From assembly GCA_015067255.1 (NCBI GenBank), contig SVMS01000013.1, forward strand, positions 1 through 47,059: a stretch of 47,059 bases of DNA. Direction: 5' to 3'. The DNA comes from Oscillospiraceae bacterium (GTDB lineage Bacteria; Bacillota; Clostridia; Oscillospirales; SIG519). Under the pieces are notes generated by a model. That model had not been told where the DNA came from. It ran no database searches and worked only from the letters and a program-made list of their open reading frames with translations. This document shows positions 1-47,059 of this stretch, one piece after another. The position numbers and the translations under genes are program-made. Each line of letters starts with the position of its first letter. Within the stretch, counting starts at the first letter, position 1.

Positions 1-240
1 AGGCGGCGGTCGGCAACGTCCCCTGTTGCGGTGCCCGAAATTTTCTGCTCGCTGTTCGCTTCGCAAAATTTCGACCGCTGCCACTCCTTATTGCTCCCTT
101 TATCCGCCACAGGCGGCGGTCGGCAACGTCCCCTGTTGCGGTGCCCGAAATTTTCTGCTCGCTGTTCGCTTCGCAAAATTTCGACCGCTGCCACTCCTTA
201 TTGCTCCCTTTATCCGCCACAGGCGGCGGTCGCAAACGTC
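1..240. repeat. 110-bp tandem repeat, GC-rich
   Basis: Two full units (1-110 and 111-220) are identical, and a third begins at 221 and decays after about 20 bases. The window starts inside the array, so the true copy number is unknown. The unit is much richer in GC than its surroundings and contains short complementary words such as GCTCGCTG and TTCGCTTCGC. Short reading frames cross it because 110 is not a multiple of three; they have no ribosome site and I treat them as non-coding. No gene is visible from 1 to 464. Confidence 0.9.
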
Positions 241-372
241 CCCACTTCGATACGTATCCGTATATACATATATTGTGCCAAATTAGAATATCGCATTTGA
301 AGTTAAAAGTCAATAGCTTTAAATTAAAAAAAAGTGCAAAAAATATTTTTTCAAAATTTGTTATTTTTGACG

Positions 373-401
373 TTGAAAAAAATATTTAATAGTTATATAA
401 T
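373..401 (+). promoter_or_regulatory. Putative sigma-A promoter upstream of carD
   Basis: TTGAAA at 373-378 and TATAAT at 396-401 are separated by 17 bases. The carD start is about 64 bases downstream of the -10 box. It probably drives carD-ispD-ispF, which overlap each other. Confidence 0.6.
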
Positions 402-464
402 GTATATATGATTTAATGGTATAAAAGCGGCTTTTTGCTGTGTTTACATTGAGGAGGTTTTGTT

Positions 465-944
465 ATGTTTAAAGTTGGAGATAAGGTTTTATGTCCTATG
501 CACGGTGCAGGCTATATAGAGAGCATAACCCGTAAGGAAACGGAAGGCGGAGAGATAGATGTTTATTTTGTTCGTCTTTTAGGTGGGCTTAAGCTTACTA
601 TTCCCGAAACAATAGCAGATTCTTCTCATATGAGAGAGATTATAGAGAAGGAGACAGCTCTTTCTGTTATTGAGGGCTTTGAAGCCTTGGAGACCGACTT
701 TGATGATAACTGGTCCAAGCGTTATAAAGAAAACATTGAGCGCATTAAAAGCGGAGATGCGCATGAGGTGTCAAGAGTTTATAAATATCTTTGTCTTCGC
801 AACGTGACAAAGGGGCTGTCTGCAGGGGAAAGAAAAATGTATCAGACAGCGCGTCAAATTTTACTTAGCGAGCTTTCAATGGCGTTGGACACCGACAAAA
901 GTGAAATTGAGAAGCGTCTGTCCGATATGCTTCGCAGAAATTGA
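465..944 (+). CDS. carD: CarD/CdnL-family transcription regulator
   Basis: A 159-residue protein with the CarD family layout. The N-terminal RNA-polymerase-interacting beta domain (about residues 1-60) begins FKVGDKVLCPMHGAGYIESI, and a helical C-terminal domain with basic patches (about 65-159) follows. Family members bind the RNA polymerase beta subunit and stabilise open promoter complexes. The ATG is preceded by GAGGAGG at good spacing. The stop overlaps the proposed TTG start of ispD by three bases (TTGA), which indicates translational coupling. CarD next to ispD-ispF is a familiar order in Clostridia. Confidence 0.9.
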   Translation: MFKVGDKVLCPMHGAGYIESITRKETEGGEIDVYFVRLLGGLKLTIPETIADSSHMREIIEKETALSVIEGFEALETDFDDNWSKRYKENIERIKSGDAHEVSRVYKYLCLRNVTKGLSAGERKMYQTARQILLSELSMALDTDKSEIEKRLSDMLRRN

Positions 945-1666
945 TTAAAAGATGTGATTTTTTGAATAGATATACTGTTGCTGTTATTGCGGCTGCGGGA
1001 AGCGGCTCCCGAATGGGAATGGATAAAAACAAACTTTTTCTTGAATTTGTAGGAAAGCCTGTTCTTTTGCATACTCTGCAGCAATTTCAAGATGCTGAAA
1101 ATATTGACAGAATTATTATTTCTACACGCCCTGAGTTTATTGATGAAATTAAAAAACAGGTGCATAACAATAAAATAACAAAGGTTTCAGACATAATTGC
1201 CGGCGGCAGCACCCGTCAGCAATCAGTTCGTGCGGCTGTTGAGCTTTGTAAGGATGCAGATTTTATTGCAATACACGACGGCGCCCGTCCCTTTGCAGAC
1301 GGCACTCTTGTTGACAGAATTTGCGAGGCGGCGTATGAGTACAATGCAGCGGCGCCCGGAACAAAGGTTAAGGATACTGTTAAAAAGGTTGACGAAAATG
1401 GCTTTATTTGTGCTACTGTTAACCGTAATGAGCTTGTAAATATTCAGACTCCTCAGATTTTCAGCTATAAGCTTTATTGTCAGGCAATAGACAATGCCGA
1501 AAAAAACAAGGCTGACTATACCGATGACTGTCAATTGATTGAAAGCTTAGGCGTGAAAATTAAAATTGTTGAAGGCGATTATCTCAACATTAAAATAACT
1601 ACTCCCGAGGATATTCTCTTTGCACAACAGATTTTTTCAAGCAGGTGTGATAAATGTTCAGAATAG
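941..1666 (+). CDS. ispD: 2-C-methyl-D-erythritol 4-phosphate cytidylyltransferase
   Basis: Third step of the non-mevalonate isoprenoid pathway: transfers CMP from CTP to methylerythritol phosphate. The 241-residue product has the nucleotide-binding loop [10 protein letters not shown] near residues 18-27, a following conserved Lys, and the family motif HDGARPF near residue 109. The start is uncertain. TTG at 941 overlaps the carD stop, and TTG at 962 lies only 10 codons before the conserved [10 protein letters not shown] strand; neither has a strong ribosome site. The 3' end overlaps ispF by 13 bases, as expected for consecutive enzymes of one pathway. Confidence 0.92.
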
Positions 1667-2130
1667 GAAACGGCTACGATGTTCATAAACTTGTAGAGGG
1701 CAGAAAGCTTATAATAGGCGGGGTTGATATTCCCTATGAAAAAGGTCTTTTGGGCCATTCTGACGCCGATGTTTTAGTACACGCTGTTATGGATGCTCTT
1801 TTGGGAGCTTTATGCTTAGGCGATATAGGAAAGCTTTTTCCAGACAGCGACGAAAAATACAAAGGGGCAGACAGCCTTTTGCTTTTGAAGCACGTTGCTT
1901 CTCTTATTAAGGAAAAAGGCTTTTTTATTGAGAATATAGATTCTATTGTTGTTGCTCAGGCTCCGAAAATGGCGCCTCATATTGTTCAAATGCGAGAAAA
2001 CATTGCAAAGACTTTAGAAATTTCAATAAATCAAGTAAATGTAAAGGCTACAACCGAAGAAAAAATGGGCTTTACAGGTGAGGGCTTGGGAATAAGCTCA
2101 TATGCAGTTGCTATGCTTAAAAGCAAATAA
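1654..2130 (+). CDS. ispF: 2-C-methyl-D-erythritol 2,4-cyclodiphosphate synthase
   Basis: Fifth step of the methylerythritol phosphate pathway; cyclises CDP-methylerythritol 2-phosphate with release of CMP. At 158 residues it has the usual length. The metal-site motif GYDVHKL is at residues 6-12, [11 protein letters not shown] is near 36-46, and the C-terminal signature [17 protein letters not shown] is present. The ATG lies inside the end of ispD, in a different frame, pointing to coupled translation. Confidence 0.95.
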
Positions 2131-2199
2131 TTTGATTACAAACAGTAGTTTTTATATGTATAAATACATTTAGTATTCAAAAAAGGAGAGGTGAAAAGA

Positions 2200-3516
2200 G
2201 TGAAGCTGAGAATTTTTACGTTTATAATTACAGCTATATTTCTTTTCAGCTCTTTTTGCGTTTTTGCAGAGGAAACAAATCAGCCTGAAATAAATGCGCA
2301 ATCTGCTATTGCTTTGCATATGGGTACGGGCATAAGCGCTTTTGAAAAAAATGCTGACGAAAAGGTATTTGTTGGCTGTGCGGCAAAAATAATGACGGCA
2401 ATTCTTGCCATTGAGAAAGACCCTGATATGACACAAAAGGTAGAGGTTTCGGAAGAGGCGCTTAAAGGAATAACCTCTATAAGCTCGGCAAAGATTAAAG
2501 AGGGCGAAATTCTGACGGTTGAGGATTTGCTGTATTGTCTTATGGTGGCAACCTCCAATGAAGCGGCGGCAATCCTTGCGGAGTTTGTATCGGGCACAGA
2601 GGAAGAATTTGTCAAGCTTATGAATGAAAAGGCTAAGGAGATAGGAGCGCAGAGCACAACCTTTACAAATCCTCAGGGCACTTATTCTGCTTCGGCGCTT
2701 ACCACTGCCAGAGATGTTGCGAAAATAGTCGGATATGCGTATTCCTTAGACGGCTTTATGGATATTGCAGATGCCACTGTATATAAAATTGATAAAACCA
2801 ATAAAAACGAAGCAAGAAGAATTTATTCCAACAATCAACTTATAAATAATGTTTCCGATTATTATTCTTCTATTGCAAAGGGTGTTAAAACCTCTGCTAC
2901 GGCGGAAGGCGGAGCAAGTCTTGCTACAATAGGAGAGAAAAAAATAGGGAACGCTTTAGAAAGAGTTATAGTAGTTGTTATGGGCTGTCAGAAAACTCAG
3001 GAAAACTCTGCTCTTAACAATACCTTTGTAGATTGCAAAACCTTGCTCAACTGGTTTTATAACAATCATAAGGTTGTAACCTTAGTTAAAAAGAATGAGC
3101 CTGTTACCGAGATAAAGGTTGAGCTGTCTGACACAAAGGATTTTGCTCTTTTGGCTATCAGCGAAAATTTCAGCTCTCTTGTACCTAAAAACTATTCAAG
3201 TGACAAGCTTGAGATAACCTTTGACATTCCCGAAAGCATTATGGCACCTGTTCAAAAGGGTCAGGTAGTGGGAAAAGCGTATCTTAAATATGACGGGTAT
3301 GAATACGGAAGCGTAGATTTAATATCACAGTCGGATATTTCAAGAAGCGCTATGCTATACTATTCTTATCAGCTCAATTTGTTTTTCAAAAACATATGGG
3401 TAAGGGTTATATCTATAATTATAGGAATACTTTTTGTTCTATACATTATTTATACCATTCTTTATAACAAATCAAGGCGTAAGCGCAAGCGTGTAAAACG
3501 CAGAATTAAATTTTAA
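2200..3516 (+). CDS. D-alanyl-D-alanine carboxypeptidase family protein (PBP5-like) with altered active site
   Basis: Membrane-anchored serine-type D,D-peptidase homologue. From the GTG at 2200 (nine bases after AGGAGAG) it is 438 residues; a GTG at 2191 is too close to that ribosome site. It has a signal peptide (residues 1-23), a peptidase S11 domain, a C-terminal beta region, and one C-terminal membrane helix followed by a very basic tail. All three active-site motifs differ from consensus. The position of the catalytic serine in SxxK is Cys60 (CAAK, 60-63), SxN is TSN (118-120), and KTG is KTS (230-232). The protein is otherwise full length with a conserved fold, for example NPQG and LTTARDVAKI. 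It may be a cysteine variant or an inactive wall-binding pseudoenzyme. Confidence 0.82.
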   Translation: MKLRIFTFIITAIFLFSSFCVFAEETNQPEINAQSAIALHMGTGISAFEKNADEKVFVGCAAKIMTAILAIEKDPDMTQKVEVSEEALKGITSISSAKIKEGEILTVEDLLYCLMVATSNEAAAILAEFVSGTEEEFVKLMNEKAKEIGAQSTTFTNPQGTYSASALTTARDVAKIVGYAYSLDGFMDIADATVYKIDKTNKNEARRIYSNNQLINNVSDYYSSIAKGVKTSATAEGGASLATIGEKKIGNALERVIVVVMGCQKTQENSALNNTFVDCKTLLNWFYNNHKVVTLVKKNEPVTEIKVELSDTKDFALLAISENFSSLVPKNYSSDKLEITFDIPESIMAPVQKGQVVGKAYLKYDGYEYGSVDLISQSDISRSAMLYYSYQLNLFFKNIWVRVISIIIGILFVLYIIYTILYNKSRRKRKRVKRRIKF

Positions 3517-3539
3517 AAAAGGACGGCGCAAAAGCAAAA

Positions 3540-4208
3540 ATGAATTTATTGGCTGTTGAATGCTCTGCGGTTGCAGCATCCTGTGCCATATTTACACAGG
3601 GTAAGCTGACTGCTGAATTTTTTATAAATAACGGATTGACTCATTCTCAGACGCTTATACCTATGATTGAGGGCGCTTTTGAAATGTCAGGGCAAGCTTT
3701 GGACAGTATTGATGCTATTGCAATCAGTATAGGTCCCGGCTCCTTTACAGGCGTCAGAATAGGAATATGCACGGTGAAAGGACTTGCGGCATCAAGAAAA
3801 ATCCCCTGTATTCCTGTTTCCACTTTAGAAGGAATGGCATATTCCCATCTTAATTTAAAGGGAATACTATGTCCTGCTATGGATGCAAGATGCAGTAGAG
3901 TTTATAACGCTCTTTTCAGATGCGAAAACGGCAAAATCACCCGTCTTTGTCCAGATAGGGCAATTACGGTTGAGGATTTATATAAAGAACTTTCCGAATT
4001 TAAAGAAGATATATATCTTATGGGGGACGGAGCAGAGCTTTGCTATGAAAGCTTTGAAAAAAAGCTTGCTCTTTTACTTCCCGAAAACGTAAGATTTCAG
4101 CACGCATCGGGGGTTGGGCTTGCGGCGCTTGAAAAAAATTACGAAGAAAGTATAATTTCACCCGATAAACTATTGCCTTTTTATTTAAGAGGTGCTAAAA
4201 TAAATTAG
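3540..4208 (+). CDS. tsaB: tRNA threonylcarbamoyladenosine biosynthesis protein TsaB
   Basis: Partner of TsaD and TsaE in making N6-threonylcarbamoyladenosine at position 37 of ANN-decoding tRNAs. The 222 residues contain an ASKHA-type N terminus (LLAVECSAVAASCAIF) and the TsaB signature SIGPGSFTGVRIG near residues 62-74. The N-terminal phosphate-loop residues are ECS where DTS is usual. The C-terminal half is less conserved, as in other TsaB proteins. Confidence 0.9.
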   Translation: MNLLAVECSAVAASCAIFTQGKLTAEFFINNGLTHSQTLIPMIEGAFEMSGQALDSIDAIAISIGPGSFTGVRIGICTVKGLAASRKIPCIPVSTLEGMAYSHLNLKGILCPAMDARCSRVYNALFRCENGKITRLCPDRAITVEDLYKELSEFKEDIYLMGDGAELCYESFEKKLALLLPENVRFQHASGVGLAALEKNYEESIISPDKLLPFYLRGAKIN

Positions 4209-4238
4209 ATTTTAAAGTTAAGAAAGGAAAGAATTACA

Positions 4239-4682
4239 ATGATAGCTATCGGTTCAGACCACGGCGGCTATGAGCTTAAACAAGCAATTAAAAAACATCT
4301 TGACGAAAGAAAAATTGAATATAAGGATTACGGAACCTATTCCACCGACTCTTGTAATTATGCCGATTTCGGTGAAGCTGTTGCAAATGCTGTTGCGGGC
4401 GGAGAATGTGAAAAAGGTATTCTTGTATGCGGAACAGGTATAGGAATTTCCATAGCCGCAAACAAGGTTAACGGAATAAGAGCAGCTTGCTGTTCAGATA
4501 CCTTCTCAGCACGTATGACAAGACTTCATAATGACGCAAACATTATTTCTATGGGCGGTCGTGTAGTAGGCCCCGGACTTGCTTGCGATATGGTTGACTT
4601 GTTCTTAGATACTGAATTTGAAGGCGGAAGACACGCTGAAAGAATAGCTTGCTTTACCAAAATAGAAAATAAGCAAAAATAA
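4239..4682 (+). CDS. rpiB: Ribose 5-phosphate isomerase B
   Basis: Interconverts ribose 5-phosphate and ribulose 5-phosphate. The 147-residue product shows the RpiB/LacAB motifs GSDHGGYELK (5-14), CGTGIGISIAANK (about 66-78, containing the active-site Cys) and the C-terminal GGRHAERI. The ATG has AGAAAGGAAAG upstream. It is followed by a sugar isomerase-like cupin and upp, so the neighbourhood links pentose phosphate supply with PRPP-dependent uracil salvage. Confidence 0.95.
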   Translation: MIAIGSDHGGYELKQAIKKHLDERKIEYKDYGTYSTDSCNYADFGEAVANAVAGGECEKGILVCGTGIGISIAANKVNGIRAACCSDTFSARMTRLHNDANIISMGGRVVGPGLACDMVDLFLDTEFEGGRHAERIACFTKIENKQK

Positions 4683-4704
4683 ATTTATATAAAGGAGAAC
4701 AGTT

Positions 4705-5244
4705 ATGAAAAAATCACTTTATAACGAGGTTAAAGAAAAGGCACTGGAAATATACAAGAAGGCAAACATTGTGCTGACACAGGAGGAGATAGACAATCTT
4801 GAAATAGCAGATTTCGGACTTGATGATATTTACAAAACAGGTCTTGAAATAGTTACTTATGTAAATACCGACAGATGCTGTGCTAAAGAGCTTGCTATGC
4901 TTCCCAATCAGACCTGTCCTGAGCACATTCACGTACCGATAGAAAATATCGGATATATAGGCAAGGAAGAGACTTTCAGATGCAGATTCGGTGAAGTATA
5001 TTTATATGTAAGCGGTCCTAAGGAGAAGGAGCCTTCCGTACAGCATCCCGAAGGAAAATATACAGTTTTCCACGAAATCAAATTATTACCCGGTCAGCAG
5101 TACACTCTTGCTCCCAATACATTACACTGGTTCCAGGCAGGAGATGAGGGCGCTGTAGTTTCCGAATTTTCAACCTCAAGCTATGACGAGTGCGACGTAT
5201 TTACCGACGAAAGAATTTCAAGACTTCCCACAATAGAAGACTAA
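4705..5244 (+). CDS. D-lyxose ketol-isomerase-like cupin
   Basis: A 179-residue single-domain cupin of the bacterial D-lyxose isomerase family, which interconverts D-lyxose and D-xylulose (some members also act on D-mannose). Visible metal-binding elements are CPEHIH near residue 72, a downstream Glu, and LHWFQAGDEGAVVSEFS near 139-155. AAAGGAG precedes the ATG. Its position between rpiB and upp suggests a pentose-related substrate. Substrate assignment by family alone is uncertain. Confidence 0.8.
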   Translation: MKKSLYNEVKEKALEIYKKANIVLTQEEIDNLEIADFGLDDIYKTGLEIVTYVNTDRCCAKELAMLPNQTCPEHIHVPIENIGYIGKEETFRCRFGEVYLYVSGPKEKEPSVQHPEGKYTVFHEIKLLPGQQYTLAPNTLHWFQAGDEGAVVSEFSTSSYDECDVFTDERISRLPTIED

Positions 5245-5258
5245 TATAAGGAGAATAA

Positions 5259-5894
<636 letters not shown>

Positions 5895-5899
5895 GGACT

Positions 5900-7024
5900 A
5901 TGATAAAAGCCGAAAAGACACTTCATTATATATGGCTTACTCTTTGCGGCGGTGTCGGAACGGCTCGCACCTCGAAGGTTTTCGGGCATTTTAAAAACGA
6001 TGCTACCGCTGTCTACAAGGCAAAGCTCAGCAACTATCTTGATGTTGACGGATTGTCGGAAAAAGATGCTCAGCTCTTTTGCAATAAGGACTTGAGTGAG
6101 GCAAAAAGAATTGCAGAGCTGTGCAGGAATAAAGGAATTGACATAATAGCCTTTGAGGATGAAAGATATCCTCAAAGGCTAAAAACAATTAAGCCCCTTT
6201 GTCCTGTTCTATATGTAAAAGGCGTTATACCTAAAGGCATTGACGGATTTTCAATAGCTGTGGTAGGAACAAGACGTCCTACCGAATACGGCTTTTTCTG
6301 TGCTAAATATATCGCACAGGAGCTTGCCGATAATGGAATTATTGTAGTCAGCGGAATGGCAGAGGGTATTGACGGAGCAGCGCAAAGACAGGTGCTTGAC
6401 AATCAAGGTCAAACGGTGGCAGTGCTTGGCTCATCGGCAGACTATCCCTATCCTTATATAAATAGAGATATCTATAACAGGATTTCAAAAAGCGGAGCAA
6501 TTATAAGTGAGTATCCGCCTATTACAAAGCCTTTTCGTCAGAATTTTCCTGTAAGAAACCGTATCATTTCGGGTCTTTGTGCAGGAACGGTTGTTATAGA
6601 GGCGGGAGAAAGAAGCGGAGCTCTCATAACTGCCCATTGGGCACTTGAACAGGGTAAGGATATTTTTGCAGTGCCCGGAGAAATAACAAGCGCTCAAAGT
6701 GCGGGAACTAACCTGCTTATTAAAGACGGCGCAATTATGGTAACAAAAGCGCAGGATATAATTGATTATTATGACGGTATTTATTCAATAAATAAAAAGG
6801 AGATTAAAAAAGAAAAAACTTCTGAGCTTGAAGTCAGTTCCGAGGCTCAAAGAGTTTTAAGCTTTCTCTCTAAAACTCCAATTCATATTTCCGAACTGTC
6901 GGAACGTTCTCAAATAAGCATAGCTGAGCTGTCAGTTTCTATAATTGAGCTTGAAATTGCAGACAAGATTATTTGTCAGGCAGGCGGATTTATAAGACTT
7001 GGGTATGATGAATTCACTAAGTGA
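5900..7024 (+). CDS. dprA: DNA processing protein DprA/Smf
   Basis: Rossmann-fold single-strand DNA-binding protein that loads RecA on incoming DNA in transformation. The 374 residues comprise an N-terminal helical region, the Smf domain with VVGTRRPTEYG, SGMAEGIDGAAQ and FPVRNRIISGL motifs (about 115-290), and a C-terminal winged-helix-like region (about 305-374). The last codons and the stop lie in a perfect inverted repeat (arms 7006-7017 and 7021-7032), so the 3' end is part of the adjoining hairpin element. No other competence gene is in the window. Confidence 0.95.
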   Translation: MIKAEKTLHYIWLTLCGGVGTARTSKVFGHFKNDATAVYKAKLSNYLDVDGLSEKDAQLFCNKDLSEAKRIAELCRNKGIDIIAFEDERYPQRLKTIKPLCPVLYVKGVIPKGIDGFSIAVVGTRRPTEYGFFCAKYIAQELADNGIIVVSGMAEGIDGAAQRQVLDNQGQTVAVLGSSADYPYPYINRDIYNRISKSGAIISEYPPITKPFRQNFPVRNRIISGLCAGTVVIEAGERSGALITAHWALEQGKDIFAVPGEITSAQSAGTNLLIKDGAIMVTKAQDIIDYYDGIYSINKKEIKKEKTSELEVSSEAQRVLSFLSKTPIHISELSERSQISIAELSVSIIELEIADKIICQAGGFIRLGYDEFTK

Positions 7025-7258
7025 ATTCATCAACTAAGTTTGCCCTGACGGGCAAGTGAAGTTATCTGAGATAGTGAAGTTTACTTCGTAAGTGAAGTTC
7101 TGCCTTGCGGCAGAATGGCAAACTTAACTTCATTTTTGAAAATCAAAAATTTCACTGCGTAAGCAACTTCACTTTGAACGGATGTTCAAAACTTCACAAA
7201 ATGCTTTGCATTTGAACTGTTCATTTTCAGCGTTGCATAGCAACGCATCAATATAAAT
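7006..7258. repeat. Multi-hairpin array element, type A copy 1
   Basis: A series of short palindromes separated by a constant linker. After the dprA-end palindrome, hairpins TGCCC/GGGCA, TATC/GATA, TTAC/GTAA and TCTGCC/GGCAGA are spaced by GTGAAGT. The motif GGCAAACTTAACTTC follows at 7118-7132; its first nine bases pair with AAGTTTGCC at 7036. Beyond it, hairpins TTTTTGA/TCAAAAA, TTGAAC/GTTCAA and AAATGC/GCATTT are spaced by ACTTCAC, the reverse complement of the first linker. The same plan recurs near 38203 and 42311 with different stems. It is not coding. Confidence 0.75.
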
Positions 7259-7570
7259 TTTGTGAGGAATTTACATCATATCGACAATGAATTTCTCCTG
7301 ACTTGGCACAAATTTTCCTCAAAAGAAAAAAAGTGCTTGCATTTTCTTTTTAGATGTGGTATAGTATCATTACCTATTTGTCAGGTAATGTATCAATTTC
7401 ATAAAAAATCCTTTAACAGATGCGGTTTTCCGAGCTGTTTTTTTCAGCGGAAATTGTATCGAGTGATTTTTTATGCGCAAAAATACGGTTGCAGAAAATC
7501 TGCTTTTGCACCGTTCTGACAGTGTACTGTGTCAGCAGTATTAGGGAGGCAAAACAGGAGGTGCCGAAAA
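7025..7570. other. Gene-free interval between dprA and rpmG
   Basis: I see no convincing gene here. It contains the hairpin array up to about 7258, an AT-rich stretch, the rpmG promoter at 7337-7365 and a leader of about 200 bases. A hairpin CATTACCT/AGGTAATG (7368-7375 and 7383-7390) sits at the expected transcription start, and another, CTGACA/TGTCAG (7516-7521 and 7530-7535), lies just before the rpmG ribosome site. Confidence 0.7.
7337..7365 (+). promoter_or_regulatory. Putative promoter of the rpmG-secE-nusG block
   Basis: TTGCAT (7337-7342) and TATAGT (7360-7365) are separated by 17 bases. The transcript would begin at about 7372, at the base of a small hairpin, leaving a leader of about 200 bases before rpmG. 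Confidence 0.6.
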
Positions 7571-7720
7571 ATGAGAGTAAAAATTACTTTAGCGTGCACA
7601 GAGTGCAAGCAGCGCAATTACGACACAATTAAGAACAAGAAAAACGATCCTGACAGACTTGAGATGAACAAGTATTGCAGATTTTGTCGTAAGCACACTC
7701 TTCACAGAGAAACAAAATAA
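7571..7720 (+). CDS. rpmG: 50S ribosomal protein L33
   Basis: A 49-residue L33 starting at the ATG that follows AGGAGGTG (7556-7563) with seven bases of spacing. An upstream in-frame ATG at 7529 lacks this signal. It is the zinc-binding form, with CTEC near residue 9 and CRFC near residue 37. Its position ahead of secE and nusG is usual for Firmicutes. Confidence 0.95.
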
Positions 7721-7740
7721 TGTTAAAGGAGGAAGTTTGA

Positions 7741-7959
7741 ATGTCTACAGAAACAACAAAAAAGTCCTTTTTTAGCAAAATCAAGAATTATCTTAAAGAA
7801 AGCAAGAGTGAATTCAAGAAAATAGTTTGGCCTGCAAAGAAGCAGATTATCAATAACAGTATCGTTGTTATCATCGGTATTTTGGTATGCGGCTTGCTCG
7901 TTTCGGCTATTGACTTTATATTCACTAAGGGTATCGGTTTTATAATCGGACTTTTTTAA
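7741..7959 (+). CDS. secE: Preprotein translocase subunit SecE
   Basis: Small translocon subunit of 72 residues with a charged amphipathic N terminus (YLKESKSEFKKIVWP) and one membrane helix (about 40-68), the usual minimal bacterial SecE. AAAGGAGG precedes the ATG. It lies between rpmG and nusG in conserved order. Confidence 0.95.
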   Translation: MSTETTKKSFFSKIKNYLKESKSEFKKIVWPAKKQIINNSIVVIIGILVCGLLVSAIDFIFTKGIGFIIGLF

Positions 7960-7988
7960 TTATCTGAAGAGAGCAGGATGATACCGCT

Positions 7989-8513
7989 ATGTCAGAAGAA
8001 GCAAAATGGTATGTTGTCCACACTTATTCGGGATATGAAAACAAGGTAAAGGCAAATCTCGAAAAAATAGTGGAGATACGTAAAATCGAAAACCTTATAT
8101 GCGATGTTCGTGTTCCTACCGAAATCGTTGAAGAAATAAAGGAGAACAACGAGCGCAAAGAGGTTGAACGTAAAATTTTCCCCGGCTATGTTTTAGTAAA
8201 AATGGTTATGAATGACGATACCTGGTATATAGTTCGTAACATCAGAGGCGTAACCTCTTTTGTAGGTCCTGAGTCTGTGCCTGTTCCTCTTACTGAGGCT
8301 GAGGTATATGAACTGGGCGTAGAGAAGAAGGTAATAGAAGTAAGCTATAACGTAGGCGACAATGTCAAGGTTGTTGACGGTCCGTTGGACGGCTTTATCG
8401 GCGTTGTTGAGGAAATAGATATCATTAAGGAAAAGGTAAGGGTGACCGTTTCCATGTTCGGCAGAGAAACACCCGTTGAGCTTGATTTAAATCAGGTTTT
8501 GGCTATAGATTAA
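7989..8513 (+). CDS. nusG: Transcription termination/antitermination protein NusG
   Basis: A 174-residue NusG with an N-terminal NGN domain (WYVVHTYSGYENKVKANL, FPGYVLVKM) and a C-terminal KOW domain (GDNVKVVDGPLDGFIGVV, about 120-150). It binds the RNA polymerase clamp and affects pausing and termination. Confidence 0.97.
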   Translation: MSEEAKWYVVHTYSGYENKVKANLEKIVEIRKIENLICDVRVPTEIVEEIKENNERKEVERKIFPGYVLVKMVMNDDTWYIVRNIRGVTSFVGPESVPVPLTEAEVYELGVEKKVIEVSYNVGDNVKVVDGPLDGFIGVVEEIDIIKEKVRVTVSMFGRETPVELDLNQVLAID

Positions 8514-8566
8514 ATCAAGTTTTTATCCAAGGTAAAAGCGTTTTGCGTTTTTATAATGGTTAAACA

Positions 8567-8626
8567 CCAAATCATTGATTTGGCAATAACCCTTGCAATG
8601 AGTGTTGTGTACAAGCAACAATCATT
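8567..8626 (+). promoter_or_regulatory. Two hairpins in the nusG-rplK leader
   Basis: The 177-base spacer before rplK folds locally. CCAAATC/GATTTGG (8567-8573 and 8577-8583) is a perfect hairpin, and AATGAGTGTTG/CAACAATCATT (8597-8607 and 8616-8626) is nearly perfect. Neither is followed by a run of T, so they are not simple terminators. They precede the putative L1 site. Confidence 0.45.
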
Positions 8627-8630
8627 CACA

Positions 8631-8666
8631 GTGGGAGAGAAATTAAAATTTCTCGAAATTTACCAC
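8631..8666 (+). promoter_or_regulatory. Putative ribosomal protein L1 binding site, rplK leader
   Basis: GTGGGA, an inner stem GAGAAATT/AATTTCTC (8637-8644 and 8647-8654), then GAAATTTA and the closing CCAC (8663-8666). The two outer arms pair around an asymmetric loop rich in A on the 3' side. The same plan with a different inner stem recurs before rplA (9156-9186). L1 is known to repress its own operon by binding an mRNA mimic of its rRNA site. Assignment to L1 is inferred from structure and position. Confidence 0.5.
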
Positions 8667-8690
8667 ATATCTTTTAAGGAGGTGTAAGAA

Positions 8691-9116
8691 ATGGCTCAAA
8701 AGGTAACAGGCTTTATTAAGCTTCAGATTCCGGCAGGAAAAGCAACCCCTGCTCCCCCCGTCGGCCCCGCATTAGGTCAGCATGGTGTTAACATTATGCA
8801 GTTTACAAAGGAATTCAACGAAAGAACAAAAAATGACGCAGGTCTTATAATTCCGGTTGTTATAACCGTTTATGCAGACCGTTCATTTTCCTTTATAACA
8901 AAAACTCCGCCTGCAGCAGTTCTTATCAAAAAGGCTTGCGGTATTGAAAGCGGTTCAGGAGTTCCCAACAAGACAAAGGTTGCAAAAATTACACGTGAGC
9001 AGGTAAATGCTATCGCTACACAGAAAATGCCCGACCTTAATGCATCCAGCGTTGAATCAGCTGCAAGTATGATTGCAGGTACAGCACGCAGCATGGGTAT
9101 CGAGGTTGTTGACTAA
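8691..9116 (+). CDS. rplK: 50S ribosomal protein L11
   Basis: A 141-residue L11 with the proline-rich N-terminal signature [20 protein letters not shown] and the rRNA-binding C-terminal domain ending MGIEVVD. AAGGAGGTG precedes the ATG. It forms the stalk base with the L10-L12 complex encoded downstream. Confidence 0.98.
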
Positions 9117-9155
9117 TTTTGTGTGCCATGTCGGATAAAGCTCCGACGCAAATAA

Positions 9156-9186
9156 GTGGGAGGGGCAAAAAGCTCCGAAAAACCAC
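9156..9186 (+). promoter_or_regulatory. Putative ribosomal protein L1 binding site, rplA leader
   Basis: GTGGGA, inner stem GGGGC/GCTCC (9162-9166 and 9172-9176), then GAAAAAA and CCAC (9183-9186). It matches the rplK leader element in its outer arms and 3' purine loop, but the stem sequence is different. It ends just before the rplA ribosome site (AGGAGG at 9189), so a bound protein could block initiation. Confidence 0.5.
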
Positions 9187-9201
9187 GAAGGAGGATATAT
9201 T

Positions 9202-9897
9202 TTGAAAAGAGGAAAGAAATATCAAGACAGTGTTAAGCTTATAGATAAGTCAAAGCTCTACGATCCCGCAGAGGCTCTTGACATAGCTGTTAAAGCTGCA
9301 CATGCTAAATTTGATGAAACTGTTGAAGTTCATGTTAAATTGGGTGTTGACTCCCGTCACGCAGACCAGCAGGTTAGAGGTGCTATCGTACTTCCTCACG
9401 GAACAGGTAAAACTGTTAAAGTTCTTGTTTTCGCTAAGGGCGACAAGGCTAAGGAAGCAGAGGCAGCAGGTGCTGATTTCGTAGGCGCAGAGGAGCTTAT
9501 CCCGAAGATCCAGAACGACAACTGGTTTGATTTTGACGTTGTAGTTGCAACTCCCGATATGATGGGCGTTGTAGGTCGTTTGGGTAAGGTGCTCGGTCCT
9601 AAGGGACTTATGCCTAACCCCAAAGCAGGTACTGTTACTATGGATGTTACCAAGGCTATTGCAGAAATCAAAGCAGGTAAAATCGAGTACAGACTTGACA
9701 AAACAAATATCATTCACTGCCCTATCGGAAAAGTATCTTTCGGCGGCGAAAAGCTTGCTGAAAACTTTTATGCATTACTTGGCGCTATTGTTAAGGCTAA
9801 GCCTGCAGCAGCAAAAGGTCAGTATATTAAGAGCTGTGTTGTTGCTTCAACAATGGGCCCTGGCATAAAAATCAATCAGTCTAAAGTAACTGAGTAA
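9202..9897 (+). CDS. rplA: 50S ribosomal protein L1
   Basis: A 231-residue L1 with the conserved [22 protein letters not shown] region near residue 130-150. The TTG start at 9202 lies seven bases after AGGAGG (9189-9194). L1 binds 23S rRNA at the mobile stalk and is a candidate repressor through the two leader elements at 8631 and 9156. Confidence 0.97.
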
Positions 9898-9904
9898 AAA
9901 AGGG

Positions 9905-9933
9905 TTGACAAACGTTATACTTTGATGTATAAT
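9905..9933 (+). promoter_or_regulatory. Consensus promoter between rplA and rplJ
   Basis: TTGACA (9905-9910) and TATAAT (9928-9933) with exactly 17 bases between them. Both hexamers match the sigma-A consensus. It lies upstream of the L10 leader, so rplJ-rplL can be transcribed separately from rplKA. Confidence 0.85.
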
Positions 9934-9973
9934 GTTTTGCGTATCTAAAAAACATCATTTTTGATGTTCATAA

Positions 9974-10046
9974 TGCTCACCGATTTTTATCGGTCCGCAG
10001 ACAGCAGGTTGTTAAGTCTGTTTTTACAGCGCCCGCCGAGGAAGAG
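9974..10046 (+). promoter_or_regulatory. L10 (rplJL) leader RNA
   Basis: The segment contains the hairpin ACCGAT/ATCGGT followed by CCGCAGACAGCAGG and, after a loop, CGCCCGCCGAGGAAG. This matches the known L10 leader, in which the L10-L12 complex binds the mRNA and represses its own operon. Its position 100-170 bases before rplJ, next to a terminator hairpin, fits. Confidence 0.75.
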
Positions 10047-10068
10047 CTTTTCGCATAATGTGATTTTG

Positions 10069-10108
10069 CGCTCTCTTTGGCTTGCTGTCAGGGAGAGCGT
10101 TTTTGTTT
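10069..10108 (+). terminator. Attenuator/terminator in the rplJL leader
   Basis: Arms CGCTCTCT (10069-10076) and GGGAGAGCG (10091-10099) form a stable stem followed by TTTTTGTTTT. It sits between the L10 leader and rplJ, so it probably terminates part of the transcripts under control of the leader. Confidence 0.75.
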
Positions 10109-10144
10109 TCCAATTTTAAAATAAAAAAACGGTGGTGAAATTAA

Positions 10145-10651
10145 ATGCCAAGTGAAAAGGTTTTAGACCAGAAAAAAGCTGTCGTTGCTTCTCTTATAGA
10201 GAAAATGCAGGCTTCCAAATCAGCAGTTCTTGTTGATTACAGAGGTATCACTGTTGAGGACGATACAAAGCTTCGTGCAAAGCTCCGTGAAAATAACGTT
10301 GATTATTTCGTAGCAAAGAATACTCTTATTCGCCGTGCTGCAAACGAGCTTGGTTACAGCGAGCTTGATCCCATTCTTAACGGTACAACAGCTATGGCTC
10401 TTTGCGCGGAGGATGAAATCGCTCCTGCAAGAGTATTGAACGAGTATGCAAAGGAACACGAAAATTTCGTATTCAAAGGCGGTATTTTCGAGGGCAAGGT
10501 TGTAGATGCTGCATTTATTAAATCAATAGCAAATCTTCCTTCCAAGACAACTCTTATTGCAATGACATTGGGCGGCTTGAATGCTCCTATTACAAAGCTT
10601 GCTTGTGTTATTAAAGCTATCGCAGAGAAAAAAGAAGCTGCTGAAGCTTAA
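10145..10651 (+). CDS. rplJ: 50S ribosomal protein L10
   Basis: A 168-residue L10 with the globular rRNA-binding domain (VDYRGITVEDDTKLRAKLRE near residue 30-49) and a C-terminal helix that binds L7/L12 dimers, ending KAIAEKKEAAEA. The ATG follows GGTGGTG. It is the presumed autoregulator of the leader upstream. Confidence 0.97.
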   Translation: MPSEKVLDQKKAVVASLIEKMQASKSAVLVDYRGITVEDDTKLRAKLRENNVDYFVAKNTLIRRAANELGYSELDPILNGTTAMALCAEDEIAPARVLNEYAKEHENFVFKGGIFEGKVVDAAFIKSIANLPSKTTLIAMTLGGLNAPITKLACVIKAIAEKKEAAEA

Positions 10652-10698
10652 TTAAAAATTAAAAAAACATATTAAAAAATAATCGGAGGTAAATTAAA

Positions 10699-11079
10699 AT
10701 GGCATCAGATAAGATTTTAGCACTTATAGAAGAAGTTAAGGCTCTTACAGTATTAGAGCTCAGCGAGCTCGTATCAGCTCTTGAAGAAGAATTTGGCGTA
10801 ACTGCAGCAGTTGCAGCAGCAGGTGCAGCTCCCGCAGCAGGCGGCGCAGCTCCCGCAGCAGCAGAGCAGACAGAATTCAACGTTGAACTCGTTGAAGCTG
10901 GCGCTTCCAAAATCAACGTTATCAAGGTTGTTCGTGAGCTTACAGGTCTTGGCCTTAAGGAAGCAAAAGAGCTTGTTGACGGCGCTCCCAAGACAGTTAA
11001 AGAAGGCGTAAGCAAGGAAGATGCTGAAGCTATGAAAGCTAAGCTTGAAGAAGCTGGCGCAAAGGTTGAACTTAAGTAA
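10699..11079 (+). CDS. rplL: 50S ribosomal protein L7/L12
   Basis: A 126-residue L7/L12 with an N-terminal dimerisation domain, an Ala/Gly/Pro-rich hinge (about 34-56) and the factor-binding C-terminal domain containing [26 protein letters not shown] precedes the ATG. A strong terminator follows. Confidence 0.98.
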
Positions 11080-11100
11080 TTTAGCCTTTAATTCACCAAT

Positions 11101-11142
11101 AACAGCCTGAGCTGTCATTATGACAGCCCAGGCTGTTTTTTC
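11101..11142 (+). terminator. Terminator after rplL
   Basis: Outer arms AACAGCCTG (11101-11109) and CAGGCTGTT (11129-11137), extended inside by a second palindrome, followed by TTTTTT. It closes the ribosomal block. Confidence 0.9.
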
Positions 11143-11153
11143 ATTTCCAAATG

Positions 11154-11182
11154 TTGACATAATACAAGCATAATGGTATAAT
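11154..11182 (+). promoter_or_regulatory. Consensus promoter of the lipoprotein/membrane-protein block
   Basis: TTGACA (11154-11159) and TATAAT (11177-11182) with 17 bases between them. The first gene starts at 11291, about 100 bases past the transcription start. It lies directly after the rplL terminator and could drive much of the 11291-18292 gene run. Confidence 0.8.
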
Positions 11183-11290
11183 ATTTACATAAAAGAAATG
11201 AGATTTGCAAACATTATAGCTACTTTTTACAATAAAGTAATGTTAAATAATACAAAATAAACAAAAGAGCTGTTTTATGGAGGTAAGCTT

Positions 11291-11749
11291 ATGAGAAGCA
11301 GAAGAATATCAAAGGTCTTTGAAATAGCTATTGTTTCATTTTCCGTTATAGTTTCTTTAATTGTTATTGTTTGTGCTATATTGTTCATAAGCGCTCATGC
11401 GAAACGTTATTTTTATCATAAAAACTGCCCATCACACCAAGAAAACACAGTATGGGTTTCCGAAAACGGAGAAATTTCAATCTATATTGACGAAAATACC
11501 AATGGAAAGATTTTTTTTGAACAAAACGGAGTTGCTATGGAGTGCTCTTTTGTTAGCGGGCTGTTTTATTCTGCCTGCGTTGATTCTTTAGAAAACATTG
11601 AGGAAGAGTACGGCTCAACACGCCCTAAAGAACATTACGAAACTTGGACTTATTCAGAAGTAAAAAAAGACTCTTTTACAATTGTTGTTGAAGAAACAAC
11701 TTATTTTACCAAAGGTCAAAAAATCATTTTTCATAAGGTTTCACAGTAA
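11291..11749 (+). CDS. Membrane-anchored hypothetical protein
   Basis: A 152-residue protein with one N-terminal membrane segment (about 10-34) and an extracytoplasmic domain of about 115 residues. The exported part contains four cysteines and is rich in beta-type sequence such as GEISIYIDENTNGKIFFEQN. TGGAGG precedes the ATG. I do not recognise a family. It is first in a run of exported proteins behind a consensus promoter. Confidence 0.75.
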   Translation: MRSRRISKVFEIAIVSFSVIVSLIVIVCAILFISAHAKRYFYHKNCPSHQENTVWVSENGEISIYIDENTNGKIFFEQNGVAMECSFVSGLFYSACVDSLENIEEEYGSTRPKEHYETWTYSEVKKDSFTIVVEETTYFTKGQKIIFHKVSQ

Positions 11750-11783
11750 GAGTAAAAGGACTGTTTTAAGAGGGGGAGATAGG

Positions 11784-12281
11784 GTGAAAAAATATTTTAA
11801 TTTTATTTTTAAATGGATAAATTTTAAAAGAAAAAAATATTTATTGGAGTTACAGCACAATCTTGTAAATTTACCGCTGTGTTATGGTATAAAAAGCCCT
11901 GATATGTTTTTTTATGATTTTGGATTTGGTGAAATTTTTAAGACTGTAGATTTATATGGCGGTAAAGATAGAGAAATACCCACTTTTGCTTTACACGTTT
12001 GCTGTGCATTTGAAGTAATTTGGAAAGATAAAAGTAAACACAGTGATATATTCTCAAATGATACTCCTTGCGATAAATTCAATGCTGTTATGGAGCGTTT
12101 AATAGGCATACCTATTAAACGAGTGAGTTTAAGCGAAAAATATGATTTGTGGTTGGACCTCGGTGTATGTTGGATAGTGTTTGCAACAAACGAAGATAAA
12201 GAAGAATCTTGGAGATTTTTTTCTCCAAACAATAGGGAACGTCATCTTGTAGCATCAAATAAAAAATTAAAAAAACAATAA
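11784..12281 (+). CDS. Hypothetical protein
   Basis: From the GTG at 11784, preceded by AGGGGGAG and ATAGG, the product is 165 residues. The longer in-frame reading from 11682 overlaps the preceding gene and has no ribosome site. It is basic and aromatic at the N terminus (KKYFNFIFKWINFKRKKY), followed by a soluble alpha/beta-looking domain with conserved-looking DLGVCWIVFATNEDKEESW. It has no clear signal peptide. The function is unknown. The leader GGGGGAGATAGGGTGAAAAA resembles those of the genes at 12348 and 17348. Confidence 0.65.
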   Translation: MKKYFNFIFKWINFKRKKYLLELQHNLVNLPLCYGIKSPDMFFYDFGFGEIFKTVDLYGGKDREIPTFALHVCCAFEVIWKDKSKHSDIFSNDTPCDKFNAVMERLIGIPIKRVSLSEKYDLWLDLGVCWIVFATNEDKEESWRFFSPNNRERHLVASNKKLKKQ

Positions 12282-12293
12282 ACTGACAAGCGG

Positions 12294-12350
12294 TTTTTTG
12301 AACAGTAGTTAAAATGGTTGCTGCTTTAGCAAAGGGGGAGAGATAGGGTG
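12294..12350 (+). repeat. Duplicated gene-leader cassette, copy 1
   Basis: TTTTTTGAACAGTAGTT, AAAATGGTTGCTGCT, AGCAAAGGG and GAGAGATAG occur in order before the start codon at 12348. The same words in the same order occur at 17284-17350 before the gene at 17348, with a 5-base and other small insertions. The copy at 17284 begins inside the coding end of the preceding gene, whereas this one is wholly intergenic. Confidence 0.8.
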
Positions 12351-13370
12351 AAAAAGAAGTTAATAGTTATAGCAATAGTATCGGCGTTAGCTATCGGAGC
12401 AATTTTTGCTATTGGTTTAATATTTAACAGAAATGAAAAGCTGTCTATTCTCCCACAAGCAATAACAGAGATTAACTATAATAATTATATACTTGATAAT
12501 TATATTGATTATAAAGAAAATCAATTTGCTTGGCTGAAAGCAAATTTATGGGGTGCAAAATTAACCGTTGTTGACAATGATGGCAATTATAGTTATTTTG
12601 ATAAAATTGATGCTCCGTTTCAAATCAACAGCAAACAAATTATTTTTGTTAAAAATAATAAATTGCAGACAAAAGATATTGTCAAAAACGAAACCGTTAA
12701 AATTGCAAATAATGTTGATAAATTTATTGCGTATCAAAATTATATCATTTATAGCTCTGTCAGCATTTTCGATGATAATGACGGAAAATGGAAAAACAAG
12801 CTTTACGTATATGATTTATCGTCAAAAGAGAGCAAAGTTATTTATGAAAATATAACGCAGTTTTATATTCATAAGAAAAAGCTGTTTGCTATCAATGACG
12901 ATAAATGGCTTGTGGAAATTTCATTGAGTGATTACAACACAAAAAATATTATTGATTTCGAAATAGACCAATACCCTTTTTATGTAATGCCCCAAGGAAA
13001 TAACATATTATATCGAAGCTCTAATGAATTGAAATTTCTTAATTTAACCGACAAAAGCATAAAAACTGTTTCTATTGTTGAAAGTCAATATGCAAACAAT
13101 AGGATAAGCTATATTTGTGACGATAATAATGTGTTTTTATCCTTTCAGGCTACAAAAACGAACGGCTCAATCGTAACTGATATCAAAGATGAAAACAACG
13201 GAGTGTGGGCAATAAATACGCTAACCTTTGAAAAGAGCAAGCTTTGTTCTGATGTTTTTGACCGATTGTATTTATTTGACGGCGAATGGCTGTTCGGTAC
13301 AAAAAACAATTCACTTTATAGAATTGATATTAAGACAAAACAAGTAACGAAAGTTTCAAAGGATAGGTAA
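12348..13370 (+). CDS. Membrane-anchored beta-propeller-like protein
   Basis: A 340-residue product with a GTG start after GGGGGAGAGATAGG. The N-terminal membrane segment (about 4-27) lacks a lipobox. The remainder has repeated short beta-strand blocks of the type found in DUF5050/prolow-density receptor-like propellers, for example KLYVYDLSSKESKVIYEN, NELKFLNLTDKSIKTVS and NSLYRIDIKTKQVTKVS. Such domains usually sit outside the membrane and may bind wall or sugar ligands. Its duplicated leader links it to the gene at 17348. Confidence 0.65.
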   Translation: MKKKLIVIAIVSALAIGAIFAIGLIFNRNEKLSILPQAITEINYNNYILDNYIDYKENQFAWLKANLWGAKLTVVDNDGNYSYFDKIDAPFQINSKQIIFVKNNKLQTKDIVKNETVKIANNVDKFIAYQNYIIYSSVSIFDDNDGKWKNKLYVYDLSSKESKVIYENITQFYIHKKKLFAINDDKWLVEISLSDYNTKNIIDFEIDQYPFYVMPQGNNILYRSSNELKFLNLTDKSIKTVSIVESQYANNRISYICDDNNVFLSFQATKTNGSIVTDIKDENNGVWAINTLTFEKSKLCSDVFDRLYLFDGEWLFGTKNNSLYRIDIKTKQVTKVSKDR

Positions 13371-13383
13371 AGGGGCTAATAGA

Positions 13384-13992
13384 ATGAAAAAGATTGCTTT
13401 TATTATGGCAATAGCTGTTTTGTTGAGCTTTTCTGGGTGTCAGAGCAAAGAGCCGGGTGCTTCATCTGAGATAAATGAAAGTGATATATCTTCGCAGATT
13501 GCGGAAGCATATGACGGATATTTAGAAAACATATATGATGTCTACGATATTATTGGTTCGGACAGTACTTTTTATGATGCTATGCGGTATAATGATATAG
13601 ATAAAAAGGCGGATTTGATTTTAAAAGACTTAGTTACAACAAGAGAATTAGAAGCAGGCGCTATATCAATTTATGAAATGTGGAAGGATGAGCTTGAATA
13701 TTCTCTTAGCGAAATTGAAAAGGTCTTATCAAAAGAAAAATTCGAAAAACTTTTGACATCGCAAAGGGATTGGGAAAAATATGTTCAAAGCACCCTTTCC
13801 TGCGATAAAGATATTATGACAGATGAAAACGGCGGTTTTGCATCAGAGCTGTGGTTTAAGTTTCCGCTTGAAAGAGCAAAATTATATCGTGCAAGAACAA
13901 TAAAAATCAAGTATTTGCATTACCTTGTTGAATCGGAAATGTATGATTCCGAAAGCCAATATAAATCTCTTACTTTTAAAAACAAGGCATAA
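13384..13992 (+). CDS. Lipoprotein with LprI/DUF1311-like domain
   Basis: A 202-residue lipoprotein. The signal peptide MKKIAFIMAIAVLLSFSGC carries a lipobox (SFSGC) with the lipidated Cys at residue 19. After a Ser-rich linker comes a helical domain ending with LLTSQRDWEKYVQSTLSCDK, which resembles the DUF1311/LprI signature (QR.W..Y....C). LprI is linked to lysozyme inhibition in some bacteria; that role is not shown here. Its first 65 coding bases are almost identical to those of the lipoprotein genes at 15025 and 16266. Confidence 0.7.
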   Translation: MKKIAFIMAIAVLLSFSGCQSKEPGASSEINESDISSQIAEAYDGYLENIYDVYDIIGSDSTFYDAMRYNDIDKKADLILKDLVTTRELEAGAISIYEMWKDELEYSLSEIEKVLSKEKFEKLLTSQRDWEKYVQSTLSCDKDIMTDENGGFASELWFKFPLERAKLYRARTIKIKYLHYLVESEMYDSESQYKSLTFKNKA

Positions 13993-14019
13993 TTACAGCA
14001 GAGAAAAGGCGGGCATAAA

Positions 14020-14496
14020 ATGAAATATAAAAAAAGTACTGTTAAAGTTGTTTTATTGCTTATTACTTGTTGCTTAATAGTTTTGTGTGGTGGTATAGCT
14101 TGTTATATGATAAAACAAAACAGCAAACACAGTACATTTGGCGGATTTGGAGCAATTATGGTTGCATACATAGTTTTTTTTATATCGGCTTTTTTAAAAA
14201 TAAAGGCTCAGTTTACACAAACGATTGAATTAAATGACAAAATTGTTTTTTATGATAGTGGAAGTGAGCTTTTTATACAATATAGTGAAATAGAAAAATT
14301 ATCATACTCGGGAACTAAATTTGTTCCTATGAGTGAAATAATGACAATACATTCAAAAGACAAAAAGATATATATAGACTTTAATTTTTTAGAATACAGA
14401 AAAATATGGGCAGAAATTATTAACGAATGTCAAAAACGAAATATAGATTGCAAAATTGATGATAAGCTTATAATGAGAGTTTGTCGAAACGCTTAA
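14020..14496 (+). CDS. Two-helix membrane protein with a PH-like cytoplasmic domain
   Basis: A 158-residue protein with two predicted membrane helices (about 9-31 and 43-63) and a C-terminal domain of about 95 residues. The beta-rich pattern there (QTIELNDKIVFYDSG, LFIQYSEIEKLSYSG, KIYIDFNFLEYRKIWAEI) resembles bacterial PH-like domains of small membrane proteins. The last five codons and the stop lie inside the hairpin element at 14483, so the native C terminus may have been altered by that insertion. Confidence 0.6.
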   Translation: MKYKKSTVKVVLLLITCCLIVLCGGIACYMIKQNSKHSTFGGFGAIMVAYIVFFISAFLKIKAQFTQTIELNDKIVFYDSGSELFIQYSEIEKLSYSGTKFVPMSEIMTIHSKDKKIYIDFNFLEYRKIWAEIINECQKRNIDCKIDDKLIMRVCRNA

Positions 14497-14676
14497 AAGC
14501 GTTTCAATAAGCCGATTTTATCGGCTTCGTGCAATTGAAATTTCATACTATTCAATTGCACACGACACTCATTTCAATGAATATGTTCAATTACCGTTGG
14601 TAATTGTTTGCGAATTCAAAGAATTCGCAGTCGAAATAAGGCTTTGACCTATTTCGACATCCACATAGTCATTATA
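14483..14676. repeat. Multi-hairpin element, type B copy 1
   Basis: Six hairpins in a row: GAAACGCTT/AAGCGTTTC (14486), AAGCCGAT/ATCGGCTT (14509), GTGCAATTGAA/TTCAATTGCAC (14529), CAATTACC/GGTAATTG (14588), TGCGAATTC/GAATTCGCA (14609) and GTCGAAATA/TATTTCGAC (14630), ending near TAGTCATTATA. Copy 2 at 18543-18737 has the same order. The second hairpin is identical, the linkers are related, and the other stems are changed on both arms. It occupies most of the gene-free interval 14497-14734. Confidence 0.8.
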
Positions 14677-14734
14677 AAGAGAATAAAAGAATATAAAGGC
14701 TGATATACAGCAGGGAAACGGAAAGGTTGATTTT

Positions 14735-14983
14735 GTGAAAATTTATGCCGAAAAGGATATAGAAACCGATAGTGTTGAGATATTACTTAATTATCAAGAA
14801 TTAAAAACTTTAGCAAGTGCTTTGACAAAATTTGAAGATGAAGTTAAGCGATTTAAAATAGAAAATGAAGATAAAAAAGAGTTAGGATTTACGCACTTGC
14901 ATTTTAAAGACTGCGGTTTAATAGGTAAAAACAGCAATTCGGATATTGTTTTTTATGTAGATTTGAACGAAAAGATTGATTAA
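14735..14983 (+). CDS. Small hypothetical protein
   Basis: An 82-residue cytoplasmic-looking protein with a GTG start after AAAGGTTGATTTT. It contains a central helix (YQELKTLASALTKFEDEVKRF) between predicted beta strands and ends with DIVFYVDLNEKID. I do not recognise it. It stands alone between a hairpin element and a lipoprotein gene. Confidence 0.55.
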   Translation: MKIYAEKDIETDSVEILLNYQELKTLASALTKFEDEVKRFKIENEDKKELGFTHLHFKDCGLIGKNSNSDIVFYVDLNEKID

Positions 14984-15024
14984 GATAGCGGTTGTTGTTT
15001 TGTTAGCGAAAAGGAGTTGATAGA

Positions 15025-16203
15025 ATGAAAAAGATTGCTTTTATTATGGCAATAGTTGTTTTGTTGAGCTTTTCGGGCTGTCAGAGCTCTGATATAACAT
15101 CCTCTGAATTTTCAGGTATACCTCTTGATGAAAACTGTAAAAATGTTGAGTTTTCAAGCATTGATAAAAAGCTTATGGTAATTCCGTCGGACTCTGAAAA
15201 TATGTTTTGCTTATCGGAGGACGGTACATATAACAAAAGAATATTTACAGATTTTTATATTTTTAACCCTTTACGCAGCACTCCGATAATAGAAATGTCT
15301 GAAAATAAATGGCTTTTGTTATATAAAATAGAGCCGAGTTATTATCTGACTGAAAACAAAACGATTGTTGATAATGAGGGGAAAATTCTGGCAGATAAAA
15401 ATAAAAAAGAATTTTCCGATGCACCTGATTATCATACTAAACGCAATCCCGTGAACCTTTGTATTAAATATAATGAGTTTTCTAAAAGCATTGTTGCAAC
15501 ACAACAGTTTCCGTATAATGCATGGAGTGAAATAGCGGCAATAAAACACAGCTTTTTTACAATATCAACAGAAGCAACCGAAAAATATGAATTTTTGGAT
15601 AGTGATACTGTTGCAATAATGGATATTGACGAGAACTATTTAGACGGAGAAAACAGCTTAGGAGTAGAAAGAGCTTTAAACTGTGGCTGGCTTAAAGAAA
15701 AATATACAAATGTATTGGCTGATTGCAGCTTGAATTATCTGTATTATGAAGAGGTTGAAAAAGATTTATCTCCCAAAATATACCGAAGAAACATTGGCGC
15801 CGAATACAGCAAAGATAAAAATATAATTCTTTATAAAAAAGATGCCTGCAATCCGATTGTATCGTCAGATGATTCTATTTTTGCGTATAACAGTTGCAAA
15901 AATGCTTCTTACAATAGTGAGAATAAATGGCATACAGTAGTAGAAAAAAACGGCAAAGTGATTATTGAATTTGATAACCAACGAATTGTTCTCATTGATG
16001 AATTTGATAATGAGCTTTATGTAATTGATCCCAACAGCTTTTCACTTGAAATTTATTCATATGATGCGCTTAAGCAGGTAGGTAAAGCAAAATTAGATAA
16101 TAATCTGATTTTTCCTCAGATAATTAAAGGTAAGCTACAGTACACTTGTCCTGTATATAAGAACGAAAAAGTTGAAAAGTACATTGTTAAGCAGGAACAG
16201 TAA
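15025..16203 (+). CDS. Lipoprotein of unknown function
   Basis: A 392-residue lipoprotein with the same signal peptide as its neighbours (MKKIAFIMAIVVLLSFSGC) and the lipidated Cys at residue 19. AAAGGAGTTGATAGA precedes the ATG. The mature part is unlike the other two proteins with this signal; it has many short beta-type repeats and five or more cysteines. It may be a beta-propeller-like exported binding protein, but I recognise no catalytic motif. Confidence 0.65.
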   Translation: MKKIAFIMAIVVLLSFSGCQSSDITSSEFSGIPLDENCKNVEFSSIDKKLMVIPSDSENMFCLSEDGTYNKRIFTDFYIFNPLRSTPIIEMSENKWLLLYKIEPSYYLTENKTIVDNEGKILADKNKKEFSDAPDYHTKRNPVNLCIKYNEFSKSIVATQQFPYNAWSEIAAIKHSFFTISTEATEKYEFLDSDTVAIMDIDENYLDGENSLGVERALNCGWLKEKYTNVLADCSLNYLYYEEVEKDLSPKIYRRNIGAEYSKDKNIILYKKDACNPIVSSDDSIFAYNSCKNASYNSENKWHTVVEKNGKVIIEFDNQRIVLIDEFDNELYVIDPNSFSLEIYSYDALKQVGKAKLDNNLIFPQIIKGKLQYTCPVYKNEKVEKYIVKQEQ

Positions 16204-16265
16204 AGCTATAAAAATAGTGGCTTTTGCTACCGTAACCTTTTATATTATAAAAAGGAGTTGATAGA

Positions 16266-17309
16266 ATGAAAAAGATTGCTTTTATTATGGCAATAATTGT
16301 TTTGTTGAGCTTTTCGGGGTGTCAGAGCAAAGAGCCGAGCGGGAATGACAATTCAAGCGCTGTTGAGTCAAGGGTTTACAACAACATTGTTACTGCTAAA
16401 GAGGTTGTTGAACGTGACGGATATATTTATTTTATTCACTACGGCGTTGTATATAAAAAAGGACTTGAAGAAGAAACGGCGACTAAAATTGCTCCCTATG
16501 AAGACTACTATGAAATTAACAAATATAGAAGTGCTTGTTTGCTTGATTATGAGGATTTATACGCTGTTTTTGTTGATAGAGATAGGGTAGACAGCGATAA
16601 AAGCCGAGCGACTTTTTATAATATTTCAAAAGAGAAAACAGAAAAAGAGGTTATTTTAAGCGGCTATGTGTTTGAAGAATCAATTACCGCTTGCGATAAT
16701 GACATTTATTATATTACAAATTTAACATCTTCTTCATCGAGGACTTTATGTCTTCTTAAAAGCAGCGGAGAACAGATGCCTATTGCAACGGATGTGGGTA
16801 GTAAATATTTTGTACTAAAAGATAAAATACGCTATTACAGCGAAAGTGAGAAAGTTTTTTATGAATGTGATTTAGACGGTTATAAAAGAACTGTAATTGA
16901 AACGGGAATAGACAAAGAGAAAATTTTCATTTCGCATTTTTACATGGATTATATAGTGGTACAAACGCATACAAATGAAACGTTTATTTATAATTTAGAA
17001 AATAAAAAATTGCAAATTGTTCCTTTATGGACTAATATTGAAAGAAACGGATTTGCAGATAATTACTGTTATGTAAATAATTATTATACACCGGTTAAAA
17101 TCAACCTTGATGACGGTACTTACAGTAAAATTTATGACGGTTTATGGGTAAGACTTAAAGTTTATAAGAATTATGTCTATATGGATGCTGTATCTTCAGG
17201 TACTGAAGATGAGCCGATTGAAGGACCTTATCCTACAGGACTTTACAGAGTTACTCTTGACGGCAAAGATTTCAAAGAGATTTTTTTGAACAGTAGTTTA
17301 AATGGTTAA
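16266..17309 (+). CDS. DUF5050-like lipoprotein (predicted beta-propeller)
   Basis: A 347-residue lipoprotein with signal MKKIAFIMAIIVLLSFSGC. Mature repeats such as DGYIYFIHYGVVYKKGLEE, CDNDIYYITNLTSSSSRTLC and NYVYMDAVSS followed by GLYRVTLDGKDFKEI are typical of DUF5050 propeller proteins of Clostridia. AAAGGAGTTGATAGA precedes the ATG, identical to the leader at 15025. Its last codons (IFLNSSLNG) are encoded by the duplicated leader cassette that also lies before 12348, so its C terminus probably joins older coding sequence to a copied leader. Confidence 0.7.
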   Translation: MKKIAFIMAIIVLLSFSGCQSKEPSGNDNSSAVESRVYNNIVTAKEVVERDGYIYFIHYGVVYKKGLEEETATKIAPYEDYYEINKYRSACLLDYEDLYAVFVDRDRVDSDKSRATFYNISKEKTEKEVILSGYVFEESITACDNDIYYITNLTSSSSRTLCLLKSSGEQMPIATDVGSKYFVLKDKIRYYSESEKVFYECDLDGYKRTVIETGIDKEKIFISHFYMDYIVVQTHTNETFIYNLENKKLQIVPLWTNIERNGFADNYCYVNNYYTPVKINLDDGTYSKIYDGLWVRLKVYKNYVYMDAVSSGTEDEPIEGPYPTGLYRVTLDGKDFKEIFLNSSLNG

Positions 17310-17350
17310 AATGGTTGCTGCTGACTTTTAGCAAAGGGAGAGATAGAATG
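17284..17350 (+). repeat. Duplicated gene-leader cassette, copy 2
   Basis: Same ordered words as 12294-12350, with an extra TTTAAATGGTT and GACTTTT. It overlaps the end of the 16266 gene and supplies the ribosome site GGGAGAGATAG of the 17348 gene. Confidence 0.8.
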
Positions 17351-18292
17351 AAAAAGATTATACCGTTTATTTTATTTGTGCTTATTATTATGAGTTTTTC
17401 TTCCTGTCAACCACAGCAAAAGGAGATTATTTACGGAAATACCATAGGTAATTTTTTGAATACAGGGGGATTTCTTTCTTATAACGGTGGAGTGTTTTTG
17501 TCTGAGGAAACAGAAGAAAATAAGCGTGTACTAAAGTGCATAAAAGACTGTCCTTGTGAGGAATATCCTATTCCGTTGGAGGCATCTGAGCTAAATATTA
17601 TAAAAGATGATTTGTATTTTATTTGCGGTAGCGATATACAAAAAATGAATATGAAAACTAAAAAAATTACAGACATCACAGAGATAAATGCAACTATCAG
17701 TAATTTGTTTATTGTAAATGATGATATCTATATGCTGAAAGGATCTAATGGCAATTTAACAAAGTACAATATTAAAACAAAAAAAACAGTCGATTTCAAC
17801 ATCAGCGATATTGGGTATTATGCTGTTTATGATAATTATATTTATTACATACGCAATGCATTTTCAGAAGGCAGGAATTTATACAGGATGTCTGCAAAAG
17901 ACGGAAGCGATAAAACTTTGATTTCCGACAAAGCTTTTCTCTTTCATATTTTTGATGACAAATTATATATAGTACACAATGATTCTCAAAATATATTTTC
18001 TTATGACCTTGACGGAAAGAACGAGCAGCTTGTTTATTCAGGACAAGTGTTCAGACTTAATGATTGGGGAGGAAAGCTTTATATATGCGATAACAAAATA
18101 AATCAAATTCTCGCATTGGATATAGCTTCGGGGGAAACCGAAAAAATATGTGATGCTTCTGCACTTTATCTTGATATTACAGACGGAATAATGTCTTATT
18201 ATGAATGGATAGATAATCCTAAAAATCCTGGTAGCCCTACATTAGTATTGATAGACCTTGAAACTAAAGAAAAGACTATTATATATGAATAG
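17348..18292 (+). CDS. DUF5050-like lipoprotein (predicted beta-propeller)
   Basis: A 314-residue lipoprotein from the ATG at 17348, chosen because AAGGGAGAGATAGA lies just before it; an ATG at 17315 is further upstream without such a site. The signal MKKIIPFILFVLIIMSFSSC ends in the lipidated Cys at residue 20. The mature part is built of about seven repeats of the form DDLYFICGSDIQKMN or DKLYIVHNDSQNIFSYDLDG. It is last in the exported-protein run and is followed by two hairpins. Confidence 0.7.
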   Translation: MKKIIPFILFVLIIMSFSSCQPQQKEIIYGNTIGNFLNTGGFLSYNGGVFLSEETEENKRVLKCIKDCPCEEYPIPLEASELNIIKDDLYFICGSDIQKMNMKTKKITDITEINATISNLFIVNDDIYMLKGSNGNLTKYNIKTKKTVDFNISDIGYYAVYDNYIYYIRNAFSEGRNLYRMSAKDGSDKTLISDKAFLFHIFDDKLYIVHNDSQNIFSYDLDGKNEQLVYSGQVFRLNDWGGKLYICDNKINQILALDIASGETEKICDASALYLDITDGIMSYYEWIDNPKNPGSPTLVLIDLETKEKTIIYE

Positions 18293-18310
18293 CTTTTGAA
18301 AATTTCTTTT

Positions 18311-18346
18311 AAACACTCAGGGGGAGATAACTTTCTCTGAGTGTTT
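18311..18346 (+). terminator. Hairpin after the lipoprotein block
   Basis: Arms AAACACTCAG (18311-18320) and CTGAGTGTTT (18337-18346), with only four T residues after the stem. It lies 20 bases past the last lipoprotein stop and is probably a weak terminator backed up by the next one. Confidence 0.65.
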
Positions 18347-18359
18347 TGGAAAAGATAAA

Positions 18360-18392
18360 TACAACTTGCGTTTTTGCGAGCTGTATTTTTTT
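18360..18392 (+). terminator. Second terminator after the lipoprotein block
   Basis: Arms TACAACTTGC and GCGAGCTGTA, closed by TTTT and followed by seven T residues. Two G-T pairs are allowed. This is the stronger of the two consecutive hairpins. Confidence 0.75.
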
Positions 18393-18542
18393 AAAAATAA
18401 CAGTCGAAAATGTTAAAATTTAAGGTTTTTTTGTGTATTTTTAAATAAAAATATCCTCTTTAGCAGAAAGAAAACTTTAATATATGGAAAATACAAATAA
18501 AGTCTTGTTAAAATTATATCAATGTGCTATAATAATTGTAGT

Positions 18543-18737
18543 TTGTCGAAGCGATAAAATCGTTTCGACAAGCCGATTTTATCGGCTTAATGCAAAATAA
18601 ATTTTATGAATTTATTTTGCACAACAATTATTGAAATGGGTATGGTCAAGTTTTCTAAGAAAACTTGACACCAAATCAAAGATTTGGTGTCGAAACCACG
18701 CAAAAATGCGGGGTTTCGACTAACGATAGCCATTATA
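18543..18737. repeat. Multi-hairpin element, type B copy 2
   Basis: Same plan as 14483-14676. Hairpins are GTCGAAGCGAT/ATCGTTTCGAC (18545), AAGCCGAT/ATCGGCTT (18570, identical in copy 1), TGCAAAATAAATT/AATTTATTTTGCA (18591), GTCAAGTTTTCT/AGAAAACTTGAC (18645), ACCAAATC/GATTTGGT (18670) and GTCGAAACC/GGTTTCGAC (18689), ending TAGCCATTATA. An unpaired middle segment containing TTGAAATG and TATG corresponds to TTTCAATG and TATG in copy 1. The rest of the interval 18393-18922 is AT-rich, and I see no gene in it. Confidence 0.8.
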
Positions 18738-18922
18738 ATTGATAATTGGAAAGATGTCGCATAAATGCAAGCAAAAGAGATGTTTTTTCACATAAAAAAG
18801 TGTTATTTTTTTGTAATTAAAAAGAACATATAAAACGATTTAAAAAAGGCGTGTCGCTCGCCGAAATGCGACAAAAGCATATGCGTATAAGTGTATGCAA
18901 AAGAAAGGAAACGGTGGCTTTT

Positions 18923-19867
18923 ATGGGTAAAAAATTTACAATTATCGGAGCAGGAAGCGTTGGTTCAACAATTGCATATACTCTTTCATCTTCTGATATT
19001 GCCTCTGAAATCGTATTGATTGACATCAACAAAACAAAGGTTGAAGGCGAAGTTATGGATATTATGCAGGGAACTGCCTTCGGAAATCCTGTTTCAATTG
19101 TTGCGGGTGATTATGAGGACGCTGCAGGCTCAGATTTTGTTATTATTACATCGGGTATTGCAAGAAAGCCCGGTCAGACAAGAATTGACCTTTGTCAGAC
19201 AAATGTTAATATTCTTAAGGACATTACTCCCAAGATTGTAAAGGCTTGTCCTGATGCGCTTTATGTAATCGTAAGCAACCCTGTTGACATTATGACATAT
19301 GTATTTACAAAGATTTCGGGCTTACCTGAAAAACAGATTATCGGTTCAGGTACAATTCTTGATACCGCAAGACTTCGCTGTAAGCTTGCTGAGCATTTCA
19401 AAATTGCTCAAAAGAATATTCACGCATACGTTTTCGGCGAGCACGGTGATACATCCTTTATTCCCTGGTCTACAGCTTACGTTTCCGGTGTTAAATTAGA
19501 GGAATATTCCAACATCGCCAACAGAAAGGATAATCTTCCTTATCTTGATGAAGAAGAGATATATACATATGTACGCACCTCCGGCGGCGAGATTATAAAA
19601 AAGAAGGGCGCAACCTTCTATGCAGTATCTGCATCGGTTTGCTCTCTTTGTGAGGTTCTTTGCGACTCCTCTGACTCTATTGTTACCGTTTCTACAATGA
19701 TGCACGGTGAGTACGGAATTGACGATGTATGTATGAGTACTCTTACCCGTGTAGGCGCTGAGGGTTCCAAGGGCAAGGTACATATGGAAATTACAATAGA
19801 CGAACTCAAAAAGCTACATGCAAGCGCAGACGCATTAAAGGCTGTTATTGCGCAGATTGAAATATAA
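18923..19867 (+). CDS. mdh: LDH-fold malate dehydrogenase (possibly annotated as lactate dehydrogenase)
   Basis: A 314-residue NAD-dependent 2-hydroxyacid dehydrogenase. GAGSVGS (9-15) is the dinucleotide loop, the catalytic pair is Asp147 (ILDTAR) and His174 (GEHGD), and Arg150 binds the substrate carboxylate. Overall it reads like an L-lactate dehydrogenase. However, the specificity position, Gln102 in LDH numbering, is Arg81 (ARKPGQTR), as in malate dehydrogenases. The neighbouring fumarase and fumarate reductase genes support oxaloacetate/malate as substrate. The start is ATG 18923 by fit to the family; GTG 18914 is a possible alternative closer to AAAGGA. Gene-symbol confidence is moderate. 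Confidence 0.75.
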   Translation: MGKKFTIIGAGSVGSTIAYTLSSSDIASEIVLIDINKTKVEGEVMDIMQGTAFGNPVSIVAGDYEDAAGSDFVIITSGIARKPGQTRIDLCQTNVNILKDITPKIVKACPDALYVIVSNPVDIMTYVFTKISGLPEKQIIGSGTILDTARLRCKLAEHFKIAQKNIHAYVFGEHGDTSFIPWSTAYVSGVKLEEYSNIANRKDNLPYLDEEEIYTYVRTSGGEIIKKKGATFYAVSASVCSLCEVLCDSSDSIVTVSTMMHGEYGIDDVCMSTLTRVGAEGSKGKVHMEITIDELKKLHASADALKAVIAQIEI

Positions 19868-19911
19868 AGCCCGTTCACTTACAGGCTTGAAGAAAGGATA
19901 CGGTTTTTATT

Positions 19912-20721
19912 ATGAAGTACAGTTATTATCCCGGTTGTACGTTAAGAACAAAAGCAAAAGAGCTTGATGCCTATGCAAGAGTATCAGCAAAGGCTTTGGG
20001 CTTTGAGCTTGAGGAAATTGAAGATTGGCAGTGCTGCGGCGGCGTTTATCCCTTAGGTACTGACGAAATCGCAACAAAGCTTTCCTCTGTTCGTGCACTT
20101 AATGATGCAAAGCAAAAGGGAAGAGATTTAGTTACTCTTTGCTCCGCTTGTCATCACGTTATTAAGCGTGTTAATGACGATATGAAAAATGTCGAGGACA
20201 TCAGAACAAAGGCAAACAACTATATGAAGCTTGATGAGCCTTATGCAGGGGAAACAACGGTTTTGCATTTCCTTGAGGTTTTGCGTGACCGTGTAGGCTT
20301 TGATACATTAAAGCAAAAGGTTGTCAATCCTTTGACAGACAAGAAAATAGGCGCTTATTACGGCTGTCTGCTTTTACGTCCCGGAAAGGTTTTAGGCTTT
20401 GACAATCCCGAAAATCCTAAGATTATGGAAGATTTTATCCGTGCTTTAGGTGCACAGCCTGTTGTTTATCCTTACCGTAACGAGTGCTGCGGCGGCTACA
20501 TTTCCTTAAAGGAAAAACAAATGTCCAAAAATATGTGTGAAAAGATTTCAGAAAGCGCTGAGGGCTTCGGTGCGCAGATGCTTATCACTGCTTGTCCCTT
20601 GTGTATGTATAATCTTAACAAGACCACCGACAGCAAAATCCCTGTATATTATTTTACAGAGCTTTTGGCAGAGGCTTTAGGTGTTAAAGAAGAGGCTGAA
20701 AAGGAGGTAGCAAAGCTGTGA
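19912..20721 (+). CDS. hdrB: Heterodisulfide reductase subunit B-like protein
   Basis: A 269-residue protein with two CCG domains. Cysteines are Cys9, 41-42, 77 and 80 in the first, and Cys152, 192-193, 228 and 231 in the second. In methanogen HdrB these bind two non-cubane [4Fe-4S] clusters that cleave the CoM-CoB heterodisulfide. A clostridial host lacks that substrate, so the acceptor must differ. AAAGGA precedes the ATG, and the stop overlaps the hdrC GTG by four bases. It opens a seven-gene Hdr-Flx block that runs directly into frdBA. Confidence 0.92.
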   Translation: MKYSYYPGCTLRTKAKELDAYARVSAKALGFELEEIEDWQCCGGVYPLGTDEIATKLSSVRALNDAKQKGRDLVTLCSACHHVIKRVNDDMKNVEDIRTKANNYMKLDEPYAGETTVLHFLEVLRDRVGFDTLKQKVVNPLTDKKIGAYYGCLLLRPGKVLGFDNPENPKIMEDFIRALGAQPVVYPYRNECCGGYISLKEKQMSKNMCEKISESAEGFGAQMLITACPLCMYNLNKTTDSKIPVYYFTELLAEALGVKEEAEKEVAKL

Positions 20722-21107
20722 GTACAGGTAATAACAAGGCTGAACTTATTAAACAAATCAGCGGTGTAAATCCTTTGAAATGTATGAAATGCGGAAAATG
20801 CTCCGCTTCCTGTCCCTCTTTCAACGAGATGGATATTAAGCCTCATCAGTTTGTTTCCTATGTAGTAAATGACGATATAGAGGCACTTGTAAATTCAAAA
20901 TCCTTATGGAAATGTCTTTCCTGCTTTGCTTGTATTGAGCGCTGTCCCCGTGACGTTCAGCCCGGCAAGCTTATAGATGCGGCAAGACAGACAGTTATCC
21001 GTCAAAAAGGAGAAACCTATCTTTCTCCCAATGAAGTTCCCGAATTACTCGATCCTGAGCTTCCTCAGCAGTTGCTTGTAAGCTCATTCAGAAAATACAG
21101 GAGGTAA
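20718..21107 (+). CDS. hdrC: Heterodisulfide reductase subunit C-like ferredoxin
   Basis: A 129-residue protein with two [4Fe-4S] motifs, CMKCGKCSASCP and CLSCFACIERCP, which wire electrons between HdrA and HdrB. The GTG start overlaps the hdrB stop (GTGA), indicating coupled synthesis, and AAGGAGG lies about nine bases upstream of it. It has no membrane segment. Confidence 0.92.
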   Translation: MSTGNNKAELIKQISGVNPLKCMKCGKCSASCPSFNEMDIKPHQFVSYVVNDDIEALVNSKSLWKCLSCFACIERCPRDVQPGKLIDAARQTVIRQKGETYLSPNEVPELLDPELPQQLLVSSFRKYRR

Positions 21108-21112
21108 GCCTG

Positions 21113-23101
21113 ATGCAAAGAATAGGTGTATTTGTCTGCCACTGCGGTACTAATATTGCTGCAACGGTAGACGTTAAAAAAGTTGCTGAAATGGCTCTTT
21201 TAGAGCCCGGTGTTGTCCACGCTGAAGACTATCCCTATATGTGTTCAGAGGCAGGACAGGCGAGAATAGCAGAAGCAGTTAAGGAAAAAAATCTGACAGG
21301 TATTGTTGTTTGCTCCTGTTCTCCCCGTATGCACGAAGCCACCTTCAGAAAGGCGGCTCAGAAAGCGGGCATAAATCCTTATATGGTTGAAATTGCCAAT
21401 ATCCGTGAGCATTGTTCCTGGATACATAAGGATATGGAGGAAGCTACCAAAAAGGCTGTTATTTTGGCAAGAGCTGCTATTGCAAAGGTAAATCTTAACG
21501 CTCCCTTATATCCCGGAGAAAGCAGTGTTACAAAAAGAGCGCTTGTAATAGGCGGCGGTATTGCCGGTATTCAGACAGCGCTTGATATTGCAGATGCAGG
21601 CTTTGAGGTTGATATTGTTGAGAAGGAGCCAAGCATCGGCGGAAGAATGTCTCAGCTTGACAAGACCTTCCCCACATTAGACTGCTCAGCTTGTATTCTT
21701 ACTCCTAAAATGGTTGATGCCGCAGCTCACGAAAAAATAAATATCTATACTTACAGCGAGGTTGAAAACGTTTCCGGCTTTGTCGGTGATTTTACTGTTG
21801 ACATTCGCAAAAAAGCAAGATATGTAGATATGGACAAATGCACAGGCTGTGGATTATGTCAGGAAAAATGTCCCTCTAAGAAGGCTCCCAGCGAGTTTAA
21901 CAGAGGTCTTAATACAAGAAGCGCTATCTTCACTCCCTTTGCGCAGGCTATTCCTAACGTACCCGTAATTGATACAGATAGCTGTATCAAGTTTAAAACA
22001 GGAAAATGCGGTCTTTGCGCTAAGGTTTGTCAGGCAGGCGCTATTGACTACGAGCAAAAGGACGAAATCATTACTCAGAAATACGGCGCTATCGTTGTTG
22101 CAACAGGCTTTGACGTAATTAAGCTTGACAACTATGACGAATATGCTTACAGCCAGAGTAAAGACGTTATAACCTCTTTAGAGCTTGAGCGTATTATGAA
22201 TGCGGCTGGACCTACAAAGGGACATCTTGAACGTCTTTCTGACGGAAAAGCCCCCAAGGAAATGGTGTTTATTCAGTGCGTGGGAAGCCGTTGCTCAGAC
22301 AACAGAGGAAAGGGCTACTGCTCCAAAATCTGCTGTATGTATACTGCAAAGCACGCTATGCTTATAAGAGATAAATATCCCGATGTAAATGTTACTGTAT
22401 TTTATATTGACGTGCGTACCCCCGGTAAAAACTTTGACGAGTTTTACCGCAGAGCTGTTGAGCAGTACGGCGTAAATTATGTAAAGGGTCAGGTTGGTAA
22501 GGTATTACCTCAGCCCAACGGCAAGCTTCTTGTTCAGGGTGTTGACCTTCTTGACAACAAGCAAATTCTTAAAGAGGCTGATATGGTTGTTCTTGCAGCC
22601 GCTATCGAGCCTAACAAGGATGTAAGAAAAATTGCTACAATGCTTACAGCAAGTATTGACAATGACAATTTCTTAACAGAAGCTCACGCAAAGCTTCGTC
22701 CCGTTGAGTCACCTACAGCAGGTATTTTCCTTTCAGGTGTATCTCAAGGACCTAAGGATATCCCCGAAACAGTTGCTCAGGCAGGTGCGGCGGCAGTTAA
22801 GGCTATCGGCTTACTCTCTAAGGATAAGCTTACCACTAACCCCTGTACTGCTAAGGCAGACGAGCTTTTGTGTAACGGATGTTCAACTTGTGCAAACGTT
22901 TGTCCTTACGGCGCTATCAGCTATGAGGACAAGCAAATAAATGACCACGGAATAAGAGAGACACGCCGTATTGCAGTAGTAAACGGTGCTTTGTGTCAGG
23001 GCTGCGGTGCTTGTACCGTTGCTTGTCCTTCAGGTTGTATGGACCTTCAGGGCTTCTCTAACAGACAGATTATAGCGGAGGTTGATGCAATATGTCGATA
23101 G
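21113..23101 (+). CDS. hdrA: Heterodisulfide reductase subunit A, flavin-based electron-bifurcating core
   Basis: A 662-residue HdrA, close to the methanogen length. It has an N-terminal Cys-containing domain (VCHCGT at 8-13; CSCSPRMHEATF at 67-78), an FAD-binding loop VIGGGIAGIQ (145-154), and the HdrA segment LDCSACILTPKM (189-200). An inserted [4Fe-4S] motif CTGCGLCQEKCP (243-254) and Cys residues at 291-306 follow, with two C-terminal ferredoxin motifs (CNGCSTCANVCP, CQGCGACTVACP). In known systems the HdrA flavin splits electron pairs between a high-potential acceptor and ferredoxin. The end overlaps the next gene by 10 bases. Confidence 0.95.
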   Translation: MQRIGVFVCHCGTNIAATVDVKKVAEMALLEPGVVHAEDYPYMCSEAGQARIAEAVKEKNLTGIVVCSCSPRMHEATFRKAAQKAGINPYMVEIANIREHCSWIHKDMEEATKKAVILARAAIAKVNLNAPLYPGESSVTKRALVIGGGIAGIQTALDIADAGFEVDIVEKEPSIGGRMSQLDKTFPTLDCSACILTPKMVDAAAHEKINIYTYSEVENVSGFVGDFTVDIRKKARYVDMDKCTGCGLCQEKCPSKKAPSEFNRGLNTRSAIFTPFAQAIPNVPVIDTDSCIKFKTGKCGLCAKVCQAGAIDYEQKDEIITQKYGAIVVATGFDVIKLDNYDEYAYSQSKDVITSLELERIMNAAGPTKGHLERLSDGKAPKEMVFIQCVGSRCSDNRGKGYCSKICCMYTAKHAMLIRDKYPDVNVTVFYIDVRTPGKNFDEFYRRAVEQYGVNYVKGQVGKVLPQPNGKLLVQGVDLLDNKQILKEADMVVLAAAIEPNKDVRKIATMLTASIDNDNFLTEAHAKLRPVESPTAGIFLSGVSQGPKDIPETVAQAGAAAVKAIGLLSKDKLTTNPCTAKADELLCNGCSTCANVCPYGAISYEDKQINDHGIRETRRIAVVNGALCQGCGACTVACPSGCMDLQGFSNRQIIAEVDAICR

Positions 23102-23532
23102 AAAATAAAGAATTCAGACCAAAGATTGTAGCCTTTTGTTGTAACTGGTGCAGCTATGCAGGCGCAGACTTGGCGGGAAGCAGCCGTCTTTCATATCCTG
23201 CAGACGTTAAAATCATTAAGGTCCCCTGCTCCTGCCGTGTAAACCCTATGTTTATTCTGCGTGCTTTTGAAAAAGGAGCAGACGGTGTAATTATGTGCGG
23301 CTGTCACCCCGGCGACTGCCATTACAGCACAGGTAACTACTACGCACGCCGCCGTATGACATTGCTTTTCTCAATGCTTGATTATATCGGCGTTGAAAAC
23401 GGACGTACCCGTGTTGAATGGGTATCTGCGGCAGAGGGCGTAAAATTCTCTACCGTTATGAATGATTTTGTAGACAAAATCCGTTCATTAGGTGAAAACG
23501 TTAGATTGGGGGATTTGAGATGCAAGAATTAG
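23092..23532 (+). CDS. flxD: MvhD/FlxD iron-sulfur subunit
   Basis: A 146-residue MvhD-family [2Fe-2S] protein with CCNWCSYAGADLAG (about 14-27), VPCSCRVNP and MCGCHPGDCHY. MvhD/FlxD proteins deliver electrons from a hydrogenase or an NADH module to HdrA. The start overlaps hdrA and the end overlaps the next gene by 13 bases. With no hydrogenase nearby and an NADH-type flavoprotein downstream, FlxD fits better than MvhD. Confidence 0.88.
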   Translation: MSIENKEFRPKIVAFCCNWCSYAGADLAGSSRLSYPADVKIIKVPCSCRVNPMFILRAFEKGADGVIMCGCHPGDCHYSTGNYYARRRMTLLFSMLDYIGVENGRTRVEWVSAAEGVKFSTVMNDFVDKIRSLGENVRLGDLRCKN

Positions 23533-24494
23533 TTAACAGAGCCAAAGAACTGCTTGCAGACGGTACAGTTGTCCGTGTATTAGGCTGGAAAGCCGGCGAC
23601 TTTACCTTTAACCCCGAGCCTTCCTTCTTTGAAACAGAGGAGGACTTAAAGAATTTTGTTTATAACGGCTTTTGCGGTGCTAACTTAAGCAAATATATGA
23701 TTGAAGCTTCAAAGCTTGAAGGCAAAACCTTAGTATTTCTTAAGCCCTGCGACTCCTACAGCTTTAATCAGCTTCTTAAGGAGCACAGAATTGACAGAGA
23801 TAAGGCGTACATTGTAGGCGTAGGCTGTAAGGGTAAGCTTGATGTTGAAAAAATCAAGGCTTCGGGTATCAAGGGTATACTTGAAATTACAGGCGCCGAG
23901 ATGTCTGACGAGTGCGATACTTTAAGCATCAAAACTCTTTACGGCGACAAAACCTTCCCTTATGCAGACGCTATGCTTGAGCGTTGCCACGTTTGCAAGG
24001 GCAAGGAGCACGTTATATATGACGAGCTTATAGGCGAGTCAAAGGACACAAAGGATGCAGAAAGATTTACAGAAATTGAAAAAATCGAAAAAATGAGCCC
24101 CGAAGAAAAATTTGAATTTTTCAGAAAAGAGCTCAGCAAATGTATCCGTTGTAACGCTTGCAGAAACGTATGTCCTGCTTGCAGCTGTCGCAAATGTGTG
24201 TTTGACAGCACAAAGTTTGACTCTGCTCAAAAAGCTAATACAGACTCTTTTGAAGAGAAAATGTTCCACATTATAAGAGCATTTCACGTTGCGGGCAGAT
24301 GTACCGACTGCGGAGAGTGTAGCCGTGTATGTCCTCAGGGAATACCTCTTCACCTCTTTAACCGCAAATTTATAAAAGATATCAACGAATTTTACGGCGA
24401 GTATCAGGCGGGTGCTGACATTGAGGCGCAGGCACCCCTTACAAACTACACCTTTGACGATGTAGAGCCGAGCATAGTGAAGGAGAGGGGATAA
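23520..24494 (+). CDS. flxC: FlxC-like iron-sulfur protein
   Basis: A 324-residue protein. The N-terminal half resembles FrhB/hydrogenase beta-type modules (FLKPCDSYSFNQLL, GVGCKG, RCHVCKG). The C-terminal half has a Cys-rich ferredoxin segment (CIRCNACRNVCPACSCRKC, about 204-222) and a second motif (CTDCGECSRVCP). The gene order Hdr-D-C-B-A matches the FlxABCD-HdrABC sets of anaerobes such as Desulfovibrio vulgaris. Subunit lettering is by position and domain type. Confidence 0.78.
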   Translation: MQELVNRAKELLADGTVVRVLGWKAGDFTFNPEPSFFETEEDLKNFVYNGFCGANLSKYMIEASKLEGKTLVFLKPCDSYSFNQLLKEHRIDRDKAYIVGVGCKGKLDVEKIKASGIKGILEITGAEMSDECDTLSIKTLYGDKTFPYADAMLERCHVCKGKEHVIYDELIGESKDTKDAERFTEIEKIEKMSPEEKFEFFRKELSKCIRCNACRNVCPACSCRKCVFDSTKFDSAQKANTDSFEEKMFHIIRAFHVAGRCTDCGECSRVCPQGIPLHLFNRKFIKDINEFYGEYQAGADIEAQAPLTNYTFDDVEPSIVKERG

Positions 24495-24497
24495 TTT

Positions 24498-25526
24498 ATG
24501 AAAACAATAGCAAGAAATCAGTTACCCGAATTATTCTCCCTTATTGCTCAGACAAAGGGTCTTTACCTTCCTGTGAAGGTAAGCAATCAAGTTAATTTTG
24601 CCCCTTATACAGCGGATGCGGAATTTGATTTGGACACATTAAAAACAGTAAAATCTCCTAAAGATGTTTTCTTTCCTCAAAGTGAGAACCTGTACACCTG
24701 CGACCGTAAGGACGGAAAGCTTTCCATAACTCCCGAGGAGCTTGTAAACGAGGACTTTGTTGTTTTCGGAATGAAGGGCTGTGACGTTAAGGGAATAGAG
24801 GTTTTGGACAGAGTATTCTTAAGCGAGCCTGTTGACAGCTTCTATGCGGCAAGACGTGAGCACGGAATAATAGTTGCTCTTGCTTGTAACGAGCCTGAGG
24901 AGTCTTGCTTCTGTAATGTTTTCGGTGTTGACTGTGCAGAGCCTCTTGCCGATGTTGCAGTATGGCTTGACAGCGAAAGCCTTTATTGGAAAGCGCTTAC
25001 AGAGAAGGGCGAAGCTCTTACAGCATCTGTTGAAAGCCTTCTTACTGATACTGACGATAAAAAGGTTGAAGACAAAAAGGCGCAAATCAGAGCAATTGTT
25101 GAAAAGCTTCCTTATTCCAAGCTTTCTCTTGAGGGCTGGAACGGGGACGTTCTCAGTGAAAAGTTTGACTCTCCCCTTTGGGAAGAGCTTTACAAGCCTT
25201 GTCTTGCTTGCGGTACCTGTACCTTTGTATGTCCCACCTGTCAATGCTATGACATAAAGGACTACAACACAGGCAACGGAGTACACCGCTATCGTTGTTG
25301 GGATTCCTGTATGTATTCCGATTTTACAATGATGGCGCACGGTAACAACCGTACAAGCCAGATGCAGCGCTTCCGTCAGAGATTTATGCACAAGCTTGTA
25401 TATTTCCCTGCAAATAATGACGGAATGTATTCCTGCGTAGGCTGCGGACGTTGTGTGGACAAATGTCCTTCTGCGTTAAATATAGTAAAGGTTATAAAAG
25501 CATTTTCAAAAGAGGGAGGCAAATAA
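24498..25526 (+). CDS. flxB: FlxB-like/AsrA-like iron-sulfur protein
   Basis: A 342-residue protein similar in layout to anaerobic sulfite reductase subunit A and FlxB. An N-terminal domain contains FGMKGCDVKGIEVLDRVF (about 92-109), and two C-terminal [4Fe-4S] motifs are present (CLACGTCTFVCPTCQCYD, CVGCGRCVDKCP). GGAGAGG precedes the ATG. No sulfite reductase catalytic subunit (AsrC) is present, which argues for electron relay. Confidence 0.8.
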   Translation: MKTIARNQLPELFSLIAQTKGLYLPVKVSNQVNFAPYTADAEFDLDTLKTVKSPKDVFFPQSENLYTCDRKDGKLSITPEELVNEDFVVFGMKGCDVKGIEVLDRVFLSEPVDSFYAARREHGIIVALACNEPEESCFCNVFGVDCAEPLADVAVWLDSESLYWKALTEKGEALTASVESLLTDTDDKKVEDKKAQIRAIVEKLPYSKLSLEGWNGDVLSEKFDSPLWEELYKPCLACGTCTFVCPTCQCYDIKDYNTGNGVHRYRCWDSCMYSDFTMMAHGNNRTSQMQRFRQRFMHKLVYFPANNDGMYSCVGCGRCVDKCPSALNIVKVIKAFSKEGGK

Positions 25527-25527
25527 G

Positions 25528-26382
25528 ATGTGTGATTGTGATTGCCATAAGAATTATAATTTAGATACACTTATTCCAATGGTGGGAGTAATTACAGACA
25601 TCAGAGAGGAAACTCCCGATGTTAAAACCTTCAGAGTAAATGCGCCCGAGGGCGGAAAGCTTTTTGAGCATATGCCCGGTCAGTGCGCTATGCTATGTAT
25701 TCCCGGAGTGAGTGAGGGTATGTTCTCCATAACCTCATCTCCCACAAATAAGGAATATCAGGAATTCAGCATTAAAAAATGCGGTATGCTTACCGAACAG
25801 CTTCACAGCCTTGAGGTAGGCGACGAAATTACCGTAAGAGGACCTTACGGAAATAATTTCCCCGTTGAAACAGAATTAAAAGGCAAGAATTTGCTTTTTG
25901 TTGCAGGCGGTATCGGTCTTGCACCTCTTCGTTCTGTTATAAACTATGTAATTGATAACCGTCAGAATTACGGCACAGTAGATATCATTTACGGCTCACG
26001 TTCCGCTGATGATTTAGTTCAGCTAAAGGAAATTCAAGAGGTCTGGATGAAGACTGAGGGCGTAAACGTTTATCTGACCATCGACCGTGAGCAAGAGGGT
26101 TGGGACGGTCACGTTGGCTTTGTTCCCGCTTATCTTAAGGAGCTTGAAATAGCGGCTGATAAAACAGCCCTTGTTTGCGGACCTCCTATAATGATTAAAT
26201 TTGTGCTTGCGGCACTTCAGGAAATGGGCTTTACAAAAGAGCAGGTTTACACCACTCTTGAGTTAAGAATGAAATGCGGAGTAGGAAAATGCGGACGTTG
26301 CAACATCGGTTCAAAATACGTTTGCAAGGACGGTCCCGTGTTCCGTTTTGACGAAATAGATGAGCTCCCCAATGAGTATTAA
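25528..26382 (+). CDS. flxA: FlxA-like NAD(P)H-binding flavoprotein (PyrK/AsrB family)
   Basis: A 284-residue ferredoxin reductase-type protein. It has an FAD-binding beta barrel (about 10-105; MFSITSSPTNKEYQEFSI), an NAD-binding region with FVAGGIGLAPLRS (about 121-133), and a C-terminal [2Fe-2S] motif CGVGKCGRCNIGSKYVC. It is the likely entry point for NADH electrons into the Flx-Hdr complex. It begins one base after the flxB stop, and GAGGGAGG precedes the ATG. Confidence 0.85.
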   Translation: MCDCDCHKNYNLDTLIPMVGVITDIREETPDVKTFRVNAPEGGKLFEHMPGQCAMLCIPGVSEGMFSITSSPTNKEYQEFSIKKCGMLTEQLHSLEVGDEITVRGPYGNNFPVETELKGKNLLFVAGGIGLAPLRSVINYVIDNRQNYGTVDIIYGSRSADDLVQLKEIQEVWMKTEGVNVYLTIDREQEGWDGHVGFVPAYLKELEIAADKTALVCGPPIMIKFVLAALQEMGFTKEQVYTTLELRMKCGVGKCGRCNIGSKYVCKDGPVFRFDEIDELPNEY

Positions 26383-26403
26383 TAAAGGAAAGGGTATTTT
26401 ATA

Positions 26404-27078
26404 ATGGAAAATATGGTAAATGTATATTTTTTCGGTAAAAGATACAGCGTTCCGGCAGACCTTACAATTATGACAGCTATGGAATATGCCGGCTATACCC
26501 TCAAAAGAGGTTGCGGCTGCCGTCACGGCTTTTGCGGTGCCTGCGCTACTATTTACAGAATAAAAGGCGATAACGAGCTTAAAACCTGTCTTGCTTGTCA
26601 GACACAGGTTCAGGAGGGTATGTACGTAGCAAGTATTCCCTTCTTCCCCACAGATAAGCGTACCTATGACATAAACGAAATTACACCCAATCAGCAGATT
26701 ATGATGGAGCTTTATCCTGAAATATACAGCTGTATAGGCTGTAATGCCTGCACAAAGGCTTGTACTCAGGACTTGAACGTTATGCAGTACATAGCATACG
26801 CTCAGAGAGGCGAATTTGAAAAATGTGCTGAGGAGTCCTTTGACTGTGTAAGCTGCGGCTGCTGTTCAGTAAGATGTCCTGCAGGTATTTCTCATCCTAT
26901 GGTTGGTCTTCTTGCAAGACGTTTGACAGGAAAATATATTGCTCCTGAAACAGAGCATCTTAAAAACCGTGTTGAAGAAATTAACAGCGGCGCTTTTGAT
27001 GAGCTTATCGAGCAGATTATGCAAAAGCCCATTACAGAGATGCAAGAACTTTACAACACAAGAGAAATAGAGAAATAA
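26404..27078 (+). CDS. frdB: Fumarate reductase iron-sulfur subunit (soluble type)
   Basis: A 224-residue protein with an N-terminal plant-type [2Fe-2S] domain (RGCGCRHGFCGACATIY, with CLAC further on) and two [4Fe-4S] motifs (CIGCNACTKACT; CVSCGCCSVRCP). This is FrdB/SdhB-like wiring. The methanogen thiol-dependent homologue TfrB carries a fused CCG domain; this one does not, but separate HdrB and HdrC genes lie upstream. It continues the Flx-Hdr run with a 21-base gap and directly precedes frdA. Confidence 0.85.
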   Translation: MENMVNVYFFGKRYSVPADLTIMTAMEYAGYTLKRGCGCRHGFCGACATIYRIKGDNELKTCLACQTQVQEGMYVASIPFFPTDKRTYDINEITPNQQIMMELYPEIYSCIGCNACTKACTQDLNVMQYIAYAQRGEFEKCAEESFDCVSCGCCSVRCPAGISHPMVGLLARRLTGKYIAPETEHLKNRVEEINSGAFDELIEQIMQKPITEMQELYNTREIEK

Positions 27079-27090
27079 GGAGGGTATATT

Positions 27091-28692
27091 ATGTTTACAG
27101 CTGAAATGATGAAATCCGTTGAAAAGGTTGAGGCTACAAGAGCTGCACGTATGGCTACAGAGCCAAGACGTATGACTGCAGAGGAAAAGTCTACCCTTCT
27201 TAAAGCTTTTCACCCCGACTACCGTGAAGACGGTTTTGCAGAAATTAAAATAGGTCTTAACAAAGGACAGAAGGCTCCCGCTGAGTTAACCCATCTTATT
27301 CATTCCAACAGCCGTCTTTTGAATAAGGATGTAGATTTAAGCAAGGTAGATTATGATGTAGACGTTTTGGTTATCGGCGGCGGCGGCGCAGGCTCTTCTG
27401 CGGCTATTGAAGCTCACGAAGCAGGCGCAAACGTTATGATTGTAACAAAGCTTCGTATAGGTGATGCCAATACAATGATGGCAGAGGGCGGTATTCAGGC
27501 GGCAGATAAGGAAAATGACTCTCCCGTACAGCACTATCTTGACGCTTTCGGCGGCGGTCACTTTGCGGCAAGACCTGAGCTTTTACGCCGTCTTGTTATG
27601 GAAGCTCCCGATGCTATTCAATGGCTTAATAAATTAGGCGTTATGTTTGACAAGGACGCAGACGGAAGAATGGTTACAACCCACGGCGGCGGTACCTCAA
27701 GAAAGAGAATGCACGCTTGTAAGGACTATTCCGGCGCAGAAATTATGCGTACCTTGAGAGATGAGGTTATCAACCGTCAGATTCCCGTTGTTGATTTCAC
27801 CTCTGCAATAGAGCTTATAAAGGACGAAAAGGGTCAGGTTGCAGGCGCAGTTCTTATGAATATGGAAACAGAGGACCTGCTCGTTGCACGTGCTAAGACA
27901 GTTATTATTGCAACAGGCGGCGCAGGAAGACTTCACTATCAGGGCTTCCCCACATCAAACCATTACGGCGCAACAGCTGACGGCCTTGTTTTAGGCTACC
28001 GTGCAGGCGCTCCTCTTCTTTATCAGGATACAATTCAGTATCATCCCACAGGCGTTGCTTTCCCTTCACAGATATTCGGCGCGCTTGTTACAGAGAAGGT
28101 ACGTTCCTTGGGCGCTATGCTTGTAAACGTTGACGGTGAAGCATTTATGCATCCCTTAGAGACCCGTGACGTTTCTGCGGCTTCCATTATCCGTGAATGT
28201 ACAGAGCGCAACAAGGGTGTTACAACTCCTTTGGGCAGCGGTGTATGGCTCGATACTCCTATGATTGAGCTTATCGGCGGCGAAGGCACCATTGAAAAGC
28301 GTATTCCTGCTATGATGCGTATGTATATGAACTACGGAATAGATATGCGTAAGCTTCCTATTCTTATTTATCCTACTCTCCACTATCAGAACGGCGGTCT
28401 TGAAATCGGCGGAGACGGTTTTACAAAGACTATCAGCAACCTACTCGTTGCAGGCGAGGCTGTCGGCGGAATACACGGAAGAAATCGTCTTATGGGTAAT
28501 TCACTTCTTGATATTATCGTATTCGGACGTAATGCTGGTAAGGCTGCAGCGGCAAGAGCTAAGGATGTTCAGTTAGGTAATATGACACTATCTCACATCG
28601 AGGCTTACGCTGAGGAGCTTAAGAAAGCAGGCGTTGAGGCTGACGACGTTTCACCCTTGCTTTTACCCAAATACGCACGTCACGAGAGATAA
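27091..28692 (+). CDS. frdA: Fumarate reductase flavoprotein subunit (soluble type)
   Basis: A 533-residue FAD protein of the fumarate reductase/succinate dehydrogenase/L-aspartate oxidase family. The FAD loop VLVIGGGGAGSSAA is at about 92-105, followed by MMAEGGIQAA, HGGGTSRKRMHA, the YHPTG motif and the C-terminal segment HGRNRLMGNSLLDIIVFG. The first 85 residues form an extension before the FAD loop. No FrdC/FrdD anchor follows. An L-aspartate oxidase is possible by sequence, but the adjacent frdB and fumAB genes favour fumarate. AAGGAGG precedes the ATG. Confidence 0.85.
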   Translation: MFTAEMMKSVEKVEATRAARMATEPRRMTAEEKSTLLKAFHPDYREDGFAEIKIGLNKGQKAPAELTHLIHSNSRLLNKDVDLSKVDYDVDVLVIGGGGAGSSAAIEAHEAGANVMIVTKLRIGDANTMMAEGGIQAADKENDSPVQHYLDAFGGGHFAARPELLRRLVMEAPDAIQWLNKLGVMFDKDADGRMVTTHGGGTSRKRMHACKDYSGAEIMRTLRDEVINRQIPVVDFTSAIELIKDEKGQVAGAVLMNMETEDLLVARAKTVIIATGGAGRLHYQGFPTSNHYGATADGLVLGYRAGAPLLYQDTIQYHPTGVAFPSQIFGALVTEKVRSLGAMLVNVDGEAFMHPLETRDVSAASIIRECTERNKGVTTPLGSGVWLDTPMIELIGGEGTIEKRIPAMMRMYMNYGIDMRKLPILIYPTLHYQNGGLEIGGDGFTKTISNLLVAGEAVGGIHGRNRLMGNSLLDIIVFGRNAGKAAAARAKDVQLGNMTLSHIEAYAEELKKAGVEADDVSPLLLPKYARHER

Positions 28693-28733
28693 ATTCGGCA
28701 ATACACTCAACCAAAATGAAAGGCGGTAAAAAA

Positions 28734-29408
28734 ATGAGAAAAATTTTAGCTGTTCTTTTAGTAGTTATTTTGTTAGTATGCTTTGCAGGCTGTAAAAACA
28801 GACCTGCCGAAAGCTCTTCTTGCGTAAGTGATATAAGCAATATGGATAAAACCGATATAAGCAGTACAGAAAACAGCGACAGCGGGATATCCTCAGAGAT
28901 TATAAGCTCTGAAATATCCTCTGAGGCTTCAAGCTCTGAAAACAAGAATTCTTTTGTATCGGAGTCAAGCTCATCGGATGTCAGCTCGGAGGTTTTTGAA
29001 GGGGTAAATCCTTTAGAGTCTTTTCTGAAGCCCGAAGACCGGAATATGTATAGAATGCTGGATGACGAAAAGCGGATATTTAAAGGGGACAAGATGTATA
29101 TTGTAGAGGTAGGTTTTTCAAAGGGAGAAAAGTGCTATATTTCTGTAGTGGAATATGTAACTACCAATGAAACAAATAACACCTCTTTCCATAACGGTAA
29201 ATATTACAAGTTTTCCCAAAGAAAAAGTTTTAATTACTATTATAGACTGACTTCAACCGAAATTCTATTAAGACCGGAAAGAGAGTTTAAAATAGAAATA
29301 AATATCACTATGCTCAGTGAAAAACAGCTTAAAATCACTCATTGCGAGAACGAACTTTTAAATCAGATTTTGCCTAAAGATACGGTGTTTGTTTTAAACA
29401 ATCAATGA
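28734..29408 (+). CDS. Ser-rich lipoprotein
   Basis: A 224-residue lipoprotein from the ATG at 28734, preceded by AAAGGCGG; an ATG at 28716 lacks that site. Lipobox CFAGC sits at the end of the signal, followed by a linker of about 70 residues very rich in Ser, Asp and Glu with repeated ISSE-like units, then a domain of about 125 residues (NMYRMLDDEKRIFKGDKMY). It lies between frdA and fumA and interrupts the metabolic run. The function is unknown. Confidence 0.7.
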   Translation: MRKILAVLLVVILLVCFAGCKNRPAESSSCVSDISNMDKTDISSTENSDSGISSEIISSEISSEASSSENKNSFVSESSSSDVSSEVFEGVNPLESFLKPEDRNMYRMLDDEKRIFKGDKMYIVEVGFSKGEKCYISVVEYVTTNETNNTSFHNGKYYKFSQRKSFNYYYRLTSTEILLRPEREFKIEINITMLSEKQLKITHCENELLNQILPKDTVFVLNNQ

Positions 29409-29460
29409 TAACCTTGTTGTTATCACAATAAAAACTTACATTTTACAAAGGAGTAATAAA

Positions 29461-30303
29461 ATGCGTGAAATTGATGTAAGTCAGCTTACTGATGTTATCG
29501 AGAGACTTTGCATAGATGCAAACTGTCATCTGCCCTCCGACGTCAAGTGCGCAATTAAAAATTGCCGTGCCTGCGAGGACGGAAAAATCGCTCAGGGTGT
29601 ACTTGATAACATCATAGAAAATTACGAAATTGCAGATAATGAATGTGTTCCCATCTGTCAGGATACAGGAATGGCTTGCGTTTTCCTTGAGATAGGACAG
29701 GACGTTCATCTCGTAGGCGGCAACCTTACCGATGCTGTAAACGAAGGTGTACGCAGAGGCTATGACAAGGGCTATTTGAGAAAGTCCGTAGTTAAAGACC
29801 CTGTACGCAGAGGAAACACAGGGGACAATACTCCTGCTATGATTTATACTGAGATTGTACCCGGCGAAAACGTTAAAATCACCGTAGGTCCCAAAGGCTT
29901 CGGAAGTGAAAATATGAGCCAAATCCGTATGTTCAAGCCTTCAGCAGGACTTCAGGGCATTAAAGACTTTATTATAGAGGCTGTTGAAACAGCTGGTCCT
30001 AACCCCTGTCCTCCCATGGTTGTAGGCGTGGGCATAGGCGGTACCTTTGACAAAGCCGCGCTTCTTGCTAAAAAAGCGCTTATGCGTCCCTTGGATTCTT
30101 CAAATGAAGATCCCTTCTATGCGGATTTGGAAAAGGAAATGCTTGAAAAAATAAACGAGCTTGGCATAGGTCCTCAAGGCTTCGGCGGAAAAACTACCGC
30201 TATAGGCTTAAATATTGAAACTATGCCTACACATATTGCGGGAATGCCGTGCGCAATTAACATTAACTGCCATGTAACCCGTCATAAGACAGAGGTGATT
30301 TAA
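29461..30303 (+). CDS. fumA: Class I fumarate hydratase, alpha subunit
   Basis: A 280-residue N-terminal-type subunit of the iron-sulfur fumarase/L-tartrate dehydratase family. Motifs include VPICQDTGMACVFLEIG (about 60-76), RRGNTGDNTPAMIYTEIVPG and GGTFDKAALLAKKAL. With the beta subunit it interconverts malate and fumarate. Tartrate dehydratase is the close alternative; position next to frd and mdh favours fumarase. AAAGGAG precedes the ATG. Confidence 0.9.
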   Translation: MREIDVSQLTDVIERLCIDANCHLPSDVKCAIKNCRACEDGKIAQGVLDNIIENYEIADNECVPICQDTGMACVFLEIGQDVHLVGGNLTDAVNEGVRRGYDKGYLRKSVVKDPVRRGNTGDNTPAMIYTEIVPGENVKITVGPKGFGSENMSQIRMFKPSAGLQGIKDFIIEAVETAGPNPCPPMVVGVGIGGTFDKAALLAKKALMRPLDSSNEDPFYADLEKEMLEKINELGIGPQGFGGKTTAIGLNIETMPTHIAGMPCAININCHVTRHKTEVI

Positions 30304-30304
30304 A

Positions 30305-30862
30305 ATGGCAAAAAAGATTAATTTACCTCTTACTGAGGAGTTGGCAAGAACCCTACACGCAGGAGATGAATTGTTGCTTACAGGAACCATTTATACCTCC
30401 CGTGACGCAGGACATAAAAGAATGTGCGAGGCTCTCGCCAGAGGAGAAGAGCTTCCCTTTGACCCTAAGGATGCTACCATTTATTATGTAGGTCCTACCC
30501 CTGCAAAGCCCGGAACAGTTATCGGCTCAGCAGGTCCTACCACCAGCGGACGTATGGATGCATACGCTCCTACTATGATGTCGGTAGGTGCAAGAGGAAT
30601 GATAGGCAAGGGCGCCCGTCTTCCTGAGGTTGTTGAGGCTATGAAAAAATACAGCGGTGTATACTTCGGCGCTATAGGCGGCGCAGGCGCATTGCTTGCA
30701 AAGTGTATAAAGAAGGCAGAGCTTATTGCTTTTGAGGATTTGGGAGCAGAGGCTTTGAGAAAGCTGTATGTTGAAGACCTTCCCGTTGTTGTTATTATTG
30801 ACAGCGAGGGCAACAATCTTTACGAAAGCGGCAGAAAAGCATATTTAGAACAACATAAGTAA
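30305..30862 (+). CDS. fumB: Class I fumarate hydratase, beta subunit
   Basis: A 185-residue C-terminal-type subunit with GPTTSGRMDAYAP (about 78-90), AIGGAGALLAKCIK and DLGAEALRKLYVEDLPVVV. It begins one base after the alpha subunit stop, consistent with one translation unit. Split class I fumarases of this kind are common in strict anaerobes. Confidence 0.92.
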   Translation: MAKKINLPLTEELARTLHAGDELLLTGTIYTSRDAGHKRMCEALARGEELPFDPKDATIYYVGPTPAKPGTVIGSAGPTTSGRMDAYAPTMMSVGARGMIGKGARLPEVVEAMKKYSGVYFGAIGGAGALLAKCIKKAELIAFEDLGAEALRKLYVEDLPVVVIIDSEGNNLYESGRKAYLEQHK

Positions 30863-30876
30863 GAGGGTTTGTAAAA

Positions 30877-32136
30877 ATGACTTTATTTGGTGGATTAATT
30901 ACTATCAGTAACATTTCAACATTGTTGCTTGTTGTGTTTGCGGTATTGGCAGTTGGCTACGCTTTGGGCAGAATTACAATTAAAGGCGTTTCCTTAGGAG
31001 ATGCAGGCGTATTTATTATCGCTTTGCTCGCAGGCGCATTGTTCTTTAAAATGAATGAAAGCGGATTGATTTTCAGCGCTTCATCAAAGCCGTACGATTT
31101 TTCAAACGGTCTTTCCATAGTTGAGAGCTTAGGTCTTGTACTGTTCGTAACCTCAGTAGGCTTTATTGCAGGCCCTAAATTCTTTGGAAACTTTAAAAAG
31201 AACTTTAAGTCATATGTTTTACTTGGCTTAGTTATTATTATTGCCGGCGGACTTTCGGCAGCAGGCTGCATCGGTCTTGGTGAGGTTATAGGTTACGGCG
31301 GCAGCATCACCGAGCAGGACGGTTTTGTAGCTATGATTGTAGGCTTGCTTTCAGGCTCTTTAACTTCAACTCCTGCTTTTTCAGCTGCTAAGGCAACCGT
31401 AGCTCCCGAGCTTCAGGGCTTGGTATCGGTAGGACACGGTATTGCGTACATATTCGGTGTAATCGGTGTTGTTCTTTTTGTTCAGCTTATTCCTAAGCTT
31501 ACAAAGGCTAATATGGAAGAAGAGGTTGCAAAGATTACAGTTAAAGACGATGAAGAAAAGAAAAATATAGTTACAAAGCTTTTCGAAATTGACCATATGG
31601 GTATTGCGGCATTTTCTTTAGCGGCAATTTTGGGTACATTTGTAGGTCAGATTAAAATCCCCTTAACCTCTGCAGGCTTCAGCGGCACTTGCTTCTCACT
31701 TACAACTACAGGCGGATGCTTACTTGTAAGTCTTATCTTAGGACACTTCGGAAGAATAGGTAAAGTCAGCATTATGCCCAAGGATGTAACACTTAAGCTA
31801 TTCAGAGAATTAGGTCTTGTATTCTTCCTTGTAGGTGCAGGTATCCCCGGCGGTGCAGAGTTTGTTCAGAACTTTGACGTTATGTACTTTGTATACGGTA
31901 TTATAATGACAATATTCCCCATGATTATCGGTTACCTCTTTGCAAAGTATGTATTAAAGCTCGAGCTGCTCAACAACTTAGGCTCTCTTACAGGCGGCAT
32001 GACAAGTACCCCTGCTTTAGGTACACTTATTTCCGTTGCAAAAACGGATAACGTGGCTGCGGCTTACGCTTCAACCTATCCTATAGCATTGATTGCGGTT
32101 GTTTTGGTTTCTCAGTTCTTAATTATAATATTCTAA
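30877..32136 (+). CDS. AspT/SucE-family transporter (putative dicarboxylate/succinate exporter)
   Basis: A 419-residue membrane protein with about 10-11 hydrophobic segments arranged as two halves. Each half carries the AspT-type motif: GSLTSTPAFSAA (about 163-174) and GGMTSTPALGTL (about 374-385). The family includes aspartate-alanine exchangers and the corynebacterial succinate exporter SucE. Here it directly follows fumarase genes, so a C4-dicarboxylate is the likely cargo. It lacks the TrkA_C domains found between the halves of AspT itself. Confidence 0.75.
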   Translation: MTLFGGLITISNISTLLLVVFAVLAVGYALGRITIKGVSLGDAGVFIIALLAGALFFKMNESGLIFSASSKPYDFSNGLSIVESLGLVLFVTSVGFIAGPKFFGNFKKNFKSYVLLGLVIIIAGGLSAAGCIGLGEVIGYGGSITEQDGFVAMIVGLLSGSLTSTPAFSAAKATVAPELQGLVSVGHGIAYIFGVIGVVLFVQLIPKLTKANMEEEVAKITVKDDEEKKNIVTKLFEIDHMGIAAFSLAAILGTFVGQIKIPLTSAGFSGTCFSLTTTGGCLLVSLILGHFGRIGKVSIMPKDVTLKLFRELGLVFFLVGAGIPGGAEFVQNFDVMYFVYGIIMTIFPMIIGYLFAKYVLKLELLNNLGSLTGGMTSTPALGTLISVAKTDNVAAAYASTYPIALIAVVLVSQFLIIIF

Positions 32137-32139
32137 TTG

Positions 32140-32173
32140 AAATCGGACAGTTGAAAATAACTGTCCGATTTTT
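32140..32173 (+). terminator. Terminator of the succinate module
   Basis: Perfect 13-base arms AAATCGGACAGTT (32140-32152) and AACTGTCCGATTT (32159-32171), followed by T residues. It lies directly past the transporter stop. Confidence 0.9.
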
Positions 32174-32201
32174 AAGGGGATAGGAAAAAATGTGCAGAAT
32201 T

Positions 32202-32280
32202 TGTCAATTTCGCACCGACAAATTTTTTTGTCGGTGGTTACCCGACGGCGTACAGAAGTACTCCGAGGGCGAAATTGGCA
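32202..32280. repeat. Cloverleaf-like inverted repeat
   Basis: Outer arms TGTCAATTTCGC (32202-32213) and GCGAAATTGGCA (32269-32280) enclose two inner hairpins, ACCGACAAA/TTTGTCGGT and GTAC/GTAC with AGAA between. No gene is visible from 32137 to 32437; the remainder is AT-rich, with a possible promoter near 32350-32380. Confidence 0.6.
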
Positions 32281-32437
32281 GATAACATAAAACATATATT
32301 TAATAAAAGAAACTATCAAAAAAATATTTTTCTATCAATTTTTACTCTTTCTTTAATAAAGTGATAGTATATAGTTTTTTTATTTGCTTGTTTTATGCGA
32401 TCAGCGCTTTTTTTACATCCCCTTTTGAGGTGATAGA

Positions 32438-32743
32438 ATGAAAAGTGTAAAGATTACTGTTATGAAAACAGCAAGATATGACGATTTAATAGAAAAATAT
32501 GAAAACCCTATAAAACACGCTTGCAATATGAAAGAGGGTATGGTATTTATCGCAAGGGCTTTTGAAAAGCCCCAGGGTATGTGCGACAGTGCCTGGGAAA
32601 GTATGTCCTCTTTTGTAATGGCGCTTTCTTATGGGGCAGAGGATTTCTATGACGGTTGGATGAAAAACAAAAAATCAGCTATGATTTCCTGTAATGACGG
32701 TTTCCGTCCCGTTTCCTTTCTTTTAGAAACAATGGAAGATTAG
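32438..32743 (+). CDS. TIGR04076 family protein
   Basis: A 101-residue protein. The pattern VKITVMKTARYDDLIEKY, a central CDSAWESMSSFV and the C-terminal ISCNDGFRPVSFLLE match the TIGR04076 family of small proteins common in anaerobes, whose function is unknown. Conserved Cys and Asp residues suggest a redox or metal role, but this is not established. Its stop overlaps the terminase stop of the opposite strand by four bases. Confidence 0.75.
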   Translation: MKSVKITVMKTARYDDLIEKYENPIKHACNMKEGMVFIARAFEKPQGMCDSAWESMSSFVMALSYGAEDFYDGWMKNKKSAMISCNDGFRPVSFLLETMED

Positions 32744-34104
32744 AATTTTATAAAGGAAGAAATATCAGGCTCATTTTGTGTTGAACGGTATAACCCAAAG
32801 GGGTCAGGCTTTTTTATTATTTGTACGCTCTTCTGAGGTCGGGACATTATTCCGTATCTCAAAGAGTCGGGAGCGTGAGTTATCTCGTGGGGAGAATTGG
32901 CGCAGTCCTCGGGATTGATTTGATTGTGCATAAGCAGGGGAAGGCTTCTTATAACATTGGGGCAGCAGCCTTCAAAGAAAGAAAGCCTTGCCCTTTTTAT
33001 TCCTTGCTCGTCTTCAAAAGGAATAAGCCATTCCCTAAGGGCACGCCAACCTGAAATTCGTGAATCGTCTGCCTTTATGAGTCTGTCAAGCCCTGCCTCT
33101 GTCATTATCTGAAAGCCTGAATATCCCGTTTCCTGCCGTCTGTTCCAAAGGTCAGGAGAGGCTACGATATAAGAAATCTTTTCGTTTGGTGGACATCTTT
33201 TTAATATTTCTGAGGCTGCGGCAGATAAATTTAGATTTGGCTTATAAAGCTCTCTGTAAATATAGGCTCGTCCCTGTTCATCAACTGCCCACCACAGAGC
33301 CGCTGCCATATCAAGTCCGTAGTCAAGACTTATGAAGCGTTCCCAATAATTAGGTATTTCAAAGGGCTTTATAACGTGTATCTGTCGAGAAAATTCATTG
33401 AAATAACGGCCTTCGAAAGCATCCCAATCTCCGTCAAGAAGTTGTCGTCTGTCGTGCTCGGGAAGCTGTTCAAGACGTTTTATGTAATCGGGGTCAGCCT
33501 TTAAAAGAAAATGATTATCACGCACGCTGGACGGAATGAAGATATAGCTTCTGCCGTCCTTTTTATATACAGGCTTATTAAAAATTGCACCGTCGATAAA
33601 TCGCTCCTTTATAAAGCCGTGTCCCACTCCGCCGGGGTTTCCCGTAGCCTTAACCTGCTTGGGACAGGGACAGGTGCCTCTGATACGGGACAGCAGATAT
33701 GTGTACTGATACTGCGTGAAATGGGTTACCTCATCAAATCTTATAACGTCATATTCGGCAGACTGATATTTATTAACGTCAGTTTCACTGTCGCAGTAGC
33801 CGAATTCTATACAGGAGTTATTTTTAAAAAGCCATTTCTTCTCCGATTTTAAAAATTTTGCCGCCTGTCGTGGAAAAAGCTTGATGCTCTCAGCAATAAG
33901 GCTTCGGGCAAGCTCGGGAAAGGTGCGGCGCAAAATAAGCTGTTTTGAAGAGGGATAAGTAAGAGCAAATTGTAAAGCATCTATAAGCTGAGCATAGGAT
34001 TTTCCGCCTCCCGCAGCGCCGCCAAAAAAGACTTCGTCGCATTTGCAGGATATAAAAAGAGCCTGCTTTTTTGTTACTTTAAAATTTATATTGTGCTTGG
34101 ACAC
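32740..34104 (-). CDS. Phage terminase large subunit (TerL)
   Basis: A 454-residue packaging motor protein. The Walker A motif GGAAGGGKS is at 28-36, Walker B VIRFDE at 120-125, and the coupling-type motif TGNPGG follows. The C-terminal nuclease fold shows SLDYG (first acidic site), VASPDLW and HAPDSLRYG. All expected motifs are present, so it may still be active. No capsid, portal or tail genes are nearby. The start at 34104 follows GAGGTG on the minus strand. It faces a TIGR04076 gene with overlapping stops. Confidence 0.88.
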   Translation of the reverse strand: MSKHNINFKVTKKQALFISCKCDEVFFGGAAGGGKSYAQLIDALQFALTYPSSKQLILRRTFPELARSLIAESIKLFPRQAAKFLKSEKKWLFKNNSCIEFGYCDSETDVNKYQSAEYDVIRFDEVTHFTQYQYTYLLSRIRGTCPCPKQVKATGNPGGVGHGFIKERFIDGAIFNKPVYKKDGRSYIFIPSSVRDNHFLLKADPDYIKRLEQLPEHDRRQLLDGDWDAFEGRYFNEFSRQIHVIKPFEIPNYWERFISLDYGLDMAAALWWAVDEQGRAYIYRELYKPNLNLSAAASEILKRCPPNEKISYIVASPDLWNRRQETGYSGFQIMTEAGLDRLIKADDSRISGWRALREWLIPFEDEQGIKRARLSFFEGCCPNVIRSLPLLMHNQINPEDCANSPHEITHAPDSLRYGIMSRPQKSVQIIKKPDPFGLYRSTQNEPDISSFIKF

Positions 34105-34157
34105 TGATTCACCTCTTTTCCAAATGTTATATTTATGTTAATTTTTCGGCAATTTTC

Positions 34158-34186
34158 TTGACTTATATTTGCGAATAATATAAAAT
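34158..34186 (+). promoter_or_regulatory. Putative promoter of the LtaS-like gene
   Basis: TTGACT (34158-34163) and TAAAAT (34181-34186) with 17 bases between them, about 36 bases before the start codon. It lies in the divergent gap between the terminase and the LtaS-like gene. Confidence 0.5.
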
Positions 34187-34221
34187 TTAATTTATATCTA
34201 TATTTTAAAGGAATTTGTATA

Positions 34222-36087
34222 ATGGGAAAAATATCAGAGAAAATATTGAATTTCATAAAGAAAAATATAACTCAGATATATACTGTTCTGGTGCTTTTTG
34301 TTTCTTCTTTAATGCTTACCTTTGTGGTAGAGTTTATTTCAAGAAATGATATAGCCTCTGTATTTGAGTTTATTTTCTATTGGTCTTTTCAGTATTTGCT
34401 TTCCACCCTTGTTATTTTTTCAACAGGACTTTTAATTACTTATATTACAAATATTGTGGAAATAGGGGTTATCTTTAACTGTATCTTTTATCCTGTTTTC
34501 TCACTTATAAATTACTATAAGCTTGATTACAGAAGCGACCCTGTATTTCCTTGGGATATTTTTGTTGTAAGCGATGCAGCCAATATTCTTCCCGAAATTT
34601 CTTTAAGTCTTACCTTGTCAACGGTTATAGGAATTATAATTATAGCCTGGAGAATATGCTTTGTATTCTTTATGCGCTTTTTCTTTAAAATTAAAACAGG
34701 CTTTAAAAGAAAAAGAAACAGGCTTATAGGTGCAATAGTGCTTGTAGCTGTTGTTATGGTAGGCGGATACTTTTCATTTTTCAATACCGCCTTTATGAGC
34801 TATAACGGCATTTCAATAAATCAATGGGACCAGGCAAAAGGCTATAGAAGAGCGGGGCTTATCCCATCATTTATAATGAATTTTAAATATATTTCAGTAG
34901 AAAAGCCTGAGGGCTATTCAAAAGACTCTATACAGGGAATTATTGATAATACCGAGAAATCTGACACTCAAGCTCAAAAAACACCCAATGTTATAGTTAT
35001 AATGTCGGAAGCCTTTACCGACCTTAACAGAGCTGAAAATTTATCCTTTGAGCGTCCCCTTATGCCGACTGTTGATTATGTCAGAGAAAACTATTTAAGC
35101 GGATATCTGTTAGTTTCTGAATTTGGCGGTGGAACATCTAACAGCGAATTTGAAGTGCTTACAGGCTATTCTCTTGCGCATCTGCCCGCAGGCTGTACTC
35201 CTTATCAGCAGTTTGTGTTGGGAAAAACAGATTCCATACCCTCATTTTTATCCTCAAAAGGCTATAACACCGTTGCAATACACACCTTTGGCAGACGCTT
35301 CTGGAACAGAAACGATGTTTATAAGCGTTTTGGGTTTGATGAATTTGTGGCATCGGATAATTTCTTTAATGCTCAAAGAGAGCGTGGCTTTATCTCCGAC
35401 TATGAGCTTACACAGCGCATAATAGAGGAGTATGAAAACAGAGCTGCTGATAATAAGCCATTTTTCAATTTTTCTGTTTCGGTGCAAAACCATACCTCCT
35501 ATAAGCCTGACGAATATTCAATTTATGAACAGCTTACGCTGTCAAGTGATACAGCAACGGAGGATACCTTAGCTAAATTTACAACTCTTGCTACAGGAAT
35601 AAACCATTCCGACGAGGCTTTAGGAATACTTATAGACTATTTTTCAAATGTTGATGAGCCTACTGTCATTATTTTCTTCGGTGACCATATAGCAAAGCTG
35701 GGCGGCGGATATAATCCGTATATAGAAATAGGCTATTATAATCCCGACGATGCAAGCGCCGAAAACTTGTTTAAAATGTTTTCCACTCCCTTTGTGGCTT
35801 GGAATAATTTTGATGACACAAGGGAAAGCAATGTAAGAATAAGCGCATATCAGCTTTTGCCCTACGTCTTTAATAAGCTTGATATAGTACGTCCTACCTA
35901 TTACAATTATCTCAATGAACAGGCACAGTATTATAAAGGCTTTGCAAGAAATATGTATATTGACCAAAACGGTAATGTAACATATAATATCTCAGAAGAG
36001 GCGTATGAGTATTTTGAAAAGCACGCATTACTTGAATACGATATGTTTTCAGGCAAAAAATACGCAAACGAATATATGTGGAATTAA
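34222..36087 (+). CDS. LtaS-family phosphoglycerol transferase-like sulfatase-fold protein
   Basis: A 621-residue protein with five predicted N-terminal membrane helices (about 13-190) and an extracellular alkaline-phosphatase-superfamily domain. Metal and nucleophile residues are visible: VIVIMSEAF (metal-binding Glu), FGGGTSNSEFEVLTG (nucleophile Thr) and IIFFGDHIAKLGGGY (metal-binding Asp-His). Family members polymerise lipoteichoic acid or transfer phosphoglycerol. Its stop overlaps the small terminase stop by four bases, so this host-type gene separates the two terminase genes. Confidence 0.85.
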   Translation: MGKISEKILNFIKKNITQIYTVLVLFVSSLMLTFVVEFISRNDIASVFEFIFYWSFQYLLSTLVIFSTGLLITYITNIVEIGVIFNCIFYPVFSLINYYKLDYRSDPVFPWDIFVVSDAANILPEISLSLTLSTVIGIIIIAWRICFVFFMRFFFKIKTGFKRKRNRLIGAIVLVAVVMVGGYFSFFNTAFMSYNGISINQWDQAKGYRRAGLIPSFIMNFKYISVEKPEGYSKDSIQGIIDNTEKSDTQAQKTPNVIVIMSEAFTDLNRAENLSFERPLMPTVDYVRENYLSGYLLVSEFGGGTSNSEFEVLTGYSLAHLPAGCTPYQQFVLGKTDSIPSFLSSKGYNTVAIHTFGRRFWNRNDVYKRFGFDEFVASDNFFNAQRERGFISDYELTQRIIEEYENRAADNKPFFNFSVSVQNHTSYKPDEYSIYEQLTLSSDTATEDTLAKFTTLATGINHSDEALGILIDYFSNVDEPTVIIFFGDHIAKLGGGYNPYIEIGYYNPDDASAENLFKMFSTPFVAWNNFDDTRESNVRISAYQLLPYVFNKLDIVRPTYYNYLNEQAQYYKGFARNMYIDQNGNVTYNISEEAYEYFEKHALLEYDMFSGKKYANEYMWN

Positions 36088-36428
36088 GCTTCGGGCTCGT
36101 CAATAGTTATGTTTACACATAAATCACCCGAATCGTCATTTTCCTCTTCTTTAGAATAACAAAAAACGTTGTTCAGATAAAAATGAGCAGTTGAATAATT
36201 TATTTTCTTAAGCGCACTTCTTGAAATGAAATAGTGCTCTATCTGATTTTTAGCTTTGATAACTGCTTTTTTAAGAATTTCGTCGTCGCCCTTCTCCCAA
36301 AGCTCAAGCGTTTGCTTTGAAACCTCAAGATAAACAGCAAGTCCTGCAAGGGTGGGAACGTCGTCTTCTGCTTGAAAAAGATTTGTGATGTATCTGTTAA
36401 TTTTCTGAGCTATCTGTTTTGATGACAT
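36084..36428 (-). CDS. Phage terminase small subunit-like protein (TerS)
   Basis: A 114-residue protein with the small-terminase pattern: an N-terminal DNA-binding segment (DDVPTLAGLAVYLEVSKQTLELWEKGDDE, from about residue 22), a helical middle, and the C-terminal SRSALKKINYSTAHFYLNNVFCYSKEE typical of gp3/Terminase_5-like proteins. It would recognise packaging-site DNA for TerL. It is separated from TerL by an opposite-strand gene. Confidence 0.7.
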   Translation of the reverse strand: MSSKQIAQKINRYITNLFQAEDDVPTLAGLAVYLEVSKQTLELWEKGDDEILKKAVIKAKNQIEHYFISRSALKKINYSTAHFYLNNVFCYSKEEENDDSGDLCVNITIDEPEA

Positions 36429-36588
36429 AGTGTATTTGTCTGCCCTCCCTGATTTGTCGTATGCTTTTGTCGTACTGTCTTATACAGCCCGGCACAATGC
36501 ACATAATATGTACCCCTGCTCTTTTCTTGGAAATGTTTGCAAAGGGACATTTAAGGCATTTCTTCTTTTGATTTTTTTCATTGTTCAT
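36397..36588 (-). CDS. Small Cys-rich hypothetical protein
   Basis: A possible 63-residue product with CLKCPF and, 18 residues on, CIVPGC, which could bind one metal ion; the C terminus is basic. It overlaps the TerS gene by 32 bases. The start is uncertain: the ATG at 36588 has no strong ribosome site, and a good AGGAGG lies further upstream at about 36650. It may be part of the phage remnant. Confidence 0.4.
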   Translation of the reverse strand: MNNEKNQKKKCLKCPFANISKKRAGVHIMCIVPGCIRQYDKSIRQIREGRQIHYVIKTDSSEN

Positions 36589-36696
36589 AGCAAAATAAAG
36601 CTGTCGCACCTTTAATTTTAAAACACTTTGGCGAAAGCCTTCCTCCTGCTGTAAAAATAAAAGGCTCAAAGTGCAATAAAGTGCAAAAAATATGCA

Positions 36697-36725
36697 TTGA
36701 AAAATGTAATTTAATGTGGTAAAAT
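36697..36725 (+). promoter_or_regulatory. Putative promoter of the DUF624 gene
   Basis: TTGAAA (36697-36702) and TAAAAT (36720-36725) with 17 bases between them, about 36 bases before the ATG. Confidence 0.55.
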
Positions 36726-36760
36726 TGATTAGATAATAAAAACTAAGGGAGTTTTAAAAT

Positions 36761-37537
36761 ATGGCTGGCTTTTTTGGTCTTTTTGATTATAGTAAGGAAG
36801 GCCCCGGTGTTTCTAAAAACGAACCTCAAAAACACCGTTTTTTCCTTTTCTTTGATGTATACTTCAGAAAGTTCTGGAAAATATGTATTTTAAGTATGCT
36901 TTATGTGGTGTCCTGTATCCCGATTGTTACTATCGGTGCTGCTACCGCAGGCTTTACCTATGTGCTTCGTAATTACGCAAGAGAAGAGCACGCTTTTTTG
37001 TGGAGCGATTATATAGACACAGCTAAAAAGAACTGGAAAATGGCAACAGTTGTCTTTCTTATAGATATTGTCGCTTTTATTTTAGGCTTTGTCGCTTTCT
37101 CTTTTTATACATCTCCTGATGTGGCTTTGCCCGGAATGTTGAAAACAATTGCGCTGGGACTGCTGTTGATGGTTTCAATTATATATACCTTTATGCACTA
37201 TTATATCTATGTTTTATTGGTAACCTTTAATGTAACCTTCCGTCAGCTGTATAAAAACTCTTTCATTTTCGCAATAGTAGGCCTTTGGAGAAATATATTA
37301 ATCACAATTATCTTGGCAATTTTAGGCTTGGCTATCTTCTTATTCTTCCCCTTGTCTATATTTGTGGTTTTCTTTGTTTTGGCAGGAACAATGGGATTTA
37401 TTATCAATTTCACAGTATATCCTTTAATTAAAAAGCTTATGATAGACCCTATATTAGCTCAGGAAGAGAAAAAAGATGTTGAAGATGATGAAGCAATCTT
37501 CGATGACGAACGAAAAATTGGCAACAATGACGAATAA
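36761..37537 (+). CDS. DUF624 (YesL-like) membrane protein
   Basis: A 258-residue protein with about five membrane helices and an acidic C terminus (EEKKDVEDDEAIFDDE). The start MAGFFGLFDYSKEGPGV and the segment LSMLYVVSCIPIVTIGAATAG match the DUF624/YesL family, often found with carbohydrate transport genes in Firmicutes. The family has no firm biochemical function. TAAGGGAG precedes the ATG. Confidence 0.82.
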   Translation: MAGFFGLFDYSKEGPGVSKNEPQKHRFFLFFDVYFRKFWKICILSMLYVVSCIPIVTIGAATAGFTYVLRNYAREEHAFLWSDYIDTAKKNWKMATVVFLIDIVAFILGFVAFSFYTSPDVALPGMLKTIALGLLLMVSIIYTFMHYYIYVLLVTFNVTFRQLYKNSFIFAIVGLWRNILITIILAILGLAIFLFFPLSIFVVFFVLAGTMGFIINFTVYPLIKKLMIDPILAQEEKKDVEDDEAIFDDERKIGNNDE

Positions 37538-37568
37538 AAAAAAGTCTGAAAAAATTTCAAAAAAAGTA

Positions 37569-37597
37569 TTGACAAAACGAAAAGTTTATAGTATTAT
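37569..37597 (+). promoter_or_regulatory. Promoter of the tRNA cluster
   Basis: TTGACA (37569-37574) and TATTAT (37592-37597) with 17 bases between them. The first tRNA starts 30 bases beyond the -10 box. Confidence 0.7.
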
Positions 37598-37626
37598 ATA
37601 TTAGCCGTTGGGAACAACGGAAAGAT

Positions 37627-37702
37627 GGGAGTTTAGCTCAGCTGGGAGAGCACCTGCCTTACAAGCAGGGGGTCACAGGTTCGAGCCCTGTAACTCCCAC
37701 CA
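37627..37702 (+). tRNA. tRNA-Val (TAC)
   Basis: Cloverleaf with acceptor GGGAGTT/AACTCCC, anticodon loop CTTACAA (anticodon TAC), T arm containing GGTTCGAGC, and encoded CCA. Confidence 0.95.
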
Positions 37703-37737
37703 CGTATCTTTACGGGTATTTCGTAAAGATACCATGT

Positions 37738-37814
37738 GGCTTCGTAGTTCAGTTGGTTAGAACGCCGCCCTGTCACGGCGGAGGTCGAGGGTTCGAGTCC
37801 CTTCGGAGTCGCCA
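37738..37814 (+). tRNA. tRNA-Asp (GTC)
   Basis: Cloverleaf with acceptor GGCTTCG/CGGAGTC including G-T pairs, anticodon loop CTGTCAC (anticodon GTC), T arm GGGTTCGAGTCCC, discriminator G and encoded CCA. Confidence 0.95.
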
Positions 37815-37880
37815 CTTGTTAATAATCCTTTACGGATTTTTATATATCCGGGACGAAACAAAAGGTTTCAGTCTCCACAT

Positions 37881-37956
37881 GCCTCTGTAGCTCAGTCGGT
37901 AGAGCAGGGGACTGAAAATCCCCGTGTCGATGGTTCGATTCCGTCCGGAGGCACCA
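37881..37956 (+). tRNA. tRNA-Phe (GAA)
   Basis: Cloverleaf with acceptor GCCTCTG paired with CGGAGGC (one G-T pair), anticodon loop CTGAAAA (anticodon GAA), T loop TTCGATT and encoded CCA. Confidence 0.95.
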
Positions 37957-37962
37957 AAATAT

Positions 37963-38038
37963 GCGGATTTAGCTCATCTGGTAGAGCGCCACCTTGCCAA
38001 GGTGGAGGTAGCGAGTTCGAGCCTCGTAATCCGCTCCA
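37963..38038 (+). tRNA. tRNA-Gly (GCC)
   Basis: Cloverleaf with acceptor GCGGATT/AATCCGC, anticodon loop TTGCCAA (anticodon GCC), T loop TTCGAGC and encoded CCA. Confidence 0.95.
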
Positions 38039-38047
38039 GAAGTTTAA

Positions 38048-38075
38048 AAAAGACGCTTATTAATTAGCGTCTTTT
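38048..38075 (+). terminator. Terminator between tRNA-Gly and tRNA-Cys
   Basis: AAAAGACGCTTA and the complementary TAGCGTCTTTT form a hairpin ending in T residues. It separates the first four tRNAs from tRNA-Cys, though read-through is possible. Confidence 0.7.
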
Positions 38076-38087
38076 GAATTATAATAA

Positions 38088-38161
38088 GGCACCATAGCCA
38101 AGCGGTAAGGCAGAGGTCTGCAACACCTTTATCCCCAGTTCAATTCTGGGTGGTGCCTCCA
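38088..38161 (+). tRNA. tRNA-Cys (GCA)
   Basis: Cloverleaf with acceptor GGCACCA/TGGTGCC, anticodon loop CTGCAAC (anticodon GCA), T loop TTCAATT, discriminator T and encoded CCA. It borders an accessory island. Confidence 0.95.
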
Positions 38162-38164
38162 AAA

Positions 38165-38197
38165 CAAAAAGCACTTCGAAAGAAGTGCTTTTTGTTT
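38165..38197 (+). terminator. Terminator after tRNA-Cys
   Basis: AAAAAGCACTTC and GAAGTGCTTTTT form a perfect hairpin followed by GTTTT. Its 3' half is also the start of the 129-bp direct repeat copied at 42287. Confidence 0.85.
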
Positions 38198-38307
38198 TGG
38201 AAACTAAGTGTGCCTTGCGGCACGATAAGCACACCTTCGGTGCGTGAAGTATGCCTGCGGCAAGTGAAGTGCCTGCGGGCATGGGTGGCACACTTAACTT
38301 CGCTTTG
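38179..38307. repeat. Island-flanking direct repeat, left copy
   Basis: This 129-base segment matches 42287-42415 without gaps and with four differences (125/129). It begins in the 3' half of the tRNA-Cys terminator and runs through the left half of a type A hairpin array. Beyond 38307 the two copies diverge sharply. Confidence 0.9.
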
Positions 38308-38376
38308 CGGTGCAACCGCAACACTTCACTATGCGAAGCATAACATCACTTTGGCAAAGCCAAAACTTCACTTCTA
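38203..38376. repeat. Multi-hairpin array element, type A copy 2
   Basis: Starts ACTAAGTGTGCC, whose arm AAGTGTGCC pairs with GGCACACTT (38287-38295). Hairpins such as GCACC/GGTGC and GCC/GGC are separated by GTGAAGT. After TTAACTTCGCT come TTGCGGT/ACCGCAA, ATGC/GCAT and TTGGC/GCCAA, separated by ACTTCACT or ATCACT. It has the same plan as 7006-7258. Confidence 0.75.
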
Positions 38377-38397
38377 CTTGTGCACTAACTGCCGATA

Positions 38398-38431
38398 TAA
38401 TAAGCCGTGAATTTCACGGCTTATTTTTGTA
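38398..38431. terminator. Terminator at the 3' end of the XRE gene
   Basis: AAGCCGTGAA and TTCACGGCTT form a perfect hairpin. Read on the minus strand it lies directly after the regulator gene; T residues follow on the plus side and A residues on the other, so it may act in both directions. Confidence 0.7.
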
Positions 38432-38627
38432 TATTAGGGTTGTTTGTTCTGCCTAACAGATAGTCGATAGATATATTAAAATAATCTGCGATTTTAATGA
38501 GTTCGTTTATTCCCGGTTCTCGTTCACCGGTTTCATAGCGACTGATTGTGTTTTGATTTGTGTTTAAATCCATAGCCAATTTGAGTTGAGAAATGCCTTT
38601 TGATTTTCTGATTTCTTTAAGTCGCAT
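38421..38627 (-). CDS. XRE-family (Cro/CI-like) repressor
   Basis: A 68-residue single-domain helix-turn-helix protein: MRLKEIRKSKGISQLKLAMD, then TNQNTISRYETGEREPG in the recognition helix region. The start at 38627 is chosen because AAGAGGTG lies just upstream; a longer start at 38645 would overlap that site. Two near-identical 17-bp sites lie in the divergent promoter region (38649-38689), so it probably represses its own and the divergent gene. Confidence 0.85.
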   Translation of the reverse strand: MRLKEIRKSKGISQLKLAMDLNTNQNTISRYETGEREPGINELIKIADYFNISIDYLLGRTNNPNIQK

Positions 38628-38638
38628 AAAATCACCTC

Positions 38639-38667
38639 TTGACATTATTATCCCATATTGGTATAAT
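38639..38667 (+). promoter_or_regulatory. Consensus promoter of the zinc-ribbon genes
   Basis: TTGACA (38639-38644) and TATAAT (38662-38667) with 17 bases between them. Operator 1 of the XRE protein overlaps the spacer and -10 box. Confidence 0.75.
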
Positions 38668-38689
38668 AAAAATATCCCAATTTGGTATA
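38649..38689. promoter_or_regulatory. Paired operators for the XRE repressor
   Basis: TATCCCATATTGGTATA (38649-38665) and TATCCCAATTTGGTATA (38673-38689) agree at 15 of 17 positions and are 24 bases apart, about two helix turns. Each is nearly palindromic (half-site TATMCCAA). The first covers the -10 box of the plus-strand promoter, and the second the transcription start. Binding would block transcription. Confidence 0.7.
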
Positions 38690-38713
38690 CTTAAATTTAA
38701 GGTGGTTTTAATT

Positions 38714-38767
38714 ATGAAGAAAATTTTATTATTGGTATTATCGTTGTGTATACTGTTTTGTTTTTAG
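38714..38767 (+). CDS. 17-residue hydrophobic peptide
   Basis: ATG with AAGGTGG upstream encodes MKKILLLVLSLCILFCF, then TAG. It is the first frame after the regulated promoter. It looks like a bare signal peptide or a tiny membrane peptide. A second 17-residue peptide of the same type is at 39733. It could be a remnant of a lipoprotein gene. Confidence 0.4.
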   Translation: MKKILLLVLSLCILFCF

Positions 38768-38785
38768 AACACAGGGGGTGGAAAA

Positions 38786-39148
38786 ATGATTTGCAGTAAA
38801 TGTGGTAAACAGCTTGAAGATGAATGTTTATTCTGTACGGAATGTGGCAGTTCTATTGGAGTAGCCGAAGAACTTGGTAAGTCAACAACAAATAATAAAT
38901 TTATAGAAAAAATCAATAATTTTATTTATATATTTGGAGAGATAAAAATCAATAAATATCTTTCTATCATTGCCATTGTTTCTATGATAGCTATTAGGTT
39001 TTTTGGTTTTATAGTTACATCGGTTTTAATAACGGTGGTGAATGGATATTTGATTTATTATAGTTATAAAAGAAAATCAAAAATCGATACAAAAATGATT
39101 ATTTGGAGTATAGCAGCATTTTTTGTAGGATTGCTTATATCACTTTAA
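38786..39148 (+). CDS. Zinc-ribbon membrane protein
   Basis: A 120-residue protein. The N terminus MICSKCGKQLEDECLFCTEC is a four-Cys zinc ribbon, followed by a linker and two or three hydrophobic segments (about 52-120). GGGGGTGG precedes the ATG. Such zinc_ribbon_2 plus membrane-helix proteins are common in Firmicutes without known function. Confidence 0.75.
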   Translation: MICSKCGKQLEDECLFCTECGSSIGVAEELGKSTTNNKFIEKINNFIYIFGEIKINKYLSIIAIVSMIAIRFFGFIVTSVLITVVNGYLIYYSYKRKSKIDTKMIIWSIAAFFVGLLISL

Positions 39149-39174
39149 TCAAAAAATTGAAAGGAATGATAAAA

Positions 39175-39720
39175 ATGGAATGTCCAAAATGTAAATCAAC
39201 TGTTGGTGAAGGTGCAACTTTTTGCTCAAGCTGTGGTGAAAAACTTGCAGAGCAATTAACCGAAAGTGTTAAATATTGTATTAAGTGTGGACAGGTTATT
39301 AAAGAAGAAAATAAATTCTGCGGAAGATGCGGAACAGCAGTCGGTACAAATTTTCAACCTGCTGTTAAGATTGTTTCTAATGCAAACAACTTGTCAAGCG
39401 GTAAAATAAAAGGTTCATATTTTATTTCTGTTATAGGTGCAATAATTTCATTTGTAATAAGACTTGCTACCCAGCAAACTTACTATTCGTTGGATAATTT
39501 GCTTGATAATAGAAAGGTAGTTGGGATAGACAGTGATATAAAACCATTTTTAACAGCTATTCCCGTTATTGTCGCAATTATTGTAAGTCTTTTGATTGCA
39601 TCTGATAAAAATACATCTTCACAAAAGAAAATAACAGCATTTATTATTAATGCAATATTTATAGCTTTGGCAATTTTATTTATATGGTTTGATATTCCTT
39701 ATGCTATTTTTGATTTTTAA
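39175..39720 (+). CDS. Double zinc-ribbon membrane protein
   Basis: A 181-residue protein starting at the ATG 10 bases past GAAAGGA; another ATG at 39166 is too close to that site. Two zinc ribbons, CPKCKSTVGEGATFCSSCG (3-21) and CIKCGQVIKEENKFCGRCG, are followed by about three hydrophobic segments. It differs from its neighbour at 38786 mainly in the second ribbon, suggesting related origin. Confidence 0.75.
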   Translation: MECPKCKSTVGEGATFCSSCGEKLAEQLTESVKYCIKCGQVIKEENKFCGRCGTAVGTNFQPAVKIVSNANNLSSGKIKGSYFISVIGAIISFVIRLATQQTYYSLDNLLDNRKVVGIDSDIKPFLTAIPVIVAIIVSLLIASDKNTSSQKKITAFIINAIFIALAILFIWFDIPYAIFDF

Positions 39721-39732
39721 GGAGAACAAAAA

Positions 39733-39786
39733 ATGAAAAGAATAATAACACTAATAGTAATTACAATTATGCTATTTGTAAAATGA
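39733..39786 (+). CDS. 17-residue hydrophobic peptide
   Basis: AAGGAGA precedes an ATG encoding MKRIITLIVITIMLFVK, then TGA. Same length and character as the peptide at 38714. It may be a truncated signal peptide or a small membrane peptide. Confidence 0.4.
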   Translation: MKRIITLIVITIMLFVK

Positions 39787-39874
39787 TTTCAGAAAGAATA
39801 TTATAATTATATTTTTAAGAAAATCAGGTTTTCAGGCACACTTCATTCGTGTCACTAAGTTCAAAACACCCAAA

Positions 39875-39932
39875 ACAAAAAGCACTTCGAAGGGAGACAC
39901 TTCGTAAGGAAGTTGTCTCCCCTTTGCTTTTG
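39875..39932. repeat. Fragment of the terminator/hairpin repeat
   Basis: AAACAAAAAGCACTTCGAAG matches the 5' half of the tRNA-Cys terminator region at 38163, after which a new hairpin appears (GGAGACACTTC/GGAAGTTGTCTCC). CACTAAGT, found in type A arrays, occurs just upstream at 39855. It appears to be a decayed third copy inside the island. Confidence 0.5.
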
Positions 39933-39980
39933 CAATCATAAAAAGGCGGCATGGAAAACAGTTTCCTTGCCGCCGTTGGT

Positions 39981-40160
39981 TTAATCTTCATCTTCGTCGT
40001 TGGACCAACCGGATATAATATGCAATTCGCCTGAATCCATATCCATTGCCATATTATCTCCCATCCTCATCAATAAATCTCCGTCAGAATCTATTGCCAT
40101 ATTGTCGGAGATAGAATGAGCAAAATCGCCATCCTCGAAATCAAAAAAATGTTTTCCCAT
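39981..40160 (-). CDS. Small acidic protein with internal repeat
   Basis: A 59-residue protein starting at 40160 after GAGGTGC. Two similar units, SDNMAIDSDGDLLMR and GDNMAMDMDSGELHI, suggest an extended beta-hairpin-rich or repeat structure. It is very acidic (ends SNDEDED). It has no signal or metal motif. The function is unknown; it sits with zinc-ribbon membrane genes. Confidence 0.6.
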   Translation of the reverse strand: MGKHFFDFEDGDFAHSISDNMAIDSDGDLLMRMGDNMAMDMDSGELHIISGWSNDEDED

Positions 40161-40180
40161 ATAGCACCTCATTTGAAAAA

Positions 40181-40855
40181 TTAAAAATTATATTTGTTTA
40201 TTTCTAAAACTCTGAAGGTTGCATTTTTGAATTGATTTAATTTTTCTTGATCTACGTATTCAAAGGCTTTCAAATATATCTCTTGTCCAGCACCCAATCT
40301 ATCAGCGTAAATCATATCTGTTTCAATTCTTGCACCATTTGCATCTACTGCTTCAATTGTTATGTAATAGGTGCATTGTTTTTCAGCTTTGTTTTTTACT
40401 GTAATATCAAGGGATGTTTCGGAAAAGTACCCATTATTAATTACTTTGAATTCTCCAAAAGAAACATCAACATATTTTTCTAAAATTTCATCTGTCGTTT
40501 CTTCTCTAAATACATCACCAATTGAAGGCACATTGGATTCAATATCATTTGATATGTTGGTGAAAAGCGTAGCAGCAAAAACGACATACAGAATCACAAG
40601 AATAATGGATAAAACGATTTTGGTTATAAAGCCAACCAAAGCACCTTTACCTGCCGACTTCGCTCGTTTAGGTTTCTTTCCTTCATATATGAGAAAGAGG
40701 ATTAAACCAACAATTGGAATAAAAAAGCCCAAGATAGCAAACCCAAAACTTGAACGGTCATCAGTTTCGTTAATATTGTTGTCAAATTTTGTTCCGCAGT
40801 TGATACAGTATGTTGCTGAGTCATCTATGATCTTTCCGCAATTTTTACAATACAT
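40181..40855 (-). CDS. Zinc-ribbon membrane protein with exported domain
   Basis: A 224-residue protein: zinc ribbon MYCKNCGKIIDDSATYCINC (1-20), two membrane helices (about 35-58 and 74-97), then an extracytoplasmic domain (about 105-224) of beta character (VSFGEFKVINNGYFSETSLDI). The last part resembles FxLYD/DUF4190-type zinc-ribbon proteins. GGAGAAAA precedes the ATG at 40855. Confidence 0.75.
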   Translation of the reverse strand: MYCKNCGKIIDDSATYCINCGTKFDNNINETDDRSSFGFAILGFFIPIVGLILFLIYEGKKPKRAKSAGKGALVGFITKIVLSIILVILYVVFAATLFTNISNDIESNVPSIGDVFREETTDEILEKYVDVSFGEFKVINNGYFSETSLDITVKNKAEKQCTYYITIEAVDANGARIETDMIYADRLGAGQEIYLKAFEYVDQEKLNQFKNATFRVLEINKYNF

Positions 40856-40869
40856 TTTATTTTCTCCTG

Positions 40870-41955
40870 TTAGTATTTATTGAATTTGGGTAATTGAGAA
40901 ATTAGTGCTTTTATTTCGGTGTCGCTTGTTTCTATATCAGCAAAAATAATCAATTCATAAAAATCTTCATCTTTAAACTTTTTTAAAGCACCAAGTTCAT
41001 TACAAATATAATAATCGCTAAAATCTATATTAGTAGCTTTCTTTCGGTTGTAGTCGATTCCAAATTTTAATATTTCTATTGCTCGTTGTTTATATTTATC
41101 TAAATGTTTTAACGCATAACTTAAACAGGTGTTTATTATTGGATTGATTGAATTATACGTAATTGACTCAACCTGTTTTTTTCGTTTCGCGCTATTACTT
41201 AATTCAAATACATAAGATTTTTCTTCAAATATTGAATTGAATATCTCATCATTATCTAATATCAATTCCAAAAAATCATTGTTGGCAAAAATACAACCGT
41301 CAACATCATAGTAACCACAAGCAAAAAACATATTATAAGAATCATAAATGCTATTAAATAATTCAACGTCCTTCATACTTGCTACAAGACGCGCAAATTC
41401 TATACTATTTTCAAAATTAATCCAAGTTATTCCTTTGTCTTTTCTGAATTCAAACTGATTATAAAACCATTTCAATTTTATTCCATACTCTTCATAAAGA
41501 TATCTCACGCCATTAACCGAATGATATTCAACTACATAATCAAGAAAGGTTTTGCCAAATTCATCTGTTTGAGTGATGATAGGTTTTCCATCGTTTGCCA
41601 GTAATAGATTAAATTCGTTTTTGTATAATTGTGGATCATCTAAATATGCATAATATCTAAAGCCTTTGTTAAATGGTACGTTTTCTTTTTCTATAGGTAA
41701 TTTATACGCATCTTCATCCATCAGTCGTGCTAATGAAACACCGAATATTTTTTCTAAAGGGATAATAAATTCATATTTAAGCGGTCTTTTACCTTTTAAC
41801 ATTTTTGAAAAGTTAGATTTTTCATTATTTGCAAATTTGTATGCTTCTTGACCTTTGATTCCTAATTCATGTGCAATATTCACCAGCAAATGACTATACA
41901 TTTTTATCCCTTTTAAGTTCATATAATGGTCGATATTTTTCTTCAAATTTGTCAT
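40870..41955 (-). CDS. Large HTH-containing regulator-like protein
   Basis: A 361-residue protein. The N-terminal 70 residues contain a helix-turn-helix pattern (EAYKFANNEKSNFSKMLKG; PLKYEFIIPLEKIFGVSL) like Cro/CI-type domains. The rest is a long helical region with no motif I recognise; it may be a repeat-containing sensor. AAAGGAGG precedes the ATG. Two 18-bp direct repeats upstream (42006 and 42071) could be its operators. Confidence 0.65.
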   Translation of the reverse strand: MTNLKKNIDHYMNLKGIKMYSHLLVNIAHELGIKGQEAYKFANNEKSNFSKMLKGKRPLKYEFIIPLEKIFGVSLARLMDEDAYKLPIEKENVPFNKGFRYYAYLDDPQLYKNEFNLLLANDGKPIITQTDEFGKTFLDYVVEYHSVNGVRYLYEEYGIKLKWFYNQFEFRKDKGITWINFENSIEFARLVASMKDVELFNSIYDSYNMFFACGYYDVDGCIFANNDFLELILDNDEIFNSIFEEKSYVFELSNSAKRKKQVESITYNSINPIINTCLSYALKHLDKYKQRAIEILKFGIDYNRKKATNIDFSDYYICNELGALKKFKDEDFYELIIFADIETSDTEIKALISQLPKFNKY

Positions 41956-42005
41956 GGCTTATGCCTCCTTTTTTTACATTATAACACATCTCATTCTAAA
42001 ATGGT

Positions 42006-42088
42006 AGTCATATTAGACAACTTTTGTTGTCTTTTTTGACGTAGCGCAAAAAACAGGTTAAAAATCATACAGTCATATTTGACAACTT
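42006..42088. promoter_or_regulatory. 18-bp direct repeats upstream of the 40870 regulator
   Basis: AGTCATATTAGACAACTT (42006-42023) and AGTCATATTTGACAACTT (42071-42088) differ at one base. The nearer copy overlaps where the -35 box of the minus-strand gene would be, and no good -35 sequence is present, which suggests regulator-dependent transcription. Confidence 0.5.
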
Positions 42089-42286
42089 AGTAAGACCACC
42101 ATCAAAGAGCCCGCCAACAGCTTTGCTCAGAGTATCTGAGAAAGTGTCATAGTGGGTTACACACTTTGAAAAGGTGTGTAACAATAAAAACGGCATAGCC
42201 AATAGCTATACCGCTTAACGAAATCAATAATTCAGTTTGAATATAAGAGCTACCCCTTGGGGCACCTTCCTTAGGTCGGGTGCCAC

Positions 42287-42415
42287 AAAGAAGTGCTTTT
42301 TGTTTTGGAAACTAAGTGTGCCTTGCGGTACGATAAGCACACCTTCGGTGCGTGAAGTATGCCTGCGGCAAGTGAAGTGCCTGCGGGCATGGGGGGCACA
42401 TTTAACTTCACTTTG
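42287..42415. repeat. Island-flanking direct repeat, right copy
   Basis: Gapless match to 38179-38307 with four differences. It starts with the 3' half of the tRNA-Cys terminator although no tRNA is present here, as expected for a duplicated junction. Confidence 0.9.
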
Positions 42416-42482
42416 TGCGAAGCACAAAACTTCACTATGGCGTTAGCCATAACTTCACATTCGGCAAGGCCGATACTTCACT
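42311..42482. repeat. Multi-hairpin array element, type A copy 3
   Basis: The left half equals copy 2. The right half has new stems TTGTGC/GCACAA, ATGGC/GCCAT and ATTCGGC/GGCCGAT, separated by AACTTCAC(T), where copy 2 has TTGCGGT/ACCGCAA, ATGC/GCAT and TTGGC/GCCAA. Confidence 0.75.
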
Positions 42483-42513
42483 TAGCCCCTTGCGTCCCTA
42501 TTGACGATATGAC

Positions 42514-42542
42514 AAAAAGCACTGCCTATGCAGTGCTTTTTT
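42514..42542. terminator. Terminator downstream of the beta-helix gene
   Basis: AAAAAGCACTGC and GCAGTGCTTTTT flank CTAT. Read on the minus strand it lies just past the 42548 stop; it has T runs on both strands. Confidence 0.75.
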
Positions 42543-42547
42543 GTTGT

Positions 42548-43918
42548 TTATTTGAAGTTACGAACGTGAAATTCGTCGGTGTTTTTAATATTTTCCTTGC
42601 CGTCTACAAGAGTCTTAAAGCCGTTTGCCGAGATGTCTTGCAAATCCAATCGGTCAATGGCACCCTGTTCTTTTACAGCCAATAAATGACCGTCGGGTTG
42701 TTGTATATTTTTACGAATGACAGTAACATCTTTTAACGCCAATCGTTCAACAGGCAAATATACTTGAATGTACTCTGCATCCGTTGCAGCATCTGTTTCT
42801 TCCATAATGGTCAATCCGTCAATAACGATGTTTTCCATACGGGGTAAATTATCGGCAGGAAAGTTGAAATTCAGGTCGTAGAACGGACGTCCGATTTCAA
42901 ACAAGGTTCGGTTATCAGTGGGTTGATGATGGCGAATATTCTTCATAATCAGCGATTCAATATTGCCGCCGATGCCGAATAAAATGGGGGCACGATAATC
43001 ATAGTTTGGCTTGGTCTGCCGCAAATCTATGTTTTCGATAAAAATGTTTTTGAAATCGCCGTAGGTATTGCCCGGAAACCAGTTATTGATATAAAAACCG
43101 AAACTGCGATAAGTACCGCTTACATTCCGTACGGTAACACGGTCCAAAGTACCCGTATTGCGAGAAAGCATACGAATAGATTGGTCGGCATCTTCCAAAT
43201 AGACTCCGTCTATCAATACATCGGTAATCGAAGATCTGCAGTCCATTTCGTCCGGCCCCAAATTCATAAAATCATCGCCTACATGACCGCCTGTGTTTTT
43301 AACAGTAAGAAATTGACCCGGTCCCCAAAAATGAAATCCGTCTTGGTTTTGACCGTGCATCCGATTGGGCAGGTTTAGCCAAACGTTCTCAATGGTTACA
43401 TTACGGAAACCGCCGATGGCGGTGGAAAATGTGCGGAAATCCCGCAGGGTAATATCCCGAACGGTTAAATATTCAATACCGTAAAATTCAAGACCGAAGA
43501 CCCAATGACGATTTCCCGAGAGCAGTACTTTTTTTGCTTCATCGGGATATGGTGTTTCTTCGGCGGTGGTATCGTGCACTTGATTTAAACAGTTTTGATT
43601 GTAAGTACCACCTTGTAAAACCACATTTTTGGTTTTGTTCTCATATAAATCCCAATCGTAGTTGGTGATAATGGCTTGGTTGGAATTGTTCATTTGATAA
43701 AAACCGCAATCCCGGCTCAGACACTCAATGGTTGTGTTGGAATGCACACGCAGACCGCTGATAAGCGCTGCACCGTCCATAATCAAATGCACACCGCCAC
43801 AAATGGCTGCTTCATCTAAAGCAGCTTGCAAAGCGGCAGTATCATCGGTGCCGCCGCCGGTATATACATTGCTGTCTAATGCGGCAATATCACTCGCAAG
43901 AACTTTTTTGATACGCAT
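42548..43918 (-). CDS. Right-handed beta-helix protein, pectate-lyase/GH28-like
   Basis: A 456-residue protein with the start typical of pectate-lyase-superfamily proteins (GGGTDDTAALQAALDEA, about 21-37) followed by many parallel beta-helix coils (VTIENVWLNL, ITDVLIDGVYLED, IFIENIDLRQT). A GH28-like cluster of acidic residues is visible (NQDGFHFWG; GHVGDDFMNLG). There is no signal peptide, so it may act inside the cell on oligosaccharides. GGAGTGG precedes the ATG. Codon use is more GC-rich at third positions than in neighbouring genes, suggesting transfer. Confidence 0.78.
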   Translation of the reverse strand: MRIKKVLASDIAALDSNVYTGGGTDDTAALQAALDEAAICGGVHLIMDGAALISGLRVHSNTTIECLSRDCGFYQMNNSNQAIITNYDWDLYENKTKNVVLQGGTYNQNCLNQVHDTTAEETPYPDEAKKVLLSGNRHWVFGLEFYGIEYLTVRDITLRDFRTFSTAIGGFRNVTIENVWLNLPNRMHGQNQDGFHFWGPGQFLTVKNTGGHVGDDFMNLGPDEMDCRSSITDVLIDGVYLEDADQSIRMLSRNTGTLDRVTVRNVSGTYRSFGFYINNWFPGNTYGDFKNIFIENIDLRQTKPNYDYRAPILFGIGGNIESLIMKNIRHHQPTDNRTLFEIGRPFYDLNFNFPADNLPRMENIVIDGLTIMEETDAATDAEYIQVYLPVERLALKDVTVIRKNIQQPDGHLLAVKEQGAIDRLDLQDISANGFKTLVDGKENIKNTDEFHVRNFK

Positions 43919-44059
43919 AAAACCACTCCATTGTAATAATTATTGTATTCAGTTTATCAAATATCATTATTATTTGCAAGCCGTGAATGCTTGTTCTTCG
44001 AATTGATTACATATCACCTACGGTGGATTAATGCTCCGCATTGATTGGTGCCTTTAGGT

Positions 44060-44811
44060 GTGGAAATAAACCCCCGGTTCTACCGGGGGAAGATAAATAC
44101 TTTAGTATATGTAAAAATAAAACCTCCGTGATATAATTGTGTAAGGTTTGGCGACCGCATTACACAAAAAAACGGAGGAATTATAACATGATAAAGAAAG
44201 ATAGAAACGAAATAAAGAGCAGTGCACATTCAAGGTACAGATGTCAGTATCATATAGTATTTGCACCGAAATACAGAAGACAAGAAATATATGGTCAAAC
44301 AAAGAAAGATATAGGAGAAATACTGAGGAAATTGTGTGAGCAAAAGGGAGTAGAGATAATAGAAGCGGAGGCATGTGTAGATCATATACATATGCTGGTA
44401 AGTATCCCGCCGCATATAAGTATAGCACAATTTATGGGATATCTCAAGGGAAAAAGTTCACTAATGATATTTGATAGACATGCAAATTTAAAATATAAGT
44501 ATGGATCGAGGCGTTTCTGGTGCCGAGGCTATTATGTAGACACGGTGGGAAGAAATAAGAAAGTAATAGCTGAATATATTAGAAATCAATTAGAGGAAGA
44601 TAACGCCTCGGACCAGATAAGTCTCAAGGAATATATGGACCCGTTTATGGGTGCCAAGAATAAGTAGGCTAAAAAAAGACAGCCGCACGTGAGCGGCTGC
44701 CAGTGATTGTAATGCGGTGTCAAACCTTCAGACATCCCTTTTAGGGATGTAGCCTGTATTAGCCCCTTATAGGGGCTGTGCAAGCCACCAGTTTAACTGG
44801 TGGTCTTGACT
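44060..44811 (+). mobile_element. IS200/IS605-type insertion sequence (tnpA only)
   Basis: A left-end hairpin (CCCCCGGT/ACCGGGGG at 44071-44092), one tnpA gene, a hairpin GCCGC/GCGGC after it, and right-end hairpins CATCCC/GGGATG, AGCCCC/GGGGCT and AGCCACCAGT/ACTGGTGGTCT. No terminal inverted repeat or accessory tnpB is present, as in IS200-like elements. Exact ends are estimated from the hairpins. Confidence 0.8.
44188..44667 (+). CDS. tnpA: IS200/IS605 family transposase TnpA
   Basis: A 159-residue Y1 HUH transposase starting at the ATG after CGGAGGAA; a longer frame from 44137 lies in the left-end region. The HUH motif is DHIHMLVS (about 66-73), and the catalytic Tyr lies in the helix VDTVGRNKKVIAEYIRNQ (about 128-145). 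It cuts and joins single-stranded DNA at hairpin-marked ends. The reading frame is intact. Confidence 0.93.
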   Translation: MIKKDRNEIKSSAHSRYRCQYHIVFAPKYRRQEIYGQTKKDIGEILRKLCEQKGVEIIEAEACVDHIHMLVSIPPHISIAQFMGYLKGKSSLMIFDRHANLKYKYGSRRFWCRGYYVDTVGRNKKVIAEYIRNQLEEDNASDQISLKEYMDPFMGAKNK

Positions 44812-44834
44812 TATTTCCGCTTTTATGCTATAAT
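44806..44834 (+). promoter_or_regulatory. Hybrid promoter at the IS200 right end
   Basis: TTGACT (44806-44811) directly follows the right-end hairpin arm, and TATAAT (44829-44834) lies 17 bases on, in flanking DNA. It would drive the gene at 44855. Confidence 0.65.
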
Positions 44835-44854
44835 ACACCTAAGGCAGTGATTTT

Positions 44855-45448
44855 GTGAAAAAATATTTTAATTTATTTTTTTCGATTTTTGCCATGCTTT
44901 GCAATTTTATATGTTTTTGGTATTCTGACGTGTTGTTTGACCGTTATTTTGTTTTTGGATTTATCCCTTTAGCTCTTTCAATTTTGGTGCTTCTTGCTAT
45001 TTTAATTTGTTCAATTATTTTTATTGTTCGTCATCGTTTTGTTGCTACAAATTATGTTTCTTTGGCTATTTCTTTAGTAACACTTGTTGTAATTTTGTTT
45101 TTTCCGTTTCGGAGTGCTAAAGTGAATTTAGAATTAGAATTATACGAAAAAGACAGACTTGAAATTGTCGAAATGGTTAAAAATAATGATATTGTTGAAA
45201 GCTTGGGGGATGTAAAGCTGCCCAAAGGATACGGAAAGCTTAGCTCAGACGGAAATATTTATATCTATCAAAAAGATAGTGAACAGGTTATTTCCTTTTG
45301 GGTGTTCAGAGGTTTTTTAAGCGGTTCTGTTGAGTTAATATATTCATCTAAAGATGAAGCTTTGATATATAAAAATGAAACAGGACATCCGATTACAAGC
45401 GTAATAAAATTAAAAGAACATTGGTTTCTGGTAGAAACTGATTATTAA
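44855..45448 (+). CDS. Membrane protein of unknown function
   Basis: A 197-residue protein with a GTG start after AAGGCAGTGATTTT. It has three hydrophobic segments (about 5-22, 30-57 and 64-88) and a C-terminal extracytoplasmic domain of about 105 residues (LGDVKLPKGYGKLSSDGNIY). I do not recognise it. The first coding bases, GTGAAAAAATATTTTAATTT, equal those of the unrelated gene at 11784. Confidence 0.7.
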   Translation: MKKYFNLFFSIFAMLCNFICFWYSDVLFDRYFVFGFIPLALSILVLLAILICSIIFIVRHRFVATNYVSLAISLVTLVVILFFPFRSAKVNLELELYEKDRLEIVEMVKNNDIVESLGDVKLPKGYGKLSSDGNIYIYQKDSEQVISFWVFRGFLSGSVELIYSSKDEALIYKNETGHPITSVIKLKEHWFLVETDY

Positions 45449-45467
45449 AATATAATGAGGTGTTAGT

Positions 45468-46259
45468 ATTAAATTTATTGTTGACAGTGATTTACACATT
45501 CACTCAAAGCTTTCAGATTGTTCTAAGGATGACGGACAGACAACGGAAAGAATTTTGAAGTATGCAAAGGACAATGGGTTAAAAACTGTATGTGTAACCG
45601 ATCATTTTTGGGATGAGAGTGTTGAAACTGATGACAATTGGTATAGACCGCAGAATTATCAGCATGTGGTACAGTCGAAGCCGTTGCCGCAGACAGAGGG
45701 TGTTCGTTTTCTTTTCGGCTGTGAAACTGAGCTTAACAGGTTTCTGACATTGGGAATTTCTCCTGAAAAGTATGATTTATTTGATTTTATAATTGCACCT
45801 ACTACGCATATGCATAATACATATGCTTTGCTTGAAGAAGAGCTTGTTGATGCAAAAAGCAGGGCTAAAGCTTGGGTAAAACGTCTGGATGCAGTGCTTA
45901 ATATGGATTTGCCTTTCCATAAAGTCGGCATTCCTCATTTGACCTGCGGATTGATAGCGCCTACAAGAGAGGAGCTATTGGAGGTATTTACATTATTACC
46001 CCAAGAGGAGCTTATAAGACTGTTTACCAAGGCAGCAAAGCTTGGTGTAGGAATAGAACTGAATTCTTACGATATGGACTTTAAGGACGAAGAAGCGGAT
46101 ACCGTTTTGAGAATTTACAGAATAGCTAAGAAGTGTAACTGTAAGTTCTATTGTGGAAGTGATGCACATCATCCCGAAACGCTTGATAATGCAAAAAGAA
46201 TTTTTGAAAGAGCAATAGACTTACTTGAGCTTACTGAAGATGATAAATTTATAATTTAA
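45468..46259 (+). CDS. PHP-domain phosphoesterase (histidinol-phosphatase-like)
   Basis: A 263-residue protein if it begins at the ATT at 45468, five bases after GAGGTG (45457-45462). This frame includes the essential PHP motif DLHIHSKLSD (residues 8-17), which is lost if the first standard start, TTG at 45555, is used. Other metal-binding motifs are VTDHFW (41-46), GCETELN, KVGIPHL and YCGSDAHHPE near the end. Substrates of such proteins include histidinol phosphate and other sugar phosphates. The start codon is either unusual or a mutated ATG. Confidence 0.75.
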   Translation: MKFIVDSDLHIHSKLSDCSKDDGQTTERILKYAKDNGLKTVCVTDHFWDESVETDDNWYRPQNYQHVVQSKPLPQTEGVRFLFGCETELNRFLTLGISPEKYDLFDFIIAPTTHMHNTYALLEEELVDAKSRAKAWVKRLDAVLNMDLPFHKVGIPHLTCGLIAPTREELLEVFTLLPQEELIRLFTKAAKLGVGIELNSYDMDFKDEEADTVLRIYRIAKKCNCKFYCGSDAHHPETLDNAKRIFERAIDLLELTEDDKFII

Positions 46260-46263
46260 AAGA

Positions 46264-46309
46264 TAAGAGCAAGAATGGAAGGGATATCCTTTTATTCTTG
46301 CTCTTTTTT
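46264..46309 (+). terminator. Terminator after the PHP gene
   Basis: AAGAGCAAGAAT and ATTCTTGCTCTT form a long hairpin around a smaller palindrome (GGATATCC), followed by TTTTT. Confidence 0.88.
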
Positions 46310-46337
46310 ATTGTGAAAACAACAAGGTTCTGGGGTA

Positions 46338-46365
46338 GGCGTTGTATCCGTAAGGATACAACGCC
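46338..46365. repeat. Perfect 12-bp inverted repeat
   Basis: GGCGTTGTATCC, GTAA, GGATACAACGCC. The hairpin is perfect and is followed by AGTTTTA. It lies between the PHP terminator and the IS30 end, and is not part of a gene. Confidence 0.7.
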
Positions 46366-46393
46366 AGTTTTATTCGCGGTGAGTTATACTATC

Positions 46394-47059
46394 AAGTGCA
46401 ACAGTTAAATAAAAAAAGACAGCTCATATAAATCTATGGTATAATGTAAATGCGACTAAACAAAAACCAAGGAGAATTCATATGAGCTACACCCATCTTA
46501 CCATAGAAGAACGCTGTTGTCTACGAGAATATTATCTAAAAGGATATAGTTACCGAAAAATTGCTGAGTTAATAGGCCGAAATGTAAGTACGGTTAGTAG
46601 AGAAATAAATAGAAATCGAACACATATGTACGATATACCAACATATTATCCATATACCGCACAAAAGAAATACCTACTAAGGCGGTCATATTGTCATAGG
46701 GGTATGTTTCAAGATCCTGTAAAATTAGAATATATTAAGGAAAAGCTTCTGCTTACTTGGTCGCCAGAGCAAATAGCAAACGCACCTTGTGAGTTAAATA
46801 TGCCTTCAGTTAGAACAATTTACCGTTGGATATATGAAAAATATATTGATGTTAACTTAAAGGTCTTAAGACGAAAAGGTAAAAGTCGAGGAAAAAAAGA
46901 AACACGCGGGAAGTTTAATCTTGGAAAAACAATACGAAAAAGAGAAAAAAGCGTATACAAACGATTAGAATTTGGACATTGGGAAGCAGACACGGTAGTA
47001 TCTGGCAGAGGAAAGTCTAAAGTTTGCTTTGCAACATTAGCAGAAAGACAAACAAGGTA
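46394..47059 (+). mobile_element. IS30-type element, left part (cut by window end)
   Basis: The left end is near ATCAAGTGCAACAGTT; a promoter with TATAAT (46439-46444) precedes the transposase. The right end lies outside the window. Confidence 0.75.
46482..47059 (+). CDS. IS30 family transposase, N-terminal part
   Basis: Open frame from the ATG after AAGGAGAA to the window end (192 codons seen). The helix-turn-helix MSYTHLTIEERCCLREYY, with GYSYRKIAELIGRNVSTVSR (22-41), and the start of the DDE domain (FGHWEADTVV, containing the first Asp) are typical of IS30. The C-terminal catalytic residues are beyond the window, so integrity cannot be judged. Confidence 0.93.
   Translation, partial: MSYTHLTIEERCCLREYYLKGYSYRKIAELIGRNVSTVSREINRNRTHMYDIPTYYPYTAQKKYLLRRSYCHRGMFQDPVKLEYIKEKLLLTWSPEQIANAPCELNMPSVRTIYRWIYEKYIDVNLKVLRRKGKSRGKKETRGKFNLGKTIRKREKSVYKRLEFGHWEADTVVSGRGKSKVCFATLAERQTR

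Follow-up and report, generated by a model that had tools for sequence, protein, structure and literature searches.

Layout of the element at the dprA 3′ end

We analysed contig SVMS01000013.1 of the Oscillospiraceae bacterium assembly GCA_015067255.1 over positions 1 to 47,059 of the forward strand; this whole stretch of 47,059 nucleotides is referred to as the window. Between dprA and the L33 gene lies an element in which the heptamer GTGAAGT, and later its reverse complement ACTTCAC, alternates with hairpins of differing sequence. An earlier note had described these constant linkers and variable palindromes correctly, with GTGAAGT in the first half and ACTTCAC in the second, and had assigned them to 7006-7258. 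Script-checked coordinates place the element proper at 7033-7197, so that only this part of the earlier span stands; 7198-7258 is probably no part of it, and 7229-7258 looks like fragments of a different hairpin-array family that occurs on contig C21 of the same genome.

All features of the element are read on the forward strand. Its left end is abutted by a perfect 12-bp palindrome (TGATGAATTCAC-TAA-GTGAATTCATCA, 7006-7032), whose left arm (7006-7017) is dprA coding sequence and whose right arm contains the dprA stop codon, TGA at 7022-7024, as first noticed from the sequence. The left end, ACTAAGTTTGCC, occupies 7033-7055 with the first hairpin, TTGCCC-TGAC-GGGCAA. Three GTGAAGT linkers follow (7056-7062, 7074-7080 and 7092-7098), each leading into a hairpin (TATCTGAGATA at 7063-7073, TTACTTCGTAA at 7081-7091 and TCTGCCTTGCGGCAGA at 7099-7114). 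The outer pair that had been proposed to tie the first half together is present: AAGTTTGCC at 7036-7044 pairs with GGCAAACTT at 7117-7125, which closes this half. The second half begins with two degenerate linkers and two hairpins (7126-7165), namely AACTTCA (7126-7132), TTTTTGAAAATCAAAAA (7133-7149), ATTTCAC (7149-7155) and TGCGTAAGCA (7156-7165). It finishes with the segment 7166-7197, made up of an ACTTCAC linker (7166-7172), the hairpin TTTGAACGGATGTTCAAA (7173-7190) and a last ACTTCAC (7191-7197) that forms the right end of the element. The two halves are inverted arrays. GTGAAGT occurs 17 times in the window where 4.5 occurrences are expected, a count reached in none of 100 shuffles, and the RNA folding z-score of the array is -7.3 relative to shuffles.

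Dispersed copies in this genome and in other gut Clostridia

The pattern ACTTCAC-N(6-36)-ACTTCAC has 20 matches in the 1.84-Mb genome and one for the reversed control. These 20 matches make up about eight arrays, three of them within the window, and copies are ~165-250 bp long. The second window copy (38158-38371, forward strand) lies behind a tRNA, where the palindrome TCCAAAACAAAAAGCACTTC/GAAGTGCTTTTTGTTTTGGA abuts it and takes in the TCCA of the tRNA. The third (42287-42481, forward strand) is 97% identical over its first 129 nt to 38179-38307; it has the right arm of the tRNA-terminator palindrome of the 38-kb copy and lacks the left arm, as if the arm had moved along with the element. We also observed 46-nt inverted arms at 39870-39915 and 42263-42308, 76% complementary and 2.35 kb apart, which correspond to the left and right halves of the tRNA-terminator palindrome at 38158-38201, as if the 2.3 kb between them were the loop of that palindrome.

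Beyond this genome, a 17-base query taken from the central junction found at least 118 stretches in named genomes; among the stretches listed, most come from uncultured Clostridia and Oscillospiraceae of animal guts. Copies elsewhere number at least about 100, nearly all in uncultured gut Clostridia, and the few junction matches in other groups were set aside as chance matches that fall inside genes and have no array. The linker-palindrome pattern is thus widespread and multi-copy, both here and in other gut Clostridia. Its layout is constant while the hairpins vary (274 distinct hairpins), and about 90-95% of stem positions hold Watson-Crick pairs. Decayed coding sequence, the explanation that the earlier note had held against its own reading, is excluded by the copy number and the conserved layout.

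Arrays with unlike linkers can be neighbours: on contig C2 of the same genome (locus L013, 1590-1740), an ATGATGT/ACATCAT array directly adjoins a GTGAAGT/ACTTCAC array, which suggests that different linker types insert side by side. At six loci, a small palindromic insert (GGGGTTCCCCGAA...TTTGGGGGTTC) lies within array hairpins and seems to be a second, nested element that enters hairpins. The window holds other repeats as well. A 110-nt unit occupies positions 1-243 as two exact repeats and part of a third, and a hairpin-rich repeat of 69 nt at two intergenic sites (14494-14562 and 18555-18623, 77% alike) is perhaps another small element. Several adjacent genes at 13369-17359 share a nearly identical start (ATGAAAAAGATTGC...) and are apparently duplicated lipoprotein-like genes.

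Empty sites and the left junction

The element at locus L268 is absent from the syntenic site in two sister species of one genus (L287, L291), and that at L272 is absent from the syntenic site of L286, which belongs to the same genus. Since sites are empty in sister species, arrays insert. The flanks of the empty sites are 83-91% alike, a divergence that hides the exact ends and any target-site duplications, which with terminal inverted repeats would mark a MITE. Comparison of sequences thus shows arrays to be dispersed, present at some orthologous sites and absent from others. The source genome is the sole member of its genus and family in the compared set, and a DprA query against the contigs of the compared genomes returned no relatives. 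Most copies occupy the space between a gene end and the gene after it, frequently following a terminator, and the earlier suggestion that the element abuts or was inserted at the end of dprA holds in this evolutionary sense.

At 77 of the 117 distinct left ends, the element directly adjoins a palindrome that is perfect or almost so and has a stem of at least 9 bp; 34 left ends have no palindrome. Where the left palindrome is a terminator, the mirror symmetry of its stem runs on through the A and T tracts, and the median stem length is 19 bp, against 10 bp for other terminators; a T-run past the stem is found at none of the 23 left-junction terminators and at 84 of 131 others. The left arm reaches into the end of an open frame at seven junctions; the clear cases are dprA, a uracil-methyltransferase (GHVETIVCL) and an OmpR-type regulator (WGVGYKFEVL). 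The uracil-methyltransferase junction occurs in several species, and both of its arms change together. Because coding ends are constrained, the simplest reading is that the right arm was copied from the left one, and we infer that the right arm of the dprA palindrome (7006-7032) was made by snap-back copying at insertion. Some subfamilies keep the sequence of both arms of the left palindrome, which travels with the element; together with the 34 of 117 left ends that have none, this indicates that snap-back would not be needed every time.

The main rival to the snap-back model is that the left palindromes are not products of insertion, and that the element instead picks perfect palindromes, such as bidirectional terminators, as targets. 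Many left palindromes are indeed terminators, and some control stems are long and perfect too. Such a preference for ready-made palindromes does not readily explain left arms that lie in constrained coding ends (dprA, GHVETIVCL, WGVGYKFEVL), arms that co-vary between species, or A-tract interruptions that are mirrored exactly. We consider it unlikely, with a real chance of being right, and prefer snap-back copying.

Arrays accompany PF05635 genes

PF05635 is the 23S rRNA IVP/S23 family, a four-helix bundle (IVP below). Several array copies are directly followed by a PF05635 gene, and the source genome has four such genes. Three adjoin arrays, with GTGAAGT linkers (on contig C3), AGCTAAAT linkers and GATGATAT linkers respectively; the fourth has a degenerate hairpin only. 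The dprA copy contains no PF05635 gene, and there is none on the window contig. GTGAAGT/ACTTCAC inverted arrays are found both at the dprA copy and at the C3 IVP, which makes the two cognate in type. Also on C3, a TGTAATC/GATTACA linker-hairpin array lies just downstream of the CTTCAC-type IVP gene (locus L179, 820-1040).

PF05635 is present in 138 of 295 genomes of the order. All 25 array-rich genomes (at least four type-A pattern matches, with at most one in the control) carry it, compared with 113 of the 270 others (p = 2e-9), and at least three linker-hairpin units were detected in 23 of 70 IVP windows versus 2 of 257 controls (p = 3e-15), p-values being inflated by the shared ancestry of related IVP loci and by controls drawn from loci of array-bearing genomes. 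For the second comparison the IVP genes were picked regardless of arrays, and the detector was blind to linker sequence. In these sequences, then, array-rich genomes always carry PF05635, and arrays adjoin its gene. Many IVP genes have no hairpin array and are flanked on both sides by tandem heptamers that are inverted relative to each other. The commonest flanking 6-mer occurs at least six times in 59 of the 70 IVP windows and in 32 of the 257 controls; at some IVP loci the heptamer is not clear.

On a tree of 74 IVP proteins, linker type changes 9 times compared with 30.9 when shuffled, and none of 200 shuffles is as low, although the tree is built on few columns and its clustering is inflated by near-copies. 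The IVPs of hairpin arrays form one clade of 40 (support 99/99) among heptamer-flanked IVPs. The constant heptamer is thus seen to change along with the IVP subfamily across the proteins compared. Between host families, IVP identity reaches 97%, which suggests recent transfer. The C3 IVP is homologous to PDB entry 2rld, which has five chains, and the PF05635 family structure Xcc0516 is a homopentamer of four-helix bundles (PMC4990558).

Phyla beyond Bacillota were sampled through plasmid records, and inspection by eye found heptamers bracketing the IVP gene on named plasmids of Nostoc (AGTAGGG), Pseudanabaena (AAAGCTA), Anabaena (AGGTGAC) and Gemmatirosa (GGAGGGC). On Azospirillum lipoferum plasmid AZO_p2, a PF05635 insert with inverted-heptamer flanks sits inside a plasmid-borne 23S rRNA gene. 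The 23S rRNA intervening sequences of Coxiella and Leptospira, regarded as parasitic, likewise combine a PF05635 gene with heptamer repeats, which in Coxiella are GACAGAT heptamers ahead of the S23p gene (PMC4990558). The elements described here differ in lying outside rRNA genes, in having heptamers spaced by hairpins and in having many copies without the gene. The dprA copy, placed between dprA and L33, does not belong among those intervening sequences, which lie inside an rRNA gene and are excised by RNase III. Dispersed intergenic heptamer arrays are also known as heptanucleotide or STRR repeats, with units TAACTGA (PMC4679880) or GGGAATC and GGGGA(T/C)T (PMC4692102); these are tandem and without hairpins, and the two papers draw no link to IVP.

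IVP genes have been reported within cas loci (PMC3936711, PMC10910872), and at three loci on cyanobacterial plasmids we found heptamer-flanked IVP genes between cas6/cas4 or cas10/cmr3. They also occur among conjugation and ribonucleotide-reductase genes, so that cas operons seem to be just another place of insertion, and the earlier CRISPR-associated label of IVP may reflect insertion. These reports, with the constant short repeat and variable spacers, might suggest a CRISPR-like array, and the likeness to repeat-spacer arrays pointed out in the earlier note holds for that plan. It does not extend to a memory array: each spacer pairs with itself, spacers are shared among copies and species, the repeat has 7 nt, the array itself is dispersed and multi-copy, and cas genes do not seem to accompany it. 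CRISPR arrays have repeats of about 23-47 nt with unique, non-palindromic spacers and cas genes, and we give this explanation practically no chance.

Y1 transposases were considered as the shared mover. REP/BIME-like repeats moved by an IS200-type or RAYT Y1 transposase resemble our elements in pairing a conserved short tag with a hairpin, in their inverted groups and extragenic position, and in being non-autonomous copies whose partner gene lies elsewhere; three Y1 genes are present in the genome, one of them in the window. That gene (44137-44667, IS200-like, PF01797) has no GTGAAGT-type array in its locus. Y1_Tnp was found in only 11 of the 25 array-rich genomes and in none of the four g68 genomes, which have the most copies, and was rejected as the common mover. 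The palindromes of REPs are conserved in sequence and have a cognate Y1, whereas the hairpins here vary and a four-helix bundle takes the place of the Y1 transposase as partner. The arrays are thus no REP/BIME with RAYT by these marks, and an origin of this kind is very remote.

Gut-1 RNA and the folding strand

An Rfam scan of the window at the gathering threshold returned tRNAs only. In a permissive scan, 7031-7103 (forward strand) aligned to the whole Gut-1 RNA model (RF01706, model positions 1-77 of 77) with 45.3 bits and an E-value of 5e-8, which lies under the family's gathering score of 50. The stretch has the whole Gut-1 consensus structure of three hairpins with heptamer linkers, and four sister copies pass the cut-off. 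At one of these, L245, which was chosen for its IVP gene rather than for Gut-1, a 66-bit Gut-1 lies just upstream of that gene. The Gut-1 consensus linker, GUGAAAU, is a sister of GTGAAGT, and its hairpins are likewise separated by heptamers. The whole-model match and the passing sister copies indicate that Gut-1 is the left half of elements of this kind. The model covers that half only; going by the main text of the description, the inverted right half, the IVP gene, the linker family and the insertion behaviour are outside the published motif. Gut-1 came from human-gut metagenomes and was there judged a certain RNA and not cis-regulatory (Weinberg et al. 2010, PMC2864571).

Tandem G.A/A.G mismatches occur in 16 distinct instances in the hairpins of the right half, where the complementary T.C/C.T type is absent. 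It is therefore probably the IVP-sense strand that folds, either as RNA or as single-stranded DNA. Right-half stems also have G.T over A.C (20 versus 6), by itself a weak strand signal. This one-sidedness, together with the whole-model match to a curated Rfam family judged to be RNA and the frequent placement behind gene ends and terminators, is what a stand-alone structured ncRNA would show, one with a host function, for example in a 3′-UTR or in trans, with IVP as its RNA-binding partner and passive spread. Dispersed multi-copy occurrence with presence or absence at orthologous sites is instead the behaviour of a mobile element, and near-identical IVPs across host families and the unlike neighbours of copies also speak against a resident RNA. 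We regard the ncRNA explanation as rather improbable.

The single-strand signal, the junctions at 3′ ends and the resemblance of PF05635 to Avd, a retroelement accessory protein (PMC10053308), would also suit a retroelement in which IVP acts like Avd and a reverse transcriptase is supplied in trans. RVT_1 was found in 2 of the 25 array-rich genomes, so a non-RVT_1 polymerase would be required; reverse transcriptase was rejected as the shared mover, and we consider this account highly improbable. Diversity-generating retroelements, in which Avd is a partner protein of related fold, differ from the arrays, which have no reverse transcriptase and no template/variable repeat pair; the RVT_1 count sets the arrays apart from that class.

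Discussion

We propose, with roughly two chances in three of being right, that the dprA feature represents a mobile element which in its full form joins a linker-hairpin array to a PF05635 gene, here in a non-autonomous copy that lacks the IVP gene. The protein partner, the heptamer code and the Gut-1 overlap go beyond the earlier note. IVP is the only consistent partner seen across array carriers and would, we infer, drive insertion. In the proposed mechanism, an IVP pentamer would bind the heptamers, which the hairpins would hold apart as single-stranded linkers on a folded IVP-sense strand of RNA or single-stranded DNA. Insertion would take place at the 3′ ends of genes and terminators, where the host 3′ end would fold back on a small hairpin and copy its own upstream strand, giving a perfect palindrome as at dprA, before synthesis switched onto the element. 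To our knowledge, PF05635 proteins have solved structures and no known function or catalytic activity; copying and joining are therefore probably done by host enzymes, which would supply the polymerase and the joining enzyme.

More tentatively, at somewhat less than even odds, these elements could represent a class of mobile elements that combine inverted heptamer arrays with an IVP/S23 protein recognising its own heptamer, that carry no transposase or reverse transcriptase, and that insert by host-primed snap-back at gene 3′ ends. This class would be widespread, with cases seen here in Bacillota, Cyanobacteriota, Pseudomonadota and Gemmatimonadota. It would take in Gut-1, the heptamer/STRR repeats and the 23S rRNA intervening sequences, either as members or as remnants. 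The Gut-1 family and the IVP-bearing rRNA inserts were known; new here is the association of arrays with PF05635, which unifies IVP, the heptamer repeats and Gut-1. We found no publication that links arrays, PF05635 and Gut-1 in a literature search that was thin on subscription journals and bioRxiv.

As far as we know, Gut-1 has been an orphan RNA, and the heptanucleotide repeats recorded in cyanobacteria, xanthomonads and Beggiatoaceae have gone unexplained. The association joins three unexplained things, the IVP protein, the 7-letter repeats and the Gut-1 RNA, and makes it directly testable whether an IVP binds and mobilises its own heptamer. On this view, the IVP genes in cas operons would have got there by insertion; the palindromes at the left junctions point to an unusual mode of DNA joining.

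Follow-up and report, generated by a model that had tools for sequence, protein, structure and literature searches.

MITEs of the Correia type and those derived from IS630/mariner carry TATA-like ends and use a two-base target, the duplication being TA; insertion of IS200/IS605 elements is one-sided and leaves no duplication, a property that defines that type. Prokaryotic MITEs in general are short, AT-rich, gene-less, multi-copy intergenic sequences with terminal inverted repeats and a target duplication (PMC10969869). In REPINs and BIMEs, which occur with RAYT transposases, paired inverted hairpin units replicate, and compensatory stem changes have been reported (PMC3116915). Yeast mitochondrial GC clusters (GC42) are hairpin mobile DNA with a two-base direct repeat (AG), constrained stems and merging units (PMC4478555), and the hairpin elements of sponge mitochondria combine stable stems with variable loops (PMC2800124).

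We analyzed a hairpin element present in two copies in a 47,059-nucleotide stretch of an Oscillospiraceae genome (contig SVMS01000013.1; the whole stretch is hereafter called the window). Its nearest general class is that of prokaryotic MITEs, with which it shares all the properties listed above; however, its whole length consists of two four-way junctions compensated pair by pair, its target is TT-AT-AA with AT duplicated, and no parent insertion sequence was found for it. Like REPINs and BIMEs, it replicates as a pair of inverted hairpin units, and its solo units look like remnants, as theirs do, but its units are about 100 nt long, comprise a closing stem and three hairpins each, and are flanked by a symmetric AT duplication. 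As in GC clusters and other organellar hairpin elements, a two-base repeat is present, loops vary more than stems, and units merge and shuffle; those elements are short single or double hairpins, whereas the one described here is bacterial, about 200 bp long and has a fixed alpha-beta plan. The TATA-like ends and two-base target are also those of Correia-type and IS630/mariner-derived MITEs, except that the duplication is AT and TA is excluded. The double four-way-junction plan is absent from MITEs, REPINs, GC clusters and sponge elements as described, and the literature searched contained no described equivalent, although one may exist elsewhere. We class the element as MITE-like, a non-autonomous hairpin element of a new structural type that is real, mobile and widespread in one bacterial group.

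The first-pass annotation had placed two copies, starting at 14483 and 18543, each with six hairpins in the same order, the second hairpin being identical and the others differing on both arms. Sequence and folding bear this out: hairpin 2 is AAGCCGAT/ATCGGCTT in both copies, the stem CAATTACC/GGTAATTG of copy 1 (14588–14606) is replaced in copy 2 by GTCAAGTTTTCT/AGAAAACTTGAC (18645–18669), and TGCGAATTC/GAATTCGCA (14609–14629) by ACCAAATC/GATTTGGT (18670–18688). The copies are real, but their true ends lie about 15 bases further upstream, at 14469 and 18528, and two closing stems of the form AATG../..CATT had been overlooked, one grouping hairpins 1–3 and the other hairpins 4–6. A copy thereby forms a pair of neighboring four-way junctions, here named alpha and beta; a closing stem and three hairpins make up either one, and the two are placed head to head (in opposite orientation) with two bases between them. 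Folded as single-stranded DNA, copy 1 reaches a z-score of −11.6 and copy 2 of −16.1, with no shuffled sequence equally good.

Copy 1 with its flanking bases spans 14469–14676 on the forward strand, with AT at 14470–14471 and 14674–14675 and a body at 14472–14673; these ends were set from an alignment with other copies together with the AT flanks, which 90 of the 92 placed elements share. Its alpha cloverleaf (14472–14573, forward), supported by folding and covariation, is closed by AATGAGAGT/ACACTCATT and folds into hairpins at 14483–14508, 14509–14527 and 14529–14561. The forward-strand separator TC (14574–14575) follows, and then a beta cloverleaf of type C (14576–14673, reverse), whose predicted fold has the closing stem AATGAATATG/CATAGTCATT and hairpins at 14588–14606, 14609–14629 and 14630–14658. 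Copy 2 (18528–18737, forward; AT at 18529–18530 and 18735–18736, body 18531–18734) folds likewise into an alpha cloverleaf (18531–18632, forward; closing stem AATAATTGT/ACAATTATT; hairpins 18543–18571, 18571–18587 and 18591–18621), the separator GA (18633–18634, forward) and a beta cloverleaf (18635–18734, reverse; closing stem AATGGGTATGG/GATAGCCATT; hairpins 18645–18669, 18670–18688 and 18689–18720). Terminal inverted repeats, ATAATGATTGTAGTTTGTCGAAAC and ATAATGGTTATAGTTAGTCGAAAC, occupy opposite ends of the element. Among the 107 full elements collected here, which are short (154–254 nt, the shortest being cut by contig or locus ends), non-coding and multi-copy, the separator has two bases in 106 and is never AT (GC in 49, GA in 33, TG in 12, TC in 7 and others in 6).

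What had been framed as two copies of one element, which they are, belongs to a widespread, modular mobile family. Similarity and pattern searches of this genome yielded 12 full copies and several deleted ones of about 64 to 106 bp; further copies thus exist, and their stems are still complementary, so neither of the outcomes proposed as refuting the observation occurred. The collection by covariance model that had been proposed was carried out with a beta model (R1, 13 sequences) and an alpha model (R2, 11 sequences), and pairing their matches on these and other loci gave the 107 distinct full elements. R1 matches 10 of 394 genomes of the order, its own included, in eight genera, and the same plan occurs in two more genomes among about 391 drawn from the class, in one of them as a more diverged form. 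The pattern of end motifs was found in at least 120 contig stretches of named assemblies, nearly all of them MAGs of Oscillospiraceae or Clostridia, the majority recovered from the gut of ruminants; a few single end-pattern matches in unrelated phyla lack a second end and appear fortuitous. Searches of plasmids returned nothing beyond a 35-base AT-rich match in Latilactobacillus only, and searches of phages returned no matches to the element; two viral-contig matches to the end pattern were rejected, being devoid of the element structure.

The units are modular: the alpha of copy 1 is of the common type and its beta of type C, and another copy in this genome (G000 C17:35290) carries that beta with a different alpha. 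Solo units also exist (L120, beta; L123, alpha); they could be independent movers, but would arise just as readily by deletion between the inner and outer arms, which are direct repeats. Some elements stand head to tail in tandem, sharing one AT, or form alpha-beta-alpha triples (L248, L262, L265, L168, and L085 of G178 C12); insertion at an existing end, or slippage during replication, could account for these arrangements. In the G181 family (L106–L115), hairpin 2 of beta bears a large imperfect extension (GGGTTGGCTCC...GAGCCAATCCC). Elsewhere in the class, locus L341 (1400–1680, G564) holds a more diverged double cloverleaf; behind it comes a second tandem repeat whose ends differ (ATAACACAAACTACGTGTTGAA), and this form may be a separate subfamily.

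Genome G126 contains more than 30 copies and G181 about 20, many of them 97–100% identical. The proposed comparison of occupied and empty sites was made by joining the flanks of seven G126 copies and searching them in the genus, which revealed three uninterrupted sites in the sister genome G268. In two of them exactly one AT corresponds to the AT-element-AT of G126; the remaining site (L137/G268) is not clean and contains an extra ATC. The AT flanks at both ends represent a duplication, and the target consensus is TT-AT-AA, with an equal preference read from either side. A TA duplication was rejected because the base before AT varies, being T in only about three quarters of cases, so that only the AT register fits. 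Taken together, near-identical copies, empty sites and AT duplication demonstrate that the element is mobile.

Insertion at or near gene ends, as described in the first-pass annotation, holds in part: of the 74 placed elements only two lie inside ORFs, and their surroundings contain 63 gene starts at distances up to 150 bp and 32 gene 3′ ends at up to 60 bp. The distance from TTGACA-like boxes to the downstream TATAAT rebuilt by the element has a sharp maximum at 17 bp (nine sites, where other spacings average 1.4; p = 8e-6), and this peak, counted over nine sites, indicates that some insertions hit promoter −10 boxes and preserved them. The elements can occupy promoters yet leave them intact. 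Copy 2 offers a probable example at 18505–18533 (forward; TTGTTA, 17 bp, TATAAT), where sequence and the general 17-bp enrichment suggest a promoter with its −10 box rebuilt by the element end; a lactate/malate dehydrogenase gene (Pfam Ldh_1) lies downstream at 18923. Insertion of copy 1 replaced the 3′ end of a 158-aa ORF (14020–14496, forward; no Pfam match), whose last codons and stop codon lie inside the copy and are supplied by it. The window also contains, at 13369–17359, a row of lipoprotein-like genes with near-identical starts (85–93% over 87 nt) and different bodies.

The paired changes noticed in the two window copies recur throughout the family. In large alignments, whose fitting to covariance models favors pairing, two-sided changes are found at every one of the 40 pairs of alpha and at 35 of the 37 pairs of beta, and the covariation scores (0.56 for alpha and 0.53 for beta) compare with 0.15 and 0.14 in shuffled alignments and less than 0.1 with partners slid; the copies were found through their ends and structure-trained models, a selection that raises the figures for both ends and pairing. 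The size of the effect is nevertheless considerable, and small MAFFT alignments agree with it (11 and 13 pairs changed on both sides versus 3.9 and 4.5 in shuffles). Among near-identical copies, unpaired sites changed in 23 of 737 cases and stem sites in 17 of 2426, making the former about 4.5 times faster (p = 3e-6). Strong covariation and slower stem change in near-identical copies support the selection on structure that had been proposed as one cause of the compensation.

An ordinary MITE, with a transposase needing terminal repeats only and hairpins that are incidental, would explain why the ends and target duplication are of MITE type and why short derivatives of about 64 bp (C17:22768, C16:36600 and C24) keep both ends with most hairpins gone. 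However, these short forms are scattered single copies with no amplified families seen, covariation across many species is no weaker in the internal hairpins than at the ends, and stems in recent copies change far less than loops, unlike incidental sequence. We therefore regard this explanation as unlikely.

The compensation had alternatively been attributed to a process copying one arm from the other; replication template switching or hairpin gene conversion could keep stems perfect without selection. Such a process would agree with stems being far more perfect than loops and with nine distinct cases of exact loop inversion between related copies (e.g., GAAAAA/TTTTTC and ATAA/TTAT), which suggest some hairpin-level exchange. 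However, these inversions are few and mostly simple A/T, low-complexity sequences, and copies that are 97–100% identical show 17 one-sided stem changes and no two-sided ones, while two-sided changes accumulate gradually over five bins of rising divergence (0, 5, 17, 53 and 186). Since only single changes separate close copies, with double changes building up as divergence grows, selection fits better than instant arm copying, which is unsupported as the main process and improbable as an explanation of the stems; a minor contribution is possible.

No mobilizing enzyme was identified, and no coding or autonomous element with the same ends was found in the at least 120 contig stretches, this genome, G126 or G181; assemblies break at such repeats, so a hidden autonomous copy is possible, and the elements themselves break gut Clostridia metagenome assemblies. 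The serine recombinase and Y1 genes checked have no element ends nearby (within 1.5 kb in the case of Y1). Serine recombinases are present in genomes both with and without the element, the genome of the window (G000) having a fragment only. The AT core between inverted ends would fit a serine-recombinase two-base crossover, and exchange of a two-base palindromic AT would suit such an enzyme or, alternatively, a DDE transposase that duplicates two target bases.

Movement of a REPIN-like element through single-stranded hairpins by a Y1 (IS200/RAYT) transposase deserves separate consideration, as the inverted pair of hairpin units, the compensatory changes and the intergenic location are all as in REPINs (PMC3116915), and a Y1 transposase gene lies inside the window (44137–44667). 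No match to the Y1 family (PF01797) was found, however, in G126 or G268 (assemblies 90% and 68% complete), despite the many near-identical copies, and none of the checked Y1 genes has element ends in its vicinity. The symmetric TTATAA preference and AT duplication in the flanks are also unlike the one-sided insertion of IS200/IS605, and insertion of that type was rejected on these data. Such a mobilizer thus seems rather improbable.

The proposal of selection on structure, upheld above, had not distinguished between DNA and a single RNA strand. Under selection on one RNA strand, G-U pairs are expected to be tolerated and A-C mismatches are not. Approximately 2,416 pairs of 38 representatives, taken from a separate fold that allowed Watson–Crick pairs only and treated both mismatch kinds alike, include 5 G-U and 8 A-C, whereas in the control, formed by 324 pairs from the acceptor and T stems of 27 tRNAs found at these loci, there are 27 G-U and 3 A-C (difference from the element, p = 0.001). 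One-sided changes between related copies are similarly balanced (129 G-U and 119 A-C), and elements upstream of gene starts show no strand preference (30 alpha-first, 33 beta-first). With G-U no commoner than A-C and orientation even, the constraint is on DNA pairing, or on a pairing required to function from either strand, rather than on a single RNA strand. It is very improbable that the element is a structured non-coding RNA or a cis-regulatory leader, with the RNA fold selected and mobility secondary: the very strong covariation, the clear multi-branch fold and the many copies within 150 bp upstream of gene starts, some just behind a promoter, would suit it, but G-U pairs are not tolerated where tRNAs of the same loci tolerate them, orientation relative to genes shows no preference, and Rfam yielded nothing at the gathering score and no noteworthy match when E was relaxed to 1. 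The structure could serve a function other than transposition, for example that of a neutral leader on either strand.

For an element that is multi-copy, recently mobile, bounded by terminal inverted repeats, inserted at TT-AT-AA with AT duplication and built of Watson–Crick helices without strand preference, we consider it likely that it is non-autonomous MITE-like mobile DNA composed of two cloverleaf units joined in opposite orientation, in which the folded DNA is what counts. Because neither a mobilizing gene nor an autonomous copy was found, we infer an enzyme supplied in trans; preservation of shape while the letters change suggests that it recognizes the folded DNA of the element. We hypothesize that this enzyme would bind the element ends, cut two bases apart across AT and join the element to a TTATAA target, and that the four-way junctions, extruded as a cruciform or from a single strand, would be required for recognition. 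Copies losing stem pairing would then stop moving, and only compensated lineages would spread.

More tentatively, we speculate that there might be a class of bacterial mobile DNA signaled by a pair of extruded DNA four-way junctions, whose recombinase or transposase reads shape and not sequence; its units would be freely swapped and re-lettered, and the AT site and the non-AT separator would mark permitted and forbidden cutting. The family provides a natural case in which the secondary structure of DNA, not RNA, is compensated pair by pair across many bacterial species within a modular mobile unit, and it opens to testing the hard question of whether shape is what is read in folded DNA inside living bacteria. 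Covariation alone is no proof of RNA; here it is the missing G-U pairs that separate DNA from RNA.

The window contains other repeats. Two GC-rich hairpin arrays of 129 nt (38179–38307 and 42287–42415; 97% identical), composed of AGTGAAG.. repeats with GC hairpins, are unrelated to the double-cloverleaf element and probably correspond to the "type A" of the first-pass annotation. The IS200-like Y1 transposase gene at 44137–44667 (PF01797, E = 2e-38) lies about 1.7 kb from one of them, and a RAYT-like pairing of this gene with the GC-rich arrays is possible. At the contig end, positions 1–243 hold a 110 bp tandem repeat in two identical copies and the start of a third.
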